A DNA stretch of 64,000 nucleotides from Siphonodentalium dalli. Lineage: Eukaryota; Mollusca; Scaphopoda; Gadilida; Siphonodentaliidae. Numbering within the stretch: the stretch's first letter is position 1; each line of letters begins with the position of its first letter. The stretch is from the NCBI GenBank assembly GCA_032622095.1, contig CP136064.1, positions 133,183,129-133,247,128 of the forward strand, in the 5' to 3' direction. Positions 1 through 64,000 of the stretch are shown here, piece by piece. The position numbers and the translations under genes are program-made. Under the pieces are notes generated by a model. It was given only the letters and a program-made list of their open reading frames with translations, had not been told where the DNA came from and did no database searches.

Positions 1-321
1 TTGCTATAAAGCAATATCACATGTTATGACAATTTAGGTATTTCAAGGTAATTACCACTCGGATGTCCACAGAACCCCCGGTATTTATATTATACGAACC
101 GATAAAAATCTCGATAGGATCCCTACTGACAAAGATTGGCAAGAGTAATTTATTATTCACCACGAATAATAAATTACTCTTGCCAATCTTTGTCAGTAGG
201 GATCCTATCGAGATTTTTATCGGTTCGTATAATATAAATACCGGGGGTTCTGTGGACATCCGAGTGGTAATTACCTTGAAATACCTAAATTGTCATAACA
301 TGTGATATTGCTTTATAGCAA
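1..321. repeat. Perfect 158-bp-arm hairpin (foldback)
   Basis: Positions 1-158 are the exact reverse complement of 164-321, with a 5-nt loop (ACCAC) at 159-163. I found no mismatch along the arms. The left arm runs to the window edge, so the palindrome may be longer. Both strands therefore read the same 80-codon frame, which is a by-product of symmetry. It could be a very young foldback element or an assembly or library fold-back artefact. Confidence 0.95.
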
Positions 322-1441
322 AATACGCCATTTAAGGTGTAACACGCATAACATATTTTTTTTTAGGGTGAAATCCTCATTAATCGCCGGGTGTACTCAT
401 TTTCTCACAACTTTGTAGTTCCGCCAATCTTCATAACTCATCTCACGAGTCACTAAACTAATCAATAACCTGGAAGCAAAATGGATTTCCACATTAAATT
501 GACCCAGTCAAATTGAGTCAATCACTGTGTCCAGAATTTGCAGTATTCCACTTCCGCCACTATGTTAAGCCAATCTGTCAACAGTATCACCACTGGTCAA
601 ATTGGAAACTAAGTCGGACGTATATATGAGAAAGAATCAGCATTATTATAGTATTTCCGAATCAATTGTTGAACAAACAGTCTAGTTTGTTTCCGTAAAT
701 ATGATTTAAAATTGATGTGTTATGCATATACCAGTAACGCTAAATGTTAGACTTCGGAACGATGCAAAAAGAATAAGAACGCGAAACGATCCGGAAAATG
801 AAATGAGTCGAATAGTTTATCTTCCGCTATTTTCAAGCATGCGAACACTCACAGTGCGGTTCTTCTATTGGTTAAAATCCGGTCAAGTGCCAGGAATTCC
901 CATCCATTATGATTCCGGTCACGTTCAAGGAGTTCCCATTAGTCGAGATATAGTCCGGTGCCATGTGTACCCCAGTAATTTTTCTCTGTAAAATCTAGTT
1001 TCTTTTGCTTTTTGCAATCATAAGGCAATTATACACAAGAAAAGTTTTGGTGCCATTTTTTCTGAGACCATTTAGGGTGAACATTTTCCGATTTTCGAAG
1101 GGTGGGGTCAAAATTTTGAAAAAAATGTTTTTTGGTTACATATGCACAACAAAGTATGGCATAATGCATAACAAAATAACCGTAGTGATGCCAGGAATCT
1201 ATTTAAGCCCATCCAAGAATCTTTCGTGAAGAATTGAGAAAACGCGGTTGGGTATATATGGAAATATTGGTGTTTTTCGACTAATTTTTTTATTTTTCAG
1301 GAAATTGTTATACAATATAACTTTTTGCCCTGTGACATATCAGAAATGATTAGAAGAATATTAACACAAGACACCTTAATATCTTAATGCATTATTAATC
1401 ACATACTTAAACAATTATATACATTCACATGGTTTACATAA
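322..1441. other. Unassigned AT-rich DNA
   Basis: I see no recognisable gene or element. Open frames at 722-991 and 1005-1229 have no motif I can identify and are not supported as genes. Confidence 0.5.
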
Positions 1442-2265
1442 TTATTCATCATAGTCGCCGGAGTCTTCTTCAATATGTGCATCAATGTCAGTATTCTCAC
1501 AATCATCTTCAGACCCTTCATATAAACACATTTCGTACACCTCATCTGATGCTTGCGACATGAACAACAATTAGTTTTACATCGCCCTTTGCCACATGAA
1601 CATCTAACTAGTTGTAATACAGCATCGGGTGCAGGTTTCTGGCTTGATGTTTTTGGACGACATCGTTCACTGTCTTCATACCATCCATAGGCTAGCGGTG
1701 ATGGTACGCTTGGTTGTGCCACAAGATCATTGCACCAAACGATTCCTTGGTAGTGCGCCCGTAGAATGTGGTTTAACAAGACTTTGTATCCTGATTTAGA
1801 TGCATCTGTCCCGTTTAGCATCATTATGGTGTCTGGTTCTTCTGGTGTTGTTGACAGATGACTGGCACATCGTGAATTTCCTCTTGCGCCACTCTCTGTT
1901 GACACGATAACATCTCTGGTGCTTGTCTTGTAGTAATCAACAACTTTTTGTGCAAGATATTCTGTAAGACTTGATTTTGTTTTCGAATTGCTGAGAAACA
2001 CATTCAACCCAGATTGTATTGGGGTAGCGTCAACACATATATACTCTCGATTATCCTTCACAGACCCTTTTCGGCGATCGCGTGTGGCATTTTTAAGTGA
2101 ATCGTCTGTGTAATGGGCGAACACAACATGCACAGATTGATAACGGGGTGATTTTTGTTCCAGGAATCCAATTGCAAGGTCATTGCATGATGACATGTGG
2201 GATCCTTTTGGTATCTGATGAACCAGTGCCATGCCATCTGTATACGGCTTATCACTGAAGGTTTC
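1442..2265 (-). pseudogene. C-terminal remnant of a large cysteine-rich invertebrate protein
   Basis: The minus-strand frame matches, from memory of the family, the C-terminal part of a large uncharacterised protein widespread in invertebrates and often transposon-associated. It begins with a YTDGMALVH block just after an in-frame TGA at 2266-2268. It continues through VHVVF and a D-rich PEExDT stretch that resembles a PIN/FEN-like nuclease core, then an AYGW block. It ends in a Tesmin/CXC-like cluster (CSCGKGRCKTNCCSC, then CTKC). A stretch of roughly 150 residues usually found between the nuclease-like block and the HILRAHYQ block seems to be missing. Near 1527 the frame must shift: the neighbouring frame reads an acidic tail (YEGSEDDCENTDIDAHIEED) and stops at 1442-1444. 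The stop and the frameshift mean it is not functional. The biochemical role is unknown, and the nuclease reading is inference. Confidence 0.7.
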
Positions 2266-2476
2266 TCATGCATGTCACCAGAATTCCCAACTACACCTTT
2301 TACCGGACTGGGCCTCCGGATCGCAGTTCGACTTTTTATCCGTCCCAAAAATTCCCATTTCTATAAATAAAACGCCCATGGCCCATGTATACCAATAATC
2401 AGCGAAACATTACTATGTAACAGTTCCTACAGTGTTGTGTGCATCTATCCGATTGTTTCAAAACCGTGTCGATATC

Positions 2477-3454
2477 TAGAGGCGGACTGGCCGATCGGGA
2501 GACCGGGAAATTTCCCGATGGGCCGGAGGCCGGAAAAATTCTGATTGCACGTGATTTTCTATCAAGCGAGAATCCGAGGGTTTTTTTTACGGTTTGGGGG
2601 GGGGGGTATATGGGCCGCCCAACCACACCTTGGGCCGCAAATGAAACCGACGTGGGCCGCCACATGTGTTGTTTAACCAGCCGTGTATCCAATAAGATGG
2701 TACTCTTCTCACATAAATTCATGAGGGCAGAGGCGGACTGCATGGCCGATCGGGAGACCGGGAAAATTCCGGACGTGGGCCGCCACATGTGTTGTTTAAC
2801 CAGCCGAATTGGCTAATCGTAATTTTGACATTAAATGAACTTGTCGGCATCATATAACACCACGTAAAGACCCCATTAATCTCGAGATTTTAACGGTAAC
2901 TCCCAGCTGTAAATCCCAAAAAAAATCTTATGCACCCCTCCCCCAATTGAAATTTACAAGAAAATAGGAACGCTTCAGTTGATGCCAGTCTAGTTTATCG
3001 GATTCGAGATTTTCTTGTATAGTTTTCAAAATGTTCTCACCCCGGGCCGAACAACCATGAACAGCCCGGTGTGTCCTGGTCTCTTGTCCTTAGCCGTGTG
3101 CATTTGTCTGGAGTTAGACCGCTAGATGTTAGATTTTATGCAATTTTTCAGGTAAAAATATCTGAATGGTCTCATACCGGGAATATATAGAACCATGGTT
3201 TATGAATATATAGGATATTAGACCAGAGGTGCAAATGGAATTATGCAAAAACATGTATTTGGTCTGCATCTGATTCAAGGGGGGGGGGGTGCAAATGGAA
3301 TTATGCAAAAATATGTATTTGGTCTGATTCTGATTCAAGGGGGGGGTGCAGTTGGATTTTTCCAAGGTGGACTGTGGACGCCCCCCCCCCCCCAACAGAT
3401 GGGCCGGTATTATATTAATTTCCCGGGCCGGTTTCTTGGCCCAGTCCGCCTCTG
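2477..3454. mobile_element. Non-autonomous hAT-like element
   Basis: The ends are TAGAGGCGGACTGG and CCAGTCCGCCTCTG, a short inverted repeat. They are flanked by the direct 8-bp repeat TCGATATC at 2469-2476 and 3455-3462. An 8-bp duplication with C/TAG-type ends fits hAT. The interior has no transposase. It holds a second copy of the terminal segment near 2730, a duplicated GACGTGGGCCGCCACATG block (near 2650 and 2773), poly-G tracts and a 60-bp tandem repeat. Confidence 0.75.
3229..3347. repeat. 60-bp tandem duplication ending in poly-G
   Basis: There are two adjacent copies of a unit starting GTGCAAATGGAATTATG and ending in a run of G, plus the start of a third. The array lies inside the hAT-like element. 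G-run lengths differ between copies. Confidence 0.85.
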
Positions 3455-3462
3455 TCGATATC

Positions 3463-4508
3463 GATCAACATTTGCACGAATATAGAATGTTCGACATAAA
3501 ATGATATTTAAAAAATAGTGTTATGTGTCCTATCATCCCTGACTATAAATTGTTATTTTTGTATTGACCGAATGAGATATGTGGTGCATGTTTTACCCGT
3601 GAACTCAATAATTCCATAACTATTATGAACGTGCTTAAGAAAAACGTAATATGATGGTGATATGTTGTATATACTCACTTGAGGCATAGTGGCCCGTATT
3701 CACCCTCAGTTCGTACTCCAAGGTTGCTAGAAAAGAAGACATGCATCTCGTGTCACTGATTTGTTTGAGGAAGTAGGCCCTCTGGAAATAAAAGGCTTGG
3801 GGCACCGTGACATATAACGTGAGTTGAAATCACTAAAGGAATCAATATCCGTGTCCCACTGGATAGAAACTGTATTGTGCAATTTCAAGTTTTGTATTAG
3901 TTGGAAACAATATTCTTCGCTACACTGTAATAACACCAGAACATTTAATCAGAACACTAAACTAACACTTAGCTATGGGGAATACTTAATAGGTGTTCTG
4001 ATATAGCTGAACACTATTGTTTGGCTAGAACACATGTGTTCTTTATATGAGAACACATTTTACACATCCGAAGCCTGTAACACTTAGAGAAAATTTAACA
4101 AGTGTTCTGGTGGCATAAATAGGACACATGTGTTCTGGAATGTACATGTATAAAATTAAGGAAAGTCAAAAATAAATAACATATTTATTCAGTATAAAAA
4201 AAATTTCATTCAAGGATGAACATGGGGAAAATAGGATTTATAAAACATTGTTCATTCACACTGTATTGAGTTTGGAGCATTTTCAATTTATTGTTAAAGA
4301 TACACAGTCGACAATGATGACTAATGATTCCGTATTAATATACAATAAAATGATGTATTACGTGATAAAAGTGATCGAACGAAGTATTTATTTCATTTTA
4401 GACAACATGCCATTGTTTTGTTATTTGCTATGCCTATTCCATTCCTGAATTCGAATTCGTATATATGCCCACAGTCACAGTGGCTAACCCGTACAAACAT
4501 ATAATTAG
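3463..4508. other. Unassigned DNA with GTGTTCT-rich patch
   Basis: No gene is recognised. Between about 3930 and 4140 the short words AGAACAC and GTGTTCT recur in both orientations, including the dyads AGAACACATGTGTTCT and ACACATGTGTTCT. This looks like a decayed repeat. Confidence 0.4.
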
Positions 4509-5198
4509 AAGTCGCTTTCGCCAAGACGAAAAATTCTATTTTAGACCATAAATACTTCAGAATGATCAAAACAACACAATAAAAATAAAAATTCAGACGG
4601 GTAGATGGTTTCCCCACAACTATAAACGTACGTATAAATTGTACATACACTTTTGCCGATCACACGCGAGCTCCATTTGAGCGAAGGGCTCTTTTTTTTT
4701 TTATAAAAACAGCATTTGATCACTTCAGGAAATAGTTTTCTCGCAAAAATTCCCTCTTCAAATGTCATTTCAACACATATACAGCATTGTCGGACTTTGT
4801 TTATAGATACAAACGGCATTTGATCACTTCAGAAAATAATTTAATTTTCTCGCAACAATTCCGTCTTCAAATGTCATTTCAACACATATACAGCATCTGT
4901 CGGAAATCCCATTAAGTCGCTTTCGCCAAGACGAAAAACTCTATATTTAGAACATAAATACTACAGAAGGATCAAAACAACACGATAAAAACACGTTTTC
5001 AGACCGGTTAGGCGGTTTCCCCACAGCTATAAACGTAAGTATAAATTGTCAATACATATTTGCTGATCGGAAGCGGCCTCCATTTGAGCGAAGGGCTCTT
5101 TTTATAGATAAAAACAGCATTTGTGCACTTCAGAAAATAATTTTCTCGCAAAAATTCCCTCTTCAAATGTCATTTCAACACATATACAGCATTGTCGG
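4509..5198. repeat. Two diverged ~285-bp direct repeats with an extra partial copy
   Basis: 4509-4793 and 4914-5198 align along their length. Both open AAGTCGCTTTCGCCAAGACG and close ATACAGCATTGTCGG. A third copy of only the last ~100 bp lies between them at about 4800-4902. I see no coding capacity. Confidence 0.85.
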
Positions 5199-6680
5199 AA
5201 ATCCCACTATAAATCCCACTATCCCACTATAAAGGCCGTTATGTGTCCAACATATATTGACACTATTTGGCTGGGGTGTATTCACAATCTGAAAGTAGAG
5301 ACTATTTATTTGGACACCCCACTCGTCAGTCGCTGTACGCCTAGTTGATTAAGTTGCTGATTACTAGTTGTCAAAAATATGTACGTCAAGTTGTGATGAT
5401 GGGATTTGTGTGCACAAAGATGAAACCATGAATTAGGTTTTCATGTTAGACATGTTCAGCCTCCCGATCGTCATTATTAACCTTCAATCACACAACGAAG
5501 GCACTGTTCCATTCCACATCCGTTTTCCGATTTCTCGACAAAATGTGTTCTTATTCAAGCACCGAACGTAACTATGTTTATCATTAGATCCGTGCCGAAA
5601 TGTTTAAGTATATTTTAGATCTATTTTAAAATGTATTATGACATTACTACTGAGTTACATGATGTAGTCCATGGAAAAGCATGGTACGCAATTGAATTAT
5701 TCTGCTCTACATGTATACATATAAATCATATTACTTCTCAAGTTTTCCGGTGACTCACTATCTTTTCAATATATGTACCAAAACATTTCAAATAAAATAA
5801 ATTAAACATAATATAATAATGTAGAATTAAACTTATTAAAAAAACATAAATCCTGAAGGCTTGAATGTTCGTTATCAGTGGTGTGATTTGTTGGTAGGAA
5901 ACTGAAATATGCTTGTACAACCAAAATCGACACCGCATGACATCTCCCTTAACGGGGTACTTCCGAACATAGCACACTTTTTCAGATCGATAATATGATC
6001 AGGAGACATATTTAGGCATAGTGAACCATAAGATCGATGCAGACTTTCTATCGTTGTTTCTCCAGTTAACGAAAATTGACAATTGCGATATTGTCGTCCC
6101 AATTGTGACACACTATGTCTTATCCACACATATCTTAGCCAGGTCTACTTATTTTATTGGAGACACTGGGTTTAAAATATGGGCATATATTATAAATATC
6201 CCTGTATCCATGGACTGTGTGGTGTGCGAGCGCTATCTACCCCCCCCCCCCATTGTTTTGGGTTTCTAATATGGATCTAAATCGAACTACCAATGGGCAG
6301 GGTGGGGGGTTTTTTGGGACTATTTTTCTCGAATAGTTTGTCTGTGAGTTTCTGCCGGAAAATTCCAACCCAAGAGGTGCAGCTAGCTAGCACTTAAATT
6401 GTTGGACTTTACGGGACTGGTCGGTCGATATTCATGTAGTGATACATAAGGATGCATTCGCAGTCACGACCCCTTCGTCACATCACCACAAATATAAGGC
6501 GATGGTGCACATACGGCCTGTAGTTTTTATTAGTAAATTCCCACGTATACACAATTTCATCACATAATATAACAAACATCCCCCACCCCCAAATACAGTT
6601 TTGTTACTTGCGCAGTCGAATAAAAGTCTCTAAGCATTAATAAGAATACCTTGTTTGATTCAGACAGAGTCTATACGTTC
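5199..6680. other. Unassigned DNA; one arm of a dispersed inverted repeat
   Basis: About 5262-5345 is homologous, in inverted orientation, to about 9386-9470 (shared core GACTGACGAGTGG and AAATAAATAGTCTCTA). The rest, including a poly-C tract near 6240, has no recognised feature. Confidence 0.5.
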
Positions 6681-6989
6681 AATCACAGGAGCTTGGAATT
6701 TGGTCAAAACCCCTCTTTTATTGGCAGAACCACCACCCGGGACCATAGGTCACGGAAGGAACGAAACACGAATTTGTTGCCACCCATTTTGAACTCAACT
6801 GTATTCCTACAAAAAATATATTTTCACTAAAAACTTTTGGTACCTCTTACACCTTAGATGCCAATCTACAACATTCCATAGGTATATTTTTCCAGTTCTT
6901 CGAAAACCTCACTTTATTTCGGTAATGTATTGTAAATTCACCAACGAACACAAATCTGCAACACCTCCATCACCCGTTGTAGAATCTGA
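6681..6989 (+). repeat. Left arm of a ~310-bp inverted repeat
   Basis: It is almost identical to the reverse complement of 8967-9279. The shared outer edge reads CACAGGAGCTTGG and the inner edge CACCCGTTGTAGAATCTGA. The loop is about 2 kb and contains the (CT)n tract. Confidence 0.92.
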
Positions 6990-7441
6990 ATGACAAATGG
7001 CACAAAACCATTTTTCCGGAATAACAAAGTCGGAACGAAATAAAATCGAAACCTAAATTTAAAGCCCGCGAAATTCAAACATATTTGAAAGTGCGTGCGG
7101 TTTTCGAACTTAGGCGCCAGAAAACTTAAATCAGTTTATGTTTGCGTCATACTATGCGCGTTTTTGATGATCTTATCCTGATGTTTTGTGTATTTTCTTG
7201 AAAATTTTTGTATTTGTCTGTCTGCTGTTATCATCTGATGAAAATGACGACTGTCCAAGAAAATATTCTTCATTTGACTGAATGGTAATTAGTACAAATA
7301 TTTTAAATGTAATTTATTTCTATTTATGGCACGACCACGTGGTATTGTTTTTTGTTATGTTCGTTGTGCACCGGTAGGCCTATGTACTACTTGACTTGGT
7401 AATGCTACTGGTTGCAATGATTGGTCATAAGGGGACCACAA

Positions 7442-8966
<1,525 letters not shown>

Positions 8967-9279
8967 TCAGATTCTACAACGGGTGATGGAGGTGTTGCAT
9001 ATTTGTGTTCGTTGGTGAATTTACAATACATTACCGAAATAAAGTGAGGTTTTCGAAGAACTGGAAAAATATACCTATGGAATGTTGTAGATTGGCATCT
9101 AAGGTGTAAGAGGTACCAAAAGTTTTTAGTGAAAATATATTTTTTGTAGGAATACAGTTGAGTTCAAAATGGGTGGCAACAAATTCGTGTTTCGTTCCTT
9201 CCGTGACCTATGGTCCCGGGTGGTGGTTCTGCCAATAAAAGAGGGGTTTTGACCAAATTCCAAGCTCCTGTGGTTCAAT
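8967..9279 (-). repeat. Right arm of the ~310-bp inverted repeat
   Basis: It is the reverse complement of 6681-6989 with only scattered differences, which implies a recent origin or gene conversion between the arms. Confidence 0.92.
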
Positions 9280-10170
9280 GACGTGACATTACGAAGATTA
9301 TTAGTTATGTTTAAATGGGTTGAAAGGAACATATCATTACAGTACGATTAATGTACAACGTCGCAACTGGTGATTGTCGTCGTACACAACTAGGCGCACA
9401 GAGACTGACGAGTGGATGTCCAAATAAATAGTCTCTATTTTCAGATTGGGTAAATTCGCCCCATGGATATTCGACTTTGTTTGCGAACTTTTTAAAGTAT
9501 CACTACACCCAGTGATGCGGGAAACGACACTTCCCTCGGCTGATAGAGATTTGTCGCTACCAAGTGAATCTAAGGGCCTTGACCAATCAAATTCACACAT
9601 TTAAGTGAAAGCGAAAGTAGTTAATTATATGTGTATACCAGCATCTTTTCCATAATAGACCATCGCCAGGAATCCCGGTCGTTCCTCGACCCAATCTGTC
9701 AGGAAATGAATTTGTAGCCATGAAGTTCTGCTCATAAATATATCGGGTATTTGGTCCCCGCAGTGACGCTTGGAATGTGACCTGTTGGTGTAAACATACA
9801 TAAGTATTACTTGTAACACATGGATAATGTATTCCAATGCCATTAGCATCAACAGCAGACTGCAGCAGTGCTTTTGACGTCAATAAATATTAAATCTGCA
9901 TGCCGTGGTTTATTTCTAAATCCTCGAATGGAACATATAGCGCCCATAAACAATATGTTAAGATTTACATCAAACCGGGCTTAATCTGATGAAATGTTAT
10001 CTTACACCAAACCATGGGCATCATGCAGCCTAATATTCACGACTGCGTATTATCGCCACATAAATAACAATATTATTTAAGTTGTACTTTGCGCTTTGTC
10101 CGTCATAAATGATGGGTGACAAACATGACATGCAGGAAAATCGTGTGCATAATTGGTAAATTATTAGTGA
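9280..10170. other. Unassigned DNA
   Basis: It includes the inverted partner of about 5262-5345 (near 9386-9470). The overlapping minus-strand frames at 9593-9883 carry no motif I recognise. Confidence 0.4.
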
Positions 10171-10333
10171 CCCTTCTATGGGCGGCCATTCGGTCGGAAA
10201 TTACACGAAATAAAAGTTAATGGTGGTTTGTGAAAACAATAACAATCTAGTCTCCAGTTTCAAACGACTAGTCGTTCTTGGATTCAATAAGAGACAGTTC
10301 GTTTTAATAGATATAGATTCATAATCAATGTTG

Positions 10334-12874
10334 ACCTTGGTTTGATGGTACCTGCAGAGACGCGCGTAAAACATACCGAAAAGCTAGACGCGTTGATGAT
10401 GCAATAAGTACCGATTCCTCAAAATCACGATTAAGACTAGCTGCGAGAGAATACAAGCGTGCGCTCAACCGAGCAATGAGAATCCACAGAGAGAATATAT
10501 CACGGGAAGTTTCAAAGTTGAAATACGAAAACCCGAAACAATTTTGGAAGAAAATCGGTAGTGGTCGGAAAACGACGACTACACCGATCAGCCTTGAATC
10601 GTTATATATTTATTTTAAAAATCTGAATGCGTTTGAGCACAGCGAAGATGGGACATTCCTCCAACCAATTAACCTCAACTCTGATGAGGATAACACAGAG
10701 CTCAATAAACCAATTAATGAAGAAGAAATAAAGTCTGCTATCCGAAGTCTTAGAAATAATAAATCGTGTGGGGAAGATGAAGTATTAAATGAATATATCC
10801 GTGCATCAGCCGGAAGTATCATTGATATTCTAGTTTGCCTGTTCAACCTTATATTAGACACAGGTTACATACCCGATTCGTGGACTATTGGAACGATTGT
10901 ACCGATTTATAAAAATAAGGGAGATAAGTCAGACCCAAAAAATTATAGGCCAATAACAATTTTAAGTTGTTTTGGAAAGGTTTTTACCAAAGTATTGACG
11001 ATTCGTCTAACAGACTTCACAACAAAGAACGGTATTATGTCTGAAACACAAGCAGGATTCAGACATGGCTATTCAACGTTAGATAACATATTTGCAATAC
11101 ACTTATTGGCCAAAATGACAGGAATGCTGAAAACAAGACTTTATTGCGCATTCATAGATTTCGAAAAAGCGTTCGATAAAGTTTGGAGAAAAGGCCTTTG
11201 GCATAAATTGATAAAATCTAGAATAACTGGAAAAACTCTCAGAGTAATAACTAATCTGTATAATGATATCAAGTCGTGCGTGCAACACCAAGGTGCTAAA
11301 TCCCAATATTTTGAGTGCCTCTCAGGGGTTAGACAGGGCGGAAACCTCTCACCCCTTCTTTTTTCCATCTACCTTAATGACCTGGACACTTTTCTCGCCG
11401 AACAAGGCACGAAAGGTCTTAGTACCATCTCAGATGAAATTTCCGCGAAACTACACACATATGTTCAATTATTTGTCCTTCTATACGCAGACGACACAGT
11501 AGTTATGGCAGAGACAGCGGGAAAACTGAAAAAGCAGCTTTTATCATTTGAAAGATATTGTGATATCTGGAAATTAACAGTAAACGCAGACAAAACAAAA
11601 ATTGTAATGTTCTCTAAACACGGTTTACCAAAAAATGCACAATTTAAACTCGATGGTAAAAGTATCGAAGTGGTTAAAAACTTCAATTATCTCGGAATTA
11701 TTCTCTCGAAGACGGGAAAATTTGGAGAAGCCAAGAAAAATTTGGCTTCTAAAGGCATGAAAGCAATGTACTCTGTTATATCGAAAGCCCGTAAACACTG
11801 CTTGAGTATAAAAAACCAATTCGAATTATTTGATGCACAAGTAGTGCCAGTACTCCTCTATGGGTGTGAGGTGTGGGGCCATGAAAATTGTGCTATTATT
11901 GAGAATGTTCACCGACAATTTATGAAGCACTTATTGCGACTAAAACCTTCGACGGCTGACTACATGGTTTATGCAGAAACTGGCCGAATGCCATTAGAAA
12001 TTTTAATTAAAACACGAATGATTAAATATTGGTGTAGAGTAGTTAACATGGATGAAAAGCGATATTCTAAAGTACTATATCAGTTATCACGCACGTTATC
12101 AGACGATTCAAATCACATCAGTTGGGTGAGTTCCATTCGTCACACCTTAGAGTCATGCTCCCAAGCTCATATATTTGATAGCGACATTGCGACAAATGTA
12201 GACCAACTTATCGAGTACGTGAAATGTAGTCTGATTAGCAAATTCAGATCGAACTGGGAAGCAGATCTGCAAAAATCTAGCCGGGGGAAAATATATCAGA
12301 TATTCAAACATGATATCTCATTGAAAGCTATCTAGACACTCCAAATGAATTTAATAGAACGATATTATGTAAATTTAGAACATCAAATCACCATTTGCCA
12401 GTGGAAACCGGTCGCTGGAATGGTACAGATCTAAGGGAACGAACATGCCCGCTATGTAGATATAACAGACTAGGAGACGAATTCCATTACCTATTTGAAT
12501 GTGAAGCGCTTGAGCGCGAGAGAAAATGTCATATATCAAAAGAATACCTGAATAGACCAAACATTACAACAATGCATGAACTTCTCAATGTACAAAACCC
12601 ATGCCAAATACGGCGTCTATGCAAATTTATACATACCATTTTTAAGAGGTTCGACGAAAATCCGCCTGGTTGACATATACCATCTGAACTATTTAGTATT
12701 TGATACGTATTAAACATTTCGAGTACATATAATATTCTAATCGTAACTACATGATCTCCAATGCCGCCATACATTTGTACATATTGTATATATATATACT
12801 TGTTACCAATTTTTGTATATAAGTTATGTTAATCTCCATACGCATCTGTCATGTGTCATGAGAATAAATCATTA
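10334..12874 (+). mobile_element. 5'-truncated non-LTR retrotransposon (LINE C)
   Basis: The uninterrupted right arm of the host element shows the empty site: its sequence jumps from GATGTTG to CCCGATGC exactly where this insertion lies. The LINE therefore starts at about 10334, with the coding sequence already open, and ends at about 12874 after a TGAGAATAAATCATTA tail. No clear target duplication is visible. Truncation at the 5' end is typical of target-primed reverse transcription. Confidence 0.85.
10335..12673 (+). pseudogene. LINE reverse transcriptase (LINE C ORF2 C-terminal part)
   Basis: This is the reverse transcriptase of a non-LTR retrotransposon, which would copy its own RNA at a nicked target. 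The open frame runs upstream of the ATG at 10476 to a PWFDGTC block at 10335, the usual start of the linker before the RT. Counted from the ATG, the 619 residues show NYRPI (about 156), FIDFEKAFDKVW (about 227), GVRQGGNLSPLLF (about 284) and the catalytic YADD (337-340). They are followed by a thumb region. The frame stops at 12333-12335. A neighbouring frame resumes at once and runs to 12673, carrying the C-terminal knuckle CPLC...GDEFHYLFEC. One indel near 12330 therefore separates the two. The endonuclease is missing by 5' truncation. The clade is jockey/CR1-like, not resolved further. Confidence 0.92.
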
Positions 12875-13298
12875 CCGATGCAAAATTAATGTTCCATTAT
12901 AATATAATAGTATTCATTGTTCAACTAATATCTAATAACACACACACTTAGTAAGATTCGCGCATATTCAATAAACGTACATTCCGTTTCAATAGCCATA
13001 TATTATATTCTTAATCAATAAAGATATTTCAAAGCAATAGACGATTTCCCACGAGCAATGATTATCGTTATCAAACTAATAGACCTTAGTGTCATTATTA
13101 TATTTAATAGATATAAATTATCACCAATGCACAATTAATAACGTTCTATTTAAATGCAATAGGTTTCGTATTCGAATCAATATCTAACAGCGGAATGAAC
13201 TATTTTCGGTCAAATCAATGACTAGAAATGCAGAATTAATAACTTCCGTTTACAAATCAATAATCAATTCTTGAATTAACGCTAGGGGCGCTGGCCAC
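12875..13298 (+). repeat. Inner part of left long TIR
   Basis: It aligns with the reverse complement of about 18107-18500. The alignment begins at CCGATGCA just after the LINE and ends at ATTAACGCTAG. Confidence 0.88.
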
Positions 13299-13885
13299 CA
13301 ATTTTGCTCGAGTCACCTAACCGCAAAATCCATGACGTCAACATGGGATATCCCCACGAGCAACAAAAAATGCATGTTCTCGCACATTTTCGCGTCAGAA
13401 AGTGACCCTGAACATGAAAACTGCGATGATATACGGACTGTGGACTATATACTGCACCTGTAGCAGATACAGAAGATGCATTTGAGAGCTTGTTTTTAAA
13501 TATTGGCCCATATTACATGAAGCAGAATGCCGACGAAGATCTGAAGATAGTCACGAAGACAGCTAGACTGTAGACAGAAATTCAGTGCCAACAATCATTG
13601 AATCGATCCAATTATACAACCAGACAACCAATCAATTTATCAATGCCATTCATTGTTGACGACGATTGTCATAATAACTGACTGTTATTCAACTTATTCT
13701 ACAAATGAAGAATCTATATCTAATTCTAAAAAAAAAAATTCTAAGACCCAAGGAAAATTAAGGGCTTTGTGGACCCAATTTTTCCAAATAAAGGATTCTG
13801 TTCATATATATTAGTAATCATAGAAACCATGCCCATTGATGCAACATTTGAAGATTATACTTCATGGTGGATTATGTTAGAAATA
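13299..13885. other. Unassigned interior of the long-TIR element
   Basis: No coding motif is seen. It contains a poly-A stretch near 13730 and is otherwise unique within the window. Confidence 0.4.
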
Positions 13886-14560
13886 CAAAATGTGAACTTT
13901 ATTGAGATTTAAAAAAATTACATTTACAGGCAATGGTCCAAGAAAAACAAAGTCCATATCTAAGAATAAAATATGGGAATATGTACTGAACACTGTGATG
14001 AATGATGTACTACCAAAAAAATATTATATTTCTTGAGCGTTCTTTGAAAAAATTACTTTGAACCAGTTGTTGACATATGATATACTAACTTCACAATATG
14101 GTTGCATAAGAGCCAGCAGTTTATGTGTCAACTTTCAATGGCTTATATCCAGTCTGGTGTGAATAGCGTTTAGCTGGTGTCAGGATAATCACTCATGTGG
14201 AAGTTGAGTGAGTGATGACATACTTACTAGAAATAGTATGATAGTCTGGCAGGGTTTTGATTGAGGCTTATCATTCTATTGTCAACAGAGTTCACAGCAT
14301 TACACTGGCCACTGCTTAACCCATACCTTCTAGCACACACACAGCCAATGTTTAAGCAAGTATATATCATTTGTCAACAACTGGTTCAAAGTATTTTTTT
14401 CAAAGAACGCCCAAGAAATATATTTTTTTTTTGTAGTACATCATTCATCACAATGTTCAGTACATATTCCCATATTTGATTCTTGGATATGGACTTTGTT
14501 TTTCTTAGACCATTGCCTGTAAATTTTGTTTTTTTAAATCTCAATAAAGTTCACATTTTG
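13886..14560. mobile_element. TA-flanked foldback MITE (Tc1/mariner-type target)
   Basis: The ends are CAAAATGTGAACTTTATTG and its reverse complement, flanked by TA at 13884-13885 and 14561-14562. The inverted arms are about 200 bp (13886-14083 and 14369-14560), with inner edges near TTTGAACCAGTTGTTGACA. The unique loop is about 285 bp with no transposase. TA flanks suggest Tc1/mariner-type mobilisation. Confidence 0.82.
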
Positions 14561-14924
14561 TATGATGTTGATGTATCACTGTCAGTCTCTATAACTCATT
14601 CACTGTCAGTGTTACTGTGATCGTCACTGTTCCCAGTGTGGCAGGGAGTGTCTGTAAAAATCCGGTGGAGAACTTAGGAGGTGTGTAACAAGTACTAACA
14701 ACACCGTAAGATAATCTTTCGATCTACTGCGTACTAGCACTGTATATTACGACAACTTCTTCTTAATTTAAAAACCGTCTTGAACAGTCAGATGCTGATT
14801 CTAGCTATCGGTAACACTCAATGTCTGAAGGATTTATATTAGATATGTATTATATTTTCTAGACGTGTCGTGGGATAGGATTCTGGAATATTGATCGAGT
14901 ACACATGACAGTGGCACGAAGAGC

Positions 14925-15002
14925 ACTTCAGAACTCAATCATAAGCCAACACTTCAGAACTCAATCATAAGCCAACACTTCAGAACTCAATCATAAGCCA
15001 AC
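14925..15002. repeat. Three tandem 26-bp repeats
   Basis: There are three consecutive copies of a unit starting ACTTCAGAACTCAATCATAA. I see no differences among the copies. Confidence 0.95.
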
Positions 15003-15462
15003 CAGAACAGAGTTCATGCAACTTACAGAGTGCATTATATATATTGTGACTATATAAATGATATACAACTATAGTGACTTCTTCATTATTTCACTATCCG
15101 ATACCATAACTATTGTCGTTCCATACCATATTTTTTGGTTGTTACATACCGGATTGTTTGGTTACTTTTTTTATCTCGTGTTTTGTAGAAAATCATTTAT
15201 TTGTTTCCCTGTGGTGTGACATACATGTACAGTAGTAACATGGTACAAAATGACCAATTGATTTCCTACATGGTACGAAACGACTAAACAATAAGGTACA
15301 AAACTACCAAAAATATGGTACGAAACTACCAAAAATGTTGGGGTCAGGGACAAAAAGTGGAAGGGGCAAAACATTCCACACCGCATTAACCTGGGCAATG
15401 ACGAGTCACCCTGTTAGTTATATAGTACATGTACAGGTATTTATATAGGAAATTTCTTCGTT

Positions 15463-15580
15463 GGTTTGATATTAGGCCCTATATCATCCTGAGGTAACCT
15501 CATATCACTATCAGTCTGACGTCGAAGGCTGATATGAGGTCACCGAGGGCTGAAATCAGGCCTATAATATCAAATCAACC
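15463..15580. repeat. Imperfect palindrome
   Basis: The outer arms read GGTTTGATATTAGGCC and GGCCTATAATATCAAATCAACC. The inner stems read ACCTCATATCA and TGATATGAGGT. It is probably a remnant of a small foldback element. Confidence 0.6.
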
Positions 15581-15806
15581 AAGTAGTACCCTATCTATTA
15601 ATTATGGTACATGTAGTCATTGGAAATAAATTATAATGTGCAATGGAATGAATAGCCAATAGGTTGCTGGCACTTCATACCATGGAAGTTTGACATAGAG
15701 ATGTTTCGCACCAGGGTTCTGGACATTTCATACCAGTTCCTGTATCATTTCGACAATTCGTACCATTGAGTATACCTGTATTATTATTTTTTTTAAATAA
15801 TATTAA

Positions 15807-16247
15807 AGGTACTCAATCCGATTCGATGGTTCCCATATCATCAGATTCCAACAAAAAACAACATTGATTTAAATACCGCTTCAGAATCGATTAATGGCCC
15901 AAAAATAATGCTAACCAGTCAAATATAGTATACAATTGCCCAAAACCTGTTATTTATCAACATTTTATTCAATGAAATTTTGCTGGTTTGTCAAATATCT
16001 GACACAAAAAAAGCCACTTGCTTTTAGAGTTATCCACCTGCATCCGTAATTTGGTCCAAGACCATCTTCTCGTCGACTTTTTACCGGACCACTAAAAATT
16101 ATCGATGGTGAAAAATAATAGATTTCAAAAATCGATATCCGATCACTCTCAGATTTGATGGGTGGGTTCCTCGACTAAAATAAAATATGTTTACCCCCGA
16201 AGCCAAGGAAATAGTAATATTGAAGCGTTAATTCGGATTATGCATCT
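15807..16247. mobile_element. TTAA-flanked MITE (diverged copy)
   Basis: It starts AGGTACTCAATCCG after TTAA (15803-15806) and ends with a degraded terminal repeat before TTAA (16248-16251). It is homologous to the better preserved copy at 39756-40234. TTAA target sites are used by piggyBac- and Kolobok-type transposases. Confidence 0.8.
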
Positions 16248-16251
16248 TTAA

Positions 16252-16689
16252 CTTTGTAGCCACAATTTCAATTTGTTCCTTTTTTTCGCAAAAAAGAAAG
16301 AAATATGTTAACATGTAAATGTCGGGTTGTCATCATCACGAACGTTAAATCATGAACATGTTCGATTTCATTAAGTTAACAAAATTTAAATAATTTTTCA
16401 CATACAAATGACCAATCATTATTTGTGGGAACCGACGAAACATACTCAGTATATGGTGTGAAAAGACCAAAAACATGGTACGTAACAATTAAACGTGTCG
16501 TTCAAATTAGGGGTACAAACTGGCCATAGTAGGAAAAGTCGTTTGAGCCATCCAATGGACATGGGTGAATCGCCGATCGGTCTTCCAAATGCATCTAGGA
16601 AGAGGGGAGTCAACCTAATTAATTGTTATTAACAAATTCTCAAACAAACGGAATTTCAATGTTCAAGAAATTTAGAGGTCCCCTCTTAC
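16252..16689. other. Unassigned interior of the long-TIR element
   Basis: Nothing is recognised beyond short AT-rich passages. Confidence 0.35.
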
Positions 16690-17347
16690 TATGGGAGGGC
16701 CTTTTCACATTTATTATTTATTTGCGCTTAAGCGTAAATGATTTGCGCTTAACCGCTAATACCTAACAATCTCTTACTTCCCTCTGATTCTGAATGATGG
16801 AGTTTATATCATAGTATATTATTATGGGCCCATAGTAGTAGCCCCATACAGACTCGAATGTTAAAAAGTCGAAAGCATCTCTCTCCCTGGTGTCACAAGA
16901 ATTGGTGCGTCACTCTCAGAGCTCTAGTATTTTGTATTAAAGGGACATCCCCTGCACAGATATATACCATTTCCATGGCCATAAAAGTGGAATTAGGGGT
17001 TACTGGGGGCTTGCTTCCCTCATATGGTGTACTTATTTAATTGAAATAGGGGGAAAAAAACATATTTTCATATCAGCATCCCTTTCCCCAAGAATTTGTG
17101 TCTCCATCCCAGCGATCTAGTATATTTTATAAAAGAGACATATCCTGCACAGATCTATACCATTTCCATGGTCATAATAGGTATCTAGGGGTTATTGGGG
17201 ATTGCTTCCATCATACGGCGGGCCTATATAGACTTGAGTGATGTGTTTATGCATATGCCATTTAAAATTATGTCAGGGGGATCAATGTAATTAATTATCT
17301 ATTTGTGCTTAAGCGCAAATATGATCTATTTGCGCTTAAGCGCAAAT
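16690..17347. mobile_element. Relic of a CTTAAG-palindrome element
   Basis: The left edge TATGGGAGGGCCTTTTCACATTT resembles the terminus of the element at 48214 (TATGGCAAGCCGTTTTCACA). As there, it is followed by CTTAAG-centred 20-bp dyads: at 16720-16739, a decayed one at 16741-16760, and two at 17301-17320 and 17328-17347 (perfect ATTTGCGCTTAAGCGCAAAT). Between the pairs lie two tandem ~200-bp units (about 16868-17035 and 17072-17230), each with CCTGCACAGAT and TACCATTTCCATGG. I find no matching right terminus. Confidence 0.65.
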
Positions 17348-18106
17348 AATTCATAAGTAATTGTATGACTCATATAATTTGCACAGTCCTGTAATATTTT
17401 TGTTAAAATATGACTAGATTCATACATGTAACGGTGATTTTTTTGTGAAATTTCATACCGGGTTCTGTATAATTAAATTACTGAGTGATCGGGAGGGACT
17501 GGGATCACACGAATGACATATTTTATTGTTCCAATGGTCACTTAACATTAACAATACAAAATAACGTCACATTTCCGAACCAGTTCCATACACCAGAACC
17601 TTCTAGAAGATATTAGCGGAAAAACGTCAAATTTCCTCTTTCAGCTGCCATTTTGACGACCATCTTGGACGGGGAGTTCCAATTTTACCCTAAAAATGTG
17701 GCATTATATCTCTCAGAGCCATATGTACTGAATACGCCTAATTTTAAATCGTATATTTCATGGTAAGATTAATTGCGACATTTAGAAAATTATATAATCA
17801 CGAAACGCTCTTTGGAAAATCCCTTAAGAGACGGGTTAAAGTGAAATTTCAGCATGGCTCCATATCTAATATCAATAAGTATGTGAATATGTACATATGT
17901 GCAAAGTTTCATGCTTTAGTCACAATTTGAAAAATTGCCTTGAAAATTTGACTTAATCTACTCCACTCTATTATAGTGAATATTTATCGTCGTTTGATTT
18001 GCACAGAGTGAACTACTGCAAATCGTCACACCGACATGACATTGGGAATTCCCATGTTTATTTATATATTTCTGACGCCACATGAATAAAGTTTCTTCAA
18101 ACATAG
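17348..18106. other. Unassigned interior of the long-TIR element
   Basis: No gene or clear repeat is recognised. Confidence 0.35.
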
Positions 18107-18845
18107 CCACCAGAGACCTCTAGCGTTAATTTCTGTTTTAATCATTAATTTTGACATGGACTATTATTAGTTTGACCGGAAATAGTTGATTTCGCTAATA
18201 GATATTGATTCGAATACGAAACATATTGAATTGAACCTAATAGAACGTCATTAATTGTGCATTGGTGATAATTTATATATATTAAATATAAGAATGACAA
18301 TAAGGTCTATTAGTTTGATAACGATAATCATTGCTCGTAGGAAATCGTCTGTTGCTTTGAAATATTTCTATTGATTAAGAAAATATGGCTATTGAAACGG
18401 AATGTACGTTTATTGAATATACGCGAATCTGTATACTAATTGTTTGTTATTATATATTAGTTGAACATTGAATACTATTAAATTAAAATAGAACATTAAT
18501 TGTGCATCGGGCAACATCGATTATGAATCTATATCTATTAAAACGGAATTGTCTCTTATTGAATCCAAGAACGACTATTGGTTTGAATAGGAGACTATTG
18601 GTTTGAATCTATATCTATTAAAACGGAATTGTCTCTTATAGAATCAAAGAACGACCATTGGTTTGAAAATGGAGACTATTGGTTTGAATCTATATATCTA
18701 TTAAAACGGAATTGTCTCTTATTGAATCAAAGAACGACTATTGGTTTGAAAATGGAGACTATTGGTTTGAAATAGATTGCAATTGTTTTCACAAACCACC
18801 ATTAACTTTTATTTCATGTAATTTCCGACCGAATGGCCGCCCATA
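18107..18845 (-). repeat. Right long TIR with an internal tandem triplication
   Basis: It is the reverse complement of the left TIR. It contains an ~82-bp unit three times at about 18525-18770 (GAATCTATATCTATTAAAACGG, then AGAACGACTATTGGTTTGA). The left arm carries the unit once, so the arms differ in copy number. Confidence 0.9.
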
Positions 18846-18899
18846 CCCTTCAAGTAATTTAAAATAATAATTAGTCGCCTTGTAAAAAGTACTTATTGC

Positions 18900-19250
18900 A
18901 TGACCTGGTAAAGTTATCATCCATCTTTTAAGCTGATAATAAACGCTCTGTATTGGTAAATATCAGTCCCCCTTTAAGTCATTTGAGGTCAGCGTCACAT
19001 ATCCCGTGACATTCCCCGTGTCATGTTACCTGTATATGTGCACCAATATGTGCACCAACTGAGCTGATGATAAATGCTCTATTAATAATACAATTTCTTT
19101 AAGTAGTCATCTGATGTCAAAGGCGCCTATCCCATGATATTCCCATGGTCATGTGAACATTTGTGTATCAATTTTCCTACATATCTTCTAAGTATATAAA
19201 GAACACTCTGTATTGCTCATATATTCCCATTTAAGTCGCCTGAGGTAAAA
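18900..19250. repeat. Three diverged tandem ~150-bp units
   Basis: Each unit has AAACGCTCTGTATTG or a close variant, a TTTAAGTCATTTGAGGTCA-like passage and CCCGTGACATTCCC or similar. The array lies just outside the long-TIR element. Confidence 0.65.
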
Positions 19251-19968
19251 AAAAAAAAACGGCGGGTGACAAACATAGTCTGGCTGTCGGAGCTGAACTG
19301 TAGGACCTACCCGGAAAAAAATTGGTATCGTTGGAAAGAGGAGACCTTCGAGTATAACATATACAAAATCCGCCCTGAATAGGGGAGGGGTCTGACGTAA
19401 TTTATGAAGGTAATTGTGACTACGCGACTCTATATATGCGCTAAGTGGTCTAGATAACAGTTGTTTTCAGTACATATATGTATATATAATGAACGATTAT
19501 ATAATTGCAAGGTCATCAGATAATATATTTACATAAATATGGACAATGGAAAACGTATTTCTTATATCATGATGAAAGTCCGTTTAATTAAACGCTCTTT
19601 AATAGCTTACATTAAACTACAAAGAGTCAGTCTCGAATTTATCATTCTATATCGGGAAATTATTCATGTTGAACGCTCCTTAATGGTCCAAGACGATAAA
19701 TTCAATGATTTATGTAATACTGTAATATAACTATCAAATATAACGTAGCGATTATTTCTTCAAGCGTGTAGTGGCAAATAATTTCTTGATATAGTTATTT
19801 TGATAGGTTTTTGTGTGACATTGTGTTTATTTTTCGCCTTCTGTTGAAACCTAACGGTGCCCACATATACGCAGAAGGCTTATTGTACATTCAAACTGCA
19901 TTTTTCTTGGTTGTGTTTTTTTAGTTCTCATACTTGTCTCATTGGTTTGGTTTGGTGCGTGTTCGGCG
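19251..19968. other. Unassigned DNA upstream of the 20-kb pseudogene
   Basis: It opens with a short poly-A run. A 63-codon open frame at 19539-19730 has no recognised motif. Confidence 0.35.
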
Positions 19969-22888
19969 ATGGCAGAACCAACCCCGTATCTAGGGACCAG
20001 CAACTTTCAAGAGGACTTGTGCGTTTTATCCTTTCATAGCATATGTCAATGTAATGTGGACACTAAGGAAAATCCATTGGTAAAACTTATGGCAAAAGGA
20101 TTGGAGACTTTGATTGACTTCTCTGATAAGCGAGGATATAACCATTTATCTGAATATTTAAAGGGAAACAAATAACCACACCCATTGGTGAGGTCTATAA
20201 TTGGTCCATAAAGACTGTAGGTGTGATTTCACTGATAGGACAAGAACCTTCAGTGTCAATCCTGGGTGTATGGATACGGTTCCGCTATCTAAGAAAATAC
20301 CCATTTAATTTCAAAGAAGAATATGTGGAAAGGATGCCATACACCAGATCCCCGTTATCCCGGTAGAAGGCAAGTGCGAACAGTAGCAACTCTCCCTATT
20401 AGAGATAAAGTTTTAGAACATTGCCGAATAAGAGAGGATTCGTGGGCATTGAAGGTTCAGAAACGCATTCTAAGTTGCATTCATCTTGCTGCAGAAGCCG
20501 TATATCATGCATCTTGTTTCTCCATGTTCTTGGGAGAAATAAATGAGGAACCATCTGATAGAAAACCACAGGGCAGAACACCAAGTGTCGAAACGCAATG
20601 CTCATTTGATTCGTTGCGTGTATGGCTGGAGTCTGGGGTGGTAAGAACTGTATACTCTGTCCGAGTCACATACTCGAATGGCAGAGCTAGCAATTGGGTC
20701 AGAATCATATTCAATAAAACGCCTTAAACATAAATTGGAAGAACGGTATGGGGAGTATATATGTTTTGCTGAAGTCGAAGGGCGTAGCAACATCATTTGC
20801 TTCAAAGATATGGCCAATTACTTGATAAATGACAAGTGGTATGCGGATAAGAAAGATGACATAGAGGAGGAGGAGGCAGACAGAGTTGTTGTGACCGCCG
20901 CGAAGATGATTAGGGCAAAGTTGTGGGAAATGACATATGATAAGAAAACCTACCCCACCAGCGAGGAGATAGGGAATATTGACGACAGAAATAAATGGAT
21001 TCCTCGCCATTTACAAATGTTTCTGGATATACTTGTTCCATCTGAAATCAAACATAATAGCATTGGTCACAGTATCGTGAAATATGCGAGGTCCCAGTCT
21101 GTTATCACACTACCCTTTTTGGTATTGGGGTTGAAATGGATCACGTGTTCGGGTCAAGGTGGCTTGTTGATGAACTGTCTAAATTGGTGTTTTCAACTAC
21201 TTACGACGAAGTAAGCAGGTACAAGCAATCAGTGATGTAGATGGAACGTCTTGAGAGTACACTAGTGGAGTATTTTCCAGGTACCTTTTCTCAGTGGGTA
21301 GCAGATAACATCGACCACAACATCGCTACTATTGATGGTAAAGATTCATTTCATGGTATGGGGATAATCGCAATATCAACTCCGAAGGACGAGACCCTGC
21401 TTACACCTACATCAAAAGTGATCACTCGTCAAAAACGTGTTATGGTTGAAGAACTAATCGAAGACAAGGGTGTGCCTATCATACACTGTTTGAAACCTAA
21501 AAAGTTGGAATTATCCACAATAAAGTACATACCCATGCTTGAGTTACAAAACCCATACACACTGCCTCCAGGTTTGAACACTGATTTTTTATGACATTGC
21601 GGTTGGCTTTCAAATCGAGCAATGAAGCATACACCGAACTGGTCTCGATTCATGGAACACATCTTTTCTTCAAATCGCTCAGAACCTTCAGCCAAGTCAG
21701 AAGTTCTTTTTCTACGGATAATAGACCTCAACCCATCATATGAGTCTTGTTTGTTTTCCACTTTGATGTATATTCAGAATCATGCGTTGGGAATTGTGAC
21801 TCCATGCTTGACATTTGACCAGCCACTTTGGTTCAAAGCGGTTGAGATAATTGAAGCCAAGTCACTAGGAATAGTTTGTAGACTCGACGGCTTCCATCTG
21901 ATGAGTTTCATGGGTAGCATTGGTACCATGATGAATGGGTCGGGGTTAGATGAGGCTCTTGAAAACGCTTATGGTTCAAACGTAGTTGCCACAATGCTTT
22001 CCGGGAAGGCATTCTCGCGAACACTCAGAGGTCATTTCCTTGTGGGCGGAGCCCTTACTAACAAGCTGTTGGGTGAATTGATCTCTGGGAATTCAAATGA
22101 AATTTCCAAGTCGACATCCGATGATGTGGGGTCAAACGCGACATCAGATACCGAATTATCTGCAAAATCAAATGTTGAAGTACCGCCAACGTTAAATATC
22201 GAAATAGCTTCGACATCAAATGTCGAAGAATCGGCAATCGAAAGAATCGCTTCAACTGGCACTGGCAGTTTCGAAGGGGAGAAGCTTAGTCAGGCTGAAG
22301 TGAAAGCGATAAATGAGCTGTATGAAAAAGTGTTTTGATTGGACCATCCCAGTTTCGGCTGTTTCCGATTCAATAGAACTGCTCAAATTGAACGAACTTA
22401 TGTTATATTACAAGACGTACCTGGCGAGAAATCCAGAACATGCAAACTTTGGATACAGTATATGGAGTACATAGAAATGTTGAAAGATTTTATTCGAGCT
22501 GAGAGAACAGGAGATTGGAATCTCCATATAGTAGGAAAAATGTTGAATTTGTTTGCCGCCACTGGGCACGTTGCTCTATGCGAAGAGATATCGCTTGTAT
22601 TTGCAAATGATGCTTTACTTACCCAAGAAATACCCGTGGTTATACAAATGTTTTATAGAGGATGGTGTTCATACTATTCGAATGAGCAGTAGGTTTTGGG
22701 CAGGACTATCATGTGACCTAGTTATTGAGCAAGTCTTGATGCGTTCCATCAAAAGTCGGGGTGGACTTACGCGAGGAAGGGGAATAACTGAATCTGTACG
22801 CCATCAATGGGTTTATTGCATGCACAGGTGTGCCCAAAATACACGGCGCAATGACAGACTTAACAAACACAAAACACAAGACCAGTGA
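19969..22888 (+). pseudogene. N-terminal part of a large uncharacterised invertebrate protein, many frameshifts
   Basis: I recognise this as the N-terminal and central part of a very large uncharacterised protein found in many invertebrates in transposon-like copy numbers. The pieces lie in order in different frames. First is LSFHSICQCNVDTKENP after the ATG at 19969. Next is the VRTVATLPIRDKVLEHC and EAVYHASCFSMF block (20323-20727). A YICFAEVEGRSNIICF block and SIGHSIVKYAR follow (20678-21214). Then come FSQWVADNIDHN and HGMGIIAISTPKD (21241-21594), PLWFKAVEIIEAKSLGIVCR and GFHLMSFMGSIG (21622-22338), FIRAERTGDWNLH (22339-22692) and RFWAGLSCDLVIEQVLMRS...GGLTRGRG (to 22888). At least five frameshifts or stops separate them. 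The order and spacing match one continuous intronless ancestor. Its function is unknown. The fragment at 1.4-2.3 kb looks like the C-terminal end of the same kind of protein. Confidence 0.8.
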
Positions 22889-24070
22889 ACAACAAAATAC
22901 GCGAAGTTCATGACCATGATTTCCTCCGGTCGGTCTGCAGAAAAATTATCCGTACATGTACATTTTCAGCTCTGATATTCAAACCCTTTTGTGGCCTGTA
23001 GCCAAATTATAAGATAAATTTAAGTGCCCTTTTAAGACATCTGGGTTGAACATGGTGTCCTGTATAATAAGTTAGCAATAAGTTGAGATATTTAATTAAA
23101 GTGGCATTGGATTTTCACATTTTTGATTGTTTTCGAACCGCTATGACATATAAAGTTTGTGTTTGAATTGTGTTGACGGAAAAATTTACTTTACTTATGG
23201 TGTTAGCGTTTACCTATGTTTTATAATGATTTTGATTGTTTCTGAACCGCTATGACATAAAGTTTATATTTCAATCGCGTTTACGGAAAAAGTATCTTTA
23301 CTTATGTTTTTAGTGTTTACACATGGACGGTTTATAATGCTTTTTTTTATTAATAATTTCATTATAGACAAAACATTTATTGTTTTTAACGATGATAGTG
23401 GTAATAAAAACGACTTTTGGTGTGTTTTATATGGAGCAAAATAGATAAAGTTGATTTTTTTTTTAAACATTTGGAATATTTATTGTTAAATTGTGTGCTT
23501 TAAAATCGAAGACTGTTTTTTTTTTTAATAAGTTAGCATTAAATTGAGATATATAGTTAAAGTGCCATAATTTGATTGTTTTGGAACCGCTATGACATAT
23601 AAATTTTGTGTTTGAATTGTGTTGACGGAAATATTAACTTTACTTATGGTGTTATGATCGTCGGTGACTTGGAACGTGTCCGTGGATTAGATGAAATGTG
23701 GAATTCAAATAGGCAGGGTGTGTGAAAAAGGCATACCCACTTGCTTTGTGAAGCCTTGTTTTCTGAGTACGCTCTTTCTATTGATAGGGAGCATATTTAC
23801 GGTCCGGCTATATACAGTATACAGGGTAAATGTTTTAATGTGAACACAAACCTGCCCATTCTATTTTAAATCATCGATACGTCCGGAGCTTCGCGAAAAA
23901 AAAAACGTTCTGGCCATGGAGGCGGCCTTGTTAGCCAGAGAGGCGACTAATCGAATGGTATGTGTGATCTTGATCTGAGTGGCCTTGACCTTCTTTTATC
24001 GCTCATTTTACACATGCAGTTACATGCATACATACATACATATATTTGGTTTATTTATAGCTGATCATAC
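22889..24070. other. Repeat-bearing spacer between pseudogene and CUB exon
   Basis: About 23105-23655 contains three diverged copies of a passage with GAACCGCTATGACATA, GTGTTGACGGAAA and ACTTTACTTATGGTGTTA. About 23660-24050 has nothing I recognise. Confidence 0.5.
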
Positions 24071-24269
24071 CAGTCATTCAGGTCGCGTATGGTAACCGAA
24101 TCCCCCTTGCAATTGACTGTATCCTGAAGGTCGAACTGTTCGAAGATGACTGCCCATTTGCCACTCTCTGCCCGAAAATTCCATGTACAGTTCTGCATTG
24201 GTGGGTAGTTGCCGGGGTAGCGTGGTGAAGTCACATTTCCTGGTTTAGTTCGTTCCTCCACCTTTTCGA
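24071..24269 (-). CDS. CUB-domain exon of a host gene
   Basis: The minus-strand frame encodes the first half of a CUB domain, an extracellular beta-sandwich used in secreted and membrane proteins. Visible motifs are the GNVTSPRYPGNYP block, the NCTW cysteine-tryptophan pair, an FEQFDLQD strand and the third cysteine in CKGDSVTIRDLND. A consensus acceptor (TAATTTCAG) lies immediately upstream at about 24270-24278 on the minus strand. A possible donor (G then GTATGA) lies near 24070. The first conserved cysteine and the second half of the domain should be on neighbouring exons outside this stretch. A TIR element at 24504-25180 would lie in the upstream intron. Without a splice at 24070 the frame ends at a TAA a few codons on. 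This is the only sequence in the window that looks like a cellular protein exon. The identity of the gene is not determinable. Confidence 0.8.
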
Positions 24270-24503
24270 CTGAAATTAGCGTGTGCGTATATGTTAACAT
24301 AGAATATTTACAATATATAGTCAACTGTTAGTTTATAATGACACGAGAGGCCTTGGTGGTGGTGTGCATGTTGTTACTAAAATAGTCACATCCGTTAAAA
24401 CCGCCATAAACAGAAAGAATATTAAAACATAGACAGAATTTATTTTATACCAATAATAAATATCGCGTAAATAGTATGTTATTGTCAAGTTCGTACAGTT
24501 TAG

Positions 24504-25180
24504 TGCCACCGCACACGCTGCGATTAAAATCGTAAGTGGTGAAAATCGCAGGAGGAAGCATCCAATGCGCATGCCCACGACAATATCGTAGCCAAATCGT
24601 AGCAACCAAGCACTGTTTGATTTTACCAGGAAAATCGTGGCGTGACCTTGGCAACGCGCGCGATCGTAGCTGTCACATGACCACTGTCGCACTTGTCATG
24701 TTGTAAATACCACGAAAAAAAATAATTCAAAAATGGCGCAAAGTTTACAAACTTCTTGCACTTACATAAACGAGGCCACATTGGTGGAGATGTGGCACGG
24801 AAGGCAGTGCAGGCCTATACCACACATCAGACAAGGAGTAGAGGGCTGCCGCAATTGTTGAAATTCAATTGGGGCAGCTGAGCCTGTTGAGTTGACAGGT
24901 ACAAAAATGTCAAAATAAAAAATATGTGGACCGTATTCAATTTCACTTAAACTTTCAACATCAAATTGTTAGTTTAGAAAATAGAGATACATTCCATGCA
25001 TATGTATTTAATTGCATAATGCGGAGAATATGGTCTAACGTTTTGCTATCATGTGATCGATCACGTGGATAAAATCGTAGCTGCAAACATCGCAGCACGT
25101 ACGCGTCTGCGGGCAAGCTACGATTTCTCCACCTACGATTTTCCCCACTTACGATTTTAATCGTAGCGTCTGCGGTGGCA
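24504..25180. mobile_element. TIR element with AATCGTA-rich arms
   Basis: The ends TGCCACCGCACACGCTGCGA and its near reverse complement (ending GCGTCTGCGGTGGCA) bracket arms of about 150 bp. The arms are rich in TTAAAATCGTA and GAAAATCG words. A target duplication is ambiguous (TTTAG or CTTAG). No transposase is seen. Confidence 0.75.
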
Positions 25181-25660
25181 CTTAGGGCTCGGTGCATTAC
25201 GCCGTCATATATAGGCCATACAGTGTTGACGAAGCTCGTTCGAACCCCGACAAGCGAAGAATTGTGATCTACGCAGAAGGAAGGTGACCTTATTCGTTTA
25301 TCTGGGCATGTTTGTCAGTTGCTTTCCGGGGGTCGGGGGTTTCTATACATATTGGATTGGTCATTCCTCCACCCGTAAAAGTGACACTATCGTGATATGG
25401 CGTAGTCACTGTGGTTGAAACAACATATGAGCACGATTATTAATTCTGGAGAAAATTCCCAACGATCACTATCAGTGGAGCGTCCAAATAAAAAAAGGTT
25501 TTCGAGATACCCCTACCCTCGGTAGAACAAGTTGAAACGAACATTTTCTGGAAGGTACGGCACAGCAGCAATGTTATATATTTGTTATGCCTCCGAAACA
25601 TGGCGAGCATTGCTCTTAGAACATGCTTGGGACTATACAACACACCAGGCGCCTATTTTT
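25181..25660. other. Unassigned DNA
   Basis: No gene or repeat is recognised. Confidence 0.35.
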
Positions 25661-25998
25661 AGAAGCAAATTTGATTTTTGAGACAATGCAATTTTTTTTA
25701 GATTGGGTGGGATACGAAACCCCGGCCCGACGGCGAGCGCGCCTTGCGACTCAAAGTCCGACGTCAATACCACACGGCCACATGGGGTTGCTTCGGTGGC
25801 CGTGTGGTATTGACGTCGGACTTTGAGTCGCAAGGCGCGCTCGCCGTCGGGCCGTGGTTCGTATCCCACCCAATCTCAGTGGCCGTGTGGTATTGACGTC
25901 GGACTTTGAGTCGCAAGGCGCGCTCGCCGTCGGGCCGGGGTTCGCATCCCACCCAATCTCAAAAAATTTGCATTGTCTCAAAAATCAAATTTGCTTCT
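25661..25998. repeat. Foldback of tRNA-Ser-like SINE units
   Basis: Three ~80-bp tRNA-like units lie here: one on the minus strand (about 25700-25782) and two on the plus strand (about 25796-25876 and 25879-25959). Each starts GTGGCCGTGTGGTATTGACG, reminiscent of tRNA-Ser. Each contains GGACTTTGAGTC and a pol III B-box-like GGTTCGTATCC or GGTTCGCATCC. The outer flanks AGAAGCAAATTTG and CAAATTTGCTTCT are also inverted, so the whole block folds back. Confidence 0.8.
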
Positions 25999-26169
25999 TA
26001 ATCTATATTGTTTAAAAATTTGCTTATTTTCAGTTGTTGACGAGCAATAGACAATGGGTTAAAAGATAATCAAATCAGAAGAAACATAACGATATATTTG
26101 TTATGATGTACGAGTCACATGCATGGTGATATACTAGATCGGAACGTTTTTGTTTTTTTCTGGTTTGTT

Positions 26170-27040
26170 CAGGGGGGGGGGCGGAAAAAAAACTGCGGGA
26201 CACAACGTACCGGGGGTGGAGGGGGGTACATAGGCGTAACAAATTTACACGTACATTTTTTCCTTATTCATTTAGGGGGGGGGGGGTTGTCGGAAAAAAT
26301 TTGCATGTAATTTTTTTCCGAATATGTATTTTCAGACTCACAACTTCAATTTTCTCTCATTTTATAGAATATGGATCAACCTTAATATCCAAATCATATA
26401 TACATGAGTAGTACAATCCACCTAAAACAATTTTGGATAACCACTGTCTTGGTTTACATGTGATATTGACCCCATTAACCCTCTTAATAATGCCGACTAT
26501 GTCATTGTCTACCAGTCGAATGCAGAATTCTACCCTGCGATCGCTTATCTGGCAAATTTTTACTGCAGAACTATCCCATGTATCAAACAATTTCTCCTCC
26601 AATGGTATAAGAAAACAGTTATATGCTGGTTTCTCACTCATCTCATTTGCATCTTTTTCAAAGTCGAGGTAATGACTAGTTGTCATTTTTTAAAGTGCAT
26701 ACAAAGCGTTGCGATCACCAATATACATGTTTGTACATGTCATGACATCACGAGGTACAAATCTGCGTTCTACTGGTAGACAATGACCATTTTAGTCATA
26801 ATAATCTAAACTAAGTTACCAAGCACCTTCTCGTGAATTGTATGCTCCGGTGTTTTTTTCGGTTTCCGGTCAAACCGAGTTGTTGTCCGGCTGGGGTAGA
26901 TTTGATTTTTTTTCTGGGGGGAGGGGGGGGCAAAAAAAAAACTGCAGTGTTTGCTGTTTGGGGGGGGGGGTACCCAAACCGAAGAAAACAGTTTTTTCCA
27001 CCCTGTGTCTGCAGTTTTTTTCCGGCCCCCCCCCCCCCCT
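26170..27040. mobile_element. Poly-G-ended hAT-like element
   Basis: It opens CAGGGGGGGGG(C)GGAAAAAAACTGC, ends with the inverted counterpart GCAGTTTTTTTCCGG plus a C run, and is flanked by GGTTTGTT at 26162-26169 and 27041-27048. An 8-bp duplication with CAG-type ends fits hAT. Two more poly-G tracts next to A runs lie inside near 26275 and 26915. There is no transposase, but a 109-codon open frame is present. Confidence 0.7.
26357..26686 (-). CDS. Hypothetical 109-residue ORF inside the hAT-like element
   Basis: The frame starts at ATG 26684-26686 and ends in TAA. It is not low complexity: the composition is mixed, with four cysteines, a WDSSAVKICQISDRRVEFC stretch and an RQWLSKIVLGGLYY stretch near the C-terminus. 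I do not recognise the family. It lies alone between the two poly-G ends, so it may be a captured gene fragment or exon carried by the element, or chance. No promoter or splice site is convincing. Confidence 0.3.
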   Translation of the reverse strand: MTTSHYLDFEKDANEMSEKPAYNCFLIPLEEKLFDTWDSSAVKICQISDRRVEFCIRLVDNDIVGIIKRVNGVNITCKPRQWLSKIVLGGLYYSCIYDLDIKVDPYSIK

Positions 27041-27204
27041 GGTTTGTTTGAGATTTCTCGACGTTCTGCGTCAAAAATCATGACTGATTCAGAGAAACTG
27101 TCGCCCGTCAACTCCATACAAAACTGGCACGCTGTACAAACATAGCCCATCTTATCATATATATATGAAAAGAGTGGAGTACTTTCTACCTGGATATGTT
27201 AATA

Positions 27205-27710
27205 TATTTATATATATTGAAATAATAGGCAGAAATTTAACCCTCCCGCAATTTCATAAAATTCGAAATGTAGCCATCGCCAGTTGACTGGATCTAAGAA
27301 TGATAGAATAATGCGTAGTATTTGCTTTTATTTAATATAGAACACACATAGCAAGTGTAAATTGCGAACTTTCCATCCGTATTCACACTATTAGAAAAGT
27401 ATCAAAATCCAAGATGGCGTCCAATATGACATTCAGTTTTAATTGTAATACTTAGTGAAAGGAGATAAGAAAAATCCAGAAAAGAAATGTCCCCATTATA
27501 TTATATTATTGTAATGACCACGTAGAATAACATTTCATATTAAACATTATTTTCACCATTAATATATCTTATCAAATGGTAAAATATTAGGCAAGAATTT
27601 ATCCCGCCGTTCAATGTAATAGAATTCGAAATAAAGCTATCGCCTGGGAACGGAACCACGAATGATCGCATAATGCACAATATTTTGTTTTATTTATGGC
27701 GCGTACACAT
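27205..27710. repeat. Diverged direct duplication of a dispersed family
   Basis: About 27205-27370 and 27560-27710 share AATAATAGGCA(A)GAA, AATTCGAAAT and GATCGCATAATGC-like words. The block between them (TTTTAATTGTAA, ACTTAGTGAA) recurs at about 34230-34340 and, more weakly, near 34550-34620. Confidence 0.6.
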
Positions 27711-28004
27711 GACGGGCAAGAAAATGCCAGGTATGTCCCATGTGACTTACTTGACCAATGAAAAAAATAATACAGGAACATATCTGATGGAGGTAGTGCA
27801 CTGGTATTGTGTCGCCTGTGGGCGATATATATTCACCTTGATTGGTGGTCATCGGTATCCGTTAAATAATCTGTAACGGATACCCTGGTAACAGTTCACG
27901 CACTTGAGTTATGATCCATCAATAGTATCGCCTGTTTCAACAACTGATTTCGTAATTCCATTTTAGATGAGATGACCGAATCGCTGAATTATTAATTAGC
28001 TAGA
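27711..28004. other. Unassigned DNA
   Basis: A 67-codon open frame at 27673-27876 has no recognised motif. Confidence 0.3.
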
Positions 28005-28150
28005 GGTTATCGGCCGCAATAAGTAGAACGCTGCCCGCGTCATAAGTAACAAAAAGTCGGCCAATAAGTAGAAAACGCGGTCAATAAGTAACAAAACGTC
28101 GGCCAATAAGTAGAAAACGCGGCCAATAAGTCAAGGTAACGTAAATTACG
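28005..28150. repeat. AATAAGTAG tandem block, copy 1
   Basis: A ~40-bp unit (AAGTCGGCCAATAAGTAGAA followed by AACGCGGCC or a variant) is repeated. The whole block recurs in direct orientation at about 28628-28770. Confidence 0.88.
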
Positions 28151-28325
28151 TCATACGTAATTAGCTCGATCGGCAAAGAATATTGGGTCGATGGAAGATA
28201 GACTGCAGTTGATTTCGGATGATTACGGACAGTCACAGTTTTTGGGAGTAAATATACATGTACGTGGATGAACTACATGTATGCGTATCAATACCATTCC
28301 CAGTGGAAACTGACAGTACTGTGAA
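28148..28325. repeat. Segment duplicated at 32768-32956
   Basis: It begins ACGTCATACGTAATTAGCTC and ends GACAGTACTGTGAA. It matches 32768-32956 in direct orientation with few differences, about 4.6 kb away. Confidence 0.9.
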
Positions 28326-28471
28326 ATCGCTGCAAGTTCTTCACTAAGTTCACAAGAATAAAAATTGCTGGAATAATTTTTAATTTAATAAAACACACAA
28401 TGGTATATCTATGTTAATATATTCATCCTGTGAAACAATTATTGCCATTGTTGCTAATTAATAAAATACTT

Positions 28472-28605
28472 ATTAATTGGTTGTTTCCACATTGACCGAG
28501 TTATGAGGCCTCGGTCTGTCGTATTAGCCTTCGGCCTGCGGCCTCAGGCCAATACGACAAACCTCGGCCTCATAACTCGGCCAATATGGAAACAACCAAT
28601 TAATA
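28472..28605. repeat. Small foldback
   Basis: Arms of about 58 bp (ATTAATTGGTTGTTTCCA outer, GTCGTATTAGCC inner) surround a GGCCTGCGGCC-rich loop. Confidence 0.88.
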
Positions 28606-28627
28606 ACATATAGGGCCTATTATTAAT

Positions 28628-28770
28628 TAGCTGTAGGTTATCGGCCGCAATAAGTAGAACGCTGCCCGGGTCATAAGTAACAAAAAGTCGGCCAATAAGT
28701 AGAAAACGCGGCCAATAAGTAACAAAAAGTCGGCCAATAAGTAGAAAACGCGGCCAATAAGTCAAGGTGA
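28628..28770. repeat. AATAAGTAG tandem block, copy 2
   Basis: This is the direct copy of 28005-28150, starting GGTTATCGGCCGCAATAAGT. Confidence 0.88.
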
Positions 28771-30387
28771 CGTAAATGGCCTAAAATTCCTTAAATCGAC
28801 ATGTAGTTTGCAATCAAATCGAATTTTTTTTTGTCGATATGCCGGTTATCATCATCATAATATGAAAATATAGTATGTGTGGAATGTGTCACGTTAAAAT
28901 GAGCACCGGAGGATCATGTTCCTATTTTTCAGATGCCATGAAAACGGTAGGCATTTTTATGCATGTTTTCTCCGTTACCAACCCGAAAAGGTAGTATATG
29001 GTTACGTGCAGTCCATTTAAACATGTGGCAACAGTTTTATATTGTCAGAATCAATACACTATGGTGGCTATAGTCACATGCATGCAATTTTATAAAATAC
29101 TCATGATTCTAGCTGTCACTAGCCATATGTTTGGGGTCAATGGCTACCCGTATATCTTAGGATTACCGTGCAATTAAAAATTCATTCCGAATCGAACACT
29201 CTCTATCACTCTATTTGGTTTATAAACAGACAAAATTGGCCAATTTCTTATGTGGGGATATATACGTTTTCGAAAACAAAACATGTGGAAAATATTGATG
29301 TGGCGTTTGTGATATGCGACACACATATATTACAGTGGGCGTGGTAACGGAGAAAACATATTTTGGGTCTTTATGTTCCTAAATATTGCGAATCGTTGAT
29401 ACACACTAAATTTTGAATAATATGTGCCACAAACGTGTTCGGTTGAATTTCTAACTTCGCTCGAAACATATTAACTATTATTTGAAACTACATGCATGCA
29501 GTCCCATGTACTTTGAATGTGTATGTGTTTCCAGTAAACCCATATCATTGATCTATGCTGGTGCACACAATTCTGTGCATCTAAAAATAAGACCTGCATA
29601 ATCATGCCATTCAATTTTATTTAATTACATAAATATAAGAATGTGTTAATATATGTCGAACAAGGAATACCTGACAATTCAAACGCCCGATGTAATATTA
29701 GCATGGACATGATGGTAACGGAGAAAAAACCTATATATAGTTATATACGACATGTATGCAAGTTTATGAATGAGGAATATTTTGCTATACTCAAACCGGT
29801 TTTGGACAAGTTTCCAAAACAAGACAGTCAATGACTGTGTGGTCGCTCACCAGACTGCAAAGAATGATAAGACTGTGACTCTGGAGATCACAACAGTCAG
29901 AACTTTTCATAATCACTTTAAAAGAAGTAGATCTAAACAGGATATGTGGCTAGAGAGACTTCACGTATGTATATTGGTGAAAATCCACCTTGAAATTACC
30001 AACTGTACACTACTGATCAGCCCCTACTCCAGCTCAACAAGTCCCCTCCCGACTGGGCTTCAGACTCCCAAGTCTTAGGTTGGAATTTCACAACCGACAA
30101 TTCGAAATTAATTTTAAATAGCTAGTAGCCTTCAATTAATTTCCTGCCTATATAAATCAATATAATAAATGTCATCGTTACTAGTGTCATCACATTGAGT
30201 CTATATGTCTAAACATGACAAACACGTGAAATTATCACCGTTGTCAAAGACACCGTAATCCTCTCCGCAACATTCATGAAACCACTTGCCACAATCTGAG
30301 CACAACACCCATTCGTCGCGTTTACTGGGGTCGAGTGGATCATCATAAACCCATCCTCACTTCCCACAAGGATACGCATCTTGACAG
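28771..30387. other. Unassigned DNA carrying three copies of a 17-bp motif
   Basis: TGGTAACGGAGAAAACA occurs at 28964-28980 (minus), 29343-29359 (plus) and, with an extra A, at about 29713-29730 (plus). Four more copies lie at 32.0-32.4 kb. No gene is seen. Confidence 0.6.
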
Positions 30388-30852
30388 TTATGTTCCGCAC
30401 TCTTTTTTGAAGCTCGCTTGCCTTTGATGACCATGGACCATTATAGACTCGCGAACATGTGGTGCAGACATCGTTGTAAACTTCCAATTGCATTTCAGTT
30501 CGGATTCACCATTTGAAGCTAGAAACTTTAAACAATTGGCGCAGAAACATGACGTTTCTCTGGTAGCGGGCGCTTTCGTTGAGGTGAATAAATGCGACAT
30601 TAACCTTGGTGTGATTGCCCCAATCACAAAATGCGGCGGTGTTCTGTATCACACATTTACCGGTCTTCACTGCAACGTCAACCAACCTCTTGGAGGTCCC
30701 TCCAACTCCATCACACGGCCCCTTTCCATGACCTGCTTCCAATTATTGCCAGGTAGCTTTCACGCCCATCTTAGAATGATTACTGACAAGGATGAAGATA
30801 TGTCTGTTTCGATATTGGCTGGTGGGTGAATCCGAAATGTATAGTGGATGTA
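30388..30852 (-). pseudogene. GHGKGPCDGVGG-family transposon-type protein fragment
   Basis: The minus strand reads SDSPTSQYRNRHIFILVSNH, then GVKATWQ, an in-frame TAA, then LEAGHGKGPCDGVGGTSKR and on to AAFCDWG. After a frameshift near 30560 another frame supplies RETSCFCANC and ELKCNW. I recognise this as a widespread uncharacterised invertebrate protein family that behaves like a mobile element product. The glycine-rich HGKG..DG..G core is its hallmark. The stop codon, the frameshift and a minisatellite abutting its upstream end mark it as dead. Its biochemical activity is not known to me. The upstream part of the open frame beyond about 30852 is minisatellite-derived. Confidence 0.7.
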
Positions 30853-30867
30853 TTTGACACCAGGAAC

Positions 30868-31425
30868 AATATATAACACCCTTTGTTTGACCTAAATCGG
30901 CCAAGGGGCTGAGAGATAGCATGGGTGTCCTATTTTGAACCCCTCTGGACAGCGACAATTCTGGATCAGGTTGAGGTGTGTGAGGTATTTGGAAAGAGTG
31001 CCTGGGGAGGCGCACCCTACAACACCCTTTGTTTAACCTAAATCGGTCAACGGGACGCGAAATGGCATGGATGTCCTATTTGAACCCTTATGATCCGGGG
31101 TGGTGTGAAAGGGGTGAATATTTAGATTATCTTGGGGCATCCTTTGTTTTACCTATATCGACCAAGGGGTCGAGAAATGCCATGGGTGCCATATTTGAAC
31201 GTCTCTGGTGTCCATTTTGGATCGTGGTGTGGTGAAGGGGGGGGGGGGTATTTAGATTGGCTCCCTACACACACCTTTTGTTTGACCTAAATCGGCTGAG
31301 AAAGGCATGGTGCCATATTTGTACCCTTCTGGATGGCGGCCACTTTGGATCTGGATGGGTGCGTGGATAGAATATCTGTGGGAGGGGGGGGGGGGGCACC
31401 ACACAAAACCCTTTGTTTGACATAA
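30868..31425. repeat. Minisatellite, ~120-bp units
   Basis: About five imperfect units each begin near ACACCCTTTGTTTGACCTAA and contain ATCGGCCAAGGGG, GCATGGGTGYCCTATTT and a G-rich end. G tracts of up to about 12 occur near 31240 and 31385. Confidence 0.88.
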
Positions 31426-32767
31426 TTATAAAAATTTCGAATAAGTAATAAGGAATGGAAGTAACCTTTTAATCGGTACTGTAACGGGGTGAATATATCG
31501 TTAAGATAGATAACTCTGGTCGCCAGACAAGAAATCCATCATACATAACCCAACAGAAACTCATATGCAACTCTATGTCTGTCTGTAGCAGTGTGAGCAA
31601 TGGCAACCCGCACTGTCTCTTTGATTTTGCTATCCCATTTTGCCCGGATAGCCTGGCACAGTGTCCCACTTTGCCCAGTGCGGTGTCCTGATTTGCCCAA
31701 AGGCACGGTCAAAGTGGGACAAAACAAGAGGTTCCAAAAGGGACATACCTAAATGGTGTTTGATATCAATGATCACCCGATTATATGCGCCGATGAATTA
31801 TATACCAATCAACGGCTTTCCAGATTTTCGGCGAAAATCCTATCTAAAATTCCTTGAAAACATTTGGTGTCCCGCTTTGCCCGGGTCTCCCCTATTTGTA
31901 ATTAACCGGGTTAGTTTTTTGTGTTGAACTGAGTCAAACAAACCCAGACTGCCGATATAGTATCGCCAAGGGTTCATATGTGCCTAAAGAATGACCTTCG
32001 CTGGTAACGGAGAAAACGGTAACGGAGAAAACCGCATATTGTTTAGAGCCATATATAAAAGTCTTGTGATATTAATTTCAACATGCTCACGTGATATTTT
32101 GGGCTTGATAGACGTTCCGTCAGATGAGATTAGCAGTTGTAGTTAACTCGTCGATTTTCTATGTTTTATGGTGGTAACGGAGAAAACATCCTTAAATAAA
32201 CTGTTTTGGGAGTGGCAACTCATCTCTTGTTATTTCTACATATGATTCATTTTTATTTAGAGCTATATGTTCCCCAGGTTACACGTGAAACTGCGTTTCT
32301 TTGTATAAAATTAGGCACGTACAGCAAGTTGTGTCTGTCAGTTATGACGATTTAAATTGATGGTAACGGAGAAAACACCGTTTTCACGGACAACATACCA
32401 TGGTGGACTGCTTCCAAATATAGTAACGTTATAGAATACTCGGTTTTTAATGCGAGAATCGGTCATACAAGTGAGATAATTACATAGCACTTGTATAATA
32501 TAGTAACGGATTACTCAAGTTTCTGAGCTCATGAAATCGGATACCCAATAACGGACATCCCAAAAACAGCCAATTTTGTCACTCAAACCTCCCATTTGTG
32601 AAATATAAGGAAGCCCACCGGATTTTTCTATGTGATATATATTTGCCATAAGACCCCTGTTTAATGATATGTTGCCATTGAGATGGCGGTCGGGACATGC
32701 ATGAGATACACCCCTCGGACACGTATTTGCCATTTTTGCGCTATAAGGAATTTTGGGCCAAATTTAT
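31426..32767. other. Unassigned DNA with motif copies and a TTTGCCC repeat
   Basis: TGGTAACGGAGAAAAC occurs at 32002-32017, 32018-32033 (adjacent tandem copy), 32172-32188 and 32361-32377. About 31640-31890 holds several CCCACTTTGCCC words in both orientations. No gene is seen. Confidence 0.6.
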
Positions 32768-32956
32768 GACGTCATACGTAATTAGCTCGATCGCCAAAGA
32801 ATATTGGGTCGATGGAAGATAGATTGCAGTTGATTTTCGGATGAATTACGGACAGTTACTGTTTTTGGGAGTAAATATATACATTTAGGCCTACGTGGAT
32901 GAACTACATGTATCCGTATCAATATCATTCCCAGTGGAAACTGACAGTACTGTGAA
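32768..32956. repeat. Second copy of the 28148-28325 segment
   Basis: See 28148-28325. A ~12-bp insertion near 32885 (ATTTAGGCCTAC region) is the main difference. Confidence 0.9.
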
Positions 32957-35219
32957 TGGGAATGAGTCATTGCTCATTTTGGGGTCGTTTGGCCGAAAAA
33001 ACATGGCCACCAGCAGCCATCTTGGATTTTACTCTTTGCATCTAATCTCGCATTTACCCTAATATATGCTCTTATGAAGAATATCATGTTTATATGGTGG
33101 CACTCGTATCACCACCAAAGCAAATCAATGTTAACCCTTTCTATACTAAATATTCCTATAAATTATATATAGTATTATATGGACATGTGCGTAGGAACAC
33201 ATAGCTATAGAGGGTTTCCGTTGACGGAGGACGTCCATGTGAGATTTCCAGCTGTACACCCCCTTGAACCAGGCCAAACTCAACTCCCAAGTTCACATAA
33301 TTCAAATATGGCACCCCTCCCATCTGTTTTGAATTTCCCACCTGGCACCTCACATGTCTTGTTTTTGTTTGTTTTAACTTGAATTTTGACTGAACACCGG
33401 GGAGATAGGAACATAGAGGAAATTTCAAACCAATATTTCGGCAAAAAGTAGGAAGAAATGCAAAACAATTTCTAAAACAACAAATTCCACATACATTACT
33501 GGTTGGAAAATCAGACTACCAGAACAATTTCGACCCATTGTTGTTGTAAAATTACCATCTAATATTGTGTTTGTTATGAAATTTCCAACTAGTGGAAATT
33601 TTACCATAGTTGGGGGGGGTCCCATGTCCCCCTGTATGTTTGGTAACGAAATATATACCACAGCTCCACGAACCACGCCAAATCCACAAATCAAGAACAC
33701 ACTCATATAGGGTCTCAATGGGTGTGGGGTCATCTGGTTTGCCACAAAACCATAATAACTTGTATCACCCCACATATGCATGTACAATGAAATTTTAACA
33801 TAGGTGTGTACCTATTTCCAAATAACGTGACCACTTTCTCATTATATAGAAGGTCTTTATGCATATATGAGAGCAGCAACGTGGCTACAGGTCGGTTGGT
33901 GCCTCATCCCACCGACAACGGTAATCCATGTCAACAGTTGGAAATTTAATAATGTAATGAATTGCCAATATGGACTATAGGTTGTTTACCGGACGCAATT
34001 CACTTGAACCAGCACGACCAAATACTGTTCTGATTGAGCTCAATCAACGCCATCTAACCCGCCGCTTTCTAACGGGCGTAATCTTTGCAGCAAGAAAATA
34101 TCAGAGTACAATTGTACCTGATATTTTCTTGCATATATTGTTTTGCAGCTACATGTGAACGCGCCACTAATGTAGAAATGCGCAATGACAAGAGGAAATT
34201 GTCATCCATATTTGTTATTAGACGAGTATCACAATTTTAATTGTAAGACTTAGTGAACGGGCATACGACACATACAGAAAGGGAACGTCCCCAGTGGTAT
34301 ATTGTATATCATTGTAATGATAACATAGAAAATTTAATATCAAACAGATTCACCAATAATCCATATTATCAATTGATGAAATAATAGACACAAAACATAA
34401 CCACAAATATAGTCACAAACTTCCACAAAAATGCGCCACTGAAGATTGTAGTCCAGACCAAAAAGAAAGGAGCATAACTTTTGGAATTCATTTGTGCTGA
34501 ATACGATAAGGAAACAAACAAAAACTGAATTCCCATCCAAAATGGCGGTTAATTTTAATGTCAACACTTTGTGAACAACAATTTCTAATACGATATGCGG
34601 AAAAAGAACGTCTCATGTGGTATTATTTATAGCGATGTATTAGCTAGAATATGTGTTCATATATGAATAGCATAAATAGAAGGGTCTCTTTAAATTCCTT
34701 GATTCATTCCCGACATTTAAATTCCCCGCCGTTTGGAATAACCTATCCAAAGAACTTCGATCGGAACCGACACGATGCAATTTAAAAAAAAAAATGATCA
34801 GTAAATTCATCGATTCATATCCCACGTCAGTGACTTGTAATAACACATACTGCCCAGAATGCGTACGTTAACGATGGCACCATAACTCTTAATATCAAGC
34901 ATGTATAGTTCGTTCTAGATTTGTTGATCGCGATTTACTATTTAGTACATGTGTGACGCTTCAAACCAGTATGCACCGTGCAACGACTCCACACCTTCCA
35001 TCACATTCGACAATATAATGTTCTAGTGTTCTAACTGGATCTCATCCAACTGGCCTGGCGGGTTTCTTTGAAAATGAGGGCAACCTTGGTTTACATGTAC
35101 ATAAATGTCTGTATTTAAGAAACCCGCTAGACCACATGCCACATGCACTCCCTCGGGTCCGTCAAAGAAGAGCATATGCATATACATATGTCTGATATAT
35201 ACTAACTACTACATTTAAT
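32957..35219. other. Unassigned DNA
   Basis: It includes the 34230-34620 relatives of the 27.2-27.7 kb repeat family and a short hairpin near 34090-34130 (CAAGAAAATATCAG with its complement). The overlapping frames at 33156-33798 have no motif I recognise. Confidence 0.4.
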
Positions 35220-35500
35220 CGTTGACATAACCGGAGTTGACACAATACAAATTATGATGGGGTTGGCAGGAAGACAGCCACGCACGAGGTTATGCCAACC
35301 CCAGGCTGAGTGCACCCCATTTGGGAGTCAGCATGATGTGGATCGTCATATATCCATATCTTGCTGATCCTCAACTGGGCAAGTAACTGATCTTATGCAC
35401 TTGACGATTCAATCCTATTTATGATTATTTTTGTATTTCCTGTATTCTTGTATATTTAATGCACTTTTGCCAATAAATTATCTATCTATCTATCTAAATT
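35220..35500 (+). mobile_element. Probable LINE 3' end with (ATCT)n tail
   Basis: The sequence ends GCCAATAAATTATCTATCTATCTATC, the form of tail seen on CR1/L2-like LINE 3' ends. A CCATTTGGGAGTCAGCATGA-type 3' UTR precedes it. No coding part remains. Confidence 0.45.
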
Positions 35501-36429
35501 GTTTCATATTAGATTAATCACAGACACGACAGACAGGACTGTCCACTACAATATTTCTAAACCAGGAGTGACTTCATGGGGGTCAGGACTCAGGGTGCTG
35601 CATGACCATTAATTAAATTATTTACTTTGACACATTCTTATGTATTGTCGTGTATACTATTTGATCTATATTTGATAGGTAGGATTACAGTTCGCTGTAG
35701 AAACTTATAATGCGCTAATAATACGCACATTGCCTTCCATATGGAGTTATCAGCCGAAAAACAAGTTGAGCTGTATTTTGTGGTATTGTACCTACATACC
35801 AGCTTTAATTAAATTTAGTTCAGTTAAGTTATCATCCCGAAACGACATATGCATAGAAGTGATGCACATACGGACAGACGACTTGATACGTATGGACTGA
35901 CGGACATACCAAAAACATAATAAGTCCCGCTTTATAAAGATGCAGTCGGGGTACCAGGTTATTTTTTTAAGAAACGTATATTACTTTGCATTTAGGTTCA
36001 AGTAACAAATAAAAATAACAAAACAATATTATTAGATATATTTAGGTTTAGTTTATATTTCGTTTTCAACATTTTTCTTCAACAGAAGCAGAAAACGGTG
36101 GTAAATCACACTTTTATAATGTTTTTTTTTTTGTAACTGGACCTCTGAATCCATTATAAAATGGGCGCATATATAAAATGAGATTACTTCGCAAAGATGT
36201 GTGACTACGTTTTCAGATTTTTGCAGCTTTCGGCCAGGAACCAGTCTGCTCAACAAGAGACATTGAGTGCGCGCAAATAAACATACACGAGAGTTGCAAA
36301 ACAATGACAAGACGACAGCCAGATAGAAATTTGCATTCACTAAGCAGTTATATTAACTTTGAGACGAAAAAATATTCATTAAAATGTACTTTTACTTCCA
36401 TGAACTAGAAATTTAGACAGTTGTTTGCT
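35501..36429. other. Unassigned DNA
   Basis: No gene or clear repeat is recognised. Confidence 0.35.
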
Positions 36430-36910
36430 CAACCAGAGTAAGGGCACAATATCCCTCATATTCAATATGTCATTAATAATAATTTTTTCATGTGCACGTT
36501 CTCACGACTGCATGGTTACATAGAGTGACGCGGCGAAATGGGATTGGCGTGTACGCACTTATATTGCATGGGACCATGTCTGTTTGAACCATTCATGTGC
36601 ATGTTTCACATGTCATAATGTGTCCCATGCATGTAGAGGCGTGGCGACATGGGGTTAGGGTGTGCGTACTTATATTGCATTGTACGTTGTCTGGTCTATT
36701 TGATATTTAGTGACTATGTCATCAAGGCTGTTCAAATCGTCACAGAGGGGTGGCACAGGGGGTGGGGTTAAGTATACTTATATTGCATGCAACACTGTCC
36801 GGTCGGTTTGAATATTTCATGTGTATGTTCTCATAGATGGTCACAGCGGCGTAGTCGAGGGGTTGGGTATACATACTTGTATTGCATTTCATTATATAGG
36901 TAGCATGTTC
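36430..36910 (+). repeat. Minisatellite array, family M (plus orientation)
   Basis: There are about 3-4 diverged ~120-bp units with GCGTGGCGACATGGGGTT, TGCGTACTTATATTGCAT and GTCTGGTCTATTTGATAT. The same units occur reversed at 44186-44770. The first part also contains one unit of the 37.37-37.63 kb repeat. Confidence 0.75.
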
Positions 36911-37359
36911 TATTTGATATATCTTAAATTTGATATGTGTATTTGTGGTGACAACTCGATAAGTTGACGTTTCTTTTCTCAGCATCCGTCTTGGATTTTA
37001 CTCTTTGCATCATTCAAGTCTTCGGAATACGGTACAGCCCTCATGCATCTGTCCGACTGCATATTGGATGTCACGATTTGAATCTATCGGCAAACCATAT
37101 AGCCCACGTTTATGAGCAGGTAATTGTCAAATTGTACATGCACGATCACGCTTCATATCTAGGGGTAATTTGACCATGCAAGCATCATGTGCTTGGTCGT
37201 GAGTACATCAGATATCTCGTTCTGATAGATGCGTACATATCAATTTCTAATATTAACTTTATAACATTTCCCAATGTATGTGACAATTTTTTTGTAAAAT
37301 AATTCATGGGCGATCTGATGCATGCATCTTCTTTTCTTGTTAATAATAATTTGAATTTG

Positions 37360-37630
37360 CTCGACCAGTGTAAGGGCACAATATCCCTCATATCCAATAT
37401 GTCATTCATAATAATTTGAATTTGCTCGACCAGTGTAAGGGCACAATATCCCTCATATTCAATATGTCATTCATAATTATTGTATTTGCTCGACCAGTGT
37501 AAGGGCACAATATCCCTCATATTCAATATGTCATTCATAATAATTGTATATATTTGCTCGACCAGAGTAAGGCCACAATATCCCTCATATTCAATATGTA
37601 ATTGTATTTGCTCTACCAGAGTATTCTTTA
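37360..37630. repeat. Tandem ~65-bp repeats
   Basis: There are five copies of TTGCTCGACCAGTGTAAGGG, then CACAATATCCCTCATATTC and AATATGTCATTCATAAT. An isolated copy is at about 36425-36485. Confidence 0.92.
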
Positions 37631-37659
37631 TGGGCGATATCTTAATCTCGATGGGCTTA

Positions 37660-37805
37660 GATTTGCATTCAAGTAATGAAATTCGTCGCCAACATTTTCA
37701 TCATCACATAGTGGGCATATTGTTTTCCAGATTCGTCCGAATCTGCCCATCTGTCCTTTTCTACCGGTAGGCGATGGTTGCTTGTTCGAAATCTGCACAT
37801 GGGAA
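37660..37805 (-). pseudogene. C-terminal scrap of a LINE C-type reverse transcriptase
   Basis: The minus strand reads CRFRTSNHRLPVEKDRW and, after a frameshift, CPLCDDENVGDEFHYL. This parallels LINE C near 12371-12500 (LCKFRTSNHHLPVETGRW and CPLC...GDEFHYL). Only the zinc-knuckle tail is left. It directly follows the 65-bp tandem array. Confidence 0.8.
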
Positions 37806-39751
37806 GGTGTCTGAAAACTCATTCCCAAATAGTTTCTGTAGAAGTTACTTCTCGGGTTAACACCTGCCGGGCACCGAACAAATATGCCGACTTTGGCTAG
37901 TTCTCAGTATAACGGCGGTGATCGTGGCCGCGACATAGACCACAACGTGAATGAGAGCTGACCGATCGAAATGCTCGTAGGTTTGGCTCGCGGTAAATGG
38001 GTTAGCCTGATAATACACTTCTACACAAATATTCTTGTGCGAGTTTAACCATTTCTACATGTATACTAACTACTAATTGACGAGTAGTTCACTTAGAAAT
38101 TGTCCACATAATAAGTTCAACAATCGGCCATATGTCGTTATTATCTAAACATTTCCCACCGTGAATGTCAATTCTTCTACAAGTTCTGCACTTGTATTAC
38201 ATGTATATTAAAAAATTAAGATATTAATGTTACTGGAGGAATGACGTTATTAATTTTATGCAAAAAGTTATATACACGTACGCCAAAAATATGAATACGT
38301 GATATGTTAATTTCCAACCTGCGTGGTAGAGAGAAAGTTGCAATTTCCCATGGCATCCGATGGTTAAGATTTTTTCTGGGTATTTTTTTGTTCCCTGAAA
38401 GGTCGGAGGACGGCAAAGGAATTTTCCAAAATTTGAAACTCTGCTTGCATCCACAAGAGGGCAATCAGTTGGAAATTTAAATGGCCATCATTAGCAGCTG
38501 CATAAAGATATCGGATATCTACAGTGCGCTATTGTATTTTAATGTATGTTAGTTGTGAACAGTTTGGGAAAGGGTCATGCATGTGATACTCACTGTTAAA
38601 CGAGGATGACTGGTACCACAGGGATATCAAAACTAAGGCACCGAATACGTTCATGATCACTCTTCGTGTTTACTCTTGTATTATCTTAACATCCACATGC
38701 AAAAATCAAGCACATTGTTCAAACAGCATTACAATTTGTTTGACACGCGCTTTCACTCTCAAGATGATAAACAGGCACTTAAACGGCGTGTACATATATG
38801 TAGGCTATATCTTCTGATTGTCGAAAAACATCCGCAGTCCAACTCCTTACGGCTTGTGAATCAGCTTTGACCTTTGAATTTATTATGAAACTCGAGTCGA
38901 CTGTATCACCACTTGACTTTTAGTTTCCGTAGAACGTGGATTGTCTGTCGATCGTGGCTAATAGGTCCCCGGATTTTCGGCGGGAACATAGTAATTGTTG
39001 CCGAGTACACATAAATTAGACCTACTATTATCTGCGCGTATAGTACAGTAAATTATAGTATTTCCTGATGGTTCTGACCTTTATAGATAATGAGTTTATT
39101 TATCGTCCCGAATGAAATAACTTGTTTCGTTTTGGGTTTTCTATTGACCGAAATGGAATGAATAATATTATAGGTGTAAATATACTACGCATCACATATT
39201 GAGTGATAAAGTTCACAAACTAATAGGCCTATAGGTTGTGCTTACTCCAGTATATTGCAAATTACATTATGCCTGAGGCAGACTGCCGAGGTTCCACAAG
39301 TACATAAACTAGCACACATATACTATACACATATTCTTCACATTTAAACCGTTCATGAATAGTACATACCCAGAACGACACGAGTGTGCTAATGAGTTTT
39401 GATAGGGTACGAGTTCTAGTGCGGAAGAATATAACGAGAGGCACATGTACTTGTATCGACAAACTCGTGAACACACGTGTCGCTCTGTGTTTATTACACA
39501 CCACCGTCCAATAGAATCCGTCAATTAAAAACAAAACAGACTTAGGCCTACAAGGTTTATTCAGTCGCATACAGGGAAGCTTGTTTTGTCATGTGTTGTG
39601 ATGCTTTATTGTATAGTTCCGGTTTCATGGTTGTTCAAGTCAACGTCATTTACGTCATGTGACGTCAATGGGGTCCGTATGGAACATGTGATCCACACGG
39701 ACTTGTAAACATGGAACAGCAGGAACGCTGTATAATTATAGGAACAAGCGT
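37806..39751. other. Unassigned DNA
   Basis: No gene or strong repeat is recognised. The open frames at 38216-38464 and 39262-39570 have no motif. Confidence 0.35.
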
Positions 39752-39755
39752 TTAA

Positions 39756-40234
39756 AGGTACTCAATCCGTAAAGAGGGTCCCCATCTCAACAGATTCCAA
39801 CAACAACAATCCGATCAGAGGGTCCTATATTACTATTTCTTTGGCTTTGGGGGTAAAAAATATTTGATTCGAGTCGAGGAACCCATCAAACAAATCTCAG
39901 AGTTATTAGATATTGATTTTTGAAATTCGTTAATTGCTCGAGATGAGTACTAATAACTGCCGTCAATTTGGTAACCTGCTCGAGATTTTACGCCAAAACT
40001 CTATTCAAACAGACAAGGATGGATAACTCTATAATCAAGTGGTAATAATAACGAAATTTTGACTGTCTTCTGGGCCAGAAAGAATTCCCGATAATGAAAA
40101 TTAATAGATTTCTAAAATCGATATCTAACAAATCTGAGCTTTGATGGGTGACTTCCTCGACTCGAATCAAATATTTTTGACCCCCGAAGCCATTGAAACA
40201 GTAATTGAGAGGAGTTTTATCGGATTGAGTACCT
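39756..40234. mobile_element. TTAA-flanked MITE (best copy)
   Basis: It starts AGGTACTCAATCCG and ends CGGATTGAGTACCT, flanked by TTAA at 39752-39755 and 40235-40238. Longer inverted arms (about 39825-39925 and 40105-40215) share AAAATATTTGATTCGAGTCG. At 479 bp it has no coding capacity. Relatives lie at 15807-16247, 42163-42255 and about 46215-46402. Confidence 0.92.
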
Positions 40235-40238
40235 TTAA

Positions 40239-41410
40239 TAAATGTATATACCACCACGTAGTATAAGTGATTTCACTTACTCGCGGCGAATCCGCCATTT
40301 GGTCTCCGGAGGTCAAAGTTAACAAGTAGCATCTATGTTTAGCATATGACTCCAGTCTGGGAATTCCCAAAATAAAATGGCAACAGGTCGTTATGAGGCC
40401 CCCACCCCCCCCCCCCCTTCGTACGCCGTATTCCATGCCCTGTTATGAGGTACGCCGTATTCCGGCCCCTCTGTTAGGAGGTATTCGGTATTCCAAATAT
40501 ACCGGTATTCGTACGCCGACCTTCCAAAAAATGAAGTTTTCATATATTTTTATGTATTCCATATGACTGTTAACTGGTATTCCGTATTCCACCCTCTGTA
40601 TTAAGTGGTATTCCGTATTCCATGGGAGTGGGGGTGGTGGCCTCCGTTATCGTATCGCAGGTGCGAGAACTTCATAAAACTATTTAAACACTCACCCTGG
40701 ATACATACGATACATAGGTTTCACACAGTAGATGGATTGGATGTATCACGTATGTTTTTGAGTTATTTTTTTAACGCAAGAACTCGCTATTTATCAGTAA
40801 CTTATGGGAAGTTCGTTGACAAAAAAGAGCGTCTGAATGTCTGCATCGTCACCAGATCCTAACTCTATAGATGACATGGCCACAAAACAATTCTTAAACA
40901 CGTAGTTGCACTCAGAATAAATGAAATTGAGCCATAAAATGTTGATAAAAAATTCTCGCACTCAGCTGTCGAATGTTTACAAATGGTCGAAATGGATGCT
41001 ACTTCTCAACTTTGACCTTTTACCGGCTTTTACTGGTGGGTTGGATAAAAAGCTAGGAATCGGACCATATGGAACCATCGGCCATTTTGAAAATCGCGAA
41101 CCAGTAAAAAGGCTTATTGTATGAAGGCCAAATTCACTTTTACTAATTATTTTGCTTAAGCTCAAATGTGTACATTCCCAATCAATATAGATCTTCCCTC
41201 AAAAATAAAATATGCTTCCCCATGTTTTAACTTCTAATGCGTGGTGGACTCTGCCACTATCAACAGGGTGTGTTTGGTAAGGTTGACCTGTGTAGAGTCC
41301 ATGTCAAGCAGGGCCCCGCATGGAGGAAGCTTAGTACGTACCCGACTTAGCAGGTAGAATAGAAAATTCCCCTGTCCTGCTACAGTCGGTAATCCGGTCG
41401 CTGAGTGAGC
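40239..41410. other. Unassigned DNA with GTATTCCGTATTCC words
   Basis: About 40430-40625 repeats GGTATTCCGTATTCC-like and TACGCCGTATTCC words next to a C run near 40400. The rest has no recognised feature. Confidence 0.45.
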
Positions 41411-41414
41411 GAGC

Positions 41415-41940
41415 ATGGAGCTTTATTTAGAATTCCTAGCTACACCATCACGGTCCTTCTCAGTACCTTCTATTGGTGGTACCACGGAAGCTGGATTCCA
41501 CCACGACCCGCCACTGCCGGGAACACAAGAGGGATGAGGCGGAAGAGGAAGACGCCGGTTCAGAGAAGAGGGGATCCAGCTCGGAAGGCTGAACAGAAGA
41601 AGAGGGCAGCTACAGCACCACCACCAGCCTCTTTCCACTCGGCGATGGAGACGGGAGAACATCATCTGATGCTACCGTGATGGACAGTGAGACATCTTTC
41701 TGTCCGATGACTCCAGAATACATCAGCCCGGAGTCATCCACCACCAGAGATCACAACCGAGCCTCTGTCGGCATAAATCCGGAGATTGTGGAAATCATCA
41801 GAAAGACACAGGCCGAATGTACGGAAATGGTAACGAGAAATAGCGAGAAATACCAACTACTCGACCTGCAACTCGAAAAGGCCGGCTCTCAACCAACAAC
41901 AATAACAGCAACAATAACAACAAAAACAACATCATCATAA
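41415..41940 (+). pseudogene. Orphan charged / low-complexity reading frame
   Basis: The frame ending at 41938-41940 can be followed upstream past 41677 with coding-like composition. It has an acidic KRDEAEEEDAGSEKRGSSS stretch, a TGA stop near 41591, then a TTTSLFPLGDGDGRTSSDA stretch. The last part is SETSFCPMTPEYISPESS, EIVEIIRKTQAECTEMVTRN and a Thr-rich end. The local GC and codon choice differ from the AT-rich surroundings. I do not recognise the family. It may be the last part of a transposon-encoded or processed gene. The internal stop argues against function. Confidence 0.4.
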
Positions 41941-42162
41941 ACAGAACAAAGAAAGAAAAAGAAGTCACACAAAAAAGAATAAATAATTAGATCATTTTCA
42001 CATCACCTTCACCTTCACCATCTCATGTTCAATATAAAACCATTGCGTGACACCTCCAAAATTTCAAAGTGGGTTGTAGGGATGGTGTGCCGCCCCTTGC
42101 AAATCCTCCCGGGTATATCCCCAAATTCCCAATAAATAAAATTCCAAATTTATCATCAGACA
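41941..42162. other. Unassigned DNA
   Basis: AC/AAC-rich sequence follows the orphan frame. No feature is recognised. Confidence 0.3.
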
Positions 42163-42255
42163 CTCCTAAATTACTATTTCGTTGGCTTCGGGGTAAAAAA
42201 TATTTGATTCGAGTCGATGAACCCACCCATCAAAGCTCAAAGTGATCAGATATCA
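42163..42255. repeat. Fragment of the TTAA MITE family
   Basis: It shares TTACTATTTCGTTGGCTTCG and AAAATATTTGATTCGAGTCG with 39825-39900. The ends are missing. Confidence 0.8.
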
Positions 42256-42574
42256 GACAAAATTGCGGATGAAGATGGATTTCGTCTCGACTTACAAAAG
42301 ACTTTGCCGTGGTCATTCGCTACATTTTCCCAAATTTTCCCGACCGAGGAGAGCGGGAATTTCTATTAGATCCACTTTTTCGGACTCCAAAATTTCGGTC
42401 CTGTTGACCGTTTATGACCCGGAACTTGTTTCGGACAATTTCGGTTTATTTTCGGACTTTGCCTATTTTCGAGGCATTTTTTGAACGTTTGACCCAGATA
42501 GGTAGATAGATAGATAGAAATGTTTTTATAGATGCAAAACAAGTAGACAGGTGAGCATAAGCGCTTATTTAAGA
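42256..42574. other. Unassigned DNA with a (TAGA)n tract
   Basis: GATAGGTAGATAGATAGATAG lies at about 42500-42520 and may be the reversed tail of a LINE. Confidence 0.4.
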
Positions 42575-42692
42575 AATGGATGTTGATTTTGTTGCGTTCC
42601 ATAGAATATGGATGCAAGTTGGTCTGACATTTTGTGTGGAACGCCAATTTGCATCCATACTCTATGGAACGCAAAAAATCAACATTCATTAC
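42575..42692. repeat. Small foldback
   Basis: The arms read ATGTTGATTTTGTTGCGTTC and TATGGATGCAA, with the reverse complement after a ~20-bp loop. A further GGATGCAAGTTGG copy is at about 42798. Confidence 0.82.
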
Positions 42693-44185
42693 TTATATTT
42701 ACACTCAACCGAGTCAATTGGCAGATTAAAAGAGTTTTAAGCGTCCATTTCCAACGTTATTATCGTGGCTCGGAGCAAGTTGCGTCTACACAAAAATGGA
42801 TGCAAGTTGGGGTCAGCGCGCGACGTCATGTGACGTAATTTCGACCAACCAACGTCCTGAATTCATGTTCCCCAATATATACGAATGCATGTGTGAGTGT
42901 AAATATAAAAAAAAGAGCAATACAATTAAGTGTGACATTCATATAGTACAGATATACAAAATTCTAGATATAATATAAATATAACAAGAATGCAGCCTGA
43001 TAGTTCTGCAGAGGGACAAGATAGTGAATTAATATACGCATGAATATGCTCGGTCTGACAAGTCATGCCATCGATTGCCATCATAGCCTTTTGTGATTAC
43101 ACATGCCCTATTATCAACGTTAAAATTTGGAGACAGTTTCTTGAAAAATAATGTGAAATCCAGTAACTGTTGATTGGCTTAATCAATGTAATCCTATGTT
43201 TTCCAACACAAGTGTTTAGGAGGAACGTTCAAATGGTTATACGCATTAAACACTAATTGTGTTCATTGTTGTTTACTATTTGTGCACAAAAATACCTTTT
43301 AAAATGGACAAAAACATTTTTTTAAAACAGTCCAGCATGGCATTTTTTGGAAAATATTCAATACTAAGGATTCATCATGATAGGGCCATAAGTTGTTTTT
43401 TGTTTTTTGCACAAATGTGTTTAGCAATTCCAACACAGTGTATTTAACCTAGTATATTTAAGAGGTTTTTAGAAATACAGGGCACATGGATATCAATGTA
43501 TTGAGTTGTATGACTTAAAATATGGTATTTCATCATACCAGTTGTGTCACAAGGCAAATTTGGCTATACAATCGAACACTCATTTTGTTTAAGATCATTG
43601 TTGTCTTCTCAATCATAGATGCATAAAGTAATAATTTTTGTGCACAATCTAGTTAGGAAATTAATTCAACAGCAAGATATCCTTTTTTGAAATACTAGAC
43701 CATAAAATATGGATTTTAGCTAATTCTTAGAAATTGAGTCTCCACAATTAGACAAACTCCCAATTTTGTAGGCAGATAACTCGAAAAATACTCAGCGTAT
43801 TGGAAAATGTTTGCTGCTTTGTAATCAGAATTTTGTACTCTACAGAATGGATATACAAATGGAAGGACTTGTGAAATTGAGTTTTTTATAAACTTCCTTG
43901 AAAAGGCATAAATTGAGTATTTTACCAAATTTTGGCAAATTTATTTCACAAAATGTATAAATTTCGCCTTTCTTGATCCTTTTTTATTGTTAGTATGTTG
44001 TTTATAATGGGTTAATAGACTTATTCCTGCTAAAAAACATTGTGTTGCAATTAGTTTGAGGTTTGGCAGTTTTTTCTCATAACAATTAAAACTTGCTGCA
44101 TATGTTGTAAGATTTCAACACGAGGGGATGGCTGATAATGAAACTTGGACATTTCGGTCTGGTTCAAGGGGCATGCAGTTAAGAG
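42693..44185. other. Unassigned AT-rich DNA
   Basis: No gene or repeat is recognised in this stretch. Confidence 0.4.
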
Positions 44186-44770
44186 ACCAACCACGGGAAC
44201 ATACACATGAACTGTTCAAATATACCCGACAGTGTTCCATGCAATATAAGACCCGGGCCACACCGGGCCACACCAACCCAATATGACACGTCCGTGTGAC
44301 CTGCCTTGGAACATGACTTTATAAAATACACATGACTTTATAAAATAGACCCGAATGTGTCCCATGCAATATAAGTACGTACATCCAACCCCATGTCGCC
44401 ACGTCCCTACGTGTGAGAGCATGCGCATGCAATCTTAAAATAGACCCGACAGTGTCCAAAATAATATGAGTATGCGTGCACCTCAACCCCCTGTCGCCGC
44501 GTCACTGTTACCAGTCTTGGTAACGTACACATGAAATGTACACATGAAATGTCCAAATAGACCAACATTGTGCCATGCAATATGTACGTACATCAAAACC
44601 CTCTGTCGCCACGTCCCTACACGCGACAAGTCTTGAGAACATGCACATATAATGTTCACTGCGTCCCTACATGTAACCAGTCGTGAAAACATACACGTTA
44701 CGTGTTCAAACAGACACGACTGTCCCCGTGCACTATACGTACGCACAACCAACTCCCTATATCGTCATGT
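44186..44770 (-). repeat. Minisatellite array, family M (minus orientation)
   Basis: There are about six ~100-120-bp units with GTCCCATGCAATATAAGTACG, CAACCCCATGTCGCCACGTCC and AATAGACCCGAC. They are the reverse complement of units at 36430-36910. Confidence 0.85.
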
Positions 44771-44879
44771 CCCTGCAAGGCTGAGTGTACATTAAAAATA
44801 AGTTCCGCACAAGGAATGGCGTGCATGGGTTCTCATAAGACATAATCACTATGCTGCATGGCCACTTAAATCATCCCAA

Positions 44880-45480
44880 TTAGACGCCACGCGGGCGGTT
44901 CGGGCTGTTCGCTTCATTGGCGGTGAACATAATCGGCGATGGTGACATAATTATCGAGGGTTAATTGCCAGGATATGTTGGGCAATATTCCTTATTGCTT
45001 CGCGAATCTATAGTCGACGTTAGTTCCGCTGTACCGACATATGTGGATGTGGAGTTCTTCGTGGTACTATTGCAACAATATTGAAATTCTGGAAAGTTAG
45101 GGGTTAATAGCGACACTTATGCGCGGCCGTGGCCGCAGCCCCCATCCGTGCGTGGTGGGTTTTCATGTGAACACATGGGCTGTCCTGACTTGTTTGCTTC
45201 ATCGCGAAAAGATCGTGATATCGCCATTTCGAGTGTTAATTGCCTGCCATGGCTTTGGTGGGCGATTCCCACTCGTTTATATATGGGAATATAGTCGATG
45301 GTAGTTCCGCTACATATATGTGTGGAGTTCTTAGTGGTACGCTGGCGAGATGGGGGTCCAGTCTGCCATGTCATGTCAATTTTTTATGCAGATACTATAT
45401 TGAAATTCTGGAAAGTTAGGGGTTAATATCGCCACAATTCTGCGTGGTCGCGGCCCCAAACAGTGCGTGTAGGCGTTTTC
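44880..45480. repeat. Two tandem ~300-bp units
   Basis: Both units contain GGGTTAATTGCC or a variant, GTTAGTTCCGCT, TGTGGAGTTCTT, then TATTGAAATTCTGGAAAGTT and AGGGGTTAATA. The copies are diverged. Confidence 0.75.
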
Positions 45481-46214
45481 ATGAAATCCCGCACTGTTCT
45501 GGTCTCTAAAATCCCGCCTAAAAACCATGCGGCCGGTCTAGGCTGATTCGGATCCTAGCAGTTACGGGCGGTTTTTAGTCACGACACACTGTCAATATAT
45601 TTGGGCTGGTAATATGCTATTCGGGGCTGGATTAATACGATTCTGGGACATATAAAAAGAAAAGTAATCTTAATTTCGGACTAACATTTACTCCATGATG
45701 CCCATGCAAAATTCTTGACACAGCGTAAACGAAGTTTCGCGTATTATATATCCCCTTTGGGGGGAATAATATACAAAGTCAGATCCCTCAGTGCCTAAAA
45801 TTTATAATTGCCATAGCTTATCACAAACCAAAGATCAACATTATTGACATGATGTAAACGCCAATAAACGAAATTGAAATTCACTTTTTACCGGGCTCGG
45901 TCTCGGGGTAGCACTACATCTCGGGGTTGCACGACAACTTTTAATGTGTCCCAATAATTAACATTCTATAAATAGAACCACCAGCGCTATGGCATCGCAC
46001 AGGCGAAACAAGAATTTGTACATTAGTATAGGCAGTTTGGAGCTTCCCCATCTGTGATGTTTTTCACGATAACCAGTTTTCTTTGGGATACTCTGGATTC
46101 AACCGGAAGCTATTTAATGTGTATATCTATTCAAGCTCAGAACAAATCGGATTAATTTATTTGAAATTTTTTTTAGTTTATTTTTGGTAGTTTACTCAAA
46201 TAGCTGTACCAAAT
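45481..46214. other. Unassigned DNA
   Basis: No feature is recognised. Confidence 0.35.
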
Positions 46215-46402
46215 AGAGGATGCATAATTAAGGTGGCATTTAATTAGTAAGTTTGCATGTAATTTCTTTGTGAAAGGGGTTAGAAAGTCAGCCTTTCTAT
46301 ATAGAAATTTGAGTCGAGCAGTTAATTTAGGCATTATATTTGGGCAATTAATCGACTATGATAACTGAAGCGGCATTTTTGGGATCTGATGATATGGGGA
46401 CC
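46215..46402 (-). repeat. Decayed TTAA MITE fragment
   Basis: It shares GATGCATAATTAA, GGGCAATTAATCGA, TGAAGCGGCATTT and TCTGATGATATGGGGACC with the reverse complement of 15807-16247. Confidence 0.65.
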
Positions 46403-46432
46403 ACAATTATCTGTCTGTTTTGCTGTTTTAGA

Positions 46433-47719
46433 CAGGGGGGGGGTAGTAAAAATTTGAAGGAAGGTATGCCGGGGTGGTGGGTGGACCGAGGGTTAAAAAA
46501 ACGCGTGTTTTACAACCTCGTGCATTTTTTTTACTAAAGACCTTTTGTGCCCTTGTTTGACATTTGTAACAGTTTAAAACATATTATAAGGATTTATAAC
46601 TGCAACAAACACCATATTTATGTTACTGTGACCTCATATGGGCCTTAGTGGATATGACATTAAGCTATGGCATGTTGAATATGGGGCGTGTGGGGGGATT
46701 CCTTTCCGACACCCTTTGGAAAGAAGCTTCGAGAAATGTAAAACTGAAATAAATAAACTTGTCTTGATGTAACTAAATCCTAGATCATTGTGTGCATGCA
46801 AAAAGAGCGAGCATCTGTCTACAAAATTAATGTGACTATCAATGGCTAGAATATAACTGTCATCACACTGTTCATCGGTGCATGAAGCCAATCGGTGAAA
46901 TATTTGCATGTCTATCAACTCATATGATCGGTCACTCTCACAACACCTAAAATATCCAAGTCTGGCATAGTGACTGTTTGTCATTTATTATAACAGAGGT
47001 TGCTCCAGTAGACTAACAAAAGTGTTACGGCATAATGCCATAATGGGCTGGTTGACAGACTAATCGGGAAATGGTTAGAAATTATGGAATTGTGTGTATC
47101 CTGTACAATGACCTAAGTTTGCATATATAAATAAACTTGTCCTGATGTAACTAATGCATAGATCATTGTGTGCATGGAAAAAGAGCGAGTAACTGTCTCA
47201 AACATTAATGTGACTTTCAATGGGTAGAAAATATCTGTTATCAGTGCATCAAGCCAATCAGTGAACTATTTTCATGTCTTTCAACTCAGATGATCTCTCA
47301 CAAGACCTAAAGTATCTGTATATAGTCTGGTATAGTGCTGTAACTGCTTGTCATCTATATACATGTATATAAACAAGTAGGATCTATCCAGATTTTACTC
47401 TCAAACACCTGTACCGAGTTCAACCAAATTTGGTGTGGTGACTCGGGGTACCCTGGCGGATGTTATAATGGTATTAGTTTTTCAAACAATTTTAATTACA
47501 AAAATATGAAATAAAAGTGGTTTTGTTAAATTGAGCAAGGAAATAAATCTTTAAAAAATATATATTAAAACAATATATATAAATCAAAATGTTTCATGAC
47601 CAAATGTGCTTGATGCGCACAAAGGGGCCGCCGCTAAATGAAGGCTCTGTCTAAGATCAAAATGAGTGCAAAGTCCCACAGGTATCTCCTATGCTGAATA
47701 TACCACCCCCCCCCCCCTG
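46433..47719. mobile_element. Poly-G-ended hAT-like element
   Basis: It opens CAGGGGGGGGGTAG and ends CCACCCCCCCCCCCCCTG. It is flanked by the direct 8-bp repeat GTTTTAGA at 46425-46432 and 47720-47727. Inside, a ~245-bp direct duplication (about 46747-46990 and 47115-47360) shares AATAAACTTGTC and TAGATCATTGTGTGCATG. No transposase is present. Confidence 0.82.
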
Positions 47720-47727
47720 GTTTTAGA

Positions 47728-48213
47728 TGTTTATATCAAGAGCGGACAAACCAGAATCGCTACACGAGAAGGGGTGGACATAACCAGGACGGACCTTCAG
47801 GACTCGAAGCATATTATATGAGCAAGACGGCTGTCAATGACGGCTGTCAATCAAGGCTATAGGGTGGACATGGAGATGATGCATTGTCGAAATCCGGATG
47901 AAAAATGACCGATGTGAAGAGAAACAATCGTGTTTCGTGTGTATGGTATGTTCTATGGACAATTCTATCATTATTGTTAGTCAAGACGGACATTGGACAA
48001 TGACGTCAATGGCGCTGTTTTCGACCCCAATGAAACGGCATTGAGATACTATGTTCGGAATCGAACTGTTGTCTTTATCTTACAAACTTTAATCGACATC
48101 GTCCCTTACCATCTGAACTTTATTGCTATCTAAATTATCTAAACGAAAACCAACAAACCCTTGGTGCCGCGCCGGTAGACGAAAGGTGGGGAAAATTCGT
48201 TTGGGTTATATAG
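47728..48213. other. Unassigned DNA
   Basis: A GACGGCTGTCAAT direct doublet near 47830 resembles, inverted, ATTGACAGCCGTC near 49600 inside the next element. No gene is seen. Confidence 0.45.
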
Positions 48214-48245
48214 TATGGCAAGCCGTTTTCACATTTTCGATTGAT

Positions 48246-48479
48246 TTGGACTTAAGTCCAAATAGCGAATTGGACTTAAGTCCAATTACCACATAATTGT
48301 GAATTCGGCGAGGAATTGTACTTAAGTCCAAATGAATTACACTTAAGTCCAAATACCGATATTTTCATCTATTTGGACTTAAGTCCAATTCCTCGCCGAA
48401 TTCACAATTATGTGGTATTTGGACTTAAGTACAATTCATTTGGACTTAAGTACAATTCATTTGGACTTAAGTACAATTC
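48246..48479. repeat. Left array of CTTAAG dyads
   Basis: There are eight copies of the GGACTTAAGTCC dyad or variants (GTACTTAAGTCC, ACACTTAAGTCC, GGACTTAAGTAC). An inverted arm pair (CCTCGCCGAATTCACAATTA and its complement) is nested between them. Confidence 0.92.
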
Positions 48480-49725
48480 ATCTGTAAAAGAAACACCCCC
48501 ATCAGATATTAAGCAGGTCTGGTTTTGCTCATAGGGCGGAGTTGTGGGAAAATGGCCGTTTACATGTGGGTCTAATTCTTGTTGATCTTGTTAATTGTTA
48601 CCTTTTTCAACATATATAATGAATCAGCTCGATGGACGAGATCATATCAACAATAGCCCGTGTTGTAAGAAGTTCGGAACGATTTTTAACATATGATGAT
48701 GTCTGTCTGTCAAAACATTACATCGACTGAGTTGACATCGCTTGAGGTGGCCTCACTGACCAGGCTTCACTGATCAGTCAAAGCATTCTTTGATGTCTGC
48801 ATTTTATTAGTATGGTGGGTAAATGTCCGGTGGGTAATTGTCCGGGTGGGGAAATGTCCGTATACCGATAATAATGTTACCAGAGTCCGACCAGGTAGAT
48901 AAAATACCACCCCTTGCTCTTTATAATTTTAACCTGATAAAAAAGGTACAACTTATGTACAGGGTCCACACTCGATCGAGGCTGCGTGCACTAATGGCAT
49001 TATGACTGCTAATTTGTTTATATATTTGACCAAATTTATAGAAATAGTGGGCTAAAGCGTATGTTAACACTGAGTCTGAGAAATATATAATGTAAATTAT
49101 TTTTGCAATTTCCTTCTGATCAAGCCAATTGATGCAAAGAAGTCTCTGTAGAATAGATTGACAAAGTTAACTGAGGCTGTGCTTCACGCAGTCATTACAA
49201 TAGCAATAGAAGGGGAGTCACTCTAATCTATTGTTTTGGCATAATTCGACTTTCGAGTACACCCTTATTACATTGAGTTTGAAAACCGAGCAAATTATAC
49301 AAATAAGACACTTAGTAAATGCAATAAACGAAACTGCGTGTAGCATACACTACATGCTGTCAAATAACAATTGAATCAAGTCGTGAATTAATTTTCATTC
49401 ATGCATGCATTTAGCATTTATTAAGATCCAATTCGGATTCGAAACATTTTCAATCTCGGCATGCCGAAAACAAGCCACGTGGCAAAGGGGACGTACGGAG
49501 TCAAGCTATACGCTCATGCTATGATTTGTAAGTCCCGCGTACGGCGCGTAGCATAGGGGACTGAACTCTGTCTTGCAGTTTGGTACGGAGTTAGTCTTGA
49601 TTGACAGCCGTCTTGTGTATGCTTGGAGTCAGGAATGCCCTGGTTAGTACGGAGTTTGACTGTCAATCAAAACTTGCAGGAATATACCATTACAAAGAAG
49701 GGGACCATCGTTTCAAACCAGATGA

Positions 49726-50008
49726 ATTGGACTTAAGTCCAAATGAATTGGACTTAAGTCCAAATCAATTCACTAATTGGACTTAAGTCCAAATAATTGG
49801 ACTTAAGTCCAATTAATTGGACTTAAGTCCAATTCATTTGGACTTAAGTCCAAATCAATTCGCTAATTGGACTTAAGTCCAATTCATTTGGACTTAAGTC
49901 CAATTCATTTGGACTTGAGTCCAATTCATTGGACTAAAGTCCAATTCATTGGACTTAAGTCCAAATAATTGGACTTAAGTCCAAATCATTGGACTTAAGT
50001 TCAAATCA
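49726..50008. repeat. Right array of CTTAAG dyads
   Basis: There are thirteen copies spaced about 18-30 bp apart. Most are perfect GGACTTAAGTCC with AATT/AAAT linkers. Single-base variants are GGACTTGAGTCC, GGACTAAAGTCC and GGACTTAAGTTC. Confidence 0.95.
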
Positions 50009-50202
50009 ATCAAAAATGTGAAAACGGCTTGCCATAATAGAGACCCACTTCTTCAGATATGATATACAAAAGATTCATGTGAAAATCGCGCAGATATACA
50101 ACATTCTCCTGATGTCAGCAAAGTTCTTAAGAATTAAAAAACATAGATGAAATAATTTCCAGTCAGATACGACCCAGGAATGACACAATTAGAGACGTCG
50201 AC

Positions 50203-50752
50203 GGCAGCAATTTAATTACATTAGTTGACTCTTCGAAACAATCGAAAAATAATCGCGGATCCTGCAGGCTGATTACACTGAACACACAATGGGTCCTCAA
50301 TAAATCGACTGAGATATCTGAACTAATTGAAATGTTTAACTGTTATGATCTACTTTCGTTGTGTGAAACTTTGTTATTGCCAGGAGAAGAAGGGCCAATT
50401 GCTGTGAACTGTTGTCCTGAAAACTATAATGCTCTTCTAGATTCCAGAGACGGCAACAATCGAGGAGGTGGTATAGGATGTATCTACATTTAAAAACTAA
50501 ATCTAACACGGGAAAATTAAGACCCAACCATACTCAAGTTTTAAGCACATGTACGTACTTTGTGATTTAGGGAACAAATCGCATGCCGAATGGGTGAGAG
50601 TAGTTATAATGTATCGACCACCGGAAAGGGAGTGTGGATGCCGAAGGTCGGAACTGTTTACACACTGCAAAAGTCTTTCAGCACCTTTTATCATTGTTGA
50701 TGACCTCAATTTTCGTATCGACGACCCCACGGACTTCTATACGAACACATAT
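50203..50752 (+). pseudogene. LINE B endonuclease, N-terminal half
   Basis: This fragment of a non-LTR retrotransposon APE-type endonuclease reads, on the plus strand, LITLNTQWVLNKSTEISELI (the NxxxLxxK-type start), then LLSLCET, then NNRGGGIGCIYI. After a stop and frameshift it reads VVIMYRPPE and FIIVDDLNFRIDDPTD. The latter is the GDFNxH-type block, with the usual G-D changed to D-D. It breaks off at 50752 within NTY. The same reading resumes at 62812 with AILLKQYELTKHVSG. It is disrupted by LINE A and carries frameshifts of its own. Its 5' end is not clear. Confidence 0.8.
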
Positions 50753-50938
50753 ATGAATTTGCCTTACCTTACGTTACATTACGTCTGTAGTGGACACTGG
50801 CGGTCTGCCACTGTATCCACCTCACATTGTGTTATTTCACCGTATTCCGGCGGCCGCATATCTAGACATATTTGGGTTATATGGTTGAAAACCAGTCACC
50901 AATTCCGCTTTATAGTCATACGTAACATCCTGATTTCT

Positions 50939-53487
50939 TCAATGATTATCTAGTCTGTTTTTGAATTGGTTTATATCTTCAGCATACACCACTTCGTCTG
51001 GTAGATTGTTCCAAGTACTGACCATACCTTGACTGAATGTGTGTTTTCTCACGTCACAGTTAGATCTTTCTTTGTACAGTTTATAGTTGTGGCCTCTGGT
51101 CCGAGAATCGGTGTTTCTTGTTAGAATGTTTGATACTTCCGGATCGTAGCAGTTGAATATTTTGAAACATTCGACATATCACCTCGGTGGCTTCTGTACA
51201 TCAGGGTTGGTAGTTCCATCTTTCTTAGCCTATCCTCGTATCCCATATCTTTTAGTCCTGGTACTAGTTTTGTTGCTCTCTTTTGAACTTTTTCCATTGG
51301 AACTGTGTTTATTTTAGATATGGTCTCCAAGCAGATTGAGCATATTCGAGTAATAGTCTTACCAGTCCTTTATATAGTTTTATCATTGTGGTATAGTCTA
51401 AGTAGGTGAATGATCTTCTGATGGTTCCAAGAACACTGTTGGCTTTCTGTATTTTTTCGTTTATGTGGTCTTCAAATGATAGATTTCTGTCTCTGGTTAC
51501 TCCTATGTCCTTTTCTTTTTCGACTTGTTTTAATTTACTTTCACTCCCATTCTTGTCTTTCAAGTTGTAATTTGGCTGGTACTCCTCTTTCCCAACATTC
51601 ATGACAACACATTTATCTGGATGGAATCTTCGTAACCAGTTGTTTGACCACATTTGGAGTTCATCACGATCGCTTTGCAGTATATCCATATCATTTTCCT
51701 CTGTTATCTCATTATAAATTTTTGTATCGTCTGCAAACAGCATCACTTCATATTTTACACATTCAGGTAAGTCATTGATATACAGGACAAACAGCAGTGG
51801 GCCAAGTACCCTAACCTGAGGGGTTCCGCTAATGACAGGATGTTTCTCTTGTGATTCCGTTTACTATGACTTTTTGTTTCCTTCCTGTTAGGAAATCTTG
51901 TATCCAGCCAAGGATGTTCCCTCCGTTGTTGTAACTACTAGTCTTCTGTATCAACCTCCTATGCGGGACGGTATCCAAGGCTTTCATATAGTCCATGTAT
52001 ACCACATGAGTTGGATGTCCGCTGTCCATAGATTTGGTCCATTTTCTAGTGTGTGTAGTAGCTGCAGTGTTGTAGACCTACATTTGATGCAACCAAACTG
52101 ACTTTTGCTGAATAACTTGTTGTTTACCATATGACCCATGATGTTATGTTCCCGTAAGAATCCCTCCATTACTTTGCCAACCACTGTCTTGTCAAGCTGA
52201 CTGGTCGATAGTTACTTGCCTTCTTTTTTTGACCTTTTTTGTTTTTCGCTGTTATATTGCAGCCTTCAATTCTTCCGGCAGTTTCATCATCCTCAAACTG
52301 TTGTTGTATATTGTTGATAGTGGCTTGCTCAGTTCCTTGGCGAGTTCTTTCACGATTCGATGGTGGAAACCATCTGTACCTTAAGACTTTGTTGGATTTA
52401 ATCTAGTTAGTCGTATTTCCACTGGCTCTGGTGTAATATCGTCCGTTGTTTCGAGTGATTCTTTGGTGTTATAAATGATTGTCTTGTCTCTGGTACTTCA
52501 CCATCTGGTTCAATTGTGAATACCTGGGATTTTTCTCTGTCACTTGTTGTTAGCGTCCCATCATGTTTTTCCAGATCCGATATTCCAGACTTGGTTTTGG
52601 TTTTGCTGGACACATAATTACAGAACTTTTTAGGGTTTGTTTCAGCTTGTTTTGCTATCTCCTTTTCTTTGTATATCTGATTTTGGCGTGTCATCTTCTT
52701 GACTTTATTCCTTAGCCTTGTGTATATGTAGTTATGTTCTTCCGTCTTGTTCTCTATGTATCTCGTCCATGCTCTATGTTTCTTCTTGATGGTGTTTATG
52801 GGTTCTTTGTTCAATGGTCTCCAGTTTTTTTCCATTGTCTGCTTTCTTTATTGGCACATGATTGTTAATTATTTCTTCAATGGTGAGTGCAAATCTTGTC
52901 AATTGTGCATTTATGTCATTTTCACAGTCTGATAGTATTTTCTTCCAGTCTATATCAAGCTCTTCTCTCATTTGCTCGTAGTTTCCTTCATCGTATAATT
53001 TGTGTGTGTGTTTGTGTCTCTTTGTCGATCTAACATTTGTATGTGAAGTCAAGCATGCAATGATCACTTTTTCCCAGATGATTTTTCACTTCTAAGTTAT
53101 GTATCATTTCTTCTTCCTTGGTAAGTACAACATCTAATATATTGATTTGCTGACCTTCTCTGTATCTCGTGGGTTTTCTCACATGCTTGTATAGATAATT
53201 TTCTGCTATAAAGCCATCACTTTTCTTCTCCTTTGATACAGTTGTTTTCCAGTTGATTTTTGGATAGTTAATATCTCCCATAAGTAGAATATGACTGTTC
53301 TTCTTTTCTTTACAAACTCTGTACAACAGCTGTTTTATCATTTTCTTCTGAACTCTTGTTTGGGCTCCTATATGGTACTCCAATGACAAGTCTGTCTCCT
53401 CTGTCTAGTGCTATTTTTATCTAAACTGCTTCATCGCATTCTTCTTTACCTATATCTTCCTCTGTCTTCAGATTTCTCGTAACGTAT
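50939..53487 (-). pseudogene. LINE A ORF2: endonuclease C-terminal part and reverse transcriptase
   Basis: Read from 53487 downwards on the minus strand. The endonuclease continues with YVTRNLKTEED, DRLVIGV, LLMGDINYPKINW, VRKPTRYREG and LGKSDH, the catalytic SDH block. The linker has NPKKFCNYVSSKTK and GISDL. RT follows with VNNKLFSKSQFG, VVYMDYMKALDTVPH (the usual LDF.KAFD, with the aspartate pair altered), LFADDTK (catalytic FADD), GVTRDRNLSFEDHI and LLLEYAQSAW. The C-terminus has VQKRATKLVPGL, RGDM and FSQGMVSTWNNLPDEVV, stopping at 50939-50941. Several frameshifts separate the blocks (near 51800, 52390 and 53050, among others). The motifs fit CR1/L2-type LINEs. It is inactive. Confidence 0.9.
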
Positions 53488-53496
53488 ATTATTACT

Positions 53497-54281
53497 CAGT
53501 CTGAGTAAACTCATACCTAAATATTCATTACAACATTGAATATTAGGTCTGACGGATAACATCGCTATCTCATTTCCAAGTCCTCGGGATTCCGTAATCT
53601 GATTGATTGCGTAAATTATTTTCCGTCCAATGAAACCGTATGGGTTAATAAACAAGTGTTAGTGGGCGGAGACTCCCATAATGTCACCTCTAAATATAGT
53701 AACAGAGCGGAATTTCGTCGGTACGATTCCGATTAATTTGAAGGATGTGCTGGACCTGATAGATAGGCCTGCGTATGGTACCAACTTGGCCTCCCATAAA
53801 TATAAATAGAACTCACTCATGTCCGTGTATTTGATTTACTTTATTGTAACGTGGTTTGCAAATCAAATTATTTGTCGTAAAAAAGTCATCTGAAAGTTAA
53901 ACACCGAGGAAATGACTTACTTTTATGATTTTAAATAGTTCTAAAGGCGACTAAAGCATCATTTTTGATGACGACCTTAGTTTTTGCTCTCGGATGCAGC
54001 TTTCCCGTTGATGCAGCGAGTTCATCTCCCGAAAAAGAATAGTCGCACACACGACAAATATTATCTTCTGTAAGTTTATGTCGCGACACAGGGTTGATGA
54101 GTCGGCCATTGTTATTGCGAAGCACAACAAATAACACGTGGGAACACCTGTCAATCATCGATGTATTTTTTAAAATCCGTGACGTCATTTTGGGGAAGCT
54201 CTTCGCTGAATAGAAATGGTTTTGGCGACATTAGCTCCAGACTCTATATTTCAAATATAGAGTCGACGTTCACCCAGACTG
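53497..54281. mobile_element. 785-bp TIR element in LINE A endonuclease, 9-bp TSD
   Basis: The ends are CAGTCTGAGTAAAC and GTTCACCCAGACTG (12 of 14 positions inverted-repeat). The direct 9-bp repeat ATTATTACT lies at 53488-53496 and 54282-54290. Excising it with one repeat rejoins RGVII and YVTRN of the endonuclease. A small hairpin (CTCTATATTT with its complement) lies near the right end at 54242-54262. CAG ends suggest hAT, but a 9-bp duplication is more usual for MULE-type elements, so the class is open. Confidence 0.88.
53931..54188 (-). CDS. Hypothetical 85-residue CxxC ORF inside the 785-bp element
   Basis: The frame starts MTSRILKNTSMIDRCS at 54186-54188 and ends in TAG at 53931. It contains ICRVCDYSFSGDE, a possible half zinc finger, followed by a basic KLHPRAKTKVVIKND stretch. 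It is the longest frame in the element and lies wholly inside it. I do not recognise it. It could be a first exon or N-terminal DNA-binding piece captured from a larger transposase gene. Coding status is uncertain. Confidence 0.4.
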   Translation of the reverse strand: MTSRILKNTSMIDRCSHVLFVVLRNNNGRLINPVSRHKLTEDNICRVCDYSFSGDELAASTGKLHPRAKTKVVIKNDALVAFRTI

Positions 54282-54290
54282 ATTATTACT

Positions 54291-54493
54291 CCTCTTCATC
54301 TTTTAGATTCCAAATTTTTTTGAAAAAGCTGGTATCCTGCCATGTTGTAAGACGCCACATGTGGTGGCTCCTTCGTAGCTTTAGGCTTCGCTTCTGTAAC
54401 TGCTGTGACATCATATTCAAATTCTTTCGTCAAACATCTGAGTTCGTTGAGTTTGTTGCAGACGCCGTCTGCATTCAGTAAAATATTCTGCAA
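54291..54493 (-). pseudogene. LINE A endonuclease, N-terminal part
   Basis: The minus strand reads ILLNADGVCNKLNELR, the start of an APE-type LINE endonuclease with the N of the metal site. It continues with YDVTAVTEAKPKATKEP (catalytic TE.K block) and GYQLFQKN. The frame then stops at TGA, with RGVII in the next frame reaching the 785-bp insertion. It continues as YVTRN beyond the insertion at 53487. Confidence 0.85.
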
Positions 54494-54576
54494 TCACTCC
54501 ATCACGTGCATGTGATTTTCTGTGTGTTGTTAATGGAACGTATTTACATGTTTGTTGACTGACACTTTCATAGGAT

Positions 54577-55405
54577 TCAGTTTCCTGCCATGTCTTTTTT
54601 CTTGACTTTCTTCAATGTCCATGGAGGGCCCCGAACTAAATAGAACCACTCATCTAACTCGTCTGATTTCGTTTTTGCCTCTTCGGTGCATTTCTTCCTT
54701 TGACATGTCAGTGAGAATTGTATTTTCTCTTTGTGTTCCTTTAGTTTAGTGTTTGCTTTCAGGACATTATTCCTCAAGTCTTGTGTTTGTAGTGTCACTT
54801 TAAGAGGTCTGGGCTCATTTTCCTTCTCTGATCTTCTTCCAAGTCTAATGACAGTTTTCATGCACGTTTGTGTCTTTATGTCCTTCAACTCCAAGCTTAC
54901 TGCATAGATCATTGAATATGTTTGTGTCTGTTTCCTTCCTATCTTTCCCTTCTTCCTGCTTTGGCTCGCGATCGGGAATGTTGAAAGCAATTATATTCTT
55001 CTTTCTTCCATTATCGATTGCCTCTTGTTTCTTCTGTTCATTGAACACCATCACTTCGGTATCGGCTTGAAAATCTGGTGAATTCCTGCCGCTCTCTAAA
55101 TCAACAACTCTCTTCTTCATCTCTTTGTTCTTCATCTCTTTGAGTTCTCCTTCTATTTATTTGACTGGTATTGATACTGGTACATTCTTTTTCTTCTCCA
55201 TGTCTTCGACTCTCTTCCTCAATTCATTTATGTTCGTATCTGTTTCTAGTGTCGTTGCGTTTGTGCAGTTCTCCAGATCATCCACTTTCGTTTTCAACTG
55301 CGTGGTATCTGTTTCCATCTTATCTTGTCTGGCTTCCATTTTTAATAGTTTCCCTAGGATTTTAGTTGTGCCCATAATATTACAACTCTTACAGTACCAG
55401 TGGAT
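54577..55405 (-). pseudogene. LINE A ORF1: coiled coil and RRM-like region
   Basis: On the minus strand the end of a PHD finger (IHWYCKSCN) enters at 55405. Heptad-like, charged coiled coil follows (KILGKLLKMEARQDKMETD, then TNINELRKRVEDMEKKK). After frame changes near 55140 there is more coiled coil and an RKKNIIAFNIPD block. Then come VIRLGRR, RPLKVTL and RNNVLKANTKLK, which resemble the RRM-type RNA-binding domain of LINE ORF1 proteins. It would coat the element's RNA. Frameshifts near 54900 and 55140 make it non-functional. The N-terminal half lies beyond the insertion at 55410-58545. Confidence 0.8.
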
Positions 55406-55409
55406 TGTA

Positions 55410-58400
55410 GGTTACACTGGTGTAAATGTTTTCCATAGGCCTCAGTGCTAACGTTTTAGCGTATAGTGTTGGCAATATAAATGTTGGGTCCAAAATTTTC
55501 TTTAAATCTGAAAAATTGACATTTTGGGAAACTTTTTACACAAAAAAATCATGTCTGTCTAGCAGGGAATTCGCCTTTAAATCTTATGTTTTCGTAACTA
55601 GTGTCAGAACCGCATAAAAAAATACAGTCATATTTTAGACCACACCAAAAAATTCAAACTTCACTACAAAGGGTTAATTCCTGTGCCAATGGTTATTTTA
55701 CCTATGGGAAATCATAGGGAAGAGGTGTGATGATTTTTTTATGTGAAAAGCACACAAGGCTATTGACCAATCAGGGCCCAGTGTCTATTTTATTCTCTCC
55801 TATATATTCCTCCCGCATCCGCTAGATGTCACTCGGAACCTTATTTACACCAGTGTAACCTAAAGCGATAGCCCGCTTTTTCGCGGAATAATTGTAACTC
55901 CCTACATTTCTTCAGAATTGCCCATCAATGGAAAAAATGTGTTCAAAAACAATATCACTTCTGTGGTTCTTTATTTATCACACACAATTTAACCCCACCC
56001 TCTTTAACAAATTATTCATCAAAAAAACACAATTTTCCACCACCAGTCATGTTCAGGCCCCATTTTCACTCAGTTTTAGGGGTCTGGTGTTGCAAACTTG
56101 GATCAGCTATGGAAGACTGTTCAATATTCTTTCCATGAGAGAACTTCTGGTGATGTGAGGTCATTGAGTCCAGATCTGATCAGCTGAGCATCAAGCGCAT
56201 GACTTTATCAGCACATTGAAGAATAAAATATGACATTTTCAGGTCTGCAAGGGTGATCCAAGATAACTGGATGTGGGTGTATATTGAATTAGTTGAATAA
56301 AGATATGCTCTCTTTGAATTGCTGAAGCATTTTCTTAAATGTGTCCAAGTTTTAGTGCTATTAACCTTCAAATGACCATACCCACCAGTGGAAATGACAC
56401 ACTTTTATGATATATATCTGTATATCACTGGCTATAAAATCCAAAATACTTGTTAAATTAGGTTCTTATAACAATTGATATATGTGTCGTTGACATGCCC
56501 ATGTTATGGGTCATTTGCATTATCATGTGACTATTACCACCTTGAATTTTTTTGAAAGTACCTTGAAAAATTGGCATTTTTTATGAAAAATCTTACTATT
56601 TTTTTGGCTGATGTAAGTGAAAGAAGACATCAGCAGCAAGAATAGCCACATCAAGCATGAGATATTCATTGGACTGAAAGACCAGGCTCTGTAAAATGCA
56701 TTAAAATGCTTTAAAGTGACTCCCAGGAATCAAAAATGATAAAAAGCTATTTTTTCCCTTTATGTTACACTGGTGTAAATGTTTTCCATAGGCCTCAGTG
56801 CTAACGTTTTAGCGTATAGTGTTGGCAATATAAATGTTGGGTCCAAAATTTTCTTTAAATCTGAAAAATTGACATTTTGGGAAACTTTTTACACAAAAAA
56901 ATCATGTCTGTCTAGCAGGGAATTCGCCTTTAAATCTTATGTTTTCGTAACTAGTGTCAGAACCGCATAAAAAAATACAGTCATATTTTAGACCACACCA
57001 AAAAATTCAAACTTCACTACAAAGGGTTAATTCCTGTGCCAATGGTTATTTTACCTATGGGAAATCATAGGGAAGAGGTGTGATGATTTTTTTATGTGAA
57101 AAGCACACAAGGCTATTGACCAATCAGGGCCCAGTGTCTATTTTATTCTCTCCTATATATTCCTCCCGCATCCGCTAGATGTCACTCGGAACCTTATTTA
57201 CACCAGTGTAACCTAAAGCGATAGCCCGCTTTTTCGCGGAATAATTGTAACTCCCTACATTTCTTCAGAATTGCCCATCAATGGAAAAAATGTGTTCAAA
57301 AACAATATCACTTCTGTGGTTCTTTATTTATCACACACAATTTAACCCCACCCTCTTTAACAAATTATTCATCAAAAAAGCACAATTTTCCACCACCAGT
57401 CATGTTCAGGCCCCATTTTCACTCAGTTTTAGGGGTCTGGTGTTGCAAACTTGGATCAGCTATGGAAGACTGTTCAATATTCTTTCCATGAGAGAACTTC
57501 TGGTGAAGTGAGGTCATTGAGTCCAGATCTGATCAGCTGAGCATCAAGCGCATGACTTTATCAGCACATTGAAGAATAAAATATGACATTTTCAGGTCTG
57601 CAAGGGTGATCCAAGATAACTGGATGTGGGTGTATATTGAATTAGTTGAATAAAGATATGCTCTCTTTGAATTGCTGAAGCATTTTCTTAAATGTGTCCA
57701 AGTTTTAGTGCTATTAACCTTCAAATGACCATACCCACCAGTGGAAATGACACACTTTTATATGATATATATCTGTATATCACTGGCTATAAAATCCAAA
57801 ATACTTGTTAAATTAGGTTCTTATAACAATTGATATATGTGTCGTTGACATGCCCATGTTATGGGTCATTTGCATTATCATGTGACTATTACCACCTTGA
57901 AATTTTTTGAAAGTACCTTGAAAAATTGGCATTTTTTATGAAAAATCTTACTATTTTTTTGGCTGATGTAAGTGAAAGAAGACATCAGCAGCAAGAATAG
58001 CCACATCAAGCATGAGATATTCATTGGACTGAAAGACCAGGCTCTGTAAAATGCATTAAAATGCTTTAAAGTGACTCCCAGGAATCAAAAATGATAAAAA
58101 GCTATTTTTTCCCTTTAGGTTACACTGGTGTAAATGTTTTCCATAGGCCTCAGTGCTAACGTTTTAGCGTATAGTGTTGGCAATATAAATGTTGGGTCCA
58201 AAATTTTCTTTAAATCTGAAAAATTGACATTTTGGGAAACTTTTTACACAAAAAAATCATGTCTGTCTAGCAGGGAATTCGCCTTTAAATCTTATGTTTT
58301 CGTAACTAGTGTCAGAACCGCATAAAAAAATACAGTCATATTTTAGACCACACCAAAAAATTCAAACTTCACTACAAAGGGTTAATTCCTGTGCCAATGG

Positions 58401-58545
58401 TTATTTTACCTATGGGAACTCATAGGGAAGAGGTGTGATGATTTTTTTATGTGAAAAGCACACAAGGCTATTGACCAATCAGGGCCCAGTGTCTATTTTA
58501 TTCTCTCCTATATATTCCTCCCGCATTATTTACACCAGTGTAACC
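55410..58545. mobile_element. Tandem MITE-spacer-MITE-spacer-MITE array
   Basis: The flanks are TGTA at 55406-55409 and 58546-58549. Three MITE copies with ends GGTTACACTGGTGTAAA / TTTACACCAGTGTAACC lie at 55410-55860, 56763-57213 and 58118-58545. They are separated by two near-identical spacers (55861-56762 and 57214-58117). The period is 1353-1355 bp. Copy 3 lacks 23 bp next to its right end. Differences between spacers are a handful of single bases and short indels. Small open frames repeat in each unit and are by-products. Confidence 0.93.
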
Positions 58546-58549
58546 TGTA

Positions 58550-58743
58550 GAGTCTTCACTGCTCTGTTCTTGCAAGAATGAATATACATTCTTCTGTACT
58601 TTCTGACATTTTGCATGGAACCAGATGTCACACATCAGACACGCCAGCACTTGATCCTTTTGGTTGACTTGTTTGTTACAACTTCCACATTTTATTGGTG
58701 CGGGTGTGTCCTCGTTTTCCTTTGTTTCTTCTTTCTCTGCCAT
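58550..58743 (-). pseudogene. LINE A ORF1: PHD finger, N-terminal part
   Basis: The ATG at 58741-58743 opens a frame with MAEKEETKENEDTP. It continues with CGSCNKQV, LACLMCDIWFHAKC (C4-H-C pattern) and YSFLQEQ. This is the zinc-binding pattern of a PHD finger, a module known from ORF1 of CR1-like LINEs. The frame is cut at 58550 by the MITE array. The missing W-x-C-x-x-C end of the finger is found at 55380-55405, in the correct frame, on the other side of the array. Confidence 0.88.
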
Positions 58744-58822
58744 TTTCTTGTGTTATTAGGGTGACTGGGCAATCTCGATCTCCCTTCTTTTGTGCAATGA
58801 GTGACTGAGCTACGCGATCTCT

Positions 58823-58937
58823 CTATTGCATTATTTTCCTGATAAATTGGTGCAGGCGTAGTAACCCGAGGCGTGATATATTACTGTCTGAGTGTATACC
58901 ATCAGTTGTTGTTCCTTTATAGTCCTTTCGTTCTCTC
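58823..58937 (-). pseudogene. LINE A esterase, C-terminal part
   Basis: On the minus strand, after the foldback, the frame reads KQRERKDYKGTTTDGIHSD and RLGLLRLHQFIRK and stops at 58823. The DGIH tetrapeptide matches the D-x-x-H block that carries the catalytic aspartate and histidine of SGNH-type esterases. The N-terminal part lies at 62003-62575. The two are separated by the 3-kb foldback element. Confidence 0.78.
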
Positions 58938-59006
58938 TGTTTACCTACGAACATGCCATTGGAACTTATTCCCTTTTCCTTATTCCTTATTTTTTTAAAT
59001 GTCGCT

Positions 59007-59940
59007 TTCGACCGATTTGACGGCATGGGTTGGTGGCCGGCCCCAAATACCACCTAGAAACACCCCGACCCCCCACCCATCACCCCGACCCCCCACCCAT
59101 CACCCACGGGGGGTGCCACCCCGAGTGGGTGAAAATGGGGTATGGACCATTTTCGAGAACGGAAAGGATTTCGACCGATTTGACGGCATGGGTGTGTGAC
59201 CGGCCCCAAATACCACCTAGAAACGCCCGACCCCCCCCACCCATCACCCCCGGGGGTGCCACCCGAGGGGGTGAAAATATGGGGTATGGACCATTTTTGA
59301 GAACGGAAACGATTTCGACCGATTTGACGGAATGGGTGGGTGGCCGGCCCCATATACCACCTAGAAACACCCCCACCCCCACCCATCGCCCCCGGGGGTG
59401 CCACCCCGAGGTGGTGAAATGGGGTATGGAACATTTTCGAGAACGGTAAGGATTTCGACCGATGTGACGGCATGGGTGGGTGGCCGGCTCCAAATACCAC
59501 ATAGAAACACCCGACCCCCCCCCCCCCACCATCACCCCGGGGGTGCCACCCCGAGGGGGTGAAAATGGGGTATGGACCATTTTCGAGAACGGTAAGGATT
59601 TCGACCGATTTGACGGCATGGGTGGGTGGCCGGCCCCAAATACCACCTAGAAACACCCCGACCCCCACCCATCACCCCCGGGGGGTGCCACCCCGAGGGG
59701 GTGAAAATGGGGTATGGACCATTTTCGAGAACGGAAAGGATTTCGACCAATTTGACGGCATTGGTGGGTGGCCGGCCCCAAATACCACCTAGAAACACCC
59801 CAAACCATCACCCCCGGGGGTGCCACCCCGAGGTGGTGAAAATTGGGTGTGGACCATTTTCGAGCACGGAAAGGATTTCGACCGATTTGACGGCATGGTT
59901 GGGTGGCCGGCCCCAAATACCATCTAGAAACACCCCGACC
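59007..59940 (+). repeat. 145-bp tandem unit, left arm (7 copies)
   Basis: Each unit reads CGACCGATTTGACGGCATGG, GGTGGCCGGCCCCAAATACC, CATCACCCCCGGGGGTGCCA and GGGGTATGGACCATTTTCGA. Starts are at about 59017, 59168, 59318, 59457, 59600, 59745 and 59879. Confidence 0.95.
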
Positions 59941-59949
59941 CCCCTATAG

Positions 59950-61600
59950 TATATAGGTAGTAACCCCCCACCACCCCATCCCGCCTCCCATAGTATCTTA
60001 TGCGCCGCAGGCGCTCGTATATAGGTAGTACCCACCCACCACCCCATCCCGCCACCCATAGTTTCTTATGCGCCGCAGGCGCTCGTATATAGGTAGTACC
60101 AAATCCACCACCCCATCCCGCCACCCTTAGTATCGTATGCGCCGCAGGCGCTCGTATATAGGTAGTACCCACCCATCATCCCATCCCGCCACCCATAGTA
60201 TCTTATGCGCCGCAGGCGCTCGTATATAGGTGTGTACTATCAGTATACGAGCGCCTGCGGCGCATAAAATACTATGGGTGGCGGGATGGGGTGGTGGGTG
60301 AGTACTACCACTATACGAGCGCCTGCGGCGCATAAGATACTATGAGTGGCGGGATGGGGTGGTGGGTGGGTACTACCAGTATACCTATATAACCACTATG
60401 GGTGGTGGGATGTGGTGGTGGGTGGGTACTATATACTATGGGTGGCGGGATGGAGTGGTGGTGGGTACTACCTATATACGAGCGCCTGCGGCGCATAAGA
60501 TATTATGGTGGCGGGATGGGATGATGGGTGGGTACTATGCCTATATACGAGCGCCTGCGGCGCATAATATACTATGGGTGGCGGGATGGGGTGGTGGGTG
60601 GGTATTACCTATATACGAGCGCCCGCGGCGCATAAGATACTATGGGTGGCGGGATGGGGTGCTGGGTGGCTACTACATATGTACCCACCACCCCATCCCG
60701 CCACCCATAGTATCTTATGCGCCGCGGGCGCTCGTATATAGGTAATACCCACCTACCACCCCATCCCGCCACACATATTCTCTTATGCGCCGCAGGCGCT
60801 CGAATATTGGTAAGTAAACACCCACCACCCCATCCCGCAACCCATAGTATCTTATGCGCCGCAGGCGCTCGTATATAGGTGTGTACTACCAGTATACGGC
60901 GCCTGCGGCGCATACAATACTATGGGTGGCGGGATGGGGTGGTGGGTGAGTACTACCACTATACGAGCGCCTGCGGCGCATAAGATACTATGGGTGACGG
61001 GATGGGGTGGTGGGTGGGTACTACCAGTATACCCATATAACCACTATGGGTGGCGGGATGTGGTGGTGGGTGGGTACTATATACTATATGGGTGGCGGGA
61101 TGGAGTGGTGAATGGGTACTACCTATATACGAGCGCCTGCGGCGCATAAGATATTATGGGTGGCGGGATGGGATGATGGGTGGGTACTATACATATATAC
61201 GAGCGCCTGCGGCGCATAATATAATATGGGTGGCGGGATGGGGTGGTGGGTGGGTATTACCTATATACGAGCGCCCGCGGCGCATAAGATACTATGGGTG
61301 GCGGGATGGGGTGCTGGGTGGCTACTACATATGTACCCACCAGTATATATACGTATGGGTGGCGGGATGGGGTGGTGTGTGGGTACTACCAGTATACGAG
61401 CGCCTGTTGCGCATAAGATACTATGGGTGGCGGGATGGGGTGCTGGGTGGCTACTACATATGTACCCACCAGTATATATATACGTATGGGTGGCGGGATG
61501 GGGTGGTGGGTGGGTACTACCAGTATACGAGCGCCGGTGGCGCATAAGATACTATGGGTGGCGGGATGGGGTGGTGGGTGGGTACTACCTATATACCACG
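59950..61600. repeat. ~65-bp G-rich satellite in alternating orientation
   Basis: The unit contains GAGCGCCTGCGGCGCATAAG and GGGTGGCGGGATGGGGTGGT followed by GGGTGGG. The minus orientation covers about 59950-60240, plus 60240-60665, minus 60680-60890 and plus 60895-61600. The G-rich strand fits the G-quadruplex pattern (four runs of three or more G with short loops). Confidence 0.93.
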
Positions 61601-61603
61601 CCA

Positions 61604-61935
61604 TCCCGGCCACCCACCCATGCCGTCAAATCGGTCGAAATCCTTACCGGTCTCGAAAATGGTCCATACCCCATTTTCACCCCCTCGGGTGGCACCCCCG
61701 GGGGTGATGGGTGGGGGGTCGGGTTGTTTCTATGTGATATTTGGGGCCGGCCACCCACCCATGCCGTCAAATCGGTCGAAATCCTTTCCGTTCTCGAAAA
61801 TGGTCCATACCCCATTTCCACCCCCTCGGGGTGGCACCCCCCCCCCCCCTCCGGGGGGTGATGGGTGGGTTCGGGGTGTTTCTATGTGGTATTTGGGACC
61901 GGCCACCCACCCATGCCGTCAAATCGGTCGAAAGT
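61604..61935 (-). repeat. 145-bp tandem unit, right arm (2-3 copies)
   Basis: It is the reverse complement of the left-arm unit (GGCCGGCCACCCACCCATGC, CCGTCAAATCGGTCG). Starts are near 61604, 61743 and 61900. Confidence 0.93.
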
Positions 61936-62002
61936 GACATTTTTAAAAATAAGGAATAAGGAATAGGGAATAAGTTCCAAATGTCATGTTCGTTGCTTAC
62001 CT

Positions 62003-62575
62003 TTAGTTTTGTCTTGCAGTAGTAAAGCTGGTCGTTACTAATTTTAGGAAGATCAGTTCTGTTCAGCTATTTTGCTTTGCTGCATTCAGTTGTATAATCT
62101 TTGATTCAAGTGTTTTGTCTAATTCACCGTCACCATTTATTTCCTTGTAGTATTTTTCGTTCCACATTGTGGCAGAATAGAATTTACATTCAAGGAAATA
62201 TACTTCTGCTGATTGATTGATACTGTGAGTACGAGTCTTCAGAGATCTGTTGAATGCTCTTCTGTCTGAGATCAACTCTTCTTCTTTCTATTTGCATGAG
62301 CTCGCTGGTTCCAAACCAGTAAATTACAAGTGGCCGTGTACTTCCTTTTATTTGTTTCTGTATTTTCTTTTCAAGCTGTTTTGTGTCAGCTGCCGTTGCT
62401 CCTTTTCATAGATTACTTCAACAGTAATTTTCTCTTTCGCTTGCAGAAGATGTCTGCGTTTACTATCAGCTACAATGATTACTTTTCGTCTTCGTGTGCT
62501 TTGATACTGGTATCTTCTCTCTAGTCTCTCAATCCGTCTCTTCTCCTGTTTAGTTTTCCTCGTGGTGTTTGCCAT
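62003..62575 (-). pseudogene. LINE A esterase, N-terminal part
   Basis: The ATG at 62573-62575 opens a basic frame (MANTTRKTKQEKRRIERLER). It continues with KVIIVADSKRRHLL, where ADS stands in the place of the GDS nucleophile block of SGNH hydrolases. After frameshifts near 62350 and 62290 the reading continues through a WNEKYYKEINGDGELDKTLE stretch. It then reaches RTDLPKISNDQLYYCKTKLK at the foldback insertion. The stretch of about 60 bases before 62063 lies in yet another frame. This is the LINE's accessory esterase, known from CR1-like ORF1 proteins. It is non-functional. Confidence 0.7.
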
Positions 62576-62811
62576 TTATTTTATCTGTGAAAATGGTGAC
62601 GGATTTACAAACATAAAACATTCAGTCAAAACTGACATTAATAATTCAAATACACAATATACATATATAAATCAATGTCAATTTTCATTTTGCCCCATTT
62701 TTAGCTTCAGATTGTTTGCTTAGATGGGAATACGATGTGGATTTTCCAATTATTTTATCTCTGCGAGAAATCTTGCGTCCGCCATGTCCACCGGAAGTTA
62801 CAAAACCATAT

Positions 62812-63756
62812 GCGATATTGCTCAAGCAATACGAATTAACTAAGCATGTTTCTGGATGTACCCGGTGTACCAACACATCACCACATGTCGGACACACATT
62901 AGACCAGTCGTATTGTGTCAAACGTTGATGTGTTAGACTGTGGTTTCTTCCCATCTGACCATCGTGCCGTATCGTGTGAAGTTTCGTTGAAAGTCTACAG
63001 AGAAACGACCGACAAATTTAAAGGTTTTGGGGCGACTGTCATTTAAAGGGTTGGACATAATCGATATATCTATTTTGATTGGATCGAGAGCTCGCGAAAC
63101 GCGATCGACTGCAGCTTGTGAGTCATGCATTGAAGAGCGTGTGGACGAATTGGAGCCGATTTAGTCAGTGTGGGTTGGACGAATACAAACCCCCTGGTTC
63201 ACAAGCGAGATTGGTGGTGCAAAGAAGCAGCGCCGAAAATTAACTGTAAAATACATCAAACGTCATCATTCCTCTGAAAATAAGGAAGAGTTGAATGTGC
63301 GGTGACCTCATGGGTATAGCCTATATATAGGTCCTCTCCTATTCTTGTGCTACATGCACTCTACCCCTGCATGGGACGCATGGTAGACAGACATTCCGTG
63401 AAATATCATTTCTATGCTGATGATAGTCAGATGTATGTATAATTTTCGAGGAAGGATCCGGACGGATAGCGGAACGCTTGGCAACAACTCGAAAACTGTT
63501 TTCGTGATATAAAAGGGAATGGATGCGCCTCAAACGACAAGTCGGAGATTTTAGTTCTGGGATCCAAACATTCTCTGCAGCAACTTCGAAACTCAAGAGG
63601 AGGTGCACCTTTTAGAATCAAACTTGGCGAGAGTGAAATACCATCAACCGATTCTGTCAGAAATCTTGGCAGCTTTTTTGAAGACACAATGTCTATGAAC
63701 AAAATGGTTTCTGACACCGTAAATGTGTCTTATTTTCATCTGCGATGTCTTAGATT
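62812..63756 (+). pseudogene. LINE B endonuclease C-terminal half and partial reverse transcriptase
   Basis: Plus strand. AILLKQYELTKHVSG and HVGHTLDQS continue the endonuclease from 50752. After a frame change, SRIVSNVDVLDCGFFPSDHRAVSCEV carries the SDH catalytic block. A decayed linker follows (near 63180, WTNTNPLVHKRDWWCKEAA). The RT starts abruptly with GPLLFL near 63332, so the first half of the RT is deleted. It continues with GRMVDRHSVKYHFYADDSQMYV, containing the catalytic YADD. After a stop it reads SEILVLGSKHSLQQL and VRNLGSFFEDTMSMNKMV. The LINE is cut at 63757 by a SINE. It is jockey/CR1-like and non-functional. Confidence 0.85.
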
Positions 63757-64000
63757 GATTGATTGATTGATTGATTGGGGTTTTATGTCATTTAGCCACT
63801 AAGGCCATATCACGACATTGCCAGTTTTAATGGTGGAGGAAATCCGCACACTTACGGCTAATCTAACAGTGATTTCAATGGCTGATAAACTGGTCGACCA
63901 TGTGCGGCAAACCACCGGCCATCGGCAAGTAACTGGCAACTTTCCCAGATAACGATTTCGAGTTACAAAGTGCGCGATGGAAACGTGGATTTGAACCCTT
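63757..64000 (-). mobile_element. tRNA-derived SINE (runs off the window)
   Basis: The tail is a (GATT)n run at about 63753-63777, read on the minus strand as (AATC)n. The body has GGGGTTTTATGTCATTTAGCC, GGCCATATCACGACATTGCC and GGTGGAGGAAATCCG, similar to mollusc-type SINE cores. Near 63987-63998 the complement reads GGGTTCAAATCC, a pol III B-box. The A-box would lie beyond the end of the window. It interrupts LINE B's RT. Confidence 0.7.

Follow-up and report, generated by a model that had tools for sequence, protein, structure and literature searches.

The CACTA transposon Spm carries many subterminal sites that engage several protomers. The hAT transposon Hermes is described in similar terms, and Dada elements are described as inserting into multicopy RNA genes. 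In piggyBac and piggyBat, the two C-terminal domains of the dimeric transposase contact a palindrome close to the tip, and a separate motif is recognised by the core (PMC11707139); the tips of piggyBac are given as CC..GG (PMC10045372). Galileo is reported to hold several transposase binding sites within its long ends (PMC3688188). IS3EU elements are characterised by TA..TA termini and usually by 6-bp target-site duplications (PMC10045372), and the fungal IS3EU families by TAYGG..CCRTA tips and terminal inverted repeats of more than 30 bp (PMC12730594).

We report the analysis of an element at 48214-50036 of a 64-kb stretch of DNA, referred to here as the window, and of its relatives in the window's own genome (2.23 Gb, nine contigs; probably eukaryotic, judging by its size and content). 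The element carries arrays of a palindromic dyad at both ends. Comparison of its sequence with those of its relatives suggests that it is probably a non-autonomous cut-and-paste transposon of the IS3EU type, whose arrays would be loaded by dimers of a transposase.

The element at 48214-50036 and its copies

Both boundaries of the element are exact, with TATGGCAAGCCGTTTTCACATTT at 48214-48236 on the forward strand and at 50014-50036 on the reverse strand of the window. The inverted ends, 48 bp in length with 2 mismatches, lie at 48214-48261 (forward) and 49989-50036 (reverse) and include the outermost dyad, the left one containing the first dyad of the left array. This array of 8 dyads extends over 48246-48476 and the right array, of 13 dyads, over 49727-50004; no open frame that reaches 90 codons is present in the interior (48477-49726) or in the element as a whole. 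The left array holds a 67-nt inverted repeat (48267-48333/48371-48437), and the motif GAATTCGGCGAGG at 48301-48313 (forward) is the first half of an inverted pair with its second half at 48391-48403 (reverse). In most copies read this pair, GAATTCGGCGAGG/CCTCGCCGAATTC, is found at one end only (29 of 31 pairs of tips), and one half alone is present in locus L014 and in one pair of locus L048. Inside the element and outside the dyad arrays, GGTGGGTAAATGTCCG stands three times in tandem at 48814-48860. Elsewhere in the window, a reverse transcriptase frame of a LINE-like element lies at 10335-12335 (RVT_1, E 8.9e-37 for 10476-12332) and G+C-rich minisatellites with periods of about 68 and about 140, in both orientations, occupy 59020-61940. 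An Rfam search of the 64-kb window returned no match.

The exact 23-bp tip of the element occurs 632 times in the genome (318 + 314), against 0 for the control, and the 12-mer GGACTTAAGTCC occurs 4068 times, its reversed control 99 times. Querying the genome with the complete element yielded at least 219 matching stretches, with the best 40 of 1915 candidates scored. In the 24 copies that span 900 or more of the 980 interior bases, identity to the window element over this part is 94.6-99.3%. The first-pass annotation of the window had described an element with terminal inverted repeats and had proposed a genome search for the same ends. That search, in which the lack of any second copy would have spoken against the reading, reveals further copies, and the hundreds of exact tips, together with the target duplications described below, bear the description out. 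In viral contigs the dyad was found in three contigs, as a single isolated and chance-like occurrence in each, and the tip in none; in bacterial contigs two had a tip-like string, again chance-like and without a dyad; and no double dyad was found in genome contigs other than those of the element's own genome.

Target-site duplications were counted in the 35 pairs of tips for which both ends and flanks are readable, a sample made up of neither the one-end loci nor the element split over loci L046 and L047, and the removal of four flank-sharing duplicates (L029, L032, L036 and L041) left 31 independent insertions. An exact 6-bp duplication is present in 26 of these, and a longer one in none. In three, the window copy among them (ATATAG at 48208-48213, ATAGAG at 50037-50042), five of the six bases match; the remaining two are pairs of locus L048, where elements abut or nest. 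The split element, a tip pair spanning 11.9 kb, has CAGTCC at both ends. The 4-bp ATAG duplication of the first-pass annotation must therefore be revised, since the 26 exact cases identify it as part of a decayed 6-bp duplication and rule out both a 4-bp duplication and the reading as a TA element. The duplications of the 31 insertions have no common target, and TATGG..CCATA tips are found in the window copy and in the paired copies read. The flank-sharing copies form pairs at different places (L028/L029, L030/L032, L035/L036 and L038/L041, two of them inverted) and have the appearance expected if a segment had been duplicated or if they had inserted into another repeat.

The dyad and its arrays

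With up to two mismatches allowed, GGACTTAAGTCC has 21 matches in the 64 kb, all of them within the element and divided 8 left and 13 right, whereas shuffled windows have a mean of 1.67 and a maximum of 6, and 0 of 100 reach 21. These are the counts that had been annotated, and the single CTTGAG and the single CTAAAG noted in the right array are likewise present. The consensus of 636 dyads from 35 elements (a set, used also for the spacings, that retains the duplicates L029, L032, L036 and L041) is a 20-bp palindrome, AWTTGGACTTAAGTCCAAWT, in which the core is fixed by the selection of the dyads. When dyads from sampled genomic copies are selected by their arms instead, CTTAAG is intact in 399 of 416, a change of 0.5-1.0% per core position. 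Among 570 dyads selected by the core, the arms vary in 7-11% at the fifth and sixth positions from the centre and in 0.2-1.6% at their remaining positions; conservation of the linkers between dyads is weak. The suggested alignment of the dyads, with their spacing, thus upholds the earlier observation that the core is kept far better than the linkers.

The centre of the first dyad lies 40 bp from the tip in 33 of 35 left ends and 26 of 35 right ends, and the 9 right ends that depart from this count against our explanation. The commonest spacings between neighbouring dyads in the 35 elements are 20 bp (172), 21 bp (156), 46 bp (60) and 29 bp (57), so that sites of 20 bp, spaced at 20 or 21 bp, abut one another. 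The first-pass annotation had conceded that its reading would fail if the dyads were one simple satellite unrelated to the ends; this is ruled out by the offset of 40 bp, which is fixed in more than one lineage, the GCG lineage discussed below included.

Another explanation is that the arrays are a minisatellite by-product: slippage, unequal exchange or gene conversion would have multiplied a palindrome belonging to the inverted repeat, leaving the additional copies idle. Among copies, the distance from the tip to the GAATTCGGCGAGG motif changes in steps of about 20 bp (72, 87, 107, 127 and 147 from the left), from which dyad sites seem to be gained or lost as units, and such stepwise variation in site number, as in a minisatellite, speaks against our explanation. 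The period of 20 that Tandem Repeats Finder assigns to the right array and the inverted duplication within the left array favour the by-product too, but we consider it unlikely, as both ends bear arrays, the first site keeps its offset from the tip across lineages that have different dyads, and the core is nearly invariant while the linkers are not.

Far less probable is that the dyads form hairpins or cruciforms and are recognised by their shape instead of their sequence. In favour of this, the arrays are self-complementary and every site comes close to a perfect inverted repeat; against it, a loop is lacking and the sequence of the core hardly varies. Moreover, at position 5 of the GGA dyads (loci L056 and L058 being excluded from this count) one half is changed in 72 of 443 and both halves in just one, to different bases, such that a symmetric double change occurs 0 times, and this distribution makes a role for the hairpin unlikely.

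Sister lineages and the search for a transposase

Exact symmetric 16-mer dyads with the half-sites GCG, GGA, GCA and GAG number 10,339, 3,931, 843 and 28 in the genome, respectively, against 0 for the controls, so that the genome holds about 15,000 exact sites. Dyads that mix GGA with GCA were observed 242 times against 1557 expected under independence, making them 6.4-fold rarer, partly because of common descent within lineages. The GCA-type copies L056 and L058 have a 23-bp tip identical to that of the window element, from which it follows that tip and dyad vary separately. Their arrays are uneven and contain mixed dyads, which counts against our explanation; these might be older or intermediate copies.

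A second element of the same kind, with the dyad TTTGCGCTTAAGCGCAAA and the tip TATGGGAGGGCCTTTTCACATTT, lies at 16690-17346 of the window on the forward strand, as measured from the left tip to the last dyad, no right tip being recognised there; the centre of its first dyad is again 40 bp from the tip. The kind that it represents is the larger, with 3773 first-look candidates and 1093 + 1064 exact ends in the genome, and a related copy at locus L065 has the 6-bp duplication CAAAGC. The surrounding stretch of the window is 91-92% identical to L060 along 2.5 kb and to L062 along 3.1 kb; since the match continues well past its limits, the second element is a passenger in a larger repeat. In L063, two right tips of this second family stand 67 bp apart (at 982 and 1049), an arrangement that recurs in L064 and looks like one element nested in another. 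At 41120-41167, on the forward strand, a stretch with one dyad (TATGAAGGCC..) may be what remains of a third left end; it scores 42 against the end of the second element, with a simulated maximum of 38 in 20 windows. This is a weak candidate because the same statistic flags a tip-like match at 23112 (score 43, simulated maximum 36), which was rejected as it has neither the TATGG end nor a dyad.

The occurrence of symmetric dyads that are specific to a lineage, at a conserved geometry, strengthens the first-pass interpretation of the dyads as putative binding sites for a dimer. A host factor, or an accessory protein or repressor of the element, might bind in place of a transposase, given that a palindromic site implies only a binder that is likely to be symmetric and that no transposase was found in the copies read. 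We regard this as rather improbable, slightly more so than the minisatellite by-product, for the half-site varies among lineages within one genome, which is unexpected for a single conserved host factor, and the offset from the tip is fixed.

The autonomous relative that the first-pass annotation had proposed looking for was sought in the long copies read and was not found, and this counts against our explanation as regards both the superfamily and the binding. By inspection of the open frames by eye, in a search that covered part of the copies, no transposase was seen in tip pairs 2.6-11.9 kb apart (L046-L050, L056 and L058), in the 6 kb behind an unpaired left tip (L057) or in the central 1.5 kb of a GCG-type pair that spans 3.6 kb (L066). 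A profile of four frames with the Pfam domain rva_4, which may be the integrase of the IS3EU type, detected no transposase in the window or in the loci from L010 on (before L066), though one that is not rva_4-like could be missed by this profile. The domain itself has at least 126 matches in the genome (150 of 241 candidates scored), Pfam agreeing for the four frames scanned, and none was seen inside elements of the dyad-array family. Five loci around such matches (L051-L055) contained no dyad array and no inverted ends with a duplication in the stretch fetched. On contig C1, for which the list of exact GGA-lineage tips is complete, about 240 kb separate the closest tip from an rva_4 match (by eye), and on contig C2 the match at 85189660 lies about 7.4 kb outside the complete tip pair 85197540-85198818. 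One repeat, in which no ends were recognised, carries an rva_4 frame 294 codons long and is represented by at least eight equally scoring matches; L051 and L055 are copies of it that agree at 97.6% over 4.4 kb. Between family tips in L048, a frame of 189 codons (1692-2258) has similarity to GDSL-like lipases (E 1.4e-5, below the Pfam cut-off).

Proposed mechanism and comparison with known systems

Under the transposase-dimer reading, a transposase supplied from another locus would occupy each palindrome through its DNA-binding domain, acting as a dimer. Because the sites abut and recur every 20-21 bp, or about two turns of the helix, they could load many protomers in phase, and this loading would raise affinity and specificity and help to pair the ends, with the catalytic core of the transposase acting on the tip. 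What would chiefly distinguish the lineages is the half-site read by the domain (positions 4 and 5, counted from the centre), which would be the same in most sites of a given element.

More tentatively, we envisage a possible history, for which the odds are a little less than even, in which a lineage of the IS3EU type turned both of its ends into long protein-loading arrays and, in the course of its history, switched the half-site (GGA, GCA, GCG) over most of the sites; the geometry would have been retained throughout, and in the change between GGA and GCA the tip as well. This would amount to an array-wide co-evolution of the DNA-binding domain of the transposase with some 20 sites per element, mixed copies such as L058 being intermediates. 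Should the inference hold, a single genome holds a series of naturally occurring transposon ends that share their layout but have had the transposase's palindrome rewritten, and both the joint change of a DNA-binding domain with a many-site transposon end and the question of why some transposons have so many sites become testable.

The element can be separated from several superfamilies by its insertions and tips. Duplications of 6 bp with varied sequence and TATGG..CCATA tips exclude it from piggyBac, which has the target TTAA; the duplications of 6 bp that flank the TATGG tips in 26 of the 31 insertions exclude it from Tc1/mariner, with its TA duplication; and the absence of a shared target among the duplications of the 31 insertions sets it apart from Dada. 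Many subterminal sites are common to it and to hAT (Hermes) and CACTA (Spm) elements, but these have target-site duplications of 8 bp and 3 bp, respectively, and other tips, and their sites are shorter and are not abutting 20-bp palindromes. The duplication length of Galileo also differs from that of the element. Galileo and Foldback-like ends are similar in having several sites within long, internally repetitive ends, whereas Galileo belongs to the P-element superfamily, with a THAP domain and other tips (PMC3688188). With piggyBac and piggyBat the element shares a palindrome near the tip (PMC11707139), though there are one to three palindromes in those transposons as compared with about twenty here.

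On the basis of its TATGG..CCATA tips, 6-bp duplications and inverted repeats of 48 bp, and hence of more than 30 bp, we file the family as a non-autonomous family of the IS3EU type, by which a large, gene-less repeat family is assigned to a likely superfamily. Autonomous IS3EU copies would carry a DDD/E transposase of the IS3EU/GingerRoot lineage, and none was seen in the long copies read here; the available portions of two accounts do not mention subterminal arrays of one palindrome for IS3EU (PMC10045372, PMC12730594), the only use of 'palindrom' in that of the latter concerning the borders of exchanged genes. In the literature as partially covered, nothing was found that joins CTTAAG, transposon and subterminal. 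The superfamily is one already known and the family itself may be catalogued; what appears to be new is the arrays and their lineage-specific palindromes.
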